Shown: in pieces, positions 1 to 64,000 of the stretch
How positions within the stretch are numbered: the first letter of the stretch is position 1
Layout: the number at the start of each line of letters is the position of its first letter
Translations under genes and position numbers: made by a program
From: an uncultured Lachnospiraceae bacterium
Lineage (GTDB): Bacteria; Bacillota; Clostridia; Lachnospirales; Lachnospiraceae
Direction of reading: 5' to 3'
DNA: 64,000 bases
Assembly (NCBI GenBank): GCA_950097145.1
Contig: CATNCF010000007.1
Span: forward strand, 25,572-89,571
The notes under the pieces: model-generated
Told to the model about the DNA's origin: nothing
Databases searched by the model: none
Seen by the model: only the letters and a program-made list of their open reading frames with translations

Positions 1-157
1 CACACACTGCGGCGCCCATGCCAGTCAGCGGAACGACGACACCTTACAGAAATTTTATTACGTAATTATAAATAATTCTTAAAAGAAAATAACTCCATTG
101 ACTTCCCATTTTTTCTGCGCTACCATGAAGAAAATATACCGTACAGGAGATGAGATT

Positions 158-553
158 ATGAAACAAAAAATACAGCATTTCATGATGGGAAGATATGGCG
201 CTGACCATCTTGGACAATTATTGATGGGAATGTCCGTTGTGGCCTTACTAATTTCCCTGTTTACCAGGCTGGATATTTTTTATATTTTTGCACTGGGATT
301 GATGGGATATGAATATTATCGCATGATGTCCCGCCAAATTGAACGGCGGTACGGCGAAAACCAAAAGTTTATGAACTGGCGGTACCAGCTTGCCATAAAA
401 TGGAATAGAAAGAAAGAGCATATCAGACAGCGGAAAACCCATCGTTTTTACAAATGCCCCTCCTGCCGGCAGAATGTAAGGGTTCCCAGAGGGAAAGGAA
501 AGATTTGTATTACCTGTCCCAAATGCAGTGCCGAATTTATCAAAAAAAGCTAG
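158..553 (+). CDS. small membrane protein with C-terminal zinc ribbon
   Basis: AGGAG-like RBS before ATG at 158 (ORF track starts at 98); hydrophobic N-terminal half; C-terminal CPSC...CPKC ribbon. Confidence 0.75.
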   Translation: MKQKIQHFMMGRYGADHLGQLLMGMSVVALLISLFTRLDIFYIFALGLMGYEYYRMMSRQIERRYGENQKFMNWRYQLAIKWNRKKEHIRQRKTHRFYKCPSCRQNVRVPRGKGKICITCPKCSAEFIKKS

Positions 554-581
554 TGTATTTTTCAAACACGCTCTAATACTA

Positions 582-615
582 CTGCCTTCGTTTTATCACA
601 ACGAAGGCAGGTATT
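582..615 (+). terminator. Rho-independent terminator between convergent genes
   Basis: CTGCCTTCGTT / AACGAAGGCAG perfect 11-bp stem, 7-nt loop, followed by ATTTTT. Confidence 0.8.
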
Positions 616-628
616 TTTAAGCTTCCGC

Positions 629-1072
629 TCATCTTCTTATCTTTTTATGCCCCTTGTATTTTTCCTCACAATATTTACAGCGATAGATCTGTGCGTCCTC
701 GTCTGTCAAGTAGAAAATTTGATCCAATTCCTGTTCAATGGAGGTGATGCAGCGGGGATTTCTGCAGTGAATGACATTTTTAATCTCTTTGGGAAGCTGA
801 AGCTCCCGCTTTTCTACAATTTTTTCGCCCTTGATAATATTGACTGTAATATTATGGTCAATAAATCCCAGCACATCTAAATCCAAAGCGTCAATATCAC
901 ATTCCACCTTAAGAATATCCTTCTTGCCCATTTTGTTGCTGCGGGCATTTTTGATAATCGCAACACAGCAGTCCAGTTGATCCAACTTGAGATCATGATA
1001 AAGAGACAGGCTGTTCCCCGCCTGTATATGATCTAGTACAAATCCCTCTGTAATGGCACCTACATTTAACAT
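629..1072 (-). CDS. pyrI: aspartate carbamoyltransferase regulatory subunit
   Basis: PyrI-like N-terminus and C-terminal zinc site (CRNPRC...CKYC); overlaps pyrB. Confidence 0.95.
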
Positions 1073-1986
1073 ACTTCCACCTCCAATAATGTAAGAATCA
1101 AAGCCATCCGCACATAAACGCCATACTGCGCCTGTTTAAAATAAGCAGCCCTCGGGTCATCATCCACATCCACGGATATCTCGTTTACTCTCGGCAGAGG
1201 ATGCATGACAATCATATCTTCCTTGGCCAATTTCATCTTCTTTTTATCCAGAATATAGAAATCCTTCATCCTCACATAATCATCCTCATTAAAAAACCGT
1301 TCTCTCTGTACCCGTGTCATATAAAGAATATCCAGTTCTGCCATTGCATCTTCCAAACGTTCTACCTCCTGGTATGGAATCTTATTTTTCCTGAGCACAT
1401 CTTCGCGGATATAGCTGGGCACACGCAGCTCTTCTGGAGAGATCAAGGTAAATCTGATATTGGGATAGCGAATCAGAGCATGAATCAAAGAATGAACAGT
1501 ACGGCCAAACTTAAGATCACCGCAAAGACCAATGTTAAGATGATCCAGACGTCCTTTAAGAGAACGAATGGTTAGAAGATCTGTCAATGTCTGGGTGGGA
1601 TGCTGGTGTCCGCCATCCCCCGCATTGATAACAGGAATTTTCGACTTCTCGGATGCAACCAGAGGCGCCCCCTCTTTGGGATGGCGCATTGCACAAATAT
1701 CTGCATAACAGGAAATTACCCGAATGGTATCAGAGACACTTTCTCCTTTTGCGGCGGAACTGCTGTCTGCACTGGAAAAACCTAGGACACTGCCTCCCAA
1801 ATTCAGCATGGCAGCCTCAAAACTTAACCTTGTCCTGGTACTCGGCTCATAAAAACAAGTAGCAAGTTTCTTTCCTTCACATGCATGGGCATATTTCTGA
1901 GGATTATTTTCAATATCATTTGCCAGCGTAAGCAGTTTGTCCAGTTCCTCCACAGACAAATCCAGCGGGCTCATTAAATGCTGCAT
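1066..1986 (-). CDS. pyrB: aspartate carbamoyltransferase catalytic subunit
   Basis: [13 protein letters not shown] carbamoyl-phosphate motif, [18 protein letters not shown]. Confidence 0.98.
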
Positions 1987-2173
1987 AGAACGCCTCCTAT
2001 CTAAAAAAATAGTATAAGTACCTGCAATGCTCCAGGCATTTTTACTATCATATAACAGACTGGTAATAATTGCAAGAAAAAGGTTGCAGTTGTGTAAAAG
2101 AATACAAGAAATTCATAATTTTTCACACAAAACGGAAGTCTTTGCCGTAAAAACTTCACCAAATCCCGGTCGT

Positions 2174-3117
2174 CTATTCTATATCCTTTTTTTCGACAAA
2201 AAGATTACGGACCTTCTTTCTTTCAGCCCAGTAATTTACAAATTGTTTATCGTCATCTGATTTCAGCCGCCACTTAGTAGGAGATTCTCCCAAAATCTTC
2301 TTAAAATTACGTTCAAAGGTAGAAACAGAGGAATATCCTATTTTCCAGGCAAGGGCACTCATGGAAATATCCTCCTTCTGCAGAAATTCACATGCCTTCC
2401 GTATGCGGATTGTGTTTATATATTCCAGCGGTGACATTTCTATACAATTCCCAAATAATCTTCGAAAATAGGGTTCACTGATATTGCAGATCTCAGCCAG
2501 ATCCTTAATCTTAAGGTTTTCATTGTAATGAAGCTCAATATGTACAAGAGCCGGCTGTATCTTCTCAATATGCAGAATTTCTTTCTCATGTTCCACTACT
2601 ACATACTAATTAAGCGGATTAGTTCCTGAATCATAACATACAGATAACCGTTCACTGCCTCTCTATTTAATGCCCGCTGTTCCCTGTTTTCTTCTAGAAC
2701 CGCAGAAATTACAGCCGACAGCCTTGGCTGTTCCTCCACACTCACCATAATTGGTCCTCTTGTAATCTGCTGTAAAACCCGTAATTGAAGAAATTCGTCA
2801 TTGGAATAACACTTTTCCACAAACCCGGCTAAATCCAGATACAGGAATTCCCAGGAACAGATACTTCCTTTGGCACTGTATATCCTATGAGGAAAATTAC
2901 TGGGTATCAAGGAAATCATACCCGGCCCATATTTCTCCATATCTTCTCCCACAAATACCAGCCCTTCTCCAGAATAACAATAACCAGCCTGATAAAAATT
3001 ATGAAAATGCTGTTCTGCTGCATGGTAATTCATGGTCCATTTATCCCCCAGCAATGCCCTGTCATACCGCCCCACGGGCATTTCATAAAAAACAACTTCT
3101 TCTGTCTTGTTATCCAT
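2174..3117 (-). pseudogene. AraC-family transcriptional regulator split by a frameshift
   Basis: ORF 3117-2599 is the cupin-like sensor half; ORF 2596-2174 is the AraC double HTH half (IRIRKACEFL...IGYSSVSTFERNFKKILGESPTKWR). The halves are in different frames at about 2596-2608. Confidence 0.75.
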
Positions 3118-3172
3118 TTGGTGAATCTCCTTGTTATGTTTTGCTTGGGTGATTTATCGGCATCAAACTCTA

Positions 3173-3219
3173 AAAAGCACAAGGGCTCCTCCCAGCTTCG
3201 CTGGGTCCCTCCTCATGCT
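3173..3219 (-). terminator. hairpin just after the nucleoside kinase stop
   Basis: Minus strand AGCATGAGGAGGGACCCAGCGAAGCTGGGAGGAGCCCTTGTGCTTTTT; nested CCCAGC-GAA-GCTGGG core with T-run. Confidence 0.65.
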
Positions 3220-3222
3220 AAA

Positions 3223-4899
3223 TTATACATGAAAACAGCTTCCGCCAATGAATTCACGCAAAATAGAATTCTTTGCAATGTCCTCACTGGGCACTGGAAG
3301 AAAATAATCCAGAAATTTTAGCAGCCGCTTTGCTTCAATATACTCCGGGCTGCTCTTGTCTATCTCAAACAGCAGCGGTTCTGCATATTGTTTTAACACT
3401 GCAAGTTCATAAATAAGTGCGGAATTAAACATAATATCCGCATCCTCCTGGAATGGAAAGATATACTGTTCCTCACCTTTGCGGACAGAATCCCACATGC
3501 CAATGGTGGCTTTTGCCGGATGATTCCTGGTTCTTGCATCCCGCACAATCCGCCTTATCATTCTGCCATCCGTAGTAGGCAGGTTATTATGCTCATCAAT
3601 ATTTAACTGGGTCAGGGCGCTGATATAAATTTTCAACTTGCTGGACTTTGGCAGCGAATAAGACAGCTTATCATTCAAACCATGGATTCCCTCCAGCACC
3701 AAGATATCATTTTTCTCAAGCTGCTTAAAAATCCCTTTGTATTCACGCTTTCCAGTTCGGAAATTGTAGGTGGGAAGTTCTACGCGCTCTCCATTCAGCA
3801 GCGCAGACATATCTCTGTTAAACAATTCAATATCCAGCGCCTCCAGACATTCAAAATTATAGCTTCCGTCTGGATGTTTTGGGGTATCTACACGATTAAC
3901 ATAATAGTCGTCCAGTGCAATGGGATGGGGCTTTAACCCCTGTGCCATCATCTGTATGGAAAGACGGTGGGAGAACGTAGTCTTTCCAGAAGAAGAAGGG
4001 CCTGCAATCATAATAAATTTTTTATCCGGCTTATCTGCAATATCTTCAGCAAGCCTTCCAATTTTACGTTCCATCAGCGCTTCCGAAACCAGAATCACAT
4101 CCCGGATCCGCCCCTGGGCTATCGCGTCGTTCAATGCCCCGATGGTTCCAATATCCAGCATTTCTCCCCATTCCACAGACTCTTTTAGCACATGAAATAG
4201 TTTGCCGGAAGGAACAAATTCCGCTGGTTCCTTTGTATTCTCATTGGGAAACAACAATACAAATCCACTTTCATACAGCTTTAGCTCAAAATATTTCAGA
4301 TAACTGGTATTAGGCACCATATATCCATAAAAATAATCTTTGTAATTCCCAATACTGTAAATATTCACTTTGGAACTTCTCCGGTACGCAAACAGCCGCT
4401 CTTTATCGTGCATCCCCAGTTCCTGGAATAAATTCACTGCTTCATCCGTAGAAATACTTGTTTTCTGAATAGGATGGGCTTCCTCCACTAATTGAAGCAT
4501 TTCCTGTTTCAGCCTGCCGATATATTTCTCATCTGCTTTCTCTCCCTGCAATTCACAAAAATACCCCTGGCTGATGGAATGTTCCACGCGTACAGTAACA
4601 GGCTTTCCGTCCTCTTTTGCCAGATTATTTACAGCACGCTGCATTAAAAGCGTAACACTGCGGCGGTAAGCTTTTTTCCCCGCTTTTTCCCTGGTAGTTA
4701 CAAAAGAAAGTGTTCCGTCCGCCTTAACTCTTTTGTGAAGCTCCTTTAAGCGGTTGTTAAACATCACCAGTACAATATCATCCTCATATTTTGACTGATA
4801 CTCTTTTGCAATCTCTAAAAAAGCGGTTCCTGCCGGATACTGCTTCTCTTCCCCCTCAATCCAAATCTGATATGATGATTTTTTCATAAATTCCTCCAT
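3223..4899 (-). CDS. nucleoside (uridine) kinase with N-terminal TGS/ThrRS-like region
   Basis: Walker A GPSSSGKTTF, uridine-kinase-like DDYYVNR and LEGIHGLND; N-terminus resembles TGS plus ThrRS second additional domain. Confidence 0.9.
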   Translation of the reverse strand: MEEFMKKSSYQIWIEGEEKQYPAGTAFLEIAKEYQSKYEDDIVLVMFNNRLKELHKRVKADGTLSFVTTREKAGKKAYRRSVTLLMQRAVNNLAKEDGKPVTVRVEHSISQGYFCELQGEKADEKYIGRLKQEMLQLVEEAHPIQKTSISTDEAVNLFQELGMHDKERLFAYRRSSKVNIYSIGNYKDYFYGYMVPNTSYLKYFELKLYESGFVLLFPNENTKEPAEFVPSGKLFHVLKESVEWGEMLDIGTIGALNDAIAQGRIRDVILVSEALMERKIGRLAEDIADKPDKKFIMIAGPSSSGKTTFSHRLSIQMMAQGLKPHPIALDDYYVNRVDTPKHPDGSYNFECLEALDIELFNRDMSALLNGERVELPTYNFRTGKREYKGIFKQLEKNDILVLEGIHGLNDKLSYSLPKSSKLKIYISALTQLNIDEHNNLPTTDGRMIRRIVRDARTRNHPAKATIGMWDSVRKGEEQYIFPFQEDADIMFNSALIYELAVLKQYAEPLLFEIDKSSPEYIEAKRLLKFLDYFLPVPSEDIAKNSILREFIGGSCFHV

Positions 4900-5699
4900 T
4901 ATACAAATAAAAATGGCTGTTTTACCGGCTGGCCAACGATTTCTATCCCCTGAAGCCGTTCCCTGAGATACTCTGTCATATAAGGGATAAACATTTTCTC
5001 CACGCCATAATGTCCTGCATCAATTACTGCAAGTCCCTGTGATGCTGCATCAATTCCTTCATGATGGTCCACATCTCCCGTCACCAATAGCTGGGCTCCT
5101 GCTTTTAGGGCGTTTCTTATCACACTTTTCCCTGACCCTGGGCAGACCGCCGCCTTTTGTACTTTCTGGTTCAGATCTCCGAATACTTTGACAGTATCCA
5201 CTTCAAACGCCTGCTTCACGCGGCTGATACAGGCAGCCAGAGAAATTGCTTCCTGTAAAAATCCAACTCTTCCAATTCCCTCCGGTCCATCTTTTCCCTG
5301 GCAGGTTTCTTCCAGCACCTGGCATTTTGTCATATGCATTCGTTCTGCAGCAAGCTCCGCCATACCTTTCACGTCAAAATTCGTGTGCATGGCATAATAG
5401 GAAATATTATTTTTTATCAATTGAATCACACGTTTTCCCGTGAAATCCAAGGTATTGACTTTCTTCAATCCCTTAAAAATCATAGGATGATGAGTAAGCA
5501 GCATATCTGATTTTTCCTGTACCGCCTCTGAAATTGTCTCTTCTGTGGCATCCAATGCTATGTATATCCTCTTAACCTCCTGCTGAAAGTCTCCCACCAG
5601 AAGCCCCACATTATCCCATTCACATGCAAATTCTTCTGGGGACTGTTCTTGTAATAATGATATGATCTCATTGCATGTCATATTTCCTGCTCCTTCCAC
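4899..5699 (-). CDS. Nif3-like dinuclear metal center protein (YqfO family)
   Basis: EWDNVGLLVGD, LTHHPMIFKG, YAMHTNFD, DAGHYGVE motifs. Confidence 0.93.
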   Translation of the reverse strand: MEGAGNMTCNEIISLLQEQSPEEFACEWDNVGLLVGDFQQEVKRIYIALDATEETISEAVQEKSDMLLTHHPMIFKGLKKVNTLDFTGKRVIQLIKNNISYYAMHTNFDVKGMAELAAERMHMTKCQVLEETCQGKDGPEGIGRVGFLQEAISLAACISRVKQAFEVDTVKVFGDLNQKVQKAAVCPGSGKSVIRNALKAGAQLLVTGDVDHHEGIDAASQGLAVIDAGHYGVEKMFIPYMTEYLRERLQGIEIVGQPVKQPFLFV

Positions 5700-6406
5700 A
5701 TTTTTAGTAAGTCTTCAATTTCCATAAGTTCCTGTTCAATCTGAACGTTCCTCTGAGAAACGTCCTGTCTTGCATAAGAAGCCAGACATTCTAAAATTTT
5801 CTCCTTTTGCTTCTTCTGATACTGCAGATACTGGTGCAATACGGGATGGCGCTGTCTTATCAGCAATGGTCCGTACTTTAGGGAAATTTCCGTACTCTCC
5901 GGCTGCCTGCAGTATCCGTCCGCATCTATGGAATATTCCACTGCCATCATACTATAGTATTTTCCATCCTCGTACACCATATCCTCCGCCACAATCCCAT
6001 ATCCACGCTCCAGTAAAAAACTGCGGAATGCGTAAAGTTCAGACTGGGGCTGCAGCACCAGTTTCTTTGCTGTGCGCGCCGCTTGTTCTCCTTGGGACAA
6101 AATACGCATCATCAATTTTCCGCCCATTCCGGCAATCACAATGGTATCTGCTTCTCCTGGCAATAATGAGGAAAGACCGTCCGAACGTCTGGTTTCAATT
6201 TTGCCTTCCATGCCATATTGATTGATATTCTGTTTTGCACGCCGAAGCGGTCCCAGGTTTATATCCATTGCAACGGCTTTCTGGATTTTGCCAGAGGATA
6301 AGAGATAGACTGGTATGTATCCGTGGTCTGTTCCCACATCAGCAAGTACTTCTGCATTTCCCGCCAAGTCAGCAACAGCCAGCAGCCTTTTCGATAACTG
6401 TAACAT
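5678..6406 (-). CDS. trmK: tRNA (adenine(22)-N(1))-methyltransferase
   Basis: SAM motif LADVGTDHGYIPVYL, VIAGMGGKLM; located between rpoD and nif3. Confidence 0.93.
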   Translation of the reverse strand: MLQLSKRLLAVADLAGNAEVLADVGTDHGYIPVYLLSSGKIQKAVAMDINLGPLRRAKQNINQYGMEGKIETRRSDGLSSLLPGEADTIVIAGMGGKLMMRILSQGEQAARTAKKLVLQPQSELYAFRSFLLERGYGIVAEDMVYEDGKYYSMMAVEYSIDADGYCRQPESTEISLKYGPLLIRQRHPVLHQYLQYQKKQKEKILECLASYARQDVSQRNVQIEQELMEIEDLLKMWKEQEI

Positions 6407-6419
6407 ATCCTCTCCTAAT

Positions 6420-7538
6420 TTAATCCAGATAATCCTTCAGTTTCCTGCTTCTGCTTGGATGGCGCAGCTTACGGAGCGCCTTTGCCTCAATCTGGCGGAT
6501 ACGCTCTCTGGTTACGTTGAACTCCCTTCCAACTTCTTCCAGTGTCCTGGCACGCCCGTCGTCCAGCCCAAAACGCAGGCGCAGTACCTTCTGCTCCCGC
6601 TCTGTCAGGGTTCCCAAAACTTCCACCAATTGTTCCTTCAGCAGTGTAAATGCCGCCGCATCAGCCGGAACTGGAACATTATCATCCTGAATAAAGTCTC
6701 CCAGATGGCTGTCTTCCTCCTCGCCAATGGGCGTCTCCAAAGAAACCGGTTCCTGAGAAATCTTTAAAATTTCCCGTACACGTTCCACCGGCATATTCAT
6801 TTCTTCTGCAATTTCCTCCGGGGAAGGCTCACGTCCCAATTCCTGCAGCAGCTGCCTGGACACACGGATCAGTTTATTAATTGTCTCCACCATGTGTACC
6901 GGAATTCGGATGGTTCTGGCCTGGTCTGCAATCGCCCTGGTAATTGCCTGGCGTATCCACCAGGTTGCATACGTTGAAAATTTATATCCTTTGCGGTAGT
7001 CAAACTTTTCAACGGCCTTAATCAATCCCAGATTTCCTTCCTGAATCAGGTCCAAAAATAACATCCCCCGCCCTACATACCGTTTGGCTATGGAAACCAC
7101 AAGGCGCAGATTGGCTTCTGCCAGGCGTTTCTTGGCTTCCTGGTCTCCCAATTCCATGCGCTTCGCCAGATCGATCTCCTCCTCTGCGGTAAGCAAAGGC
7201 ACCTTGCCGATCTCCTTTAAGTACATACGAACAGGATCTTCAATGGAAATTCCATCCGGAACGGAAAGATCAATATTCTCAACTTCCACATCGTCGTCAT
7301 CGTCAATGAGAATATCGTCATCGTCATCATCAGAAATCCGCAGCACGTCAATATTATTGGATTCCAGAAAATCCAGAATTTTCTCAAACTGTTCTGCATC
7401 CAGTTCCATGTCATGAAAGAAGTCACTGATTTCCCGATATTCCAGGACATTTTTTTTCTTCTTTGCCATGGATAACAATTCCTGCAGTTTTTCGATAAAT
7501 TTCACATTTCTTTCTTCCATTTCGTTTCTTCCTTCCAT
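6420..7538 (-). CDS. rpoD: RNA polymerase primary sigma factor (SigA/RpoD)
   Basis: [52 protein letters not shown]-terminal HTH; start may be 7520 (MEERN). Confidence 0.98.
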
Positions 7539-7571
7539 TCGTTGTTTATATTTTGTCCTAATTTGGTATCT

Positions 7572-9335
7572 TTATACAGATTTAAGCTTCTGCATATTTT
7601 TCTTATCCGCAACCAGCTTCTGCAGCCCTTCCAAATCCGCCGGCTCTAAATGTCTGGAACGGTAACTGATGCTGTTTTCCTTTAACCGGATTAGTGTTTC
7701 TCTCAATGCCTTTTCCTTTTCTGCCGGCGTTGTAACCTCTTTCAGCCTGGCATTAAACAACCCTGCGATCTCTCTCTGCTGTTCCTCATCGGTAAACATA
7801 CTAATAATCCCAGCGGGATTCAGTTTCCCTTTCTCATACTGGGCAAACAGAATTTTTGCCGCCTGCCGGTATAATTCATCCGTAAAGTCCTCAGGGCCCA
7901 GCCAGTCTGAAATTTTTTCAAATAACGACGAATCTTCAATGAGCCAGGTCAGCATAAGCTTTTGGGATTGTTTCATGCCGTCTTCCTTTTTTTTCTTTTC
8001 CTGTACCCCGGATTTCAGGGGCCTGCGTTCCTTTGCAATTCCAACCCTGGTCCCTTGATGCTGTACAAGACTGCGAAGATTCTCAAATCCTATCTGATAC
8101 TTCCCTGCCACGGCTTCTATGTAATTTTCCCGCTCCAATTCTTCCTCAAATTCCAGAATCCTGCCGGCAATGGCATTGTGAAACTTTGTTTTGCTCTCTG
8201 GGTCTTTTAAATCATACTGCCGCTCTAAAACCTCAATTTCGAACATGAAGCTGTTCTGCGCATGGGCAATCCGCTCTTCATAAGCACTGGCCCCCTCTGC
8301 CTTGATGAACTCATCCGGATCCTTATAGGGCGCCATCTTTACAATTTTTGCCGTAATTCCCGCTTCTTTTAAAATTGGGATTGCACGCAGCGCCGCCTTG
8401 ATCCCCGCACCATCACTGTCAAAGGTACAATAAACTTCCTTGGTATACCGCTTGAGCAGACTTGCATGGCCTGAGGTAAATGATGTGCCCAGTGAAGCCA
8501 CTGCATTATCAAAACCAGCCTGATGCAGCGCTATGACATCCATATATCCCTCGCACAAAAGAATATAATGTTTCCTTGTGCTTCTGGCCAAATTTAATCC
8601 ATACAGAGTTCTGCTTTTGTCAAATACCATAGTTTCCGGAGAATTCATATATTTCGGTTCTCCTTCTCCCATGACCCTTCCCCCAAAGCCAACTACCCGG
8701 TTATTGGCATCCATAATCGGAAACATCACACGATTCCAAAATTTATCGCGTCCCCCTCTCTGCTCGTCAATGGTGACAACACCTGAATCTTTCAGGACAG
8801 CGTCCTCGTACCCCTGCTTCCGAAGATATTGGTACAGGTCGTCGCTATATTTATTCGAATACCCAAGACCAAATTTCTTAAGCGTCTCAGGGCTTAACCC
8901 CCGCTTAACAAAATAATTCATTCCAATCTTCCCCTGCTCCATCCGAAGCTGGGCATAAAAATATTTCGCCGCCGCTTTATTGATCTCCATGATCTTTGTC
9001 CGTTTATCTGCTTCCTGCCGTTCTCTTGCAGAGGTTTCCTGTCTGGGCAGTGAAATACCCGCCCTCTGAGCCAGCGTTTCTAATGCCTCATGGAACGTAT
9101 CATTTTCATACTGCATCAGAAAGGTAAATACATTCCCCCCGGCGCCGCAGCCAAAACAGTAATACATCTGCTTATCCTGGGCAACAGAAAAGGAAGGAGT
9201 CTTCTCGTTGTGGAACGGACACAGGCCAAAATGGGTATTTCCCTTTTTCTTAAGGCGCACATAACCTGAGATCACATCTACAATATCATTTGCAGAACGT
9301 ATCTCCTCAATCAGCTCATCAGAATAATATGGCAT
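7572..9335 (-). CDS. dnaG: DNA primase
   Basis: CPFHNEKTPSF...YCFGCGAGG zinc finger, VGFGGR, CEGYMDVIAL toprim, DSDGAG. Confidence 0.98.
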   Translation of the reverse strand: MPYYSDELIEEIRSANDIVDVISGYVRLKKKGNTHFGLCPFHNEKTPSFSVAQDKQMYYCFGCGAGGNVFTFLMQYENDTFHEALETLAQRAGISLPRQETSARERQEADKRTKIMEINKAAAKYFYAQLRMEQGKIGMNYFVKRGLSPETLKKFGLGYSNKYSDDLYQYLRKQGYEDAVLKDSGVVTIDEQRGGRDKFWNRVMFPIMDANNRVVGFGGRVMGEGEPKYMNSPETMVFDKSRTLYGLNLARSTRKHYILLCEGYMDVIALHQAGFDNAVASLGTSFTSGHASLLKRYTKEVYCTFDSDGAGIKAALRAIPILKEAGITAKIVKMAPYKDPDEFIKAEGASAYEERIAHAQNSFMFEIEVLERQYDLKDPESKTKFHNAIAGRILEFEEELERENYIEAVAGKYQIGFENLRSLVQHQGTRVGIAKERRPLKSGVQEKKKKEDGMKQSQKLMLTWLIEDSSLFEKISDWLGPEDFTDELYRQAAKILFAQYEKGKLNPAGIISMFTDEEQQREIAGLFNARLKEVTTPAEKEKALRETLIRLKENSISYRSRHLEPADLEGLQKLVADKKNMQKLKSV

Positions 9336-9346
9336 CTATTCTCCTT

Positions 9347-10354
9347 TCAGTTTACCTGCCATGCCTTGGGCATGAAATATTCTTCAAACTTTGCAATCGC
9401 GTACTGATCTGTCATGCCTGCAATATAGTCACAGACAATGCGCTCTTTTTTCTCTCCCTGTTCCATCATTCCAAGATACCACTTCGGCAGCAGATCGATA
9501 TGTACCGCATAATACTGGAACAGACGGCTCAGGAGAGCCTTAGCACGCTCTTCCTCTCCTTTTGCCCTGGGATTCCGGTATACATTTTGAAACATAAATT
9601 TTCGAAGTCCCCGCATTGCCTCCTCCACTTCTCTGGACATACAGATATCGTTTTTATTCAAACTATTGGTAACAATATTATGAATCAGGGTATCCAGACG
9701 CTTTCTTGTGGTGGTTCCCAATATTTCCCGGTATTCAATAGGAATATCCTCCTCGGACAATACTTTTGCACGAATCGCATCATCAATATCATGATTAATA
9801 TATGCAATTTTATCAGAAAGGCGCACAATCTTCCCCTCCAGTGTAGAAGGCATTAAACTGGTCTGGTGGTTCAATATGCCGTCCCGCACCTCCCAGGTCA
9901 GGTTCAATCCTTCTCCTGACTTCTCCAGCTTCTCTACAATACGGACACTCTGCTCATTGTGTTTAAAGCCGTCTTCACAGATTTCATTCAGCATATATTC
10001 TCCTGCATGTCCAAAAGGAGTATGTCCCAAATCATGCCCCAGTGCAATTGCCTCCGCCAAATCTTCGTTCAGCCTCAACGCCTTTGCCACGGTGCGGGCA
10101 TTTTGGGAGACCTCCAAAGTATGTGTCAGCCGGGTACGGTAATGATCGCCTTTGGGTGTGAGAAAAACCTGAGTTTTATGCTTTAATCTCCGAAATGCCT
10201 TGCAGTGCAGAATTCGGTCCCTATCCCTTTGAAAAACAGGACGGATATCACACTGCGCTTCCGCTCTGTCACGTCCTCTGGAATTCTGGCTTAAGGTCGC
10301 AAAAGGACTTAAATAATTCCGTTCCAGTAATTCCATATTTTCTCTGATAAGCAT
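9347..10354 (-). CDS. dgt: deoxyguanosinetriphosphate triphosphohydrolase-like protein (HD domain)
   Basis: RLTHTLEVSQ, ALGHDLGHTPFGHAGE HD motifs; dgt-dnaG-rpoD order. Confidence 0.95.
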   Translation of the reverse strand: MLIRENMELLERNYLSPFATLSQNSRGRDRAEAQCDIRPVFQRDRDRILHCKAFRRLKHKTQVFLTPKGDHYRTRLTHTLEVSQNARTVAKALRLNEDLAEAIALGHDLGHTPFGHAGEYMLNEICEDGFKHNEQSVRIVEKLEKSGEGLNLTWEVRDGILNHQTSLMPSTLEGKIVRLSDKIAYINHDIDDAIRAKVLSEEDIPIEYREILGTTTRKRLDTLIHNIVTNSLNKNDICMSREVEEAMRGLRKFMFQNVYRNPRAKGEEERAKALLSRLFQYYAVHIDLLPKWYLGMMEQGEKKERIVCDYIAGMTDQYAIAKFEEYFMPKAWQVN

Positions 10355-10502
10355 TTTATCCCACCTCTAATTTGTCCGTAAGTGATTTTACATTTGTATC
10401 AATGATTCTCTAATGATTATATATTCCGCACAAATTGATGATTTCCTTTATTTTTCTTAAATTGCAGCAAATTTTAACCAGAGATATTCCAACACCTGGG
10501 CC

Positions 10503-11681
10503 TCAGCATTTACCAATGCGCTTTGACACGGCTTTTGCCATATGATATATGGGATTTTCCATATGCTTTTTCACCTGTGCCAGTTCTTCCCGTATAGAAA
10601 TATTCTGCGGACAGTGCTGTTCACATTTTCCGCATTTTAAGCATTTTGATGCATTGGTTGGATTTGTCTTAAGCGTCGTGCACATAATATAGGTCTTCAT
10701 TCCCTGATACCAGCTATCGGTATATCTGATATTATATGCGGCAAAGCAGCCAGGAATATCTACGCCTGCCGGACAGGGCATACAGTAGCTGCATCCCGTA
10801 CACGGAACCTTCATACATCGGTTAATCTCTGTTTTCAGTTTCTCGATGACGTCCCTGTCATGGTCATTCATACAGCCTGGCTCAGCCTCAGATGCAATAC
10901 GCACATTTTCTTCTACCTGCGCCGCATCATTCATGCCAGAAAGCACAACCGTTACCTCCGGCTGATCCCAGAGCCAGCGGAGTCCCCATTCCGCTGGACT
11001 CCGTTTGGGTTTTTCTTGTTCCAGCATCTTTACCGCTGTCTTCGGAAGTCCCTGCACCAGGCGTCCGCCCCGGAGAGGTTCCATAATAATCACAGGCATT
11101 CCTTTTTCATGGGCACGCTTCAGCCCCCGTTTCCCCGCCTGGGAATGCTCGTCTAAATAATTATACTGAATCTGGCAAAAATCCCAGTGGTAAACTTCCA
11201 GAATTTTCAGAAAATTTTCGGTACTTCCATGAAAGGAAAATCCAATATTTTCAATCTGCCCCTTTTTCTTTTTCTCTGTAATCCATTCTTTGATCCCAAG
11301 ATTCTTCAGCCGCTCCCAGGCTTCTGTATCATTGAGCATATGCAAAAGATAATATTCCACATGATCCGTCTGCAGCCGATTTAACTGCTCGGTAAAGAAG
11401 CGTTCCATATCTCCCGTTTCTTTTACATAGTAATGAGGAAGTTTTGTGGCAATATTCACCTTGTCCCGCCAGCCCTTTGCCAGAAATTTACCCAGACAGA
11501 CTTCACTGCCGCCATAAGTATATGCTGTATCAAAATAATTCACTCCATGCTCTATGGCAATCCGCATTTCTTCTTCTGCTTTTGCCTGATCAATGCCAGT
11601 CCCTCTCTTACTGTAGCGCAGGCAGCCATATCCTAAAATAGATAACTGATTCTGGTTCTTAGGATTTGTTCTATATAACAT
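10503..11681 (-). CDS. aldo/keto reductase with C-terminal 4Fe-4S ferredoxin-like domain
   Basis: NYFDTAYTYGGSE, LLHMLND; CTGCSYCMPCP and CLKCGKCEQHCPQ clusters; AAGGAG RBS supports start at 11681. Confidence 0.93.
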   Translation of the reverse strand: MLYRTNPKNQNQLSILGYGCLRYSKRGTGIDQAKAEEEMRIAIEHGVNYFDTAYTYGGSEVCLGKFLAKGWRDKVNIATKLPHYYVKETGDMERFFTEQLNRLQTDHVEYYLLHMLNDTEAWERLKNLGIKEWITEKKKKGQIENIGFSFHGSTENFLKILEVYHWDFCQIQYNYLDEHSQAGKRGLKRAHEKGMPVIIMEPLRGGRLVQGLPKTAVKMLEQEKPKRSPAEWGLRWLWDQPEVTVVLSGMNDAAQVEENVRIASEAEPGCMNDHDRDVIEKLKTEINRCMKVPCTGCSYCMPCPAGVDIPGCFAAYNIRYTDSWYQGMKTYIMCTTLKTNPTNASKCLKCGKCEQHCPQNISIREELAQVKKHMENPIYHMAKAVSKRIGKC

Positions 11682-11736
11682 CTGTTTTCTCCTTATTATG
11701 TATGATGTCAATTAATAACAGCTTTTTCTTATAAGA

Positions 11737-11768
11737 TAAAAAGCTGTTGCATCAGCAACAGCTTTTTT
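11737..11768 (-). terminator. terminator downstream of tRNA-Leu(CAG)
   Basis: AAAAGCTGTTGC-tgat-GCAACAGCTTTT stem with T-run on minus strand. Confidence 0.8.
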
Positions 11769-11773
11769 ATTCA

Positions 11774-11857
11774 TGCAGGAGATGGGACTTGAACCCACAC
11801 GATATTGCTACCACAGGCACCTGAAGCCTGCGCGTCTGCCAATTCCGCCACTCCTGC
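11774..11857 (-). tRNA. tRNA-Leu (anticodon CAG)
   Basis: GCAGGAGTGGCGGAATTGGCAGACGCGCAGGCTTCAGGTGCCTGTGG...GGGTTCAAGTCCCATCTCCTGCA; acceptor and T arms pair; long variable arm; CAG in loop. Confidence 0.95.
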
Positions 11858-11915
11858 AATTATGCAGTTCTTTTAAACTTTTCTCAATTCCTGTTCTCCA
11901 GAACTCACAATAGTT

Positions 11916-11944
11916 ATTATATACACTATATCAGATTTTGTCAA
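11916..11944 (-). promoter_or_regulatory. sigma-A promoter of tRNA-Leu(CAG)
   Basis: TTGACA (11944-11939), 17-nt spacer, TATAAT (11921-11916); A-rich tract upstream. Confidence 0.85.
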
Positions 11945-11979
11945 CAACTTTTTTACTTTTTTTATTGCCTTCTTTTATT

Positions 11980-12068
11980 GTAACAGTTCAGCCATGCTAA
12001 TCATGAGCGGATAGCCTGCTTTGCAGGCGGTCTGTGGCTTGTTATAAAGGTGCGGGCTGAACTGTTAC
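11980..12068. repeat. structured repeat, family A copy 1 (89 bp)
   Basis: Perfect 14-bp terminal inverted repeats GTAACAGTTCAGCC / GGCTGAACTGTTAC; internal hairpin core shared with copy 2. Confidence 0.85.
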
Positions 12069-13138
12069 TATTTCGAAGTAATATGCCCTATATTTTTAAT
12101 TAATATGGAAATGCTTCCGTCCGGATTCGTAATAAATTCAATATGTTCCCCATCCTGGTACTGTTCCATGGGAATTTTAATTTCCACTCCTGTATCTGTG
12201 GCAAGATATTGTTTGGCAAACTTCTGTGCCGTGCGTTCTGCCTGAGGTTCAATCTGAGTATCTGCATCCATATGATATTTTTCCAGTTTCTCATTGACCT
12301 CCTGCTTAAATTCTTCTTTCTCCTTGAATACCCGGTCTAATACTAGAGGCACATCCACGGCCCCAGACTCTTCCAACTGCTGATGAATCACCTGTTTTGC
12401 CTCCATCTGCACCTCAAACTGCTCAGAATCATTGTAATATTTTTTCTGAACGGTATCAATGGCGCGGGTTACAATTGAAAGCTGTGCCTTGGGGGATAAA
12501 GCCCCGCTGCAATTCAAAAAAAGTTTAGAAAAATAATTAATCTTCTGCCCGTTTACCTCATACTTTTTCTCAATCATAGAAATTGTAAAATCCGACAGCC
12601 GAATTACTGCCGCCTCTGACAGTTTTTGAGTCTCTGTAGGAAGTATTGCACGGAATTTAATAATTTCGTTGGTATTTCCAAAAGCATCGGATTGGGTATG
12701 ATGCGTGTACGAAGTCTTGTAATCCATTTTCAGCAGGGCAAGATAATTTTCATGTTCTGATTCAAACAGGATTTCCACAAAGTCTCCCCGGGGAATATCA
12801 ATATTTTGATTCATAATCTCATACAAATGCGCCGCCAGTTTCTGACTCATTTCTACAAAAAATCCATCCTCCTGCAGATTCCCCGCCATCGTCAGAAGCT
12901 GATGATAAACAAAAGAATCCTCCTTATGGAATTCACAAGTCTTTTTATCATCCGAAGACATCAGTTTACAGATATGTCCCTTAAAAAAATCCTCGAAATC
13001 TGAACCATATGCAAGAAGCGCATCAGACATTACAGGCATTCCCACCTCTGAATCCAAAATATGCACAATCACTTTTTGCAGCCTGATTTGTCCTCTCTCC
13101 ATTTTAATCCTTTCCACCCCTTCTGCTTCGTATATCAC
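12068..13138 (-). CDS. nucleoid-associated protein (NdpA/YejK-like)
   Basis: Family-like N-terminus (HILDSEVGMPVMSD) and overall layout; GTGA overlap with upstream exoA. Confidence 0.75.
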   Translation of the reverse strand: MIYEAEGVERIKMERGQIRLQKVIVHILDSEVGMPVMSDALLAYGSDFEDFFKGHICKLMSSDDKKTCEFHKEDSFVYHQLLTMAGNLQEDGFFVEMSQKLAAHLYEIMNQNIDIPRGDFVEILFESEHENYLALLKMDYKTSYTHHTQSDAFGNTNEIIKFRAILPTETQKLSEAAVIRLSDFTISMIEKKYEVNGQKINYFSKLFLNCSGALSPKAQLSIVTRAIDTVQKKYYNDSEQFEVQMEAKQVIHQQLEESGAVDVPLVLDRVFKEKEEFKQEVNEKLEKYHMDADTQIEPQAERTAQKFAKQYLATDTGVEIKIPMEQYQDGEHIEFITNPDGSISILIKNIGHITSK

Positions 13139-13893
13139 AAAGATATCTCAAGCTCCACAGGACAATGGTCAGAGCCTAAAATATCCGTATGAATTTTTGC
13201 ATCTATAAGCTTGTCCTCCAAATCCTCAGATACCACAAAATAGTCTATCCGCCATCCTGCATTCTTTTCTCTGGCTTTAAAACGGTAAGACCACCAGGAA
13301 TATACCTGCTCTGTATCAGGATAAAAATATCGGAATGTATCAATATAACCATGCTTTAGAATCTCTGTGAATTTCTGGCGTTCCTCATCCGTAAAGCCTG
13401 CATTTTTCCGATTGGTTTTAGGGTTTTTTAAATCAATTTCCTGATGGGCAACATTCAAATCCCCACAGAAAATTACTGGTTTTTTCTCTTTCAAACCATC
13501 CAGATAGTTCAAAAATGCATCTTCCCATTCCATACGGTAGGAAAGCCTGGCCAGTTCATTCTGGGAATTAGGCGTATAGCAGGTCACCAGGAAGAACGTA
13601 TCATATTCCAGCGTAATCACTCTTCCCTCCCTGTCATGTTCCGCTGACCCTATCCCATAGAACACACTGAGAGGTTTTTGTTTTGTAAATATGGCTGTCC
13701 CGGAATATCCCTTCTTTTCTGCATAATTCCAATAGTCATAATATCCCTCGGGAAGTTCCAGGGAAATCTGGCCTTCCTGAAGTTTTGTCTCCTGTACACA
13801 GAAAAAATCTGCATCCGTCTCCCGGAAAAAATCCAGAAACCCTTTCTGTACGCAGGCCCGCAGGCCATTTACATTCCATGAAATAAATTTCAT
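13135..13893 (-). CDS. exodeoxyribonuclease III
   Basis: MKFISWNVNGLRA, CVQETKLQ, CGDLNVAHQEIDLKNP, SDHCPVELEI. Confidence 0.97.
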   Translation of the reverse strand: MKFISWNVNGLRACVQKGFLDFFRETDADFFCVQETKLQEGQISLELPEGYYDYWNYAEKKGYSGTAIFTKQKPLSVFYGIGSAEHDREGRVITLEYDTFFLVTCYTPNSQNELARLSYRMEWEDAFLNYLDGLKEKKPVIFCGDLNVAHQEIDLKNPKTNRKNAGFTDEERQKFTEILKHGYIDTFRYFYPDTEQVYSWWSYRFKAREKNAGWRIDYFVVSEDLEDKLIDAKIHTDILGSDHCPVELEISL

Positions 13894-14008
13894 TTCACAC
13901 GCTCCTTTCCTGTCTGTATGTTTTACTATTCTTTAAAAAATCATTCATTTTGACACGGCTGTTCCGGCTCCACATTCTGTTCCTTACAGTCCGTGGATCA
14001 TCCGGAAT

Positions 14009-14218
14009 TTAACTACTTCCACAAATTTGCATCAGCCGCAAAACATCGTTATATAAATTTCCTTTATCCTCTAAATCAATCATATCAATGATGCCTCCTT
14101 CAAATTCTGATTGGATTTTCACAAAATCTAAGGGATTTAATAACTCTAGTATTTTGTCATCACGAAAGGACAAAGAAAATGTTTCTCTATTCCCAACATA
14201 ACTCCTTGTATTTTTCAA
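14009..14218 (-). CDS. small hypothetical protein overlapping the 3' end of the DUF262 gene
   Basis: 69-aa ORF starting at TTG, 32-bp overlap with the DUF262 gene; no recognized domain. Confidence 0.35.
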   Translation of the reverse strand: MKNTRSYVGNRETFSLSFRDDKILELLNPLDFVKIQSEFEGGIIDMIDLEDKGNLYNDVLRLMQICGSS

Positions 14219-16406
14219 TACGGTTCTCTATATCAACACCATCCTCATTTTGTTTAATATCAATACGTTCTTCCGGTATCTCCACACTTTCCTCCAATTC
14301 TTCGTCATACCAATATGTAACAAAAGCGTCATTTTCACAAACAGTCCATGAACCATTATCCCAATACAAACTCATTCCCTGATTTTCCGGATCTAAATTA
14401 TCATCTGGATCTACTTCTTTCAAAAACGGTTGATAAGTCTTTGTAGATGGATAGCGTTCGGACCACATAACGGCAAATTCATATGGTTTATTTTTAAAGT
14501 CCCACCATCGATATTTTCCATACCTGCCCGGACGAAACTCATCATACTTTACATAATAATACCGCCAATCGTAAAGGTTTTTACCCTCACATTCCGTAAT
14601 ATAATCCTCTACAATTCCCCAAAGTATTTCATCTGTAAAATCATCATTTTCCGATAACAGCTTTACAAGATATTTCTTTGTATTTTCAAATCCTTCCGTA
14701 TTCCTGCTCCTATGAAAAAGATTTCGCCAAGCCATCCCTCGTTCCATTGAGGACCCAAGCTGATACCGCCAGTCATTATCCTTTTGAATATAATTTCCTG
14801 TAACAAGCAAGGCACAATCAACAGCATCATAATCACATTGAAATAATGCTTCAAATTTTGAAAAGCAGTTTGTGTTTTCCAAACCTACAACTCCGATCTG
14901 CCCGTACAAAAGACTATGATCTTCTAATGCAAATAAAAGCTCTGCCATGTCCGGATTGTCAGAAGTCCATTTCAGTTTTTCTGTTTCCTCACTAAGCTGA
15001 ATCACATTGAAATTTCTTTCAAGCTTTACATCTATCTTTCCCTGCAGTATAATCAAATCCACCTGCTTCAAAATCATGGGCATACGGTTACCGCCGACAC
15101 GGTTTTCGCTATCGCTAATCTCATAGTCAGAATTTTGCACCAGATTATTCACAATGCGTATTCTGCGGACAAAGTCTGTATAAGAGACTTCCCCCTTATG
15201 AAGTAAATATGTGACAACAGCATACAAAAGCACCACCCTGCCAAGCGCAAAAGCACGATTGCCATTCCCACTTATCTCTCCATAACTACACAGGCAATCC
15301 TTAAAAATATCTATATTATACCTATTATCCCATCGGATTTTCCCTTGTTCATGTTCATGTGAAATAAAAGATTGAAAAAAATCATACGGAGAATCGTAAT
15401 CTTTTATATCACACCAGCAATCAAAATATTTCTTTAGCAGTTCCACATGATTTTCTAACTTAGAGTTATCGTGTAAAAAATATCGATTTAACAGTTCAAA
15501 AACATCATTATCTTTTCCTTGTGGTGTATCTCCCTCTTTATAACAGATAATATCACACAAAAACTGAAAATACCGTAGGAATTCATCATCTGTGGTATGA
15601 TTCTCTCTCCGGTAATCCCACAACATATCCGTCCAATCTCTGTCAATTTTTCCGATAATATCTTCTGCCAGCTTGTTATCTTTTTGTCGAAGTTCATTTT
15701 CTAATTCAGCCTTGAAATTTTCAAATGTAGTTAAAGGCTTTCCACGTGAATTCATTTTTATATATAAATCATCCGTCAATCCCATATCCTTAATTGGAAG
15801 AAAGTAAAATGTAATTGCACGGTTTTTCAAACTTTCCCATATATTATCTATATCTGCAAATTTTTCATCTATAGAATCCAGCATAACAAGCATAGAATGA
15901 ATTGTCGGATCATTCAGCCAGTCAAATGGAAACCATGACTGGTCTGTAATCTCCTCCGATAATTTTTCTTCAAACACCGGATGAAACTTTACCAGACGAT
16001 TACAAAAATCTCTCGCACTATATCTGGTCGCATACGAAAAATTATTCAAAAAATCATAATCTTTTTCTGCAATCCCTTCTCTTTTCGCAGCATACCAATG
16101 AAGAAGAAAAAGCGTGGTAAGCCTTTGTTGGCCATCTAATGGTATCATTGTCCCATCCGCATCTATATCCCCATAAATCAAATCGAGTGTAACAGGGCTA
16201 TCAACTACCGCCTGTTTCAGTGCGTCCAAAAAACGGTTCCTTACTTTTTCTACCTCTGCACCTACCCTGCCTTGTGCATAATCTCTTTGTATCATAGGAA
16301 CAATGATTTTTTCTAAAATAATACCATCAGCATTATTCTTTTTACTATCTTCTTCATTAAAATTTGAACCAAAAATATCCATGAGAGTATGTAATGTTGT
16401 TGCCAT
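14187..16406 (-). CDS. DUF262 domain protein without a recognizable DUF1524 nuclease domain
   Basis: IVPMIQRDYAQGR and IPLDGQQRLTTLFLLHW DUF262/GmrS motifs; no LEHI...IGNL motif in C-terminus. Confidence 0.88.
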   Translation of the reverse strand: MATTLHTLMDIFGSNFNEEDSKKNNADGIILEKIIVPMIQRDYAQGRVGAEVEKVRNRFLDALKQAVVDSPVTLDLIYGDIDADGTMIPLDGQQRLTTLFLLHWYAAKREGIAEKDYDFLNNFSYATRYSARDFCNRLVKFHPVFEEKLSEEITDQSWFPFDWLNDPTIHSMLVMLDSIDEKFADIDNIWESLKNRAITFYFLPIKDMGLTDDLYIKMNSRGKPLTTFENFKAELENELRQKDNKLAEDIIGKIDRDWTDMLWDYRRENHTTDDEFLRYFQFLCDIICYKEGDTPQGKDNDVFELLNRYFLHDNSKLENHVELLKKYFDCWCDIKDYDSPYDFFQSFISHEHEQGKIRWDNRYNIDIFKDCLCSYGEISGNGNRAFALGRVVLLYAVVTYLLHKGEVSYTDFVRRIRIVNNLVQNSDYEISDSENRVGGNRMPMILKQVDLIILQGKIDVKLERNFNVIQLSEETEKLKWTSDNPDMAELLFALEDHSLLYGQIGVVGLENTNCFSKFEALFQCDYDAVDCALLVTGNYIQKDNDWRYQLGSSMERGMAWRNLFHRSRNTEGFENTKKYLVKLLSENDDFTDEILWGIVEDYITECEGKNLYDWRYYYVKYDEFRPGRYGKYRWWDFKNKPYEFAVMWSERYPSTKTYQPFLKEVDPDDNLDPENQGMSLYWDNGSWTVCENDAFVTYWYDEELEESVEIPEERIDIKQNEDGVDIENRIEKYKELCWE

Positions 16407-16407
16407 A

Positions 16408-18147
16408 TTATTCCCCCTGTCCTACTGTGATCGGCTCTTCCAAATAATCTTCCAGTTTATCGTTAATTGCCTGTATATAAGCAATCCTATCTTGTTGTCC
16501 CCAAAAATGAACCTGATTGCCCTCTGACGGAGTATAATATTTTAAAAATACCATCTTCGTGCAAAATGGGATATACAATCCGTTTTGATCCATTTCAATA
16601 ATCTTGTTTCGTTTTACATCAAAGGTAGAATTACTAAGCGCTGCATTATTACTGCTATTTAACAATACCAAATTACCAATTGAATGTAGATATTCACCGT
16701 TTCCCTGTACAGAGAGTTTTTCTATTACTTTTTGCTGAAGCCTTTCGAATTCGTGTTTCTTTAATTCCTTTTTTTCCAAAAGTTCCTCTATGTTCTTTAC
16801 CAGTCCTGTTTGTTTATCTCCAATAGCTCTGAGAGACCGAACATGATCGGAAAGCCACATTCTCCACTCTTCCTGCTTGTTCATACCCTCTGATTGCTGT
16901 GCATGGATATGTTCGAGCGTCCATGAAACATCTGCCTTAAACCTGTCAAAAGGAAACCTTTGTGATTGTTCTTCTATCTTTCTTACAGATTCAATGTTAA
17001 ACAAAAGAAGAAGCCTGCTTATTCTTGCGGCATCTCCGCTTTCTTCATAACTTAGTTCTGCATAATTACCATCAATCTTAATACTTTCACGTATATAATC
17101 ATCCAAAATTTCACAAAATTCACTCTTTTTCTTATTTCTGGATGCCATATAAATCTCTGTTAGGTTCTTTGCCCCCGAAGCAATCAGGAAACCCACCTTA
17201 TGATAAAATTCATGATTCCAATACCAATCTTTTAGGACAAGAAATATTCCCATAATTTCCTGCCACAAATCATCCAGGCTTTTTTCTTTTCTCATTTCTT
17301 CAAAAGCAAAGAAAGTTCCATACTTATCAGCATTCTTTTTCTTTTCGTACAATTTGCTTTTTTCACACATCAGATCAAGAATCAGGTCAATCCTTGTGGT
17401 ATCTGCCCCCCTGTTTTTACTATTTGTCAAGAAAAACCACAAAGAATCATTCCTTAATTCTTTCTCTATAGTGTCCCATTGCAGAGCAATTTCCTCCTGT
17501 TTTTTGTCATATGGCATGATATGTTCGTTTTCACCATAACTCCCACGGCTTAGAAACATTGCTTTCACAAGCTCTGCACTTGTAAGGGCAATCTTTCCGA
17601 TATTAAGCCGTTCAAACAGTTTCACAGGATTTTCATTTTCATCTGCCTCATACCAGATTACTTTTACATTATCTGTGAAATATTTGTTCATACTAAAGAT
17701 TGCTGTTGCAGGATCTTCTTTCGCCTTTGTCCACTCGCTGATTGTTTCCAAAGCGTTACACATATACCAAAAATCAATATTATCCTCTTTCATTGACATA
17801 TCCATCTCTTCAAGAAAATCCTCTTTTTCCGGTCTTGTCTTATATTTTAATGAAAACTTCGGTTTCTTTATCAGATTGGATACCTGTGTGTGCATATAGT
17901 GATAAATAATATAAAGTGTGGTCAGTCTCTGTTGTCCATCTATCAATTCATAATAATCCCCATGATTTTTTATAACAATAGGCTGTAAACAATATCCTTT
18001 TACCTCATTTCCATGCAGATTATAAATATCATCAAGCAATCGCACAACCTCATCCGTTCCCCAACGATACCCCCGCTGATAGGATGGTACTACAAATACT
18101 CCCTCTATCTCACTTACTTTCTTCGTTGTCGGCTTTATATCTGCCAT
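16408..18147 (-). CDS. DUF262 + DUF1524 protein (GmrSD-like)
   Basis: VVPSYQRGYRWG, LIDGQQRLTTLYI (DUF262); LEHIHAQ...SIGNLVLLNSSNNAALSNSTFDVKR (DUF1524 His-Me motif); GAGGAGG RBS. Confidence 0.9.
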   Translation of the reverse strand: MADIKPTTKKVSEIEGVFVVPSYQRGYRWGTDEVVRLLDDIYNLHGNEVKGYCLQPIVIKNHGDYYELIDGQQRLTTLYIIYHYMHTQVSNLIKKPKFSLKYKTRPEKEDFLEEMDMSMKEDNIDFWYMCNALETISEWTKAKEDPATAIFSMNKYFTDNVKVIWYEADENENPVKLFERLNIGKIALTSAELVKAMFLSRGSYGENEHIMPYDKKQEEIALQWDTIEKELRNDSLWFFLTNSKNRGADTTRIDLILDLMCEKSKLYEKKKNADKYGTFFAFEEMRKEKSLDDLWQEIMGIFLVLKDWYWNHEFYHKVGFLIASGAKNLTEIYMASRNKKKSEFCEILDDYIRESIKIDGNYAELSYEESGDAARISRLLLLFNIESVRKIEEQSQRFPFDRFKADVSWTLEHIHAQQSEGMNKQEEWRMWLSDHVRSLRAIGDKQTGLVKNIEELLEKKELKKHEFERLQQKVIEKLSVQGNGEYLHSIGNLVLLNSSNNAALSNSTFDVKRNKIIEMDQNGLYIPFCTKMVFLKYYTPSEGNQVHFWGQQDRIAYIQAINDKLEDYLEEPITVGQGE

Positions 18148-18187
18148 ACCCTTTCCTCCTCACGATTTTTCCAGTTTTTGTTGACTA

Positions 18188-18277
18188 TTACTTTTCCAAT
18201 TTCTCTATCACTTGTTCCAACACGTACCGTTTCAATATTCTGCTGGGATGAGGCTTATGGAAATTTATCCTTTTTGC
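18188..18277 (-). pseudogene. possible C-terminal remnant of a HicA-like toxin
   Basis: Minus-strand reading AKRINFHKPHPSRILKRYVLEQVIEKLEK* resembles the HKPHP...LKxY end of clostridial HicA-family toxins; no start or N-terminal part. Confidence 0.35.
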
Positions 18278-18733
18278 TCATTTATCACTCTCCCCTGCAT
18301 ATTTAAAATGAATCATCATAAGATACTTAAGCCATTTATCTTTTTTATTCTTAGGTTTTATAGTTAATCCAATAAAAAATGTTGATAACGCCATCATTCC
18401 GTATCCAAGCAAGTCATAACTAAACAGTAATCCAGCTATCATCATAATGTAACCTAAAGCCAGAAATATACATACAAGATATTACTCCGGCGGTTAAATG
18501 TCGACGAATTTTACGAAGAATAAATTTTCATCTGCAAGGCGGAAGAATGAGTTGTAGCGAGTGCTACAACGATTGATGACAACGCGGCAGATGGAAATTT
18601 AAGCAAGTAAAAACGTCGATATTTAACCGCCGGAGTAATAACATCCAAATTTTGATATAACCATAAAAATTGCAAATAAAAATACTGATACCGTAACCAA
18701 CAACGAACCAAATTTAGCAATCGCTTTATTCAT
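18278..18733 (-). pseudogene. small membrane-protein gene interrupted by a MITE
   Basis: ATG at 18733 with AAGGA RBS (MNKAIAKFGSLLVTVSVFLFAIFMVISKFGCY...); after the insert the frame continues LVCIFLALGYIMMIAGLLFSYDLLGYGMMALSTFFIGLTIKPKNKKDKWLKYLMMIHFKYAGESDK*. Excising 159 bp gives a 98-aa ORF. Confidence 0.8.
18482..18638. mobile_element. MITE family B, copy 1 (157 bp, TA target duplication)
   Basis: TIR TTACTCCGGCGGTTAAAT...ATTTAACCGCCGGAGTAA; TA at 18480-18481 and 18639-18640; internal hairpin TTGTAGCGAGTGCTACAA; no ORF. Confidence 0.85.
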
Positions 18734-18959
18734 GTTAAATATTCCTTCGTAAATGTAAATATGATGAATTATCAAATTGGCAAATACCAATTTGATTGTA
18801 TCATACTTTTATACGGATTCATACAACTTTTATGAATATTATATCTATTCTAATCTAAAGTATAATATATCATCAAGATATAATGGACAGATACTTTTGA
18901 ACGGGCACTTGGATAGACTTATTAAAAAGTGTACTCAATTATTTCAGTAACAAAAATAA

Positions 18960-18988
18960 GGGAAGCCTCAATAAAATCAAGGCTTCCC
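18960..18988 (-). terminator. terminator downstream of tRNA-Leu(AAG)
   Basis: Minus strand GGGAAGCC...GGCTTCCC followed by TTATTTTT. Confidence 0.75.
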
Positions 18989-19001
18989 AGAGCTTTTTCT
19001 A

Positions 19002-19085
19002 TGCGGAAGATGGGACTTGAACCCACACGTCTATACAGACACAAGATCCTTAGTCTTGCCTGTCTGCCAATTCCAGCACTTCCGC
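19002..19085 (-). tRNA. tRNA-Leu (anticodon AAG)
   Basis: GCGGAAGTGCTGGAATTGGCAGACAGGCAAGACTAAGGATCTTG...GGGTTCAAGTCCCATCTTCCGCA; loop CTAAGGA gives AAG. Confidence 0.92.
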
Positions 19086-19125
19086 AGACAATCAATAATT
19101 GCCACGTCATCTTGACGACTTAAAA

Positions 19126-19154
19126 ATAATAACAAATTAAACTGTAAATGTCAA
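19126..19154 (-). promoter_or_regulatory. sigma-A promoter of tRNA-Leu(AAG)
   Basis: TTGACA (19154-19149), 17-nt spacer, TATTAT (19131-19126). Confidence 0.75.
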
Positions 19155-19183
19155 TAACTTTTTTAAATTTTATGCATATTTTT

Positions 19184-19358
19184 GTAACAGTTCAGCCATG
19201 GTCAGCATGATGGGTGAATCATGCTGGCATGAATGAGCACATCGTGCTGACCAGGAGCGGAATGCCCCTTAAGCCTCAGACAGAAGCTGCAAATCAGCGG
19301 ATAGCCTGTTTTACAGGCGGTCTGTGGCTTGTTTGAGGGGCATGGGCTGAACTGTTAC
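19184..19358. repeat. structured repeat, family A copy 2 (175 bp)
   Basis: Same 14-bp ends as copy 1 and same GCGGATAGCCTG...CAGGCGGTCTGTGGCTTGTT core, plus an extra GGTCAGCA...TGCTGACC hairpin. Confidence 0.85.
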
Positions 19359-21029
19359 ATATTTTCTTGAAAAATCTTCTGCCGACATAGGACGGTCAAA
19401 ATAAAATCCCTGAATCATATGTATCTGCATTTTTTTCAGAATCTCATACTGCCTGCTGTGTTCCACACCTTCCACGCACACTTTCATCCCAATGACATTT
19501 GCCAGTTCACACACGATTCTCACAAAAACATCTGCAAACTCATCCTGTCCAAGATCCTCTATAAAACATCGGTCAATCTTAATCACATCTATGGGCATTT
19601 CCCTGATATGATTGAGGGAACTATATCCTGTCCCAAAATCATCCAGGGCCACACGCACGCCCAATTCCCGAATCTGACCCAGAATACTCTTCATCCGCTC
19701 CATATCATTAATGGCAAGGCTCTCTGTCACTTCCAGAGTCAGATTCTTAGGATTGATGCCTGTCTCTTCTAACGCTTCACGCACCTGATCAATAATATCA
19801 TTTCTCAAAAGCTGTACAACAGAAAGATTTACATTTACCTTATAATCTGGATATCCGGATTCATTCCATACCCTGCACTGACGGCACGCCTGCCGCAGCA
19901 CATGGCCCCCAATGGGATTGATAAGCCCAAGATATTCTGCCAGGGGAATAAATTCTGCCGGGGAAATAAAGCCAAGTTTTTCACTATTCCACCGAATCAG
20001 CGCTTCTGCCCCTATACAAGGATTTTCTGATTTTGTTACATCTACAATAGGCTGATAATAAACTTCGAACTCATTACAAGCGTTCATTGTGGCATCCCGC
20101 ATATTTTTCTCCATATCCAGCCGCTTAAAGGACACGCCCTTTACAGAATCTGTGTAAAATTCATAACAGTTCTTCCCGGATTTTTTCGCTTCCAGCAAAG
20201 CCAGATCCGCTTTTCGGATCAGATCCTGAACGGAATCTCCATCACCTGGAAAACGCGCAATTCCCATGCTCATAGTGCAATAATAATCTGCTCCTTTTAA
20301 GAACCAGGGTTTTGAAAATATCCCGGCAATGCCTTCTAATATTTCATCCAGCATTTCATACTTATTCTCTGTGACAATAATAATGAATTCATCGCCGCCC
20401 ATCCGGTAACAATTGCTCTCAATCCCCTCAATTCTCTGCATACTGTGAGAAATAGACTTCAGCAGTACATCTCCATACTGATGCCCCAAACCGTCATTGA
20501 TATGTTTAAAGTCGTCCAAGTCCATATACAGCAGCGCACCCTCACTTCCATTCTTCTTACTGGCAGTAATCTGAGCCTCCAAATCCTTTTCACACCGCAT
20601 ACGGTTATAAAGTCCAGTCAAAAAGTCATTGTTGGCCTGCCGCTCAATTCTCTGCTGGTAACGCTTATTCTCTGAAATATCATAGAGTGTATATAATTCT
20701 GCTTTTTCCTGATCCAGCCACTGGATTTCCCGGCGGTGGATCTCGAACCAGCGGTCCTCCCCAGGCAGATATACTTCCCTGCTCTTGCCATCTTCCAGCT
20801 CTATGAGAAGATGTTCCTTGATATCTGCATCATTTTTCAGGCAGGTACAGAATTCCTCATTTGCAAATAAAATCCGGTCGCCTTCCAGTGAAGAGACACA
20901 GATACCGCAGTTTAGATTGTTTAATACTTCAATTCCAGAAGTATAGAAATCAATCTCCTGATACATAAAGTCTTTCCATTCCCACTTTTCATGTTCTAAC
21001 AGCTTCTTATTTTCTGATTCCATATTCAT
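19311..21029 (-). CDS. sensor diguanylate cyclase/phosphodiesterase (PAS-like, GGDEF, EAL)
   Basis: RMGGDEF; EAL region AEALIRWN...DDFGTGYSSL...KIDRCFI; C-terminus encoded by repeat A2. Confidence 0.95.
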   Translation of the reverse strand: MNMESENKKLLEHEKWEWKDFMYQEIDFYTSGIEVLNNLNCGICVSSLEGDRILFANEEFCTCLKNDADIKEHLLIELEDGKSREVYLPGEDRWFEIHRREIQWLDQEKAELYTLYDISENKRYQQRIERQANNDFLTGLYNRMRCEKDLEAQITASKKNGSEGALLYMDLDDFKHINDGLGHQYGDVLLKSISHSMQRIEGIESNCYRMGGDEFIIIVTENKYEMLDEILEGIAGIFSKPWFLKGADYYCTMSMGIARFPGDGDSVQDLIRKADLALLEAKKSGKNCYEFYTDSVKGVSFKRLDMEKNMRDATMNACNEFEVYYQPIVDVTKSENPCIGAEALIRWNSEKLGFISPAEFIPLAEYLGLINPIGGHVLRQACRQCRVWNESGYPDYKVNVNLSVVQLLRNDIIDQVREALEETGINPKNLTLEVTESLAINDMERMKSILGQIRELGVRVALDDFGTGYSSLNHIREMPIDVIKIDRCFIEDLGQDEFADVFVRIVCELANVIGMKVCVEGVEHSRQYEILKKMQIHMIQGFYFDRPMSAEDFSRKYVTVQPMPLKQATDRL

Positions 21030-21037
21030 AACTTATC

Positions 21038-22519
21038 TTAATCCACCTTCTCAATCATAAACAAATAATAGTTATCCTTTTCATCCATGCCGTATTCCTG
21101 CAGAAGTGTAAAATCTTTGTGAAGGCGCAGCTGCTTTTTCACAAAATTTTTCTCATTCGAATAGATAAAAATCTTCCCTTTTTTCTTTAACAATTCCCCT
21201 GCCTTATCAAAAAACATTCTATAAAACCTGTCATGTTCTTCCCTGGGCTTCTTCCCCCGTTCCGGCATGTTGGAAATAATTTCATCAAAAAGGTAATTAT
21301 GTGAGAACTCAAAAAAATCCCGATTGATAAAATAAATTTCCTGTCCTGCAAGCCTGGTATTCTCTCTTGCCTTTAAAACAGCTTCGCCAAAAATATCAAT
21401 TCCATACATCATCCCCGCCGGGCACACACGATTCCGTTCAATCAGCATCGTTCCCACTCCGCAGAATGGATCTAAGACCTGAGCCTTTTCATGCATATAG
21501 GGCTTAGCCAGTCTTGCAATCAGCGCCGCCTGCTCCGGCCTGATAGAAGCTGCCACTGTATTTTTCCGGTAAGAAAAACGCTGTTCTTCAAAGGTATACA
21601 ACTTCACCAAAGGCAGAAACTGCCCTTCCCGGTTTTCCAGAAGCCGAATCTCCAGTTCATAGTCTGACGCAGAATTCTTCAATATTCCGCTTGTCTCCTG
21701 TTCCAGGGCAAAAGCACATTTCTTAACAAACGCACTGCGCTGTGCCAAAGGTTTTGGACTCTGAAGCCCTAACCGAAAATAGAAATTACCCTTTGAATTA
21801 TGAGCTCTCTGCAAAAGTTCAATAAGGTTTGAATCTGCCAGCTCCCTTGCCGCCTCTCTGGGATTCTCTGAAATTTTTCGTATGTTCAGCAAAAACAGCA
21901 ATTCACGGTAAGTAGAAATGGATAACACAGGTTTCAGATGGCTGGTAATCAGGCGCACTCCGCTTTTCAAAATGCTAATCTCACCGCTCTTTAGCTGTTC
22001 TGCCGTTACATTCTGATATTTCTTTCCTGTGGAAAGGATCACTTCCCATGTATGATCATAACCCTGAAATCTGTGCCTTATGTGGGACGTTCCATTCCCC
22101 ACCAGTTTTCTTAATGCCGCCAGTTCTTCCCGTATATGCTTCTCTTCCTCTTCCCGGGGCCGGTACTGTTCCAAATCTTTCAAACGCTGCTCCAGTCTGG
22201 ACCTGCAGACAGAATAATCCAATTCGGCAAGGGCTGAGAGATAGTCGCTTTTTACAAATAACTGTTCCTCCTTCTCATATGCCCGAAACAGAAATTCTGC
22301 ACATACTGGCTGTTTCAGCCTGCCCAAAACTAATGCCGCGTTCTTCCGCACCTTGGCTTCTGAATTTTCCAAAAGCCCTGTCAGTATACTGTAATCCCCC
22401 TGAAGAATGGAAAGCAGCTCCTGCCTTGCCCTGTCTGCCTTCAGTTCCTGTTTCAATGCAATGAGATTCTTTCTCAGATCCTGATTCATTTTCAGGGCCT
22501 CGTATTGTTGTTTTACCAT
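21038..22519 (-). CDS. SAM-dependent (RNA) methyltransferase with N-terminal HEAT-like repeats
   Basis: LDPFCGVGTMLIER and SNMPERGKK, like TRM11/RlmL-type enzymes; N-terminal ARKNAALVLGRLKQ helical repeat. Confidence 0.75.
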   Translation of the reverse strand: MVKQQYEALKMNQDLRKNLIALKQELKADRARQELLSILQGDYSILTGLLENSEAKVRKNAALVLGRLKQPVCAEFLFRAYEKEEQLFVKSDYLSALAELDYSVCRSRLEQRLKDLEQYRPREEEEKHIREELAALRKLVGNGTSHIRHRFQGYDHTWEVILSTGKKYQNVTAEQLKSGEISILKSGVRLITSHLKPVLSISTYRELLFLLNIRKISENPREAARELADSNLIELLQRAHNSKGNFYFRLGLQSPKPLAQRSAFVKKCAFALEQETSGILKNSASDYELEIRLLENREGQFLPLVKLYTFEEQRFSYRKNTVAASIRPEQAALIARLAKPYMHEKAQVLDPFCGVGTMLIERNRVCPAGMMYGIDIFGEAVLKARENTRLAGQEIYFINRDFFEFSHNYLFDEIISNMPERGKKPREEHDRFYRMFFDKAGELLKKKGKIFIYSNEKNFVKKQLRLHKDFTLLQEYGMDEKDNYYLFMIEKVD

Positions 22520-22688
22520 AATTTCCTCTGTTTCTTTTCTCCAATTTATAAAACAAGTACCTCTATTCTACTTCATAATCCACCATTTGGCAATAGCAGT
22601 AAATCCTGGAATCCTTCCATTTTCTTCCATAATTGAGAGTTCAACTATAGAAAGCACGCTGTCCAAACGTTCATTGCCATGAATCAAA

Positions 22689-22725
22689 AAATTGGCGGAA
22701 GCAGCTTACAACTCCTTCCGCCAAT
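22689..22725 (-). terminator. terminator after the amidase gene
   Basis: Minus strand AATTGGCGGAAG...CTTCCGCCAATT followed by TTTTT. Confidence 0.85.
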
Positions 22726-22756
22726 TCTTTCTGGTTGTTCCATTTTCATTTTTAAG

Positions 22757-23545
22757 TCAGTCTGGTTTTCTGTCTGTTCCGTTTTTATCCAGATATTCCT
22801 GTACATCTTTCTTAAATTTCTCCCATGCATCCTCATTCTTCACATAGTAAATAGGGCATTCCTTGCCTGTTACATCATAATGGCGAATTACGCTGTCTAC
22901 AGGAAGGTTAAATTTTCCACACAGCCAGGCAGTCAATTCCACCAGAGAATCATATGTCTCCTGGGTAAACTGTCCAGTCTCATCCTTATGGCAGCACTCA
23001 ATAGACAATGTATCCACATTCCGGTCATTGGAGGCATAAGAAATCTCCGAGCTGGGTATGCACTGAATAATTTCTCCGTCCATCCCTACGACAAAATGGC
23101 TGCTGGCCTTGGTTTTCTGCATATCTTTCAGCCCCTCAAAATAGCTTCGGTTCTGAGCCGCCGTAGTTCCTGGATTTGCAGTATAGTGGACAACAATCCC
23201 TTTTACCTTCTCTAATGCCATCTGGGGTCTGGAGTAAGGGTTGGGTGTCAGAAGATCCACTTGATAGTCCGGCGCTTCCTCAATCAGCTTCTGCTGAAAA
23301 CCTTTCTCCTGCTTCTCCTCATGGCTTTTCTTTTGTACGGTCTGAACCTTCGTCACACCTTTTTCTGCCTGGACTGCCTTCGGGCTGTCATCCTTCTGAA
23401 AAACTTTAGTCAAGACAAACAAAATCAAAAGCACTCCCACAGCAGACAAAGCAATCCGCCTGGCCATCTGAATGGTTCTTTGTTGTTTCCTGCGTCGTTT
23501 TCTTGTAAGATATGCCTCCCGGCGTCTTCTCTCTTCACTGGTCAC
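22757..23545 (-). CDS. N-acetylmuramoyl-L-alanine amidase (Amidase_2)
   Basis: KGIVVHYTANPGTTAAQNRSYFEGL...SSHFVVGMDGEIIQCIP...SIECCHKD; N-terminal TM. Confidence 0.92.
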   Translation of the reverse strand: MTSEERRRREAYLTRKRRRKQQRTIQMARRIALSAVGVLLILFVLTKVFQKDDSPKAVQAEKGVTKVQTVQKKSHEEKQEKGFQQKLIEEAPDYQVDLLTPNPYSRPQMALEKVKGIVVHYTANPGTTAAQNRSYFEGLKDMQKTKASSHFVVGMDGEIIQCIPSSEISYASNDRNVDTLSIECCHKDETGQFTQETYDSLVELTAWLCGKFNLPVDSVIRHYDVTGKECPIYYVKNEDAWEKFKKDVQEYLDKNGTDRKPD

Positions 23546-23644
23546 TGTAATCTCTCCGTTCTTTCGTGGCTGGTTCTCTGAAACAATTTCCGTTTTTATC
23601 AGTTACAGTATACACCTTTTTTACGAAAAAAAAATTAAAATTCT

Positions 23645-24928
23645 TTAAACTTTTTGTAAGAAAAAAGTAAGTATGCATTGTAAAACCTTTTGCAGGATTT
23701 CTTCTGTATGCGCCAAAGACAAAAACACTGCCTCAAACTGGGAGGGCGCCAGATAGATCCCCTGAGCCAGCATATAATTACAGTATTCGGCAAAAGCCTT
23801 TGTGTCAGAAGTTTTCGCGCTGTCATAATCTTCCACCTTCTGTTTGGTAAAATACAGGCACCCCAGCGAACCTGCATGATTCACCTGGCAGGGAAGACCT
23901 TCCTCTTCCACTATTTCTTCCATACGCCCAAAAAACCAGTCACCCTTCTGATTCAGCGCCTGGTAATATTCTTTATGTTCTTTTAGCAGAGTAAGCTGGG
24001 CCATGCCCGCAGCCATTGCAACTGGATTCCCGCTTAATGTTCCTGCCTGATAGACGCCGCCAAGAGGCGCCACCATCTCCATAATTTCCCGCCTGCCGCC
24101 GTAGGCTCCCACAGGCATTCCGCCGCCGATGATTTTCCCCAGTGTGGTGAGATCCGGACAAACGCCATAATACTCCTGGGCGCCGCCGGCTCCTAACCGG
24201 AATCCGGTAATAACTTCATCAAAAATCAGCACTGATCCGTAATCATCACATAACTTCCGCAGCCCGTGCAAAAATCCAGGCGCCGGAGGCACTAAACCCA
24301 TATTGGCTGCAACAGGTTCTACTATCACCGCCGCAATCTCTTCTCCGCACCGCTCAAAATGATACGCTGCGCTTTCTAAGTTATTGTATTCTGCCAATAG
24401 AGTGTCTTTGGTACATCCTGCTGTCACTCCCAGGCTGTCCGGCACGCCTGCGGTCATGACCCCGGAACCTGCCTGTACCAGCAGCCCATCGGAATGTCCA
24501 TGGTAACAGCCTGTAAATTTGATAATTTTATCCCTTCCGGTAAATCCCCTTGCCGCGCGGACAGCGCTCATTACCGCCTCGGTCCCGGAATTGACCATAC
24601 GCACCATTTCGATAGAAGGAACCATTTCACAGACCAGCTTTGCCATATCCACCTCTATAGAAGTTGCTGCTCCAAAACTTAACCCTCTTTGGCATGTTTC
24701 CACGACACGTTCTATCACTGCTTTGTGGCTGTGTCCCAGAATCATAGGTCCCCAGGAACCAACAAAATCAATATAAGCATTGTCATCTTCGTCATACAAA
24801 TATGCTCCTCTTGCACACTTGATAAATCTGGGCGTCCCGCCTATGGACTGGAAGGCGCGCACCGGGGAATTCACCCCGCCTGGGATTACCTGTACTGCCT
24901 CTTGGAATATTTCTTCTGATCTTGTCAT
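23645..24928 (-). CDS. hemL: glutamate-1-semialdehyde 2,1-aminomutase
   Basis: PGGVNSPVRAF, NSGTEAVMSA, FDEVITGFR, LGKIIGGGMPVGAYGG. Confidence 0.98.
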   Translation of the reverse strand: MTRSEEIFQEAVQVIPGGVNSPVRAFQSIGGTPRFIKCARGAYLYDEDDNAYIDFVGSWGPMILGHSHKAVIERVVETCQRGLSFGAATSIEVDMAKLVCEMVPSIEMVRMVNSGTEAVMSAVRAARGFTGRDKIIKFTGCYHGHSDGLLVQAGSGVMTAGVPDSLGVTAGCTKDTLLAEYNNLESAAYHFERCGEEIAAVIVEPVAANMGLVPPAPGFLHGLRKLCDDYGSVLIFDEVITGFRLGAGGAQEYYGVCPDLTTLGKIIGGGMPVGAYGGRREIMEMVAPLGGVYQAGTLSGNPVAMAAGMAQLTLLKEHKEYYQALNQKGDWFFGRMEEIVEEEGLPCQVNHAGSLGCLYFTKQKVEDYDSAKTSDTKAFAEYCNYMLAQGIYLAPSQFEAVFLSLAHTEEILQKVLQCILTFFLQKV

Positions 24929-24956
24929 TTTTCTATGTCTCCCATGTCTTTGAAAT

Positions 24957-25940
24957 CTATCCTATGATCCCCCGTTCTATACATTCTGCCAGTTCTTTTG
25001 CAAAATAACTGATATATAGATCTGTTCCAGCACGATAAGCGCTGACTGCCATCTCACACATAATACTGGACTCATCCACAAATCCTGCCTGCGCCGCAGC
25101 CTTTACCATGGCATATTCCCCGCTGACAGAATAGGATGCTACCGGAATATGAGTTCCATCTTTTATCTCGCGAATCAGATCCCCATAGGTCATGGCGGGT
25201 TTTACCATAATAATATCCGCCCCCTCTTCCACGTCCAGCATGGCTTCTTTCCATGCCTCCCTGCGGTTATGATAATCCATCTGATAAGACTTCCTGTCTC
25301 CAAACGCTGGCGCTGAATCCGCCGCATCCCGGAACGGTCCATAAAAGGAGGAGGCGAATTTCACCGCATAGGACAGAATTGGCGTGTCAACATATCCATA
25401 TTCATCCAATATTCTGCGGATAGCAGCTACCCGTCCATCCATCATGTCCGAAGGCGCCACCATATGTGCGCCTGCCTGTACTTGGGAAAGAGCCGTCTGC
25501 GCCAGAAGTTCCAGTGTCTTGTCATTGTCCACCTCCTGCCCCTTAAGCACTCCGCAGTGTCCGTGGGACGTATACTCGCACATGCACACATCCCCAATCA
25601 GATACATGCCTGGACACGCTTCCCCCGCTTTGCGGAATGCTTTCTGCACAATACCGTCACTGGCATAAGCTCCGCTCCCCTTCTCGTCTTTCTCAGAAGG
25701 AATCCCAAAAATCATCACCGAAGACACCCCTGCATCATACAGTTCTATGAGTTTCTCTTCCATCCGATCCACACTATAACGGTACTGTCCCGGCATGGAA
25801 TGAATTTCCTCTTTCAGATTACTTCCCTCTGCCACAAACATAGGATACACCAGAGAAGACTTATCCATCCTGGTTTCCCGCACCATTTTCCTTAACGCCG
25901 CATTGCCGCGAAGCCGACGCGGCCTATGAATTAGTTCCAT
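24957..25940 (-). CDS. hemB: delta-aminolevulinic acid dehydratase (porphobilinogen synthase)
   Basis: RPRRLRGN, YPMFV, YTSHGHCGVL, APSDMMDGRV, MVKPAMTYGDLI. Confidence 0.98.
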   Translation of the reverse strand: MELIHRPRRLRGNAALRKMVRETRMDKSSLVYPMFVAEGSNLKEEIHSMPGQYRYSVDRMEEKLIELYDAGVSSVMIFGIPSEKDEKGSGAYASDGIVQKAFRKAGEACPGMYLIGDVCMCEYTSHGHCGVLKGQEVDNDKTLELLAQTALSQVQAGAHMVAPSDMMDGRVAAIRRILDEYGYVDTPILSYAVKFASSFYGPFRDAADSAPAFGDRKSYQMDYHNRREAWKEAMLDVEEGADIIMVKPAMTYGDLIREIKDGTHIPVASYSVSGEYAMVKAAAQAGFVDESSIMCEMAVSAYRAGTDLYISYFAKELAECIERGIIG

Positions 25941-27465
25941 ATGTATCTGCCTCCTGCTTTTTCATTTCTGCTATTGACACACAGACATCCACCAGGCTGT
26001 CCAAATCTGCCCGTTTCGATACAAAGGTCTGCATCCCCAGAGCTTTTGCCGCCTGTTCTGTCTGCGCGCCTATACACACTGCCTGCACCAGACTGTAATC
26101 CAGCCCCCCCGCCGACGCGGCAAATCCCTGTACCGTAGAAGCGCTGGTGAATACTGCCATCTGAATCTGTCCATTCTCGAACTCCTGCTTTTCATCTATC
26201 AGTTCACTGGGCTTCTCATACAAGGTCCGGTAAACCGGCAGATCTGTGATTTCCACCGAAACCCGTTTTTCTATTTCTTCTGTCAGCAAAGCATTTCCTT
26301 GTTCTGCCCTTGGTATCAAAAGCCTTTCTCCAGACTGACAAGTTTCTCCCAACAACATTCCCAGATGCTTTCCATCATAAATTTCCGGCATCAAGTCACA
26401 GATCAGCCCCCGGTTTTCCAGTTCTTTTCTGGTTCCGGCCCCAATGGCGGCAATCCGTGCCTTCCCAATGGAACGGATATCCTTTTTTTGCTTTTTAAGT
26501 TCCTGAAAAAATAATCTCGCCCCTGCAGGAGAAGTAAATACCAGATACTGATAATCTGAAAGTCTCTCCATTTCTTCTATAAGCCTGCAGTTATCCTCTA
26601 TCAGCTCTGTGCGGATTGCCGGAAGCTCTAGTACCTCAGCCCCCAGTCTGCGCAGCCTTCCGCTTAAGGTTCCGCTTCTCTCCCTTGGCCTTGTCACCAG
26701 AATTTTCTGCCCGAACAGAGGAAAAGTTTCATACCATTCAAATTCATTTCCCAGAACACAGACTCTGCCTACCATTAAAATTGCCGGTGTATGCACTCCC
26801 TGTTTTTTGACCTGCTGCCTTATATGCGCCAAATCTGTTATGATCTTTTTCTGCCTCGCACTTGTCCCCTGCTGAAGCACTGCCACAGGCATTTTGGGTT
26901 CCATGCCGGCTGCAAGCAATCCCTGGCAGATATCTGGGATCGCTGAAACCCCCATAAGAAATACCAGTGTTCCGTCCAAACGCACCAAAGCTTCAAAATC
27001 AAGATGCAGTTTTTCTCCCGCCTTTTTATGTCCGGTTATCACATGCACAGAAGAAGCAAAGTCCCGGTGAGTCACTGGAATTCCGCCATATGCCGGAACT
27101 GCAAACGCCGAGGTTACTCCCGGCACTACTTCAAAGGGAATTCCATGCTCTTTCAGAAGTGTAAGTTCCTCACCGCCTCTGCCAAAGAGAAAGGGATCTC
27201 CGCCTTTCAAGCGCACCACCCGTTTCCCCTGCTGGGCTTTCTCAAACAGTATCCGATTAATTTCCTCCTGCGGCATCGTATGGGTTCCTGCCCGCTTGCC
27301 CACGTCTATCATTTCTGCCTGTGCAGGGATAAGATTTAAAATCCCTTGTCCCACCAGACGGTCATAAACCACTACCTCCGCCTGTTCTAAAACTTCTCTG
27401 CCTTTTATGGTAAACAGTCCGGGATCTCCTGGACCTGCACCTGTCAGCCATACTTTTCCTTCCAT
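25924..27465 (-). CDS. uroporphyrinogen-III C-methyltransferase / uroporphyrinogen-III synthase fusion
   Basis: CobA half GAGPGDPGL, RLKGGDPFLFGRGGEE, HVITGHK; HemD half with TSPAGARLFF and FTSASTVQGF; RBS supports start 27465. Confidence 0.95.
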   Translation of the reverse strand: MEGKVWLTGAGPGDPGLFTIKGREVLEQAEVVVYDRLVGQGILNLIPAQAEMIDVGKRAGTHTMPQEEINRILFEKAQQGKRVVRLKGGDPFLFGRGGEELTLLKEHGIPFEVVPGVTSAFAVPAYGGIPVTHRDFASSVHVITGHKKAGEKLHLDFEALVRLDGTLVFLMGVSAIPDICQGLLAAGMEPKMPVAVLQQGTSARQKKIITDLAHIRQQVKKQGVHTPAILMVGRVCVLGNEFEWYETFPLFGQKILVTRPRERSGTLSGRLRRLGAEVLELPAIRTELIEDNCRLIEEMERLSDYQYLVFTSPAGARLFFQELKKQKKDIRSIGKARIAAIGAGTRKELENRGLICDLMPEIYDGKHLGMLLGETCQSGERLLIPRAEQGNALLTEEIEKRVSVEITDLPVYRTLYEKPSELIDEKQEFENGQIQMAVFTSASTVQGFAASAGGLDYSLVQAVCIGAQTEQAAKALGMQTFVSKRADLDSLVDVCVSIAEMKKQEADTYGTNS

Positions 27466-27631
27466 TGATATTCCTTCCAATTCTATGAATTTTAGATTGC
27501 TTCCCGCCGCATAGCGCTTTCATATTATGACACATATATTTCCCAAGCTTGAGCCAAGTCCATTTTCTTCTTCTGATTTTTTAACCAAGTAAATCTCCTG
27601 ATATTCTTTGAAATATCCTTTCTGTACTCTT

Positions 27632-27659
27632 ATTATAGCAGTTTTCTCATTGACTGCAA
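27632..27659 (-). promoter_or_regulatory. candidate promoter for cobA/hemD-hemB-hemL
   Basis: TTGCAG - 16 nt - TATAAT on minus strand upstream of cobA/hemD. Confidence 0.45.
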
Positions 27660-27711
27660 ATGTTCTTTTACATTCTTAATTCCTCTGTCTCCTCTTTAGA
27701 AATCACAAAAG

Positions 27712-30435
27712 TCACTTTAAAATCTGTCCCTTCACTGTCTCAGGCATAGAATCTCCAAGAAAATACCTGCCTTTTCTCTGTCCCTGTTCCAGCTCTTCTG
27801 TCATTTCTTTTTCCATCTGCCGGATTTCCTCCTGCAGTTCCCTTGCTGAAACCAAAGCGCATCCCTGCCCCCTGATAATAATCTGCTCAAGTCCGTCAGA
27901 AGTGGCAACTCTAACCTGATATTCCCTGGCATGTTCGTGGGCAAACTTTTCAATATACTGGTCTGCCGTTTCCGCCTCTTTGGTAAACACCACATGAATA
28001 TTATGATAGTCCAGAATTTCTGTCTGGTGCTGCTGCACACGGTAAGCATCAAATACTACAATGAGATTGCATCCCTGGATCCCCTGGTAGTTACACATGA
28101 TATCTAAAAGCCTGTCCCTGGCGCTGTCAATATTCTGTTCTGCCAGCTCTTTCAGCTCCTGCCAGGCAAAAATCATATTATAGCCGTCCACCAGAAAATA
28201 TTTTTCTTTTTTCTCATGCGCCTGAAAGGTACGGGTTACGGAAGATACCTGCTGTCTTTTTTCTGGCTTTTTTCTGTGATAGCCTTTTCTGGCAGATTCC
28301 TTGTCATGCTTATTAGCGTCAAAAGTTCTGGAAAGAATGGCCTTCACTTCATCCTCCCCCATCCATGTTTCCTCTATTTCATCTTCCATCTGCCGGCTTC
28401 TGGCCGTCTGTACATATTCCTGATTTTGAATATCCGAAACTTCTGCCCCTTCCAGAATCCTGCGCACCTGCGGAGGTGTCAGGACATGCATATATTTTTT
28501 TACTTCGTTCCATTTTACCACAAACCCAGCGCCATGGGCGCAAAATACGGAGTCTGGAGAATTTTCGATATCGGACTCCGGCTGGTAATCCTTCTTTTCC
28601 ATCACTTCCTGGGAATTATGGCAGGGTTCATAGCCTTTCAGGCTGCAGAACAATTTTCCGCTTCCTTTCGTATATTGAAGAACCTCCTGCTGGTACGTCT
28701 GCATCTCAGATGCCGGGGCAGTTCCCGTGAGCGCCGCCATTCCTCCCTGTGTCTCCGGCAGTTCAAACACGCCGTGCATCCGTTCAATGTCCGTCATGGC
28801 ACGCCCAATCATCTGCTCAGGAATTTCCAGGCGGAACGCGTAAACTGGTTCTAAAAGTACGGATTCCGCTTCCATCAATCCCTGGCGCAGAGCACGGTAA
28901 ACTGCCTGCCTGAAATCCCCGCCTTCTGTATGTTTCAGGTGGGCGCGCCCTGCTGTCAGGGTAATCTTCATATCTGTAATTGCCACCCCTGTCAGTACAC
29001 CTTTATGCTCTTTTTCTTGTAAATGCGTCAGTACCAAACGCTGCCAATTACGGTCAAGAATATCTTCGCTGCATAGGGTTCCAAACTGCAGGCCGCTTCC
29101 TGGCTCTCCCGGTTCCAACAGTAAATGAACCTCTGCATAATGCCTCAGAGGTTCATAATGCCCCACACCCTCCACTGGCTTTGCAATAGTTTCCTTGTAC
29201 AGAATATTCCCTGCTCCGAAGGACACTTCCGCGCCAAAACGCTCCAGAATCAGGCTTTTTAAAATTTCCAACTGGATCTCTCCCATAACCTGCACGCTTA
29301 TTTCCTGCAAAACTTCATCCCACAGAACATGAAGCTCCGGCTCTTCTTCCTGAAGCCTGCGGAAATTATCCAGCATAATTCCTGTATCGCACCCTTCCGG
29401 CAGAAGTACCTGACAAGTCAGCACAGGGACCAGGACTGGCATTGGGGAATCTTTTTCGATCCCAAGCCCCTCCCCGGAATTTGTGGACTGCAGTCCCGTC
29501 ACTGCACAGACCGTCCCCGCTTCTGCCTCTGGGACGGCCTCAAACTTATCTCCCGAATAAATGCGGATTTGATTAATTTTCTCCTGACCATCCGTGGGGG
29601 AAGCTTTCACTTTCAGGCTTCCTCCTGTCACCTTTAAATGTGTCAGGCGGTTTCCCTGGCTGTCTCTGGTAATTTTAAAGATCTTCGCGCCAAATTCTTC
29701 TGGATAAACGGGCTGAATAGTAAACCTTTCTATGCCTTCCAGAAATTCCAGAACACCGGTACATTTCAGGGCTGAGCCAAAAAAACAGGGAAACATAAAT
29801 CTCCCATGGATCAGTTCTTTCATCTGATCTTCTGTTACAACTCCATGCTGCAGATAATATTCCAGCACATCTTCCCTGCATACTGCTGCATCTTCCTGAA
29901 ACTGCTCTGTGCCAAACTCTGAAAAATCCAGACAATTTTCAGACAGTTTTTCTTTCAGTTCTTCCATTAAAACTTTTTTGTCTGTGTCTGGCTGATCCAT
30001 TTTATTAATAAATAGAAAGACCGGAACTTCGTATTTCTTCAAAAGCTGCCAGAGAGTACGGGTATGCCCCTGAACTCCATCTGAACCGCTGATAACGAGA
30101 ACCGCATAATCCAATACCTGCAGGGTCCGTTCCATTTCCGCTGAAAAATCCACATGTCCCGGAGTATCCAATAAAGTTATGGTGCTATTAGGTAGTTTTA
30201 ATACCGCCTGTTTTGAAAAAATTGTAATTCCCCTGGCCCGTTCACGTTCGTCGGTATCTAAGAAAGCATCCCCGCTGTCCACTCTGCCAAATTTGCGGAT
30301 ATTTCCGCTTGTATACAGTAATGCTTCGGAAAGGGTGGTTTTTCCCGCGTCTACATGGGCCAGCAAGGCAATACTAACATGCTTTCTGGGGGTATCGTCT
30401 AAATTGTCTGCTTTATTTACAGATGTATGTTCCAT
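27712..30435 (-). CDS. TetM/EF-G-like translational GTPase fused to C-terminal YacP/Rae1-type NYN nuclease domain
   Basis: G1 AHVDAGKTTL, RGITIFSKQ, DTPGHVDF, NKMD; C-terminus YFLVDGYNMIFAWQEL...ARDRLLD...VVFDAYRV...VVFTKEAETADQYIE...VATSDGLEQ...SARELQEEI. Confidence 0.93.
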   Translation of the reverse strand: MEHTSVNKADNLDDTPRKHVSIALLAHVDAGKTTLSEALLYTSGNIRKFGRVDSGDAFLDTDERERARGITIFSKQAVLKLPNSTITLLDTPGHVDFSAEMERTLQVLDYAVLVISGSDGVQGHTRTLWQLLKKYEVPVFLFINKMDQPDTDKKVLMEELKEKLSENCLDFSEFGTEQFQEDAAVCREDVLEYYLQHGVVTEDQMKELIHGRFMFPCFFGSALKCTGVLEFLEGIERFTIQPVYPEEFGAKIFKITRDSQGNRLTHLKVTGGSLKVKASPTDGQEKINQIRIYSGDKFEAVPEAEAGTVCAVTGLQSTNSGEGLGIEKDSPMPVLVPVLTCQVLLPEGCDTGIMLDNFRRLQEEEPELHVLWDEVLQEISVQVMGEIQLEILKSLILERFGAEVSFGAGNILYKETIAKPVEGVGHYEPLRHYAEVHLLLEPGEPGSGLQFGTLCSEDILDRNWQRLVLTHLQEKEHKGVLTGVAITDMKITLTAGRAHLKHTEGGDFRQAVYRALRQGLMEAESVLLEPVYAFRLEIPEQMIGRAMTDIERMHGVFELPETQGGMAALTGTAPASEMQTYQQEVLQYTKGSGKLFCSLKGYEPCHNSQEVMEKKDYQPESDIENSPDSVFCAHGAGFVVKWNEVKKYMHVLTPPQVRRILEGAEVSDIQNQEYVQTARSRQMEDEIEETWMGEDEVKAILSRTFDANKHDKESARKGYHRKKPEKRQQVSSVTRTFQAHEKKEKYFLVDGYNMIFAWQELKELAEQNIDSARDRLLDIMCNYQGIQGCNLIVVFDAYRVQQHQTEILDYHNIHVVFTKEAETADQYIEKFAHEHAREYQVRVATSDGLEQIIIRGQGCALVSARELQEEIRQMEKEMTEELEQGQRKGRYFLGDSMPETVKGQILK

Positions 30436-30466
30436 CGGAACTGCTCCTCTCCGTGTTTTTTACGTT

Positions 30467-31333
30467 CTAATGGGGATTCCCGCTTTCAATATGGTTCTCC
30501 AAATCATAAATCACAGCATTTTGTATGCTGTTTAGTATAAAAGGCGAATGAGACGTAATGATAAACTGTATATTCGGAAAAACAGCCGTAAGCAATGGAA
30601 GAATATTTTTTTGTAATTCTAAGTGCAGATGCGTTTCAATCTCATCAATCAGCACAATCCCCGGAAGACTGAAATCAAAGGAACGCTGCGTCTGATACTC
30701 CATCCTCATAATAATATCTAACACAACGTCCAATACTGCTCCATATCCGCTGGACAGGGTATGGAAGTCAAAAGGTTCTTTCCCCTGCTGCAGTATATGA
30801 AATTCAAATTCGTCATCATCAAACTCCAATTTTACTGTTTCATCTGCAAATATTCTTTTCAAAAGCTGCTCCAGTTTCTCAAACCATACTTTTATTTTTT
30901 CTGCCTTTTCAATCTTTTGGCTGTTTCGTGCCAGGGCTTCTGTCACTTTTAAATCTAATAAATATTTTACAAATTCTTTCCGCGGAAATTCAAAAACATT
31001 ATAATAATTCTTTAATTGTACTTTTTCCACATGCTTTGGCTGTTGAGCTTTAAATGTCCTGTCCGCTTTATAACAGGCTGCCAGAAAAGAATGTTTTTGT
31101 TCTATATCTCGGCAATTAAATGTTACGTTTAAACCACTTCCTTCCCCACCTTGACCCATTACTACAATGCCCTGTAAATAATCTGCCAATTCCTCTATGA
31201 CACTGGTCTTCCCGCTCCCATTTTTTCCAGTAAAGATCAAATGTTTCATTTCATTTTCTGACAGGGGGATTGAAATATTCTGTAAATGCCTTACTTTCTT
31301 GATTTCCACATTTGTTATATATACCTGTTCCAT
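30467..31333 (-). CDS. short AAA family ATPase (AAA_15/21-like), probably C-terminally truncated
   Basis: Walker A FTGKNGSGKTS; signature-like TLSSGYGAV; Walker B IVLIDEIETHLH; IITSHSPFIL; ends soon after. Confidence 0.85.
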   Translation of the reverse strand: MEQVYITNVEIKKVRHLQNISIPLSENEMKHLIFTGKNGSGKTSVIEELADYLQGIVVMGQGGEGSGLNVTFNCRDIEQKHSFLAACYKADRTFKAQQPKHVEKVQLKNYYNVFEFPRKEFVKYLLDLKVTEALARNSQKIEKAEKIKVWFEKLEQLLKRIFADETVKLEFDDDEFEFHILQQGKEPFDFHTLSSGYGAVLDVVLDIIMRMEYQTQRSFDFSLPGIVLIDEIETHLHLELQKNILPLLTAVFPNIQFIITSHSPFILNSIQNAVIYDLENHIESGNPH

Positions 31334-31573
31334 CTATCCTCCTTCATAACATCATTGCATATTTTTCAAATTAAATTTGCCTGCAGGAAAAAAATTGCTT
31401 GCACTGCTTAAAGTATACCAGAAAAAAACTGCCCACTCAATCCGAAACCATCAAAAATTATTCTATGCTTGCGCTGCTAGACGAAGCAGGGAAATGGTAC
31501 ATCTACATATAAGATATCAAGTTCAGGCTCTTTTTTATTGAGTATCAGCTTTTCATATGGTATCATTAACTCG

Positions 31574-31579
31574 TATAAT
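31574..31579 (+). promoter_or_regulatory. candidate -10 box of the toxin mRNA
   Basis: TATAAT in CTCGTATAATTG upstream of the 26-aa ORF; weak -35. Confidence 0.4.
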
Positions 31580-31646
31580 TGAAAATAAAGTAGGATGCGA
31601 TTTTTCGATGGATGCCCTCTAGTCTTACGAAAGAAGGTGATGCCCT

Positions 31647-31727
31647 ATGAGTATAATGGAAGTTCTTACATTATTACTTGTTTTATTTGCGGCACTGTCT
31701 TACATAGACAATCATAGAAAGAAATAA
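31647..31727 (+). CDS. putative holin-like type I toxin (26 aa), absent from the ORF track
   Basis: MSIMEVLTLLLVLFAALSYIDNHRKK*: one hydrophobic helix plus basic tail, as in the Firmicutes Hol_Tox family; GAAAGAAGGTG RBS. Confidence 0.75.
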   Translation: MSIMEVLTLLLVLFAALSYIDNHRKK

Positions 31728-31814
31728 GCATCCTCTACCGTCCAAAGTGTAGGATGCTTATTCTAAGTCAATTTTACTACTGAGGGTATCGGAGATTCAA
31801 TTCCGATCGCTTCT
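31708..31814 (-). ncRNA. predicted antisense RNA to the holin-like toxin mRNA 3' end
   Basis: Promoter TTGAAA (31849-31844) - 17 nt - TATAAT (31826-31821); RNA would run through hairpin ATCGGA...TCCGAT and a terminator-like AAGCATCCT...AGGATGCTT stem over the toxin 3' end. Endpoints approximate. Confidence 0.6.
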
Positions 31815-31974
31815 AACTAGATTATACACTAGAGCTGCTTGATTTTCAAGCGGCTCTTTTAATTTATCCCGTAATCAAATGGCAAAACCTGGACTTTTCT
31901 TGTCTGCTATAGTATAATGAGGAAAAATTTGATAAAAAATTATAATAAAAAATAACTACAAGGAGATATATGCC

Positions 31975-32967
31975 ATGCAGTTCCCCAAAAATTTTTTTGA
32001 CGAAGAAATTCGCGATGGTTTTACCGTAATCCCCATGATGAAACGCGCCTGGGCGGCTGAACTTGAGATCTTAGAAGCCGTTCTGAATGTCTGTGACCGC
32101 CATCGCCTGAAATGCTTTGCAGCAGGGGGCACTTTACTGGGCGCCGTGCGCCATCAGGGTTTTATTCCATGGGATGACGATATTGATATGACTCTGCTCC
32201 GGCCGGAATTTGATGAACTGATCCGTTATCTTCCTGATGAACTGCCGGAAGGCATTGTAGTGGCAGGCATGTACGCCGATTCTCCCCGTCTGCAGCAGGC
32301 ATGCAATTCACCTCTGCTTCGTGTAATTGCAGACGAAGAACACTGGAACCTTGCTTCCTATATGACGCGCTTTCACGGCTTTCCTTATTTCCGCATCGGC
32401 ATTGACATTTTCGCTTTGGATTACCTGTCAAAGGATCCGGATTTCTCTGATTTGCAATTTCAGATTTGCTATATGATTATGTTTACTGTGCAAAATTGGG
32501 AACTGTATATCAAAGAAGGTTTATTAGAAACTCAGTTAAAAGAAATTGAAAACGCCTGCCAGTTCAAGCTGAATCGTGACAATGATTTAATTCACCAGTT
32601 ATGGCTGCTGTACGACAGCGTCAGTTCCCAGATAAAACCGCAGGATAGCTGCGGTGAACTGGTAAATCTCTCCTATTCACCGGAAGCCGCCAGGCCAATC
32701 CACGGCCGTCCTGCAGATTTATACGATTCTGTGACCCTGCTTCCCTTTGAACATACGCAGATGCCAGTGCCAAAAGATTATATCCGGGCTGTCACAACCC
32801 TGTTTGGTAAAGACTATATGACCCCTATAAAATTTACATCTGAACATGAATATCCATTTTACAAAAATCAGGAAGCCGCCCTTTTGCAGATGTTTGAGGC
32901 TGACGGCATGACTACCAGCATTGAAGACTTTTGCCACAACTGGCAGATTGCAATGGGCGAAGTGTAA
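31975..32967 (+). CDS. LicD family protein
   Basis: FAAGGTLLGAVRHQGFIPWDDDIDMTLLR nucleotidyltransferase-like motif. Confidence 0.93.
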   Translation: MQFPKNFFDEEIRDGFTVIPMMKRAWAAELEILEAVLNVCDRHRLKCFAAGGTLLGAVRHQGFIPWDDDIDMTLLRPEFDELIRYLPDELPEGIVVAGMYADSPRLQQACNSPLLRVIADEEHWNLASYMTRFHGFPYFRIGIDIFALDYLSKDPDFSDLQFQICYMIMFTVQNWELYIKEGLLETQLKEIENACQFKLNRDNDLIHQLWLLYDSVSSQIKPQDSCGELVNLSYSPEAARPIHGRPADLYDSVTLLPFEHTQMPVPKDYIRAVTTLFGKDYMTPIKFTSEHEYPFYKNQEAALLQMFEADGMTTSIEDFCHNWQIAMGEV

Positions 32968-33826
32968 GCGCAAGATCTCTGCCCAGTTTTTCTGCCTCAT
33001 CTTTGCGGCCGATAATGGAACCAATCTGGTATTCCAGACTGGTTTCTGCGGCATACAGTCCCGTCAGTTTCAACGTCCCACTGTTTTCTATTACCGCATA
33101 AGCTGCCAGCGGGGAACTGCAGCCTCCGTCCAAAGTCCGGATAAAACTGCGCTCTGCCAGCGCGCACCAGGTACTGTCTGCATGAAAAAATCCTTCCAGA
33201 TATCCATATGCTTCACCGCTTCTTCCCTGGACTGCAAGAATTCCCTGGCCTGCCGCAGGCAGCAGTTCTTCTGTGGAAAAATAACGGCTGATACGTTCTT
33301 CAAGCCCAAGACGCTTCAGTCCTGCCGCTGCAAGCACCAGCCCGCTGTACTCCCCCCTGTCCAGTTTTTCCAAACGGGTCAGCACATTGCCCCGGATACT
33401 CTTAATTTCCATCCCAGGAAAAAGCTTCTTCAATTGAATGGTTCTCCTTGCACTGGAACATCCCAGGGGAAGCGCTGGTTGTACTGTAGTAGTACCTTTT
33501 GGCAACACCAACACATCCCTTGCATCCTCTCTTCTGGAATATCCTAACAAAGGCAGGTCTTGCGGTACTTCAGCGGGAACATCCTTCAGGCTGTGAATGG
33601 ACACATCACTGCTCCCTTCCCTCAGCGCCCGGTCAAGTTCCTTTACAAACAGCCCTTTCCCGCCGATCTCATCCAGCTTCCGGTCTAATATTCTGTCGCC
33701 AGTAGTTTTCATGGCCACAAGCTCCGGCTGAAAACCCTGGCAGGATTCACGGATATAATCTGCTAAAAGCTCTGCCTGTAGCACTGCCAGACGGCTCTCT
33801 CTGGTTCCAATCTTTACTGTCCGCAT
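32912..33826 (-). CDS. hemC: porphobilinogen deaminase (hydroxymethylbilane synthase)
   Basis: KIGTRESRLAVLQ, IHSLKDVPAE, GNVLTRLEKLDRGEY, GGCSSPLAAYA; RBS supports start 33826. Confidence 0.97.
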   Translation of the reverse strand: MRTVKIGTRESRLAVLQAELLADYIRESCQGFQPELVAMKTTGDRILDRKLDEIGGKGLFVKELDRALREGSSDVSIHSLKDVPAEVPQDLPLLGYSRREDARDVLVLPKGTTTVQPALPLGCSSARRTIQLKKLFPGMEIKSIRGNVLTRLEKLDRGEYSGLVLAAAGLKRLGLEERISRYFSTEELLPAAGQGILAVQGRSGEAYGYLEGFFHADSTWCALAERSFIRTLDGGCSSPLAAYAVIENSGTLKLTGLYAAETSLEYQIGSIIGRKDEAEKLGRDLALTLRPLQSASCGKSLQCW

Positions 33827-33828
33827 GA

Positions 33829-34296
33829 TTACTCTCCCTCCCAATTCGAAACCTGGTCTCTGATTTTCTCCGTCAATTCTGCCACTTTTCGATGATTCCT
33901 GCCTCCCGCATTCACTCCCACAGTAACTTCTCCTGCCTGGACAATTCCTGGAAAATAAAAATCACATTTTTCCTTATCAGACGCCGTATTTACCGGAATT
34001 TCCTTGTGCCGGCATTCACGGAAAATCGTATCATTCACCTGCTCATCATCCGTGGCCGCCAGAACAAAATCTTCTTCTGATAACTCACTGGGACGGTATT
34101 TGCGGAAATATAAGCTCAGTTTTTCCTGCCGCTCAGCTAATTCTTTTAGCTCTTCTGTAATTTCCGGAGCCACCACATGGACTGCCGCCCCAAACTCCAG
34201 CAGTGACTTCACACGCCGTGTGGCAATTGTTCCCCCGCCAAATACACGAATATTTTTATCGGTGATATTCACAAACAATGGAAAATATTTTATCAT
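33829..34296 (-). CDS. precorrin-2 dehydrogenase / sirohydrochlorin ferrochelatase-like (NAD(P)-binding)
   Basis: FPLFVNITDKNIRVFGGGTIATRRVKSLL, VLAATDDEQVN, CDFYFPGIV. Confidence 0.92.
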   Translation of the reverse strand: MIKYFPLFVNITDKNIRVFGGGTIATRRVKSLLEFGAAVHVVAPEITEELKELAERQEKLSLYFRKYRPSELSEEDFVLAATDDEQVNDTIFRECRHKEIPVNTASDKEKCDFYFPGIVQAGEVTVGVNAGGRNHRKVAELTEKIRDQVSNWEGE

Positions 34297-34802
34297 TCTG
34301 CCACCTCAAATGCCTGCCGGATACTGTCATAATGCAGAAAGATTCCCTGGGCTGCCAGTTCTTCAATCTTGGATTTCTCCGCCAGCATATACCCTGCCGT
34401 CTCTTCTTCCTGCAGCCGAAGGTCGCTCTCTTCAAAATCAAGTACAAACCGATAGACATCTACAAAATAATTATCTCCCTCCCCTGGATTTTCCCGGTGA
34501 TATGTAAAGAGATAGCCATCTTTACAGCCAGACACATCCAGACCCGTTTCCTCTCGTACTTCCCGGACTACTGCGTCCCTGGAATCCTCTCCAGCAACTA
34601 CTGCCCCGCCGGAAACCTCCCACCAGCCGGGGGCCCATGCTTTTGTCATAACCCGTTTTGTAATCAGGAACGTTCCGTCTGGACGCATAATTACTCCCAG
34701 CACCGTAAGATGGTACTCTCCATCCTTTAAACACCAGTCATTCCGTTTCATAGTGCGCCCAGTCCGCTGCTTCCTGCTGTCATAAATGTCCCACATTTCC
34801 AT
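34293..34802 (-). CDS. NUDIX hydrolase
   Basis: GGAVVAGEDSRDAVVREVREETGLDV Nudix box; 4-bp overlap with the sirC-like gene. Confidence 0.95.
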   Translation of the reverse strand: MEMWDIYDSRKQRTGRTMKRNDWCLKDGEYHLTVLGVIMRPDGTFLITKRVMTKAWAPGWWEVSGGAVVAGEDSRDAVVREVREETGLDVSGCKDGYLFTYHRENPGEGDNYFVDVYRFVLDFEESDLRLQEEETAGYMLAEKSKIEELAAQGIFLHYDSIRQAFEVAE

Positions 34803-34864
34803 AACTTCTATTTCCTTTCTTTTTCCTGAACTCTTTGTATTCTGAACCGCTCTTCAAAGAATTG

Positions 34865-36115
34865 TTACCCTTCTTTTCGTTCTCCATATACCTGCTCCAT
34901 AATTTCCACTGTTTTCTGAAGAATTTCCTGCTCCGCCTGATCCCGCAGTTCAAACAACAACTTATCCACCACTTTTCCTGTAGTACATGCCAACTGTTTT
35001 CTCAGCACATCTCTTTCTGCTTCCTGCAGATGAAGCGCCTGGAACGGTTTCTCCATTCTCCACACCAGCTCTTTTGCTGTTTCAACACCAATGCGCTGAA
35101 TCCTTGGCACCAGATCCCGGCATTCCTGCCAGTCCAGAAATTTCTGTATTTCCCCCGCAAGGATATGTTCTGCCTCCTGGCACTGGCTGCACATGCGCTC
35201 AGACTGTGCCTCGATGGGAAGGCTGTCCATATCATAATATACTGCGCCTTTCTTTTGGGCAATGGCTGGTTCCATATCTCTGGGCACCGCAAGATCAAGA
35301 TAAATCTGATTTTTAACAAATGTATCTCCCATACAAGATTCCAGACCCTCTTTTGTAATTGTAAGATTCGGGCTTGCCGTTGCTGAGACAATCAGGCTGC
35401 ATTGAGGAATATAATGGTAACGTTCTCCGTAATCAATTCTTTTCGCCCCTTTTGGAATTTTCACCATTCCGCTCCGGTACTGCCGGACGGTAACCGTCAC
35501 ATCCGCTCCCTCTTCCATCAGCGCCTGGGCCGTAAGTTTTCCCATTTCTCCATTCCCAATCACAAGGCAGATCTTTCCTGCCAAATCATTTCCCTGATCC
35601 TTCAAAAATTCCAGGGCACGGTGGGCTGCTGAAAAATTGGCCTTGTCCATTACCACATTTGTTTTCACCTGTTTCCCTGCGGTCACTGCCATGCGAAACA
35701 GAACTTCCAGGAGACGATCCGTACATTCCTGCTCTCTGGCAAATGCAAGCGCCTCTTTCACCTGGGTCAAAATCTGATCTTCACCCATAATCTGTGAACG
35801 CATTCCTGCGCTTAAACGAAACAAGTGCTCCACAGCCTCCCGGTTTTCACGCACCACCAGATACTCTTGGTAGTCCATAACAGAAAGCCCTTTCAGGCTG
35901 CAAAGAACATCTGGAAGCTCCAGCTTTGCATGGTCTGTCAAGCTGAGCCAAAGTTCCATCCGGTTGCAGGTAGAAAGCAGCACACAGCCCCGGATCTCAG
36001 GATTCTGCCTCATTTGAGCCATTGCCAGTTCCATAGACTTTTTGGTAAAAGAAAAACACTGCCTGATATCGATATCTGCTCTGGTATAATCTATCCCAGT
36101 CATCTTTAAATTCAT
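34865..36115 (-). CDS. hemA: glutamyl-tRNA reductase
   Basis: LLSTCNRMELWL, GEDQILTQVKEA, VIGNGEMGKL, YLDLAVPRDMEP. Confidence 0.95.
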   Translation of the reverse strand: MNLKMTGIDYTRADIDIRQCFSFTKKSMELAMAQMRQNPEIRGCVLLSTCNRMELWLSLTDHAKLELPDVLCSLKGLSVMDYQEYLVVRENREAVEHLFRLSAGMRSQIMGEDQILTQVKEALAFAREQECTDRLLEVLFRMAVTAGKQVKTNVVMDKANFSAAHRALEFLKDQGNDLAGKICLVIGNGEMGKLTAQALMEEGADVTVTVRQYRSGMVKIPKGAKRIDYGERYHYIPQCSLIVSATASPNLTITKEGLESCMGDTFVKNQIYLDLAVPRDMEPAIAQKKGAVYYDMDSLPIEAQSERMCSQCQEAEHILAGEIQKFLDWQECRDLVPRIQRIGVETAKELVWRMEKPFQALHLQEAERDVLRKQLACTTGKVVDKLLFELRDQAEQEILQKTVEIMEQVYGERKEG

Positions 36116-36142
36116 AATTTCCTCAATTCTTCCAACTTCTGA

Positions 36143-36784
36143 TTACTGCCTGCGGTCATACAGCATATACAGCAATGCATTTACAATAGCCGCCGCCGTA
36201 TTGCTGCCGCCCTTGCGTCCCCTTGCAACAATATGTGGAACAGAAAGGGTAAGAATCAGCTCTTTGGACGGAACCACATTTACAAATCCCACTGGAACAC
36301 CGATAATGAAATCCGGCAAAAACTTTCCCTCCTGGACCAGTTCATAAATCCGTATCAATGCCGTAGGTGCATTTCCAACAGCCAGTATCACTGGCTTTCC
36401 TAAAGCCGCCGCCTTATCCATACATGCCGCAGCCCTGGTTGTATGCCCCTGTTCTGCCAGCTCGGCCACATCCGGGTCGCTCATAAAATTATAGACTTCT
36501 ATTCCCAGGGCTTTTAAGGCTTTTTTGTTGATCCCGGCCATTGCCATCTGAGTATCTGTCACAATGCATGTCCCTCTTTTCAGAGATTTCAGGGCATGTT
36601 CTACCGCATTTTTCGAAAATACTAGATTTTTGGCATAATCAAAATCCGCCGTGGCATGAATCACACGTTTTACCACAAGCGCATCTCTTTCCTCCAAATC
36701 CAGTTCTCCAAGTTCCTTTGAAATAATTTCAAAGCTGCGGGCTTCAATTTCACCGGGCAGTACTTGTTCCAATTCTGTCTTCAT
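36143..36784 (-). CDS. cbiC: precorrin-8X methylmutase (CbiC/CobH)
   Basis: [47 protein letters not shown]. Confidence 0.96.
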
Positions 36785-38318
36785 TTCCGGCCTCCTCCTT
36801 TATCATCATTGCATAGACCGCATTCATATCCAAATTTTTGCGCAGTGTATCTGCCAGAAGATCGTATTGTGTTTCCTTATATTCTCTCCAGCTTTTCTCG
36901 CTGAACGGTTCCAGCGCCACTCCTTTTCGCTCTGCCAAAGCCGTAAACAATGCATTCACAACGCCTGCTTCGTCAAAAATCCCATGAATATATGTACCAT
37001 ATACATTTCCCCGGCAGCAGCCCTCCGGTTCCTGGCGCTGTCCCGGCGGAGTCTGCACAGCAGCTTTGGCCAGGGGCAATGTTCCATCCTCTTTTAAAAT
37101 ATTTGTCCGCCCCATATGGATTTCATAGCCTGCCAGTTCCAGCCCTGACAGACTTTTCAAGACACCGGAAATATTAGCAAAATTTCCACGGACCTGGGTC
37201 CTCTCCTTGTTCCTGGTGAGAACTGTCTCAACAGGAAGCAACCCCATTCCCCAGATCGTTCCCCCTTCTTCCACCTGTTCTGGGTCTGATACCATTCTGC
37301 CCAGCATCTGATACCCTCCGCAGATGCCAAAAATAACACTGCCCTGTTCCTTTGCCCTGCAGACTGCTGATTCCAGCCCGTTCTGCCTGAGCCACTTTAA
37401 ATCTCCCAATGTATTTTTGGTGCCTGGCAGCAGAATCATATCGGGTTCTCCCAACTGGCGCACCTCGCTTACATAGCGCACATTAGCCTGTCCTGCCGCT
37501 TCTAATGCTGCAAAATCTGTAAAGTTCGATATCCTGGGCAGACGGATCACAACAATGTCCAGAACGCCTCCAGTATGTTTTGCTGTAAAACGCTGGCTCA
37601 GACTGTCTTCTTCTTCTATATCCACCTGCATATACGGCAGGAGTCCCACCACAGGGATACCAGTAATCTTCTCTATCATCTCCACACCTGGTTCCAGAAT
37701 GCTGGGGTCGCCCCGGAATTTATTAATGATCATGCCCTTAATTCTCGCCTGTTCTTCTGGCTCCAGCAGCAGGACAGTCCCGGCAAGCTGTGCAAAAACC
37801 CCACCAGGATCAATGTTCCCCACAAGCAGGACCGGAGCGTCCACAAGCCTGGCAAATCCCATATTTACAATATCATCCTGTTTTAAATTGATTTCTGCCG
37901 GAGAACCTGCCCCCTCAATGACAATGATATCATACATTTCTTCCAATTGGCGGTAAGCTTTTAAAATATCTGGAACCAGGTTCTTTTTATAGGAAAAATA
38001 TTCTTTGGCGCTCATATTCCCATGGACTTCTCCGTTGACAATAACCTGGGACCCCGTATCGCTGGAGGGTTTTAGCAGGATGGGATTCATCAAAACGGAA
38101 GGTTCCACCCCTGCCGCCTCTGCCTGAACCGCCTGAGCCCGACCCATTTCCAGCCCCTCACTGGTGATATAAGAATTCAGCGCCATATTCTGGGATTTAA
38201 ATGGCGCCGCCCGAAACCCATCCTGTCTGAAAATCCTGCAAAGACCTGCAGCAATCAGGCTCTTTCCGGCATTTGACATTGTTCCCTGTATCATAATTGC
38301 TTTTGCCTTTTTACTCAT
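36750..38318 (-). CDS. cobQ: cobyric acid synthase
   Basis: [65 protein letters not shown]. Confidence 0.97.
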
Positions 38319-39393
38319 GTTCTTCCTCAGCTTTCCAATATTCTATCCGCTTCAGGGATTCTATGAAATACTCATTTTCGCTTCTTGAACGCACTGCAAG
38401 CCTGTACCATCCCTCACAAAGCCCTGGAAAATTACTGCAGTCCCGAATCAAAATCTTATCCTTTATGAGTTCCTGTCCCAGTCCGGAAACACTTCGAAAA
38501 AAAATGAAATTGGCCGCATGTCCGTAAATATCAATAAAAAACCTTTTCTTATCTTCCAAAAACGCAAGCTGCTCTAATAGAAACTGCTTCTCTTCTGTCA
38601 CTGCCTGCCTTGTCTTTTCTAAAAAAAATTCTTCTTCCGCGGCTGCAATCCCGGCCTCCTGTGCCAGTACAGATACATTCCAGGGCTGGGTCACTGCCTC
38701 CATCCGTTTCAGCACTCCGGCATTGCGGATTACCCCATAGCCCAGCCGAAGCCCTGGGATGGCAAAGGATTTTGTAAATGCTTTTATTAAAATCAAATGA
38801 TCTGAAATTTTCAAAAATTTTTTTACAGAAGCGTGCCTTTGACCATTCATAGGCACAAAATCCATAAAACATTCATCCACCGCCAGAAGCGTTTCAGTCT
38901 CTTTGCACCGCTCCAGAAGTTTTTTCATCATGATCCCTTCTGTCAGAATCCCCGTGGGATTGTTGGGATTGCAGAAAAATACCATATCAATGGAATCATC
39001 CAGCTTCGCCGGAATTTCTTTTAGCTGAAAATTATCTTCCGGACGAAGATACTCATAAACAATCTCACAGCCTGCACTGCGCAATGCCTGTTCATACTCC
39101 TGAAAAGATGGGGCAAAAATTAATGCCTTTTTGGGCTTTTCTGCAAGAACCAAAGAAAAAATCACCTCAGCAGCGCCATTTCCACAGATAACCTGTTCTT
39201 CCCCCACCTGTTCTAATTTTGCAATTGCCCGGCAAAGCCTCTGGTTTCCCGCCTGGGGGTAGTGGATCATCTCCGGTACTGCCGCCTGAACTGCTTCCAG
39301 AACGGAAGCTGGCGGTCCCAAAAAATTAATATTTGCTGAAAAATCAAGATAGCCTGGGTGGCTGTATATATCTCCGCCATGCTGATACATCAT
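38311..39393 (-). CDS. cobD: threonine-phosphate decarboxylase / class I-II aminotransferase (CobD-like)
   Basis: [47 protein letters not shown]; 8-bp overlap with cobQ. Confidence 0.9.
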
Positions 39394-39454
39394 ATTATCT
39401 CATTTCTTTCCATAGTTTCTTATAGTATAATGAATCCTGGATGGCTGCGCAACA

Positions 39455-39898
39455 TTATCTGCCAGGAACTGGGATTTGACCATATGACAGACTATATGAA
39501 ACTAAAAACAGAATCACTATATCGTAATACTGCCGCCCCATAGTAAACTGCCAGTAAGACTTGCTAATCGTTGAAGTATTTATAGTTTTTTTAAATTCAA
39601 TCATATGCAGATCCCACTTTTCTTTCTCCCGCTTCTTCTTATACAGAAACACATCTGCACAGGATTTTGCTCCCTTCTTTTGTCCGTCCAGATAAGGAAG
39701 TACAAAATTTTCTGGAGAAGTAAAAATCAGGCTCTCGTCTTGTACGGTACACTTTAACTTTACTTCTCCGTCTTTCTTCTTTTCCTTAAATTCTGTCTGT
39801 TCCTTCTCCTTTAATATTACAAATGTTCCCTTCCGAAACATCCGCAGCTTTTCTTCTACATGTGCCGGAAACATCCTGATCCCCCTAATCTCCCTCAA
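39455..39898 (-). CDS. hypothetical protein with PD-(D/E)XK-like signature, possibly truncated
   Basis: CADVFLYKKKREKEKWDLHMIEFKKTI (D...ExK); overlaps the AAA ATPase gene. Confidence 0.5.
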   Translation of the reverse strand: MREIRGIRMFPAHVEEKLRMFRKGTFVILKEKEQTEFKEKKKDGEVKLKCTVQDESLIFTSPENFVLPYLDGQKKGAKSCADVFLYKKKREKEKWDLHMIEFKKTINTSTISKSYWQFTMGRQYYDIVILFLVSYSLSYGQIPVPGR

Positions 39899-41228
39899 AA
39901 TCCTGAACTTCCGTTGTCTGCTCCAAGAATTCCATCAATGCATTGGAAAAAGTCTTTACCCGAAACTCTCCATCCTCGGGAACTACTTTCTCGACAACAG
40001 AATACTCACCCAAATCTGTAAACTGATAGATGGCAACCTTCTGCAAATCTATCACGTCTTTATCAGACAATTCCAGCCTTTCCATCAATTCTTTGGGAGA
40101 ACCCATCTCCCAAAGCCTGCACATATTATTAATATGCTGGATCATAATGTCACTGTGAGTCGTTGCAGCCACACAAATCCCACTATTTACAAGGCGTACC
40201 AGCAGTTTTCCCATTTCCTGCTGCAGCCTTGGATGCAGGCACATTTCCGGCTCCTCATAACATACCACATTCAAAAATTGCTTATACTTTAAGAGCAGCA
40301 GCAACGGAGTCAATTCTGTCACCACCGCAGAAGAAGTCCGCAGTGGCAGGCTGTCATGGCCGCCGTCCGGCAGATAGCGTATTTCACTTTCACTGGCTTC
40401 ACTGCCGTACTGTATTTTTCCGCAAATCATAGATGCTTCCATCCATGCGGTGATATCTTCATAGGGTGATTTGCAGTCCAGAGACAATGCTTCCATCATA
40501 TTCAAGAACTGAATCACCGGCTTGGTAAACGGCTGGATTTCTTCCCTGCTGCGAAATTCGAACGCATCATACGCAATCTCTCTTCCCACCCGGTTAATTA
40601 CATTTTTTGCCAGCATAAATCCCGTCCTTGCCGCTGGCAGATAAACGGTATTATAATTACTACAATAAGTATTTCCTTTTAAAAACCATAGTAACATTTT
40701 GCAAAAAACATCATTTACAACTATATTCACATTATCTTCTATCTGTTCTGTGAGAAAGGACATTCCAAAGGAACCTTGGTTATAGGAAAATGAAATCCCA
40801 TTTTTCAATCTGTTTCCCCTTAAAACAATTTCAAATTCCTGTCCAATCATCACAGCAAGCATTCCAATAGATACCTGCTCAGAATTAAAAATCCCCGCTG
40901 CAAACCGGTCTTTGTTGCGCTGCAGCATTCCATTCAAAATGTCAGCAAATGTCCTGGAGGATATTTTTATTTCCTGTGTCTGATTTTGGATTACCTGCCG
41001 GACAAACTCATGCAATTCTTCATAACTTTCTAAATAATTCTCTTTCAAAAACTTTTCCATACCATGAAAAATTACAGAAGACGCGTCTGCTGAGTAAATT
41101 CCCCAAATCAGTGACAGGAGATAACTCTTGCCGCTGTTGTTGTCTCCCACAAACAAGGTAAGCGGGGAAATCTCTACCTGGGCTTTTTTAATTTTGCCAA
41201 ACTCTTCAATGATTAACGTATGCTCCAT
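39885..41228 (-). CDS. AAA family ATPase (SMC/OLD-like)
   Basis: Walker A LFVGDNNSGKSYLL; Walker B VVCYEEPEMCLHPRLQ; AATTHSDIMIQHI. Confidence 0.9.
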   Translation of the reverse strand: MEHTLIIEEFGKIKKAQVEISPLTLFVGDNNSGKSYLLSLIWGIYSADASSVIFHGMEKFLKENYLESYEELHEFVRQVIQNQTQEIKISSRTFADILNGMLQRNKDRFAAGIFNSEQVSIGMLAVMIGQEFEIVLRGNRLKNGISFSYNQGSFGMSFLTEQIEDNVNIVVNDVFCKMLLWFLKGNTYCSNYNTVYLPAARTGFMLAKNVINRVGREIAYDAFEFRSREEIQPFTKPVIQFLNMMEALSLDCKSPYEDITAWMEASMICGKIQYGSEASESEIRYLPDGGHDSLPLRTSSAVVTELTPLLLLLKYKQFLNVVCYEEPEMCLHPRLQQEMGKLLVRLVNSGICVAATTHSDIMIQHINNMCRLWEMGSPKELMERLELSDKDVIDLQKVAIYQFTDLGEYSVVEKVVPEDGEFRVKTFSNALMEFLEQTTEVQDFEGD

Positions 41229-41237
41229 CCCTGTCTC

Positions 41238-42353
41238 CTAATTTCCAAAATATGCATCCAGACCGTCTGCAATCCCTGCGGCCAGCTTCTGCTGGTAGCC
41301 TCCGTCCGCCATATTCTGATCTTCTGTGGGATTGGTCATAAAGCCCATCTCCACAATGGTGACTGGAACCGTACACCAGTTGATGCCGCTCATGCTGTCC
41401 GTCTCCCAGATATACTGTTTGTTGGCTCCTGTGGCGTTCACTGCACCGTCCAGTACGCATTCTGACAGGCTTCGGCACTGATTGTAGAGATTTCCCATAT
41501 AAGGATTTCCTGCTGTGGGGCAGATCGTCAAAATCCCATTCTGGCTGCTGTCGTCTGAACCATTGGCATGGACGCGTACGAAGGCGTCTGCACCCGCATC
41601 ATTCGCAATGGCGGCGCGCTCACTGTTGCTGATATTCACATCATGGCTTTCGCGCACCATCAGAACCTGATAGCCCCTTGCCTCCAGTTCCTCCTGGAGC
41701 CTTAATGACACTTGGAGGGTCAGCTCAAATTCATTTAACCCGGTTACGCAGCCGGAAGTCCCGCTTGCCACTTTGGGTTTCGTCTCAGAGGCCCCTGGGC
41801 CTATGGGCTCATGCTCGCTGTTTCCCTGGGCCTGGTGCCCGGCGTCAATAACCACAAGACAGCCATTATCCTTCCTCTCTGAAGCCAACTGCAGATATTC
41901 TGACGCTATATAATATTCTTCCTCTCCCACTTTTACCGCACTCCATGTCCCGTCATTTGCTGTTCTGGTAAATGCACTCCTTTTCGGCACGTTTTGGTAA
42001 ACCTCACTTTCTGTAGAGGGAGCTTTCCGTACATTCACAGACGTGGTGGTCACTACTTCTTCCTGGGCATAGACCACAGTATCGGAATTCAGTTCCGGCA
42101 CAGAAGGCTTTTCTTCCTCTGGTTCTTCCTGTTCCGGCTCTTTTTTTTCTGGTTTATCTTCTGTCTTTTTTACTTCCTGTGGTTTGGATTTTTCCTCCTC
42201 TTTTGCTTCCTTCGAATACTCCTCCTGTTTTTCATTTTCTGAATTTTCAGCGGCAGAAGATTCCGGGGTTTTTACCCCGGAATCTTTCCCTGCACAGCCT
42301 GCCAAAACCAATGACAGCAAAAAAACTGCCACAATTCTGCTGTATTTTCTCAT
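41238..42353 (-). CDS. lipoprotein N-acetylmuramoyl-L-alanine amidase (SH3b + Amidase_3)
   Basis: Lipobox LVLAGC; SH3b TTTSVNVRKAPSTESEVY; VVIDAGHQ...RESHDVNISNSERA...RVHANGSDD...VEMGFMTN. Confidence 0.93.
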   Translation of the reverse strand: MRKYSRIVAVFLLSLVLAGCAGKDSGVKTPESSAAENSENEKQEEYSKEAKEEEKSKPQEVKKTEDKPEKKEPEQEEPEEEKPSVPELNSDTVVYAQEEVVTTTSVNVRKAPSTESEVYQNVPKRSAFTRTANDGTWSAVKVGEEEYYIASEYLQLASERKDNGCLVVIDAGHQAQGNSEHEPIGPGASETKPKVASGTSGCVTGLNEFELTLQVSLRLQEELEARGYQVLMVRESHDVNISNSERAAIANDAGADAFVRVHANGSDDSSQNGILTICPTAGNPYMGNLYNQCRSLSECVLDGAVNATGANKQYIWETDSMSGINWCTVPVTIVEMGFMTNPTEDQNMADGGYQQKLAAGIADGLDAYFGN

Positions 42354-42400
42354 TTCTGCCTCCCTGATATCATAAATATACGTAAATCATATTCATGATA

Positions 42401-44155
42401 TTAACTATTGCAACTGACAATGCCTTCCCTGGCGTCTAATGTCACATAAGCCCCTGTCTTCAAAATACTGGTGGCTTGTTCCGCCTCAACGATAACTGGA
42501 AGTTCCAGGCTCAGTCCGGCAATTACCGCATGGGAATTGGGACCGCCTTCTTCCACAATCAGCCCGGACGCCTTGCGGATCTGCTCCATCATATCATTAT
42601 TTGTCTCCTTTGCCACAATCACATCGCCCTCTTTGAAATTCTGCTTCAGCTCCTCTGCATTCCTGCAGACGCAGACATTCGCAGACACGGTTTTATCATT
42701 AATACCTTTTCCTTCCACAAGAATATGCCCCGCCACATGGACTTTCAGAATATTCGTAGTCCCGGATACCCCCAATGGTACGCCCGCTGTGATCACGGTA
42801 ATATCTCCCATAGACACCAGCCCGGCCTTTGAAGCCATGTCCACCGCATGTTCAAACAGTTCATTTGCATCTTCCTTCTTCTGAATCTCCAAAGGGGTTA
42901 CTCCCCAGGAAAGATTTAGCTGGCGGCATACTTTCTGATGCATGCTGCCTCCGATAATATTACAGTTGGGACGATATTTGGAAATCATCCGCGCCGTCTT
43001 TCCTGACTGAGTCACAGTAATAATCGCAGCCGCATTTAAGTCAATTGCCGTAGTACAGGTGGCATGGGAAATAGCATTGGTAATATCAGGATTGCTCATA
43101 GTCTGCCGCAAGCGAAATCTTGCCATATAATTAATATCCTGCTCGGTACGGATAGCAATCTTAACCATAGTTTTCAATGCTTCTACGGGATACAAGCCTG
43201 CTGCGGTCTCGCCGGAAAGCATAATGGCGCTGGTTCCATCGTATATTGCATTTGCAACATCCGTGGACTCTGCCCGGGTAGGCCTTGGATTCTTCATCAT
43301 AGAATCCAGCATCTGAGTAGCGGTAATTACCTGCTTGCCCGCGTCAATCACCTTCTTGATAATCATTTTCTGGATCACCGGAACATCCTCCAATGGGATT
43401 TCCACGCCCATATCTCCTCTCGCCACCATAATTCCATCCGATACCCGGATAATTTCATCAATATTATCCACGCCCTGCATATTCTCAATCTTAGCAATAA
43501 TATTAATTGTATGGCAATTCTTTTCCTCAAAAATTTTCCGGATCTGAAGAATATCATCTGCTGTGCGCACAAAAGACGCCGCCACAAAGTCAAAGTCATT
43601 TTCTATTCCAAATACAATATCCTCATAATCCTTATCGCTGATATAAGGCATGGACAGCTCCACATTCGGCACATTGACTCCCTTCTTATTGGAAATCATT
43701 CCGCCATTTACCACACGGCAAAAAATCTCTGTTTCTGTCACTTCCTCCACGCTCAGCTCAATCAAGCCGTCGTCAATGAGAATCCGGGAACCTGCCTGCA
43801 CATCCTTTACCAGGTCCTTGTATGTGATGGAGACTCTGTTCTCATCGCCCAGAATTTCTTCCGTTGTCAGAACAAATTTCTGCCCCGCTTTTAACAATGC
43901 CTTTCCGTCTTTTAATTCACGCAGCCGGATTTCCGGTCCCTTTGTATCTAACAGCGATGCTATGGGCAGATTCAATTCTTCTCTCAATTCCTGAACTTTC
44001 CGTAAACGCTGCCCCTGTTCTTCATGGGTCCCATGGGAAAAATTAAACCTGGCAACATTCATTCCCTCCAGCATAAGCTGTTTTAATACGTCATCTTTGT
44101 CCGTGGACGGTCCCAAAGTACAGATAATCTTAGTCTTTCTCCTATCTTTCATCAC
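42401..44155 (-). CDS. pyk: pyruvate kinase with C-terminal PEP-utilizer-like domain
   Basis: TKIICTLGPSTD, MVARGDMGVEIP, TATQMLDSM; C-terminal EEGGPNSHAVIAGLSLELPVIV. Confidence 0.98.
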   Translation of the reverse strand: MMKDRRKTKIICTLGPSTDKDDVLKQLMLEGMNVARFNFSHGTHEEQGQRLRKVQELREELNLPIASLLDTKGPEIRLRELKDGKALLKAGQKFVLTTEEILGDENRVSITYKDLVKDVQAGSRILIDDGLIELSVEEVTETEIFCRVVNGGMISNKKGVNVPNVELSMPYISDKDYEDIVFGIENDFDFVAASFVRTADDILQIRKIFEEKNCHTINIIAKIENMQGVDNIDEIIRVSDGIMVARGDMGVEIPLEDVPVIQKMIIKKVIDAGKQVITATQMLDSMMKNPRPTRAESTDVANAIYDGTSAIMLSGETAAGLYPVEALKTMVKIAIRTEQDINYMARFRLRQTMSNPDITNAISHATCTTAIDLNAAAIITVTQSGKTARMISKYRPNCNIIGGSMHQKVCRQLNLSWGVTPLEIQKKEDANELFEHAVDMASKAGLVSMGDITVITAGVPLGVSGTTNILKVHVAGHILVEGKGINDKTVSANVCVCRNAEELKQNFKEGDVIVAKETNNDMMEQIRKASGLIVEEGGPNSHAVIAGLSLELPVIVEAEQATSILKTGAYVTLDAREGIVSCNS

Positions 44156-44176
44156 ACACTCTCCTATCTTCCAATA

Positions 44177-45109
44177 TTATTTATGAATCAAAGTTCCCTG
44201 ATTCTCCATACCCTCTTCTTCGGCAGTCCCAAGCTTGGTAATCAGCACGCTGCGCACTGCAGAATTCCCAATAAATTCAATAGCCGTCTCAATTTTGGGA
44301 AGCATGGTTCCCTCTTCAAACTGCCCTTCTTCTATATATTTTTGCGCCTGAGAAACTGTAAGCTCGTCCAGACGCTGTTGGTTTTCTGTTCCAAAATTCA
44401 AACACACTTTCTCAACGCCTGTCAAAATCACCAGACGCTGTGCATCTACCAGATCCGCAAGTTTCCCAGCCGCTGAATCCTTCTCAATTACAGCGCTGGC
44501 CCCCTTTAAACAATTCTTCTGTGCCAGAACCGGGATCCCCCCTCCTCCACAGGCGATAACTATCTGTTCTGCCTCTAACAGCGCACATACTGCATCAATC
44601 TCCACAATATCCACAGGCTTTGGAGCAGCCACAATCCGGCGGAATCCCTCTTGTGTCTTTACCACATGATTTCCTTTCTTTTCTTCTGCCTCCGCCTCTT
44701 CTTCCGTCATGACACGCCCGATAATTTTCGTTGGATGGTAGAATGCTTCATCGTATGGATCCACTGTCACCTGAGTCAGAAGGGTGGAAACAGGCTTATA
44801 AATTCCCCGGTTCAGAAGCTCCGTGCGGATAGCATTCTGCAGATCATAACCGATATACCCCTGGCTCATTGCAGAACATACCGACATCGGGGTAGGGGTA
44901 TATTCTGGATAGATCCGGCAGAATTCTGACATAGCTGTGTGGATCATTCCCACCTGTGGGCCGTTGCTGTGGGATATCACTACCTGATAATCCTCTTTTA
45001 TAAAATCAACCACTGCCTTTGCCGCCCGCTTCGTTGCATGTTTCTGTTCTGGCAGCGTGGTTCCCAGCGCATCATGCCCCAGCGCAATTACGATTTTTTT
45101 CTTCCTCAT
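44177..45109 (-). CDS. arcC: carbamate kinase
   Basis: VIALGHDAL, HSNGPQVG, IACGGGGIPV, EKDSAAGKLA; GGAGGG RBS supports start 45109. Confidence 0.95.
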   Translation of the reverse strand: MRKKKIVIALGHDALGTTLPEQKHATKRAAKAVVDFIKEDYQVVISHSNGPQVGMIHTAMSEFCRIYPEYTPTPMSVCSAMSQGYIGYDLQNAIRTELLNRGIYKPVSTLLTQVTVDPYDEAFYHPTKIIGRVMTEEEAEAEEKKGNHVVKTQEGFRRIVAAPKPVDIVEIDAVCALLEAEQIVIACGGGGIPVLAQKNCLKGASAVIEKDSAAGKLADLVDAQRLVILTGVEKVCLNFGTENQQRLDELTVSQAQKYIEEGQFEEGTMLPKIETAIEFIGNSAVRSVLITKLGTAEEEGMENQGTLIHK

Positions 45110-45214
45110 GAAAAATCCCTCCATATGCATAGAACGCCAATCCAGACATTTCCCGGATTGGCGCCTCAGTCTATGTTTATCCTACCATACTTTAAAGAAT
45201 TTTAAAAGGAAAAA

Positions 45215-46960
45215 TTATCCATTCTTTCTTCCAAGCATTACAGTTACTGTTTTCTCCTTCCACTCTCCATTTTCATTAACCTGAAGAACTACTTCCACCT
45301 CAGTACCTGCTGCATAATACTGCATAATATCCTGCAGTCCCTCCATTGACTTCACTGCTCTTCCATCAAGTTTTGTAAGAACGTCTCCTTTTTGGATGCC
45401 TGCCTGGGCCGCTGGACTGTTCTCAGATACCATCGTAATGTAAAGACCCTCCGGCATCCCAAAACTCTTTGATATCTCACTGGTTACATCCTGCCCTGAG
45501 ACACCCAGGAAGGACGCATTTGATTCATCTACCAGCTCTCTGGTAATGAGGCTGTCAATAATAGGCTGTGCCGCCGAGATTGGAATGGAATATCCCATGC
45601 CTTCTACCTGTGTGTCAGAATATTTTACAGAGTTAATTCCAATTACTTCACCGTTCATGTTCAGCAGCGCGCCCCCACTGTTGCCAGGATTGATAGCCGC
45701 GTCCGTCTGAAGCAGAGCGTTGGTGATAGATGAGCCTGTTGTCTCGTCCTGTACCGTCACGTCTCTGTCCAGGGCGCTGATCACACCTGTGGTCACAGAC
45801 TGTCCATATCCCAGTGCGTTTCCAATTGCCACTACAGATTCCCCTACTTTAATATCATCTGAATTGCCCAGAGTCGCCACTTTAATCTTATCCATGGTAT
45901 CGCTGGGAATGTCCTTCACCTTCACTGAAATCACTGCAAGATCTGTACTGGCGTCTGTACCTTTAATCTCTGCCACCACCTGCTGGTCATCAATGAAATT
46001 CACTGTAAGCTGCTGGGAATTAGCAACCACATGATTGTTTGTGGCAACGTAAATTTCATCTTCTGTCTGGCCAATGATAATTCCGCTTCCTGCACTGGAG
46101 GTATCCTGCTGAAATTTCCGGCCAAAGAAATCTGCTTCCACCTGCCCCATATTCGTAATGGATACAATCGACGGCATAACATTTTTCACAATATCAGATA
46201 CGTCTGTTACCGTAGTTGCCGTGCTTACGTTGGTAGCAGGCAGACTGCCGTTCTTTACTGCCGCCCCGGAAGTTCCATTTCCGTCAGCAGTGGACTCCAC
46301 TCTGGATTTCGTACCTGCAGTATACTGAAAAGCAAGGCCCGTTCCATAAAATACAGTGCTGGACACCAGTCCAAATACCACTGCAAGAGCTGCGCATTTT
46401 ATAACGGTCATTCCAAACCCATGCTGTTTTTTCATGCCGGACATATTCCTTTTCTTCTCTTTTTTTCCAGAAGCTTCCGGCGTTTTGTAGAAATTCTGTC
46501 TGGATTCCCCGGCAGGACAACCCTCAGTTCCCTGACTTCCTTCATATCCCCGGCCTGCTGGATAGCCCTGGTTTCCATAATTCTGAGTTCCGCCCTGGTT
46601 TCCTGTATAGCCTTGTTCTGCTCCCTGGTTTGATGTCTGGTTCTGTGTATAGCCCTGAGGGTCCATCTGATTCTCTTCCTGGAATGTTCCATAACTTCCT
46701 GTGGTATAAGTCCTCTGGCCATTGGCATTTTCTTCTTCTTTTTTCTCAAAGTAATTGGGATTGCGATCCTGGTTTTCCTGATTCAAATAGCTGTAAGAAT
46801 AAACAGAACCAGGCGCACCTGTGCTGGCAGGCTCCACACTGGAATTCACGGCCTCCGCCTGCTCTGGCCTGCTGCCTGCCACGTCTGCGCTGCTGTTTCC
46901 CTGTTCCATATGATTCCTCTCATTTTCAAAATTATTATATTCATTGAATTTATGTTCCAT
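45215..46960 (-). CDS. HtrA/DegP-like S1C serine protease with PDZ domain and low-complexity N-terminus
   Basis: ATNNHVV, TDLAVISVK, QTDAAINPGNSGGALLN catalytic motifs; PDZ; Q/N/G/Y-rich N-terminus before a TM. Confidence 0.96.
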   Translation of the reverse strand: MEHKFNEYNNFENERNHMEQGNSSADVAGSRPEQAEAVNSSVEPASTGAPGSVYSYSYLNQENQDRNPNYFEKKEEENANGQRTYTTGSYGTFQEENQMDPQGYTQNQTSNQGAEQGYTGNQGGTQNYGNQGYPAGRGYEGSQGTEGCPAGESRQNFYKTPEASGKKEKKRNMSGMKKQHGFGMTVIKCAALAVVFGLVSSTVFYGTGLAFQYTAGTKSRVESTADGNGTSGAAVKNGSLPATNVSTATTVTDVSDIVKNVMPSIVSITNMGQVEADFFGRKFQQDTSSAGSGIIIGQTEDEIYVATNNHVVANSQQLTVNFIDDQQVVAEIKGTDASTDLAVISVKVKDIPSDTMDKIKVATLGNSDDIKVGESVVAIGNALGYGQSVTTGVISALDRDVTVQDETTGSSITNALLQTDAAINPGNSGGALLNMNGEVIGINSVKYSDTQVEGMGYSIPISAAQPIIDSLITRELVDESNASFLGVSGQDVTSEISKSFGMPEGLYITMVSENSPAAQAGIQKGDVLTKLDGRAVKSMEGLQDIMQYYAAGTEVEVVLQVNENGEWKEKTVTVMLGRKNG

Positions 46961-47144
46961 AATAAATATCTCCTTTCTTCTCTTTTGCTCTCCTTCGTTT
47001 CTAATAAGCAGTTTACGGAATATTTGTGATGATTTTGTGTCTAATATTTTAAAAAAAAGTGTTTTTATTTATTTTCATAAGCCCAATGAAAGTTTCTCTT
47101 CCAAAATCACTTTCCTGGATACAAAATTCCACACTGACATAATA

Positions 47145-47173
47145 AAAAACCGATGATAAAAATCACCGGTTTC
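47145..47173 (-). terminator. terminator downstream of glmS
   Basis: Minus strand AAACCGGTGAT...ATCATCGGTTTTTTATT. Confidence 0.8.
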
Positions 47174-47236
47174 TCATTGTATACCACGCAATGATATTAT
47201 GCAAGTATATTCTGCCAGTTACAAAACTTACCAATT

Positions 47237-49063
47237 TTATTCCACCGTAACAGATTTCGCAAGATTCCGCGGTTTATCCACATCACATCCCTTGCCTACA
47301 GAAACATAATAGCTGAAAAGCTGCAGAGGAATAATTGCCAGGGAATTGGTAAACCAGCGGTTGGTCTGCGGAATATAAATCACATAATCCGCGGCTTTTT
47401 CAATCTCTGTGTTGCCTGTATTCGTCACGGCAAGTACAAAGGCGCCGCGGCTTTTCAGTTCCACAATATTGCTGATAGTCTTTTTATACAACACTTCCTG
47501 AGTCAGCACTGCCGCAACCAATGTCCCCTCTTCAATCAGGGAAATGGTTCCATGCTTTAACTCCCCTGCCGCATAGGCTTCCGAATGGATATAAGATATC
47601 TCTTTGAGTTTCAGTGATCCCTCCATAGAAATTGCATAATCTACTCCCCGGCCCACAAAAAATACATCCTTTGCAGAAATATAGCGGTTAGCAAAATGCT
47701 GGATCCTCTCCTTATTGCTCAAAAGCATTTCAATCTGTTCTGGCAGCTTCCTCAAATCCCTAATATAAGAAGAAAGCTCTGATTCTGTGATTTCCCCGCG
47801 GGCCTGGGCAAATCTCATTGCAAGAAGATATTCTGCAATCAACTGGGCGCTGTAAGCCTTGGTAGTGGCAACTGCAATTTCCGGTCCCGCCCAGGTATAC
47901 ATAACGGTATCAGCCTCTCTTGCAATGGAACTTCCCACCACATTGACAATCCCAAGTGTCTTAATTCCCTTATTCTTTGCCTCCCGAAGGGCTGCCAGAG
48001 AATCTGCTGTTTCGCCGGACTGGCTGATAACGATTACCAGGTCATTTTCCTGTAAAATCGGATTACGGTACCGAAACTCTGACGCCAGATCTACTTCCAC
48101 CGGAATCCGTGCCATGCCTTCAAACACATATTTTGCAGTTACCCCGGTATGGTACGCAGAACCGCAGGCAACAATATGGATTCTCTGGATTTGGTTGATC
48201 TCCTCGTCTGTCATGCCAAGCTCTTCAATCACTACTGTCCCATTCTTAATTCTCGGATTCAGGGTATCCCGCACAGTCTTTGGCTGCTCATACATCTCCT
48301 TCAGCATGAAATGCTCATAACCAGCCTTTTCCGCCGCATTGATGTCCCAGTCGATGGTGGTGGAATTTTTCTGAATCTCCTCCCCATCCACATTGTAGAA
48401 CGTGATACTCTCTCCCGACAATATGGCGAGCTCTTCATTCTGGATAAAATATACATTTCTGGTATATTTTAAAACCGCAGGCACATCAGAAGCTATCAGA
48501 TTGCCGTCTCTGCCATGCCCTACAATCAGAGGACTGTCCTTTCGCACTGCGTATACCACTCCCGGATGTTCCCGGAACATAATACCCAGGGCATAAGAAC
48601 CCTCCACACGGTGCATGGTTCTGGTAATAGCCTCAATGGGATCTCCCTTATAATAATAATCTAGAAGATGCGCTACCACTTCTGTGTCTGTATCAGAAGT
48701 AAAATGATAATTTTTGCCCTCCAGATACTTTTTCAATTTTAAATAATTCTCTATAATTCCATTGTGCACCACTGCAATTGTCTCGTCCTGGTTAAAATGG
48801 GGATGAGCGTTGTCTTTGGAAGGCGCGCCATGGGTTGCCCAGCGGGTATGCCCAATTCCTACTGTTCCAGGCATCGTCGCCCCGTCATGAGTCAGTTCAC
48901 TTAAAACCTTCAGACGGCCAATGGATTTCTGAACTTGAATATGTTCTCCGTCAAATACCGCAATCCCTGCCGAATCATAGCCTCTGTATTCCAGTTTGGA
49001 CAACCCATCCAGCAAAATTGGGGCTGCCTGAGATTCTCCTATATAACCAACAATTCCACACAT
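47237..49063 (-). CDS. glmS: glutamine--fructose-6-phosphate aminotransferase
   Basis: MCGIVGYIGE, LEYRGYDSAGIAV, SQSGETADSLAALREAK, C-terminal LAKSVTVE. Confidence 0.99.
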   Translation of the reverse strand: MCGIVGYIGESQAAPILLDGLSKLEYRGYDSAGIAVFDGEHIQVQKSIGRLKVLSELTHDGATMPGTVGIGHTRWATHGAPSKDNAHPHFNQDETIAVVHNGIIENYLKLKKYLEGKNYHFTSDTDTEVVAHLLDYYYKGDPIEAITRTMHRVEGSYALGIMFREHPGVVYAVRKDSPLIVGHGRDGNLIASDVPAVLKYTRNVYFIQNEELAILSGESITFYNVDGEEIQKNSTTIDWDINAAEKAGYEHFMLKEMYEQPKTVRDTLNPRIKNGTVVIEELGMTDEEINQIQRIHIVACGSAYHTGVTAKYVFEGMARIPVEVDLASEFRYRNPILQENDLVIVISQSGETADSLAALREAKNKGIKTLGIVNVVGSSIAREADTVMYTWAGPEIAVATTKAYSAQLIAEYLLAMRFAQARGEITESELSSYIRDLRKLPEQIEMLLSNKERIQHFANRYISAKDVFFVGRGVDYAISMEGSLKLKEISYIHSEAYAAGELKHGTISLIEEGTLVAAVLTQEVLYKKTISNIVELKSRGAFVLAVTNTGNTEIEKAADYVIYIPQTNRWFTNSLAIIPLQLFSYYVSVGKGCDVDKPRNLAKSVTVE

Positions 49064-49077
49064 ATCATATCCTCCTG

Positions 49078-50202
49078 TTATTCAACGCTTCCAAGATTTA
49101 CCCCAGTCCGATATATAATCTCATCGCTGATACTTTCCACACTGTCCGTCACTGTGTAACTTGTATTTCCATATAAGAAATCGTGGAGCTGCTTTACATT
49201 TGCAGAAAGGCTCACTGGAACCACACAATCTGCGTCTGCTTTCTGATAGGCAATATCTACCACCTTATTCTCCTTGTTAAAAGGAAATCCTGCATTCTCC
49301 CCCATCTTATAGTTAAAAGCATCCATCGCCATTGATGCAATCTCTGTTTTGCCCAGACTGGTCTTAATCTTAGGGAACACTGCATCGATCAGTTTATTGA
49401 TGGTTGTAATATCCGATGTAAGAGCTTTTTCTACCATTTTATTCACCACCAGGCGCTGGCGTTCCGTTCTCTTAAAATCATCCCCCGCCGTATAGCGTAT
49501 TCTTCCATAGGATACTGCCTGTACGCCATTGAGGTTATAAGTTCCTGCACCTGGAAGAGGTTCGTAACTCTTTTCTGTAACTTCTGAGGTCTCAATGCAA
49601 TAATTGTTCAAATGCACGCATTCTTCTTCCGTGATTTCAACTTCCACTCCGCCTAAGATATCAACGGCTTCTGCCACAGCATCAAAGTCAAAGGACACAT
49701 ACTCCTGAATATCCAAATCCAGGTTCGTATTCAGCATACGCACCGCCTGCTGTGGGCCTCCCACCGCATATGCCGCATTTGCCTTACTGTAAGCTTCCGT
49801 ATTGTCCAAATCGGCCATTTTCAAATATGTATCGCGGTACACCGACACCAGGCGGACTTCCTTGGTATCCTTATCAATTCTTGCCACCATAATCACATCT
49901 GAATTTCCGCTGTTATAAGAATTCGTGTCTCGGTTATCAAGCCCAAACAATGCGATGGTGGTATATTCCCCCAGCACATCCTTTGTCTCTTTTGTCAATT
50001 CCTCATTCTTAACATTTTTTGCTTCAAATGCCTCATCTGTCTGAATCTTGTCCATTTTTGAATTGGTCCAGAGCCAAGCCAGAATTCCCGCCAGAACCAG
50101 CAGCTCTATCCCAAACAATATGACCTTCCGTCTCCGTTTCTTTGCCCTTGCGGCCTTCCTCCCCACTGTATTTTTTTCCCGACTGCCATTATTCTTTGCC
50201 AT
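49078..50202 (-). CDS. LytR-CpsA-Psr (LCP) family protein
   Basis: GLDNRDTNSYNSGNSDVIMVARID, SVYRDTYL, GGVEVEI, AVSYGRIRYTAGDDFKRTERQR. Confidence 0.95.
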   Translation of the reverse strand: MAKNNGSREKNTVGRKAARAKKRRRKVILFGIELLVLAGILAWLWTNSKMDKIQTDEAFEAKNVKNEELTKETKDVLGEYTTIALFGLDNRDTNSYNSGNSDVIMVARIDKDTKEVRLVSVYRDTYLKMADLDNTEAYSKANAAYAVGGPQQAVRMLNTNLDLDIQEYVSFDFDAVAEAVDILGGVEVEITEEECVHLNNYCIETSEVTEKSYEPLPGAGTYNLNGVQAVSYGRIRYTAGDDFKRTERQRLVVNKMVEKALTSDITTINKLIDAVFPKIKTSLGKTEIASMAMDAFNYKMGENAGFPFNKENKVVDIAYQKADADCVVPVSLSANVKQLHDFLYGNTSYTVTDSVESISDEIIYRTGVNLGSVE

Positions 50203-50293
50203 ACCTACACCTTACCCACTTTAAATTTTATTACATTTATCTTACAGACTGTTACACACTTATGACCTATATTATAATATTTCTCCAAATTTA

Positions 50294-51046
50294 TCAACTA
50301 TTTTTTCTCCCCAAGTTCAGAATCCGCTTCCAAAAATAAAAAAGAAAAACCAGACGATTTCTCACCATCCTGTAAAATCCATAATGGGTCATTGCAGATT
50401 GATTGTCTCCATGCCTGCGGTACAAAAGCAGCACCTGGGGCAGAAAAAAGGATTTTCCTGCAAAATAATCCCCTAAAATTCCAATCCACTGGTCATGCAT
50501 TTCTATACGTTCCGGAATAGGGACAATAGTCTTTAAAAGCTCACAGCGAAATGCCATACAGCATCCAATATAGCTGTTTTTTATGATATTTTTCATTATC
50601 CCCGGACCAGAATCCCGAAAGGTGAAAAAAGAATTCATCAAGACCTTCTGCACATCTTCTCCTGCAAAGACCCTGGCATCATGAACTACCACAGAAACAT
50701 TTTGTTCTTCAAATACCTGCAAAACCTGTTCCACTTTTCCCGGCATCCAGATATCATCCTGATCTGCCAGAAAAATATAACGGCCTCTGGCATTTAAAAC
50801 AGCATGTTCCACATTTTTCTTAACTCCGTTCCCAGGACCCTGCAGCAGGCGGATCCTGGAATCCTGTTCCTGATATCCCTGCAGAATAGAACAAGTACCG
50901 TCTATTGAGCCGTCGTCTGAAACCACCAGCTCGTCCTGATCTCCTAATTGCTGTAGAATAGAATCTATTTGTTCCCTAAGATAGGAAGCGCCGTTATAAG
51001 TGGCCATTGCCACAGAAACCCGGAACTTGTCCTGCCCCTTCACCAT
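50294..51046 (-). CDS. glycosyltransferase family 2
   Basis: VSVAMATYNGASYLREQIDSIL, VVSDDGSIDGT, FLADQDDIW; RBS supports start 51046. Confidence 0.92.
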   Translation of the reverse strand: MVKGQDKFRVSVAMATYNGASYLREQIDSILQQLGDQDELVVSDDGSIDGTCSILQGYQEQDSRIRLLQGPGNGVKKNVEHAVLNARGRYIFLADQDDIWMPGKVEQVLQVFEEQNVSVVVHDARVFAGEDVQKVLMNSFFTFRDSGPGIMKNIIKNSYIGCCMAFRCELLKTIVPIPERIEMHDQWIGILGDYFAGKSFFLPQVLLLYRRHGDNQSAMTHYGFYRMVRNRLVFLFYFWKRILNLGRKNS

Positions 51047-51804
51047 AACTTCCACCCCCACTTTCGAAAATACTGCAGCATGGATGTCATATGTATTCGA
51101 AACAGCCTGCTGTCTTTGTGTGATCCCCTCTCCCATTTATGGATGACAGCCGTCTTTGGGCAATACCAAAGGCTGCTGATGGAATTTACCTGCCTACACA
51201 GATCCGCATCTTCCATATACATAAAATAACGCTGGTCAAATCCTCCCAGTTCCCGGAACAATTCCGTGCGTATCACAAGAAAGCTGCCCTGGGCAAAGGG
51301 AACCGGAAAAGGCAGATGGTAATCCATATCCTGCATCGTATGGTAATTCTGGCGTTTCAGAAAATGCCCGGATAAAAACATCCGTATTCCCATGTCAAGC
51401 ACCGTCAGTTCCCGGCGGTACACCTTCTGAAGCTCCCCGCTCTCATCAAGAAGCCTGGGTACTGCCATTCCAGCCTCTGTCTGCTCCATAAAATCTAAAA
51501 GCACAGAAAAACTGTCCTCTTTTAAAAGAATATCAGGGTTTACAATGGCATGAAATCTGGAATCCAATTTCTCCAAAACATAGTTGTGGCCTCCTCCAAA
51601 GCCAAGATTTTTCCCCGGCTTTAAATAAATCACATCCTGATACTCCTCTTCCAGAGAGGACAGCATATTTTCTTTCGTACTATTATCTACAATATATATT
51701 ATTTTAGAAAGAGACCTGGCAGTACATTCTTCCATAGAAGATACCGCGTTTCTCACATCTGCCTCATTATTATAAGCTACAATGGCAATTGAAATATCTG
51801 TCAT
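51040..51804 (-). CDS. glycosyltransferase family 2 (rhamnosyltransferase-like)
   Basis: IAIVAYNNEADV, KNLGFGGGHNYVLE, MYMEDADLCRQV. Confidence 0.9.
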   Translation of the reverse strand: MTDISIAIVAYNNEADVRNAVSSMEECTARSLSKIIYIVDNSTKENMLSSLEEEYQDVIYLKPGKNLGFGGGHNYVLEKLDSRFHAIVNPDILLKEDSFSVLLDFMEQTEAGMAVPRLLDESGELQKVYRRELTVLDMGIRMFLSGHFLKRQNYHTMQDMDYHLPFPVPFAQGSFLVIRTELFRELGGFDQRYFMYMEDADLCRQVNSISSLWYCPKTAVIHKWERGSHKDSRLFRIHMTSMLQYFRKWGWKLW

Positions 51805-53216
51805 GACGATCCTTTTCCTGTCAGCACTACCCCAACCGTCCGGAACAGAATCCGAACATCCAGGGAAAGAGACCAGTTGGAAATATACTGGGTATCCAGT
51901 GCCACAATTTCTTCAAAATCTTTAATGTCGCTTCTTCCGCTGACCTGCCACATGCCCGTAAGTCCCGGACGTATGCCAAGCCGTGCTTTATGGTGAAGTT
52001 CATACTGTTCAAATTCATCTTCCGTGGGAGGTCTTGTCCCAACCAGGCTCATATCGCCTTTCAGTACATTCCAGAATTGGGGAAGTTCATCAATAGAAAA
52101 TTTACGCATAAATTTTCCCACCGGGAAAATCCTAGGATCATCCTCCATTTTAAACATCAGTCCTTCCATCTCATTCTGTTCCATGAGATCTTTCTTCATG
52201 TTATCCGCCCCCACTATCATGGTACGAAACTTATAAAACTTAAAACGTCTTCCGTTTTTCCCGATCCGGGTCTGGGCATAAAACACTGGTCCCGGGGACT
52301 GCATCTTAATCAAGGGCGCAAAAATCAGCCAAGCAATTCCAGTTAAAAGCAGTCCCAGCAGACTGCCTGCAATATCCATACACCGTTTAAAAAATATCTG
52401 ACGGTTAGTGGCAATCTTCATGCTGGTTGTCAGCACCAGATATTTCCCGCAATGCTCAATAAGTTTCGTGGGCATTAATTGGGACTCTCTTACTAAATTG
52501 AAATGCACCGTCAGTCCCAGTTCCAGCAGTTCATTTGCCAACGCCTCGCTGCTCTCCCTGGTATTACCATTGATAAACACCTCATCCACCACACTGCGCC
52601 GGACATATTCCAAAAATCCATCTGCCGAAGCAACCACCGGCACTCCGCAGATCTGTTCTCCAGTCCGGTTTTTATCTACAATCACTACCCCGGTTACTTC
52701 AAATTCTTTATACCGGTTGTGCTGGAAATCAGAGACACATTCTTTTGCATAGCGTTCTTCTGTCACCACCACAAGTTTCGTAAACCGCTTTCCCCGGATC
52801 ATGCGCTGGCGGATATAAATCTTCCACAAACACCTGGTAAAATATTCTACAACAATAGAAGCTCCCCAGAACACCAGAATAACCTGACGGGAATAAATCT
52901 CCGCCTGTTTGGTGGCCCACACATAGACCGTAATGGTTGCAAATACCGTACTGCAGTGTATAATTACCGCTTTTAATTCCTGTATCCGGTTCCGCCGCAA
53001 AATCCCGGTATAGGCTTCTGACAAAAATACAACGCAAATATCCGTCAGCAGCAGCACAATCGCCAGACGGTTATAATATTCACTGATTCCTGATCCATTA
53101 TAAAAGCTCCCCAGTCTGATAAGACAGGATAAGTAAAACGTAATTTCCAGACAAAGCACATCCACAATCAGAAAATCCAGGTGCTTTACCCAGCTCTTTT
53201 TCTGTTTTTTATACAT
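51801..53216 (-). CDS. undecaprenyl-phosphate sugar phosphotransferase (CpsE/WcaJ-like)
   Basis: N-terminal TM helices; KRCMDIAGSLLGLLLTG, FYKFRTMIVGAD, KFSIDELPQFWNVLKGDMSLVGTRPPT, RPGLTGMWQVSGRS. Confidence 0.96.
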   Translation of the reverse strand: MYKKQKKSWVKHLDFLIVDVLCLEITFYLSCLIRLGSFYNGSGISEYYNRLAIVLLLTDICVVFLSEAYTGILRRNRIQELKAVIIHCSTVFATITVYVWATKQAEIYSRQVILVFWGASIVVEYFTRCLWKIYIRQRMIRGKRFTKLVVVTEERYAKECVSDFQHNRYKEFEVTGVVIVDKNRTGEQICGVPVVASADGFLEYVRRSVVDEVFINGNTRESSEALANELLELGLTVHFNLVRESQLMPTKLIEHCGKYLVLTTSMKIATNRQIFFKRCMDIAGSLLGLLLTGIAWLIFAPLIKMQSPGPVFYAQTRIGKNGRRFKFYKFRTMIVGADNMKKDLMEQNEMEGLMFKMEDDPRIFPVGKFMRKFSIDELPQFWNVLKGDMSLVGTRPPTEDEFEQYELHHKARLGIRPGLTGMWQVSGRSDIKDFEEIVALDTQYISNWSLSLDVRILFRTVGVVLTGKGSS

Positions 53217-53449
53217 AATTTTCTTCCCCGAAACTCGTAATTAGCATACGTTCATGGCAAATTTCCATTTACTCATTCTAATGACATTTTATGTTACAAC
53301 AATCTTTCCAAAGGAAACAACGGAATTTTATTAAAATTTCCTTAATTTCTCATAGACGACAGGAAATCCCATCATTTTCTTTCATTCTGCCAATTGGCGC
53401 CAGGGTTTCTGTACGTACGCTTCCTTCCTATTGTAACCGACATTTCGTC

Positions 53450-53656
53450 TTAAGATTCACCTGAAGTACGGTTTCGTATGTATAGCCAGCTTTCAGAATA
53501 ATCTTTCCTCTGCTGCTCATCCATCTGGGTATATTTTGCAAAGGTGAGCTTCGAAGGAATCATCTGGGTTCCTCCGCATTTATGACAAAACACTTCCTTC
53601 CGTCTGGATACTGTTGTAATGCTTCCACATTTTGGGCATATAAACACTTTCATCAT
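53450..53656 (-). CDS. small zinc-ribbon protein
   Basis: FICPKCGSITTVSRRKEVFCHKCGG; start at one of the MM codons (53656/53653). Confidence 0.65.
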   Translation of the reverse strand: MMKVFICPKCGSITTVSRRKEVFCHKCGGTQMIPSKLTFAKYTQMDEQQRKDYSESWLYIRNRTSGES

Positions 53657-53713
53657 ATGTTTTTCTCCACATCCCACTCTGTATATTTGATTCCTCTATT
53701 GTAGCATTGAATT

Positions 53714-53749
53714 AAAAAAAGGGCAAGTTCTAATGAACCTGCTCTTTTT
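53714..53749 (-). terminator. terminator downstream of the GT2 gene
   Basis: Minus strand AAAGAGCAGGTTC-atta-GAACTTGCCCTTTTTTT. Confidence 0.75.
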
Positions 53750-53767
53750 GAATCTGCCTTGTTTGGT

Positions 53768-55612
53768 TTACGGCTTCAAAGCATAATTACATTTTTTCAG
53801 GGAAAAATTAGGGTTGTAATAGGGATCTCCTTTTTTCAGCAAGTCAATCCACCGGGTACGAATAAATTCAATTTCCTCCCCAAAACGATGAACCTTTTCT
53901 TTTGTATCTTCTTTTCCTCTGGACTTTGATTCGTAATGGTATGCCTCTACAAAAGGATCGTATACCACCAGATACCCCTTCTGGCAGACACGCAGACAGA
54001 AATCCAGATCGTTAAATGCCACCGCAAGCTGTTCTTCCAGCCCGTGAAGTTCCTGATAAAGCCTCCTCGGAACCATAAGGCATGCGGCTGTCACAGCACT
54101 GTAATTTAACTGAATCGCCGCTTTGTGGTAATACCCTTCCTGTCCCCTGCGCAGACCTGGAAACATATTGGCTGCAATTCCGTCAATTCCCACCACAATT
54201 CCAGCATGCTGAATTGTATTGTCAGGATAATAGAGCCTTGCGCCCACAATGCCTACCTCCGGTCTCTGGCAGTTGCCAAGCAGTTCCTCCAGCCAGTCCA
54301 GCGTGATGATCTGAATATCATTGTTGAGCAGCACAAAGTACTCTCCCTCTGCATAAGACGCTCCAAAATTATTGATAGCTGAATAATTAAAGCCGCTGTC
54401 CCATACGACTACTTTCACGGACTGTCCTCCCGGAAGGGTTCCTGTTCCATAAATTTTGCCCTCTCCCTTATGCTGGCAAAGCTGGCTGTAATACTGGAAT
54501 GTTTCTGGCTCCTGGCTGTTATTTTCAATAATAATAATTTCGTAATTCTTCCAAGTTGACTTCACGATGGACTGTATGCACTGGCGAAGAGTATCCTTCT
54601 GATCTTTATTTGGAATCAGAATGGATACCATAGGGGTCCCGGAAACTGGATATTTGATGCGGTAAAAGCCAAAATGTACCAATTGGCTGACCTCTCCTGG
54701 CTGTCCCATTCTCTTCAGATGTTCCTCCAGCGCATGCTGCCCTGCTTCATAGGCATACAATTTGCTTAAGGGATTATCCGCAGTAGAATTGCTGTGTACC
54801 CTCCAATGATACAGGACTCGTGGTACATGACCGACTTTTTCTGCCGCTTCTGTACAGCGCAAAATAAAATCGTAGTCCTGGGCTCCGTTAAATTCAGGCC
54901 GAAACCCTCCCACTTTTTCTGCAATCTTGCGTTTTACACAGAAAAAATGTGTAATATAATTATTGGAACGCAGAAGATCCAGACTAAAGTCCGGCTTAAA
55001 ATGCGGATTTTGATGTTCTAGCCCGTATTTTGTCTCCTCCACCTGATCTTCATCTGAATAGACAGCTTCCAGTTCCGGCTGCTGATTCATCAGCGAAACC
55101 ATTTCATATAATGCCTCCGGCGCCAAAAGATCATCGTGATCGAGAAAACCCAGCCATTCCCCTTCTGCCATCTCAATCCCGGCATTCAAGTTCTGTGCAA
55201 TCCCCAGGTTCCCGTTTAAATGTTGATAGCATATTCTCTCTTCTTTATACTCTCTGACAAAAGCTTCCACCTGCTCTTTCACCTGTTCTGAGGGCGTAGC
55301 GTCTGCAAGGCAGAGCTGCCAGCGGCTGTAAGACTGACACCGCACAGAATGAAGCATCTCTGTGAGGTATGCTTCTTTTGTCTTGTAACAGGGAACCACG
55401 ATACTGATGAGAGGACAAGAGGAAAACTCTTTTTCTAAGGATGTCTGGTGAGCCAATTCCTGTTCTCCCGCCCTGTTTTTCTCATACCATGGACCATAAG
55501 GCACGTCCTCCGGCTCCATTTTGTCCAGCAGACGGTTCCAAAATGCCTTAGGCCCATAATGTTTGAAATATCGTATTCCTTTTTTAATTCGGTAAGGTGT
55601 AATTTTCATCAT
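53768..55612 (-). CDS. large GT2 protein with two glycosyltransferase domains
   Basis: ISIVVPCYKTKEAYL...LGFLDHDDLLAPEAL; second domain VSILIPNKDQKDTLRQCIQSI...FVLLNNDIQIITLDWLE. Confidence 0.93.
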   Translation of the reverse strand: MMKITPYRIKKGIRYFKHYGPKAFWNRLLDKMEPEDVPYGPWYEKNRAGEQELAHQTSLEKEFSSCPLISIVVPCYKTKEAYLTEMLHSVRCQSYSRWQLCLADATPSEQVKEQVEAFVREYKEERICYQHLNGNLGIAQNLNAGIEMAEGEWLGFLDHDDLLAPEALYEMVSLMNQQPELEAVYSDEDQVEETKYGLEHQNPHFKPDFSLDLLRSNNYITHFFCVKRKIAEKVGGFRPEFNGAQDYDFILRCTEAAEKVGHVPRVLYHWRVHSNSTADNPLSKLYAYEAGQHALEEHLKRMGQPGEVSQLVHFGFYRIKYPVSGTPMVSILIPNKDQKDTLRQCIQSIVKSTWKNYEIIIIENNSQEPETFQYYSQLCQHKGEGKIYGTGTLPGGQSVKVVVWDSGFNYSAINNFGASYAEGEYFVLLNNDIQIITLDWLEELLGNCQRPEVGIVGARLYYPDNTIQHAGIVVGIDGIAANMFPGLRRGQEGYYHKAAIQLNYSAVTAACLMVPRRLYQELHGLEEQLAVAFNDLDFCLRVCQKGYLVVYDPFVEAYHYESKSRGKEDTKEKVHRFGEEIEFIRTRWIDLLKKGDPYYNPNFSLKKCNYALKP

Positions 55613-55621
55613 AACCGCCCT

Positions 55622-57928
55622 TTACGCCTGCTCTGCCATCATGGCCTTGGAATAAGAAGAATTTTTCTTCCCCCCTGAAGTCTTCACATAGGAACGTATC
55701 TTATAGTAATAAGTTTTCCTGGATGAAACTCCGCTGTCCGTCCACTTCAAAGTATTGTTGCTGGAAATTGTTTTTATCTTCTTATAACCGCCCTTTAGGG
55801 TATTGGAACGGTACAGATAATAGCCTGTCGCCTTAGAATCCCGTTTCCATGCCAGCTTCACTTTGCTCCCGGATTTCTCAGCGCTGCTTAATTTGGAAGC
55901 CTTCATTGCAATTTCAGCCTTTTTCACGCTGGTATACTTCGAATAATAATTCTTGCCGTTCACAGTTTTATAGCAGCGGATTCGGTAAGAATACGTATGC
56001 CCCGGCTGAACTGTAGTATCTTTATAGCTAAGGGTATTATTGTTCTTAATCGTCTTAATTCTGGTAAACTTGCCGGAATCTATCCTTCTGTAAATGCGGT
56101 AGCCCGTTACATTTGCCTTCTTCCAGGACAACTGCACTGTGGTATAGTTTTTCACCTTAAGGCTTTTCCATGAAGCAGCCGGTATGGCAAAATTCGCTTT
56201 TTTTTCACTGGAAAAAGAGGAACGGATCGTTCCCTCTTTCCGCTTAAAATAACTTCTAACTTTATAATAATAAGTCTTTCCAGTTTCCACTTTCTTATCC
56301 TGCCAAGAAGTAGTTCCAAGCCCGGCTGCTGTTTTTACTTTCTTATAGGTGCCGTTTTCTCCTTCTTTCCGGTAAACCTGATATCCCTGGGCGCCGCTCA
56401 CTTCCTTCCAGGATAACTTCACCAAATTGCCGCTCTTTTTTACAGTAAGATTTGTTTTATCCAGTTTTTCCCCTGGTTTTGGATATGCAGAACCAGGCAT
56501 ATTTTTATAAACAGGAACTTTAAACACAAATTTGTTGTTGAGCGCCCCCATGGATTCATAGCTTCTGCGGACATTTTTCCCTTCATTATCCGCTGCCAGA
56601 AGATTTTGCATATATTGATGCCAGTACAGGCCGTCATAAGAATCATCCACGTCAAATTTCTGCAGATAGAAAGTATCCTGACCCTTGGCAATATATTTCT
56701 CCGCAGTCTTTTTTGCTCCTCCAAGCAATGCCGCATACCTTGTGGTCCATCCGGCTTCCTTTGCTTCTTTCAGGCCATTGATCACCACCTGTTCTCCCAG
56801 TCCAAAGGCCGAAATATTGAAATAATTGTAATACCCTTTATATCCTGGATACTTGCCGGAAATCAGCGGCGAATCTCCCTTAACGCCCTGCTCCTGCCGG
56901 ATGCGGCTTGCCAGGAAATACGGACTGACTTTTAATTCTTTTCCAATCTTCATAAAGGCTTTGGCATAGGTAATTCCGCCGCCAGAACCGTCCTCTAATT
57001 TTTTCTTGCTCATAAAAGTTCCGTTCAATATCTTTTCCACACCGGATTCATTGTGGTAAGCGCTGTTATAGGTGAGCTGTTCAAACTGAAACACTGATTC
57101 CTCATTCAGGAAATTTCTGGGGTCCAGATAATGCTTCACAATGGATTCTGACGCCTGCACCCAGTTCTGTCCATCTTTGGCAATCCATTGTCCCGTGCTC
57201 ATATTATAATCCTCTTCTGCGGTGGATTTCCATAAAATCGGTTCTGTGACATACACCAGGTTTCTGGCATTAACCATCTCATTTTTCACTACATCAGACC
57301 ATTCCAGTCCGGTATTCATAGGCACAAAAGTCCAATTGGGATGTGCATTGACCAATGTCTTGATATAGGAACGGTAACTGGAGGGAAATGCCGATAAATC
57401 TGTTTCTCCCGCCGTATCGGAAGTGACCGCCGCCCTGCCCATACCTTTGGTGAAATATTGGTTTTTCCATGCTTCCAGCCTTGTATCCTGGGATATTACA
57501 TATTCTTCCTGGATAAATCCTGTGTATTCCACCCCATGAACGGCAAAGGCTGTCTGAAACCAAATCCCATCCTCCTGGACTACGGCTCCCAGAACACGTA
57601 CCTGATAGCCGCTGGAGAGGTTTTTCACGATTGGAGCTTCCACAGAAGGCTCTTGATAAGCCGGAATACTGGCTGCATTTGTGACCACTCCGTACAGTTC
57701 ATATTCCCGCAGTAAAGCTGCAAGGCCATTCTCTGCTTCCTCTGCTTGATTTGCACCGTCATCTCCGCTGACATTCCTTCCCTGTATCCAGCGATTTTCA
57801 GCAATTTCTTCCTGCTGTTCCCTCTCTTGCGCCTGCACGGCGCCGACGGAAGATCCTCCAAAATCCGCTGCCAGCACTGCTGCCGCCAGCAGATATGCCG
57901 TGATTCTGGTTCTCTTTCTCATCCTCAT
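55622..57928 (-). CDS. secreted beta-N-acetylglucosaminidase with SH3b-like and repeated Fn3 domains
   Basis: Signal peptide; LASRIRQEQGVKG and YNYFNISAFG glucosaminidase motifs; tandem WKEVSGAQGYQVYRK...YYYKVRSY Fn3 repeats. Confidence 0.88.
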   Translation of the reverse strand: MRMRKRTRITAYLLAAAVLAADFGGSSVGAVQAQEREQQEEIAENRWIQGRNVSGDDGANQAEEAENGLAALLREYELYGVVTNAASIPAYQEPSVEAPIVKNLSSGYQVRVLGAVVQEDGIWFQTAFAVHGVEYTGFIQEEYVISQDTRLEAWKNQYFTKGMGRAAVTSDTAGETDLSAFPSSYRSYIKTLVNAHPNWTFVPMNTGLEWSDVVKNEMVNARNLVYVTEPILWKSTAEEDYNMSTGQWIAKDGQNWVQASESIVKHYLDPRNFLNEESVFQFEQLTYNSAYHNESGVEKILNGTFMSKKKLEDGSGGGITYAKAFMKIGKELKVSPYFLASRIRQEQGVKGDSPLISGKYPGYKGYYNYFNISAFGLGEQVVINGLKEAKEAGWTTRYAALLGGAKKTAEKYIAKGQDTFYLQKFDVDDSYDGLYWHQYMQNLLAADNEGKNVRRSYESMGALNNKFVFKVPVYKNMPGSAYPKPGEKLDKTNLTVKKSGNLVKLSWKEVSGAQGYQVYRKEGENGTYKKVKTAAGLGTTSWQDKKVETGKTYYYKVRSYFKRKEGTIRSSFSSEKKANFAIPAASWKSLKVKNYTTVQLSWKKANVTGYRIYRRIDSGKFTRIKTIKNNNTLSYKDTTVQPGHTYSYRIRCYKTVNGKNYYSKYTSVKKAEIAMKASKLSSAEKSGSKVKLAWKRDSKATGYYLYRSNTLKGGYKKIKTISSNNTLKWTDSGVSSRKTYYYKIRSYVKTSGGKKNSSYSKAMMAEQA

Positions 57929-57956
57929 TTCTATTTTTCCTTCTTTCCTTATCTTC

Positions 57957-60900
57957 TTATTTCTTCTTGACCGTGGAAATCACGGCTGACACCGGAGCGG
58001 TCTCATCCCCGTTTCCAGTCTCTTTTCCAATGGTTCCCACTGCTGCAACCTTATAATAATAAACAGTTCCTTCGCTCACTTTGCTGTCCTTGTAACTTAC
58101 TGTTCCATTCCCGCTTACCATGGCAATCATTTCATATTCAGGATTCCCGTTTGCAGCTCTTAGCACCGCATAACCGGTGGCTCCTTTGACTTTCTCCCAT
58201 TGAAGCTGCATAGTTCCCGGGCTGTCCGGCGTTACAGACGGTCTGGAAGCTGTTACTTTCAGACCCTTAGGTGCAGGAAGCATCCACTTTTCTGCAATTT
58301 TGCCAGAACTTCCATAGCCAGTATATTTTCCCTCACGAATTGCGCGGACACGATAATAATACCTCTTTCCGGCCGTTACGTTTTTATCTGTAAAACTGGT
58401 ATAATCGGCATTTTTTATCTTTGCAATCTGCTGGAACCCGCTGCTGGCTGAGTTACTTCTCAATACGATATATGTATTGGCTCCATCCGCTTTCTTCCAG
58501 CTCAGAGTAATGCCATTCTTCCCTGCCTGGATGGAACTGATACTTATCTTCTTTAAATTGAATGCAGACTTTGGTTTGGAATCCCCGCTGTAATTTTTTA
58601 CTTTATTTTTCTTAGTGATAACTTCCACTACATAGAAATACTTTTTGCCGCCTGTCACGTTTTTGTCCACGTATTTCGTGATATCACGGTCACGGAGTTC
58701 AGCAATCTTTGTGTACTCTCCACTTTTCTTGGTGCTTCGTTTTACACTGTAGGCATAAGCATCCGCATGTTTCTTCCATTTCAGCTCCATACTTCCGCTG
58801 CTTTTGGATCTGACATAAATCATTGACGTGCCAGTGATGGTCTGGCCAGAAACCGCCTTACAGTAACCGCTGTAACCACTCTTATTATTGACGCGGTTAA
58901 TGGTCTGAACTTTATAATAATATGTCTTTTTCTCTTTCACTTTCTCATCAATATAGGAAGTTTTTCCATTCTTGACAGTTGCAATAACTTTGTATTTGCC
59001 TTTTTTGGAATCAGCTCTCTGGATTCGGTAAGCATAGGCATTATCTACCTTTTTCCAACGGATCAGCAAAGATGTGCTGGTTTTGGAGCTGACACTGGAA
59101 ATAGAGGTCTTTTGCACCGCCCAGCCGGACAATATCTTAGAATAACTGCTGTAACCATTCTGTTCCCCGCCTCTGGCACGGACTTTATAAAAATATTCTT
59201 TCTGCATTTCCAGATTCTGATCAACGTAAGCATTTCCAGCTAAATTGGCAATCTTACGATAAGTGCCGTCCTTAGCGTCGCTGCGCCACAGATCATAACT
59301 CTTAGCGCCTTCAATGGCATCCCATTTAATGTCCAGCTTGCCGCCGCTTCTGGAAACAATTCCGTTAATTACAGGGGCTGCCAGAGAACTTCCGGGATAG
59401 ATTCTGGAAAAAGAAGATTTATTGCCGTCTGAATACACAGCACATACCTTATAATAGTAAGTTATGCCTGGTTTTATCTTCTCATCATCATAGACATCTC
59501 CTCTGAGTTCTGCAATCTTCTTATATTCACCTGCCTCAGAATCACTCCGGTACACCTGATAAGATTCTGCGTCCACTGCCTGGTTCCAGCTAATCCGCAG
59601 TTTCTTGCTTCCTCTTGGCTGAATCCACTGAATTTCCGGCTGGCTGGTTCCAACCGTCAGACCATAATACTGCACGATTCCTTTTGCGTCTGCAAGTCCA
59701 AGATTCTTAAGCTTCGTATCAGAATTTAAAAACTTGCTGACATCGCCTGAATTGCTCAAAAATGCATGTTCTATCAGCACTGCGGGAATCCCTGCCAGCT
59801 TGCTTCTTCGTATTACGGCTAGATAATCTGCAAGAGAACCGTCGGGATATAACGTATTGTTTTCTGAATTATGTATCAGAACCCCGCCTGCCCAGGTATC
59901 AAGCCCCAGTGCGCTGAGTTTTTTATAGATCTCTGTAGCCAGTCCTTTTCCCTCTTCTCCAATGGCTGGACGATAGCTGCTGTTGGGATAATACACTCCC
60001 ACTCCTGAAGGAAGTGAACTTGGACTGGAATTCAGATGAAAACTCACATAAACATCTGCTTTTTTATCCTTAGCAAGTTCTACCCTTTGAGCGTTACAGG
60101 TACTTGAGCTGACTTTGCTTCCTCCAAATGGACAGGTATTGCTTTCTCTGGTCATATAGACGCTGACGCCTGCATACTTCTGAAGTTCTGCCTTACAATA
60201 TTGGGCAATTTTTAAAACCGCTTCTTCTTCTTTACACCCATTTCCCCGGGCGCCTGCATGGGTGCTGTCATGCCCTGGATCCAGCATGATTCTCATATTT
60301 TTTACTTCGCTTGGGGTTACAACAGCCCGCCCCCTGGAAAAACGCTGCAAACCCTCGGATGCTTCCAGTACATTTTCCATATTGTTTTCAGAAACAATAG
60401 TTCCATTTTCATCCAAAGTGACCACATTCGCTTCCACTTCTTCCAGAAGCTCCTTATCAAACAAAAGCTCATCTGGCTCAGTCTCCGTCTGGCAGTTCAC
60501 GCCAAATTCTACTTCCATCCCAAGCTCAGCAAAATTTACCTGATAAGTCTTTCCCTCTGCCACATATTGAATAGAAGCCAGTTTATAGATATCCGCCTGA
60601 TCTTCATCTGTAAAGTCCATGGTAAATTTTACGGTGCTGTCCACAATTCCTGCAGCCTCTTTCGTAAAGTTCTCTCCTGTGCTGTTCTGATAACAGAGCT
60701 GCGCGTTCTCTGCAGGTTTGCCTTCCTCTCCAAGGTCGGCAACAATATTCTGGGTTCCCGGCGTCTCAACAAAGGTACTTTCCTGCATGACAAAATTAAG
60801 TTTACCCGGCAGAATTTCCTGTTCTTCCTCTGTTTTGGCCTTTCCTTCCATTCTGCTGTTTTCTAGATCCTGCACAGTCTGGCCAGTTTCGGCATTCTCT

Positions 60901-61040
60901 TCGCCTGTGCTTCCAGCCAGCCCCTGCATAACATTCTTTCCATTTTCTGCAGATTCTTCTGCCTGTACCCTAATGCCTGACGAAGATAAAATCAGACATA
61001 CTGACAACAGAACTGCTGCCCACTTTTTTAACAACCTCAT
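57957..61040 (-). CDS. secreted N-acetylmuramoyl-L-alanine amidase (Amidase_3) with multiple Fn3 repeats
   Basis: MRIMLDPGHDSTHAGARGNGCKEEEAVLKIA, VSFHLNSSPSSLPSG, VLIEHAFLSN; at least five Fn3-like repeats; GGAG RBS supports start 61040. Confidence 0.9.
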   Translation of the reverse strand: MRLLKKWAAVLLSVCLILSSSGIRVQAEESAENGKNVMQGLAGSTGEENAETGQTVQDLENSRMEGKAKTEEEQEILPGKLNFVMQESTFVETPGTQNIVADLGEEGKPAENAQLCYQNSTGENFTKEAAGIVDSTVKFTMDFTDEDQADIYKLASIQYVAEGKTYQVNFAELGMEVEFGVNCQTETEPDELLFDKELLEEVEANVVTLDENGTIVSENNMENVLEASEGLQRFSRGRAVVTPSEVKNMRIMLDPGHDSTHAGARGNGCKEEEAVLKIAQYCKAELQKYAGVSVYMTRESNTCPFGGSKVSSSTCNAQRVELAKDKKADVYVSFHLNSSPSSLPSGVGVYYPNSSYRPAIGEEGKGLATEIYKKLSALGLDTWAGGVLIHNSENNTLYPDGSLADYLAVIRRSKLAGIPAVLIEHAFLSNSGDVSKFLNSDTKLKNLGLADAKGIVQYYGLTVGTSQPEIQWIQPRGSKKLRISWNQAVDAESYQVYRSDSEAGEYKKIAELRGDVYDDEKIKPGITYYYKVCAVYSDGNKSSFSRIYPGSSLAAPVINGIVSRSGGKLDIKWDAIEGAKSYDLWRSDAKDGTYRKIANLAGNAYVDQNLEMQKEYFYKVRARGGEQNGYSSYSKILSGWAVQKTSISSVSSKTSTSLLIRWKKVDNAYAYRIQRADSKKGKYKVIATVKNGKTSYIDEKVKEKKTYYYKVQTINRVNNKSGYSGYCKAVSGQTITGTSMIYVRSKSSGSMELKWKKHADAYAYSVKRSTKKSGEYTKIAELRDRDITKYVDKNVTGGKKYFYVVEVITKKNKVKNYSGDSKPKSAFNLKKISISSIQAGKNGITLSWKKADGANTYIVLRSNSASSGFQQIAKIKNADYTSFTDKNVTAGKRYYYRVRAIREGKYTGYGSSGKIAEKWMLPAPKGLKVTASRPSVTPDSPGTMQLQWEKVKGATGYAVLRAANGNPEYEMIAMVSGNGTVSYKDSKVSEGTVYYYKVAAVGTIGKETGNGDETAPVSAVISTVKKK

Positions 61041-61173
61041 CTTCCACACTCCATTCTGACATTCTTTTTCATAATTTGTACCTATGGTATCATAATTTTT
61101 TGTCGAGTACAACCTTAGAAAAGGATATTACAAAAACTTTACATTTTTCCCAAATCTTTCGTAATTACAAAAA

Positions 61174-61427
61174 AGGGCTGCTGCAAAATGCAGGGATTCT
61201 ACAATATATTACTAAGGCGGTTAAATGTCGAATGAATTTTACGCAGAATAAATTTCTATCTGCAAGGCGGAAGATTGAGCTGTAGCGAGTGCTACAGCGA
61301 TTGATGACAACGCAGCAGATAAAAATTTAGACAAGTAAAAACATCGACATTTAACCGCCTTAGCAATAAAGTAACAAAAAGAGTTTGTACCGTATATTGT
61401 AGAAATCCCTCTTTTACAACAGCCCCT
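61174..61427. repeat. outer imperfect inverted repeat enclosing MITE B copy 2
   Basis: Left GGGCTGCTGCAAAATGCAGGGATTCTACAATATA; right arm reverse complement GGGGCTGTTGTAAAAGAGGGATTTCTACAATATA. Confidence 0.7.
61209..61366. mobile_element. MITE family B, copy 2 (158 bp, TA target duplication)
   Basis: TTACTAAGGCGGTTAAATGTCGA ... TCGACATTTAACCGCCTTAGCAA; TA at 61207-61208 and 61367-61368; interior matches copy 1. Confidence 0.85.
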
Positions 61428-61462
61428 TTCATAATACGCCGTCTTCCAGCGCTTATTCTATT

Positions 61463-62734
61463 TTATTGCCTGTACGTAATCCAAAAGCAATAGTTTTTTG
61501 TACTTTGGAAGTTCTTTTTTCCTACCCTCTTATTAGCCACAACCATAAAATAATACTGCTTTCCCTGTTTCAGGCTGGCTTTCCCGCATGTTCGAACCGT
61601 CATAGAGGTTTTGGCAGTACTTTTCACCTTCTTATAACCAGAAGTTCTTCTGGTAGAAATATATACACTGTAGCTCTTGGCGCCGCTCACCTTATCCCAT
61701 GTCAGCAAAATACCGCCCTTTGTGTTCTTCGTTGTTACATCTGGCTGCCTGGAAAAATAAATCCAGTCAGACCATTTGCCGTATTTGGAACTTCCAGGTA
61801 TTTCAATGTAACCGCGTATCCTTAGTTTCAGAAAACGAAGGCTTTTCAATTTACCAGTAATCAGATACGTGCTGTTTCCATCTCCTGCCTTCTTCCCGGT
61901 AAGCAAAGCCTTCTTCCCGTCTTCCGCAAAAATCTGATACTGATATCCGTCTGCAGAATCACTTTTCTTCCAGCCCAAATCCAAATGCTCAGAAGTGGGA
62001 CTCCAAAAGCTCGCTTCCACTCCCTTAATTTTGGCGGGAAGCACCGGACACCCGGAAAGATTTGCCGTATGGCTGCCCAACGCCCGAAATCCGCTGGAAC
62101 TTTTTTTCACTGGGATCAGCCAGAAATCATATTCTGTATTTTTGCTGAGTTTTTTAGCTGTGTATGAATTTACCTTGCCAAGCTGTACCACTTTCCTGTT
62201 TTTTACATCTGCGCCCTTTTTTCCATAAGCAAGCTGATAAGCATTGGCGCCTGCACTTTTTTTCCAGGAAACCGTAATACTGGTTTCCGACGCCTTTGTC
62301 TGGCGGAAATTTTTGACTTTATCATCTGCAGGAGCAGTCACCACTTCCAGTACTTTGGAGGCAGTTCCCCAGGAAGACTGGGGAACTTGCTCATCTGTCA
62401 TAACAAAGGCTGTCACTCTGACATAATATTTACTGCCCGCCGTAAGCCCTGAAAAACTCTCCTTTGGCAAGGCTGTCCCCCTGCTTCCGGCGCTGAGATT
62501 ATCCATAACGCCTCCAGTAAAATTCTTATTTTCACAAAGTTCCACCTTATACCTGATGTTATTGCCTATCACTGCTTTCCAGCTAATTTCTATCCTGTTT
62601 GGACCCGCAAAAGTCTGTTTCAGCCCGCTGGTTCTGCCCACAACTGCTGCTTCTGATTTCATGCCAACTCCCAAAAATAATATACTTACTATCATCATGG
62701 TATATAATTTTACAATTTTCCACACTTTTCTCAT
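61463..62734 (-). CDS. secreted Fn3-repeat protein
   Basis: Signal peptide IVKLYTMMIVSILFLGVGMKSEAA; repeated ISWKAVIGNNIRYKVEL / VSWKKSAGANAYQLAYG / LTWDKVSGAKSYSVYIS. Confidence 0.85.
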   Translation of the reverse strand: MRKVWKIVKLYTMMIVSILFLGVGMKSEAAVVGRTSGLKQTFAGPNRIEISWKAVIGNNIRYKVELCENKNFTGGVMDNLSAGSRGTALPKESFSGLTAGSKYYVRVTAFVMTDEQVPQSSWGTASKVLEVVTAPADDKVKNFRQTKASETSITVSWKKSAGANAYQLAYGKKGADVKNRKVVQLGKVNSYTAKKLSKNTEYDFWLIPVKKSSSGFRALGSHTANLSGCPVLPAKIKGVEASFWSPTSEHLDLGWKKSDSADGYQYQIFAEDGKKALLTGKKAGDGNSTYLITGKLKSLRFLKLRIRGYIEIPGSSKYGKWSDWIYFSRQPDVTTKNTKGGILLTWDKVSGAKSYSVYISTRRTSGYKKVKSTAKTSMTVRTCGKASLKQGKQYYFMVVANKRVGKKNFQSTKNYCFWITYRQ

Positions 62735-62802
62735 AACGAATCTTCCTCCCTGAGGCTCCTGTAATTTATCCCCACGGATATGCCCTGCATCATCTTAAGA
62801 GA

Positions 62803-63882
62803 TCAATAACCGGTATTATTGTGAATCGTCTCGCTTAAATCCTTCACAGTCTGAGAAGGTGTATAAGTCTCATTGGCATACAGAAACTGGTGAAGCTTCA
62901 CCACATTTTCTTCAAGATCCAACGGGATTACCATATCGCCCATACTGCCTACATCATGAGACTCTTTTTCAAAGGGGAATCCTGTATTCTCTCCCATATG
63001 GTATTTTGCCGCATTTCCAGCAAGGCTAAGCAGTTCTGTTGGGCTTAAGCTTGTGGAAATCTGCGGAAGCAGCTTATCCATAAGGCTGTTTAATGTCATC
63101 AAATCACAGCTTTTGGCCTTTTCGAACATTTTTGTAATGATGGTGCGCTGCCGTTCTGTACGCCCATAATCCAGGCCCACATAACGAATTCTGGCATAAG
63201 CTGTTGCCTGTACGCCGTTCAGATGTACGTTCTGTCCGGCTGACACTTCCGGCACATATTCCTCATATCCAATATTCTTTACGGTATCGTTCACATATGC
63301 GTTCAGCCATTTTGCCTCTTCCTGAGACAACTCATCCAAATCAACACCGCCTAAGAGATCAACGGCGTCTACCAACGCGCTGAAATCCACACTGACATAA
63401 TCCGTAATATCCAGATCCAGGTTCTTATTGAGCATCTCAATAGCTTTTTTGGGACCTCCATTGGCATAGGCAGCGTTGGCCTTACGGAATTTATCTTCGT
63501 CAATATCCAGATAGGTATCACGGTACACAGAAGCCATCTTAATTTCTCCTGTTTCTTTATTGATACTTACCACGATAATGGTATCACTGTTTCCACTCTC
63601 AAAATTACCGGTCGAGCGGTTATCCAGCCCGAATAAAGCAAGACTCTCATAGCCTTCCAAAGCTTTCTTTGTATCGGGTTCAAGCTGGTTGATCTTTACA
63701 TCCTTATCTTTGATTACGATTTTACCCATCTTATCATATTTACTCCAGGAAAATGCCACCGGAATCATGATCAATACCAGAAGTACTGCTGTCACAAGCA
63801 GAATAATTTTTCGCTTCTGCCTTTTCCTCCTGCTGGTTTTTCTTTTTCCGCCGCTGCGGTCATTCTGCGCGTCTCTTGCCAT
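62803..63882 (-). CDS. LytR-CpsA-Psr (LCP) family protein
   Basis: GLDNRSTGNFESGNSDTIIVVSIN, SVYRDTYLDID, GGVDLDE, AYARIRYVGLDYGRTERQR; AGGAGGAAG RBS supports start 63882. Confidence 0.95.
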   Translation of the reverse strand: MARDAQNDRSGGKRKTSRRKRQKRKIILLVTAVLLVLIMIPVAFSWSKYDKMGKIVIKDKDVKINQLEPDTKKALEGYESLALFGLDNRSTGNFESGNSDTIIVVSINKETGEIKMASVYRDTYLDIDEDKFRKANAAYANGGPKKAIEMLNKNLDLDITDYVSVDFSALVDAVDLLGGVDLDELSQEEAKWLNAYVNDTVKNIGYEEYVPEVSAGQNVHLNGVQATAYARIRYVGLDYGRTERQRTIITKMFEKAKSCDLMTLNSLMDKLLPQISTSLSPTELLSLAGNAAKYHMGENTGFPFEKESHDVGSMGDMVIPLDLEENVVKLHQFLYANETYTPSQTVKDLSETIHNNTGY

Positions 63883-64000
63883 TCTAACTTCCTCCTGCCT
63901 TATCTTACATGTGTTTTCACTTATATTCTTCCCGTTCTTCTGAAATATCACACCTAATATTTGATTGTGCCCAGAAGATAATCTATGAAATTATAACACA

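What the first reader, a model, noticed from the sequence alone, without database searches (positions are those of the whole stretch)
27712..30435. TetM-like ribosomal GTPase fused to a Rae1/YacP-type NYN nuclease
The N-terminal ~730 aa resemble ribosome protection / EF-G family GTPases. The C-terminal ~165 aa match YacP/Rae1 (VDGYNMI, VVFDAY, ETADQYIE, VATSDGLEQ, SARELQ). Rae1 of B. subtilis cleaves mRNA in the ribosomal A site. One polypeptide could clear or remodel the A site and cut the mRNA there: a possible ribosome rescue, antibiotic-response or phage-abortive factor.
Basis: partly seen in the sequence, partly recalled or inferred. Interest (0 to 1): 0.8.

Follow-up and report, generated by a model that had tools for sequence, protein, structure and literature searches.

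The report
Translation GTPase fused to Rae1-type RNase
A single protein joins an EF-G-like ribosome motor to an enzyme that cuts messenger RNA inside the ribosome; the fusion was noted once in 2015 as an add-on to tetracycline-resistance proteins, but it looks instead like a widespread, conserved and untested ribosome-surveillance factor of gut Clostridia that databases often mislabel as a resistance gene.

Summary
One intact 907-aa ORF on the minus strand (30435 to 27712) holds a complete five-domain EF-G/Tet-type translational GTPase (res 18-608), a private C-terminal extension (601-655), a variable linker (656-745) and a full YacP/Rae1 NYN nuclease domain (746-907). [quoted passage not shown] New here: (i) it is near-universal in the window's bacterial family (NYN in 270 of 298 genomes, mostly as a ~900-aa fusion, usually the only copy) and present in many other Clostridia families; (ii) the GTPase is not a TetM-class resistance protein (own clade, different domain IV tip, far below NCBI's Tet cut-off); (iii) the fusion probably arose once, and where unfused in this family the two genes are kept or lost together; (iv) both active sites are invariant and under purifying selection. 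Best reading: a ribosome-surveillance factor whose EF-G-like part binds stalled ribosomes with an open A site and whose tethered Rae1-type domain then cuts the A-site mRNA. No step of this mechanism is shown experimentally. Tetracycline resistance and phage defence are not supported.

The parts
27712..30435 (-). Whole fusion ORF, 907 aa plus stop (start ATG at 30435)
29725..30384 (-). GTPase (G) domain, res 18-237; invariant AHVDAGKTT, RGIT, DTPGH (catalytic His94), NKxD
   Evidence: Pfam GTP_EFTU; motifs invariant or nearly so
29470..29691 (-). Domain II (EF-G_D2), res 249-322
29215..29427 (-). Domain III (EFG_III), res 337-407
28867..29208 (-). Domain IV (EFG_IV), res 410-523
28909..28941 (-). 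Domain IV loop III tip, res 499-509, HLKHTEGGDFR: family-specific, near invariant in fused and unfused members; differs from TetM YYSPVSTPADFR and from EF-G HEVDSSEMAF
28612..28860 (-). Domain V (EFG_C), res 526-608
28471..28635 (-). Family-specific C-terminal extension, res 601-655 (GYxxC...YDxxxD...SVFCxxGxGFxVxW..V..YMH); also present, at the very C-terminus, in unfused orthologues; absent from TetM and EF-G
28201..28470 (-). Linker, res 656-745; 62-99 aa across 35 fused proteins, low model confidence, fastest evolving part; many members share a short helical motif E-E-L-x-x-I-F-x-R-T-Y-G (window about res 693-707)
27715..28200 (-). YacP/Rae1-type NYN nuclease domain, res 746-907; acidic residues D750, D796, D825, D847 invariant
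   Evidence: Pfam NYN_YacP 1.7e-52; PDB 5mq8/5mq9; conservation

Best explanation
It is a ribosome-surveillance / A-site mRNA-cleavage factor: a Clostridia-type EF-G-family GTPase carrying the lineage's Rae1 endoribonuclease on a flexible tether. Proposed steps (all inferred): (1) the GTP-bound factor enters the EF-G site of a ribosome with a vacant A site (paused or stalled) and its family-specific domain IV tip occupies or probes the decoding centre; (2) GTP hydrolysis withdraws domain IV, since domain IV and the NYN domain cannot both sit in the A site; (3) the tethered NYN domain enters the vacated A site and cuts the mRNA; (4) the truncated complex goes to tmRNA-type rescue and the fragments decay. 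Shown here by sequence: the fusion, intact active-site residues in both enzymes, purifying selection on both, a probable single origin from a GTPase and an ancestral rlmB-linked rae1 gene, and joint retention or loss in the window's family. Not shown: ribosome binding, GTPase activity, RNase activity, targets.
For: Complete EF-G domain set and an EF-G-like predicted fold (inter-domain arrangement not matched, TM-scores about 0.4-0.5 over the whole query). Full NYN_YacP domain at 178 bits, clear match to B. subtilis YacP/Rae1 structures. Rae1 is described in the literature as a translation-dependent endoribonuclease that attacks mRNA in the ribosomal A site (PMC12320835; PMC6613710; PMC10100781). 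Four NYN acids and the G-domain motifs invariant in 35 of 35 aligned fused proteins. NG86 between window and same-genus copy: dN/dS 0.08 (GTPase), 0.03 (NYN), 0.20 (linker). Rosetta-stone pattern in the window's family: 267 genomes both modules, 3 NYN only, 0 GTPase only, 28 neither; among unfused genomes 9/0/3/28, Fisher p = 8e-7, not corrected for phylogeny. GTPase tree: all 40 fused sequences on one side of one branch, SH-aLRT 96. NYN tree: fused NYNs with same-order standalone NYNs in one clade, 100/99. Low-confidence 62-99-aa linker fits a tether.
Against: No experiment. Domain IV and Rae1 are both expected in the A site, so simultaneous action is sterically unlikely and a sequential model is an assumption. 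Outside the window's family the GTPase also occurs without any NYN gene (e.g. G321, G350, G324, G470, G575), so the GTPase must be able to work alone; and many genomes have Rae1 without this GTPase. No conserved gene neighbourhood for either fused or unfused GTPase. One genome (G572) has the fusion plus an ancestral rae1.
Confidence: 0.5

Rival explanations
1. Alternative elongation factor: the GTPase is a condition-specific EF-G paralogue (like Bacteroides EF-G2, used in carbon limitation) and the NYN domain is an accessory that trims or monitors the mRNA being translated, or is fused mainly for co-expression.
For: EF-G fold and intact GTPase motifs; the GTPase exists alone in some genomes; precedent of a non-essential EF-G paralogue used during carbon limitation (PMC10294740), whose ribosome-bound structure appears in the fold search as 8dmf, an entry the sequence search lists under the molecule name TetQ.
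Against: Invariant NYN acids and strong purifying selection on the NYN part argue against a passive appendage; joint loss in the window's family suggests one function.
Confidence: 0.2
2. rRNA/tRNA or ribosome-assembly enzyme: the GTPase brings the NYN nuclease to (pre-)ribosomes to mature or destroy rRNA or tRNA, as earlier proposed for NYN domains.
For: Earlier proposal for YacP-like NYN domains quoted in PMC4342817; standalone rae1 sits next to a putative 23S methyltransferase gene rlmB in Clostridia, and rlmB(yacO)/rae1 mutants act in one pathway in B. subtilis (PMC6613710).
Against: The published activity of Rae1 itself is translation-dependent mRNA cleavage.
Confidence: 0.15
3. Tetracycline ribosome-protection protein that gained an RNase (the 2015 reading): it displaces tetracycline and/or cleaves RNA on drug-stalled ribosomes.
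For: Distant homology to TetM/TetO (29-31% identity); Atkinson's classification as Tet; several NCBI records so labelled.
Against: Separate clade from TetM (100 support, branch 1.29); no YSPVS loop III (0 of 80 named members), no PPNPFW loop I, different C-terminal extension; loop III is described as key for drug displacement, though single and triple S508/P509/V510 alanine mutants can be active (PMC4750697), so sequence alone is not decisive; 392 bits versus cut-off 775; core gene rather than sporadic; the same genus also carries a separate TetM-type gene (G147).
Confidence: 0.08
4. Anti-phage or abortive-infection effector.
For: Only the general idea of an RNase on the ribosome.
Against: No PADLOC family matched; near-universal, single copy, no fixed gene context; the two 'phage' records carrying it are chromosomal (AddAB, FeoB and a class I tRNA synthetase as neighbours).
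Confidence: 0.03

Closest known systems
Tet proteins with YacP-like NYN domain in ten Clostridiales species (Atkinson 2015, BMC Genomics, PMC4342817)
   Same: Same architecture, same lineage; almost certainly the same family.
   Different: There read as a resistance protein that acquired a domain; here a separate GTPase subfamily, near-universal in one family and widespread in Clostridia, with unfused relatives.
Rae1/YacP endoribonuclease (B. subtilis; PDB 5mq8/5mq9)
   Same: Complete NYN domain, same acidic quartet; standalone clostridial copies lie at the rlmB-rae1-sigH locus.
   Different: Here fused to a translational GTPase and moved away from that locus; no ribosome or RNase test.
TetM/TetO ribosome protection proteins (PDB 3j9y, 4v6v)
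   Same: Domain order G-II-III-IV-V, about 30% identity, GTPase motifs.
   Different: Domain IV loops I and III, C-terminal extension and clade differ; below NCBI's Tet cut-off; fused nuclease.
EF-G and EF-G paralogues (e.g. Bacteroides EF-G2, 8dmf)
   Same: Fold and GTPase motifs.
   Different: Tip of domain IV, C-terminal extension, nuclease.
Eukaryotic no-go decay (Hbs1/Dom34 GTPase complex with the endonuclease Cue2), from own knowledge
   Same: Functional analogy only: a translational GTPase and an mRNA endonuclease acting on stalled ribosomes.
   Different: Different protein families, separate polypeptides; no homology claimed.

Membership tests
YacP/Rae1 NYN nuclease | NYN_YacP domain above gathering score | tested here: met
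   178.2 bits vs 24.6
YacP/Rae1 NYN nuclease | Four conserved acidic residues of the active site | tested here: met
   D750, D796, D825, D847; invariant in 35 fused and in 24 fused plus standalone
YacP/Rae1 NYN nuclease | Translation-dependent mRNA cleavage in the ribosomal A site | not testable with these tools
   needs biochemistry
EF-G superfamily translational GTPase | Domains G, II, III, IV, V with G1-G4 motifs and catalytic His | tested here: met
   fold search
TetM-class tetracycline ribosome protection protein | Score above the curated NCBIfam cut-off | tested here: not met
   tet_protect 392 vs 775; tet_protect_M_W 272 vs 1100
TetM-class tetracycline ribosome protection protein | Domain IV loop III YSPVS-type motif | tested here: not met
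   HLKHTEGGDFR instead; 0 of 80 named members have YSPVS
TetM-class tetracycline ribosome protection protein | Falls in the TetM clade | tested here: not met
   66-row family separated with 100 support
TetM-class tetracycline ribosome protection protein | Raises tetracycline MIC | not testable with these tools
   needs an experiment
Anti-phage defence system | Match to a known defence family | tested here: not met
   no PADLOC match

The most novel reading that the evidence does not exclude
A core clostridial ribosome-surveillance machine in which a dedicated translational GTPase gates a tethered A-site mRNA endonuclease in one polypeptide: a bacterial counterpart of GTPase-plus-endonuclease no-go decay, currently mis-annotated as tetracycline resistance in many gut genomes.
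Probability: 0.4. Interest if true: 0.8.

Novelty: new variant of a known kind. Interest (0 to 1): 0.5.

Why it matters
How Rae1 is recruited to paused ribosomes is, as far as I know, unclear (its targets and codon preference are only partly defined). A lineage that has hard-wired Rae1 to an EF-G-like GTPase, and keeps or loses the two together where they are unfused, suggests that a GTPase partner is part of the mechanism and makes that testable. It also matters for resistance surveillance: some members are labelled 'tetracycline resistance ribosomal protection protein' in NCBI records, which would overcount resistance genes in gut commensals.

Tried and rejected
Gene neighbourhood as a clue: none conserved among 35 fused or 20 unfused GTPase loci. 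Phage origin: rejected, the two phage-collection records are chromosomal. Defence: no PADLOC match. RNA leader: no Rfam family at the locus, only two tRNAs in the window. First NYN tree contained a wrongly cut sequence (L097) and two very long branches; redone without them. Structure matches only restate the EF-G fold and do not fix the arrangement of NYN relative to the GTPase. The papers on Rae1 itself (Leroy 2017, Condon 2018, Deves 2023, Gilet 2025) and Li 2013 on Tet(O) are not held in the library, so I cannot say whether Condon 2018, on Rae1 distribution, already mentions the fusion.

Full report
What is there. The window encodes on its minus strand one uninterrupted 907-aa ORF (30435 to 27712). 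Pfam finds every EF-G domain in order and a full NYN_YacP domain at the C-terminus. The best solved relatives are TetM (18-604) and B. subtilis YacP (747-881).

Prior art. [quoted passage not shown] Nothing else on the fusion was found in the held library; Condon 2018 on the distribution of Rae1 is not held.

Distribution. In 298 genomes of the window's bacterial family, 270 have an NYN_YacP domain, nearly always one copy; of the roughly 155 places listed, all but 14 lie in frames of about 850-1050 aa. The window's own genome (82.8% complete) has no second copy. In a class-wide sample 192 of 293 genomes have NYN_YacP, a mix of ~880-aa fusions and ~175-aa standalone proteins; the GTPase is in 125 of 293 and in 23 of 300 in a phylum-wide sample; a few of the weakest of these matches (35-37% identity, E near 1e-90) are more distant Tet-like proteins rather than orthologues. 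Named carriers include Hungatella hathewayi, Anaerostipes butyraticus, Dorea phocaeensis, Anaerovorax odorimutans, Desulfosporosinus acididurans, Fusibacter sp. and Clostridium punense; at least 74 of 80 named loci show the fusion, and the others are mostly contig ends or divergent NYN domains. It is therefore a widespread clostridial gene, not a sporadic resistance determinant. Some copies are on plasmids (Monoglobus, Agathobacter rectalis) and an unfused relative is on Ligilactobacillus salivarius megaplasmids; sequences from other families also nest among those of the window's family in both trees, so horizontal spread has probably happened too.

It is not a TetM-class protein. NCBI's tet_protect model gives 392 bits against a cut-off of 775. 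In an ML tree the family (40 fused, 26 unfused) is separated from TetM-type proteins and EF-G with 100 support. Domain IV loop III reads H-x-KHTEGGDFR where TetM has YYSPVSTPADFR, loop I lacks PPNPFW, and the TetM C-terminal helix is replaced by a conserved extension ending SVFCxxGxGFxVxW..V..YMH, which is also the C-terminus of the unfused orthologues. A review places TetM Pro509 directly in the drug site (PMC8161019), but alanine substitutions in loop III can be tolerated (PMC4750697), so the motif argument is strong but not absolute. Same-genus genome G147 carries the fusion and, separately, a TetM-type gene.

Both halves look active. The G-domain motifs with the catalytic His, and NYN acids D750, D796, D825 and D847, are invariant in 35 fused proteins. 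Among 74 named fused proteins 71 match a strict catalytic pattern; two of the other three keep the acids with a neighbouring substitution and one is truncated. Between the window and its same-genus relative dN/dS is 0.08 (GTPase), 0.03 (NYN) and 0.20 (linker); synonymous sites are near saturation, so these are rough. The AlphaFold model (mean pLDDT 80) has confident GTPase and NYN domains and a low-confidence linker; Foldseek returns EF-G structures. The linker is 62-99 aa long and in many members contains a short helix EELxxIFxRTYG of unknown role.

Origin and linkage. All fused GTPases lie on one side of one branch (SH-aLRT 96), next to unfused orthologues. Fused NYN domains plus six standalone NYNs of the same order form one clade (100/99) apart from other clostridial Rae1; fused NYNs alone are not strictly monophyletic there, and G490 may be an exception, so a single fusion is likely but not proven. 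Standalone clostridial rae1 mostly sits at cysS-mrnC-rlmB-rae1-sigH (gene names given from cluster order and own knowledge, not separately annotated), whereas the fused gene has no fixed neighbourhood. In the window's family, genomes with a standalone NYN nearly always have a separate GTPase orthologue elsewhere, and genomes without NYN lack the GTPase as well: 267 both, 3 NYN only, 0 GTPase only, 28 neither (Fisher p = 8e-7 on the unfused subset, no phylogenetic correction). Outside the family the link is looser: some genomes have the GTPase without NYN (G321, G350, G324, G470, G575) and many have Rae1 without the GTPase.

Mechanism. Rae1 is described as a translation-dependent endoribonuclease attacking mRNA in the ribosomal A site, and Tet/EF-G proteins bind over the same site. 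One molecule cannot place both there at once, so I propose sequential action: GTPase binding and probing of an open A site, withdrawal on GTP hydrolysis, then cleavage by the tethered nuclease and hand-over to rescue. Every step is inference. The main rival is an alternative elongation factor with an accessory nuclease, for which Bacteroides EF-G2 is a precedent.

Verdict. Observation confirmed; interpretation partly supported. The architecture is known but neglected; what is new is that it is widespread, of probable single origin, apparently functionally intact and outside the Tet class. Interest 0.5.

Noticed in passing
window 23645-36115: A haem/sirohaem biosynthesis gene cluster on the minus strand, named here from the translations only (hemA-like 34865-36115, precorrin-2 dehydrogenase-like 33829-34296, hemC-like 32912-33844, cobA-hemD-like fusion 25924-27480, hemB-like 24957-25940, hemL-like 23645-24928), is interrupted by the GTPase-NYN gene, an AAA-type ATPase (30467-31333, minus) and a LicD-like gene (31975-32967, plus).
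   Followed up: no
window ~28315-28359 (res ~693-707): Short conserved helical motif E-E-L-x-x-I-F-x-R-T-Y-G inside the otherwise variable linker of many fused proteins; possible docking motif, function unknown.
   Followed up: partly
window 28471-28635 (res 601-655): Two invariant cysteines (C605, C632) in the family-specific C-terminal extension, often with nearby histidines; metal site, structural role or neither is untested.
   Followed up: partly
L260 4983-6917 (L. salivarius UCC118 pMP118, LSL_RS10690) and L261 5980-8781 (A. rectalis plasmid): Family members annotated by NCBI as TetM/TetW/TetO/TetS family tetracycline resistance proteins; probable over-annotation. The L. salivarius copy is unfused and lies beside an rpsN gene on a megaplasmid.
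   Followed up: partly
L258, L259 (MT835563.1, MT835514.1): Records deposited as unverified phage scaffolds carry the fusion together with chromosomal genes (AddAB, FeoB, a class I tRNA synthetase in L259; NAD(P)H-hydrate dehydratase and an aminotransferase in L258); they look like host DNA.
   Followed up: yes
L088 and L089 (genome G572): One genome carries both the fusion and an unfused ancestral rae1 next to a putative rlmB and sigH.
   Followed up: partly
window 11774-11857 and 19002-19085, minus strand: Two tRNA genes, the only Rfam matches in the window.
   Followed up: no
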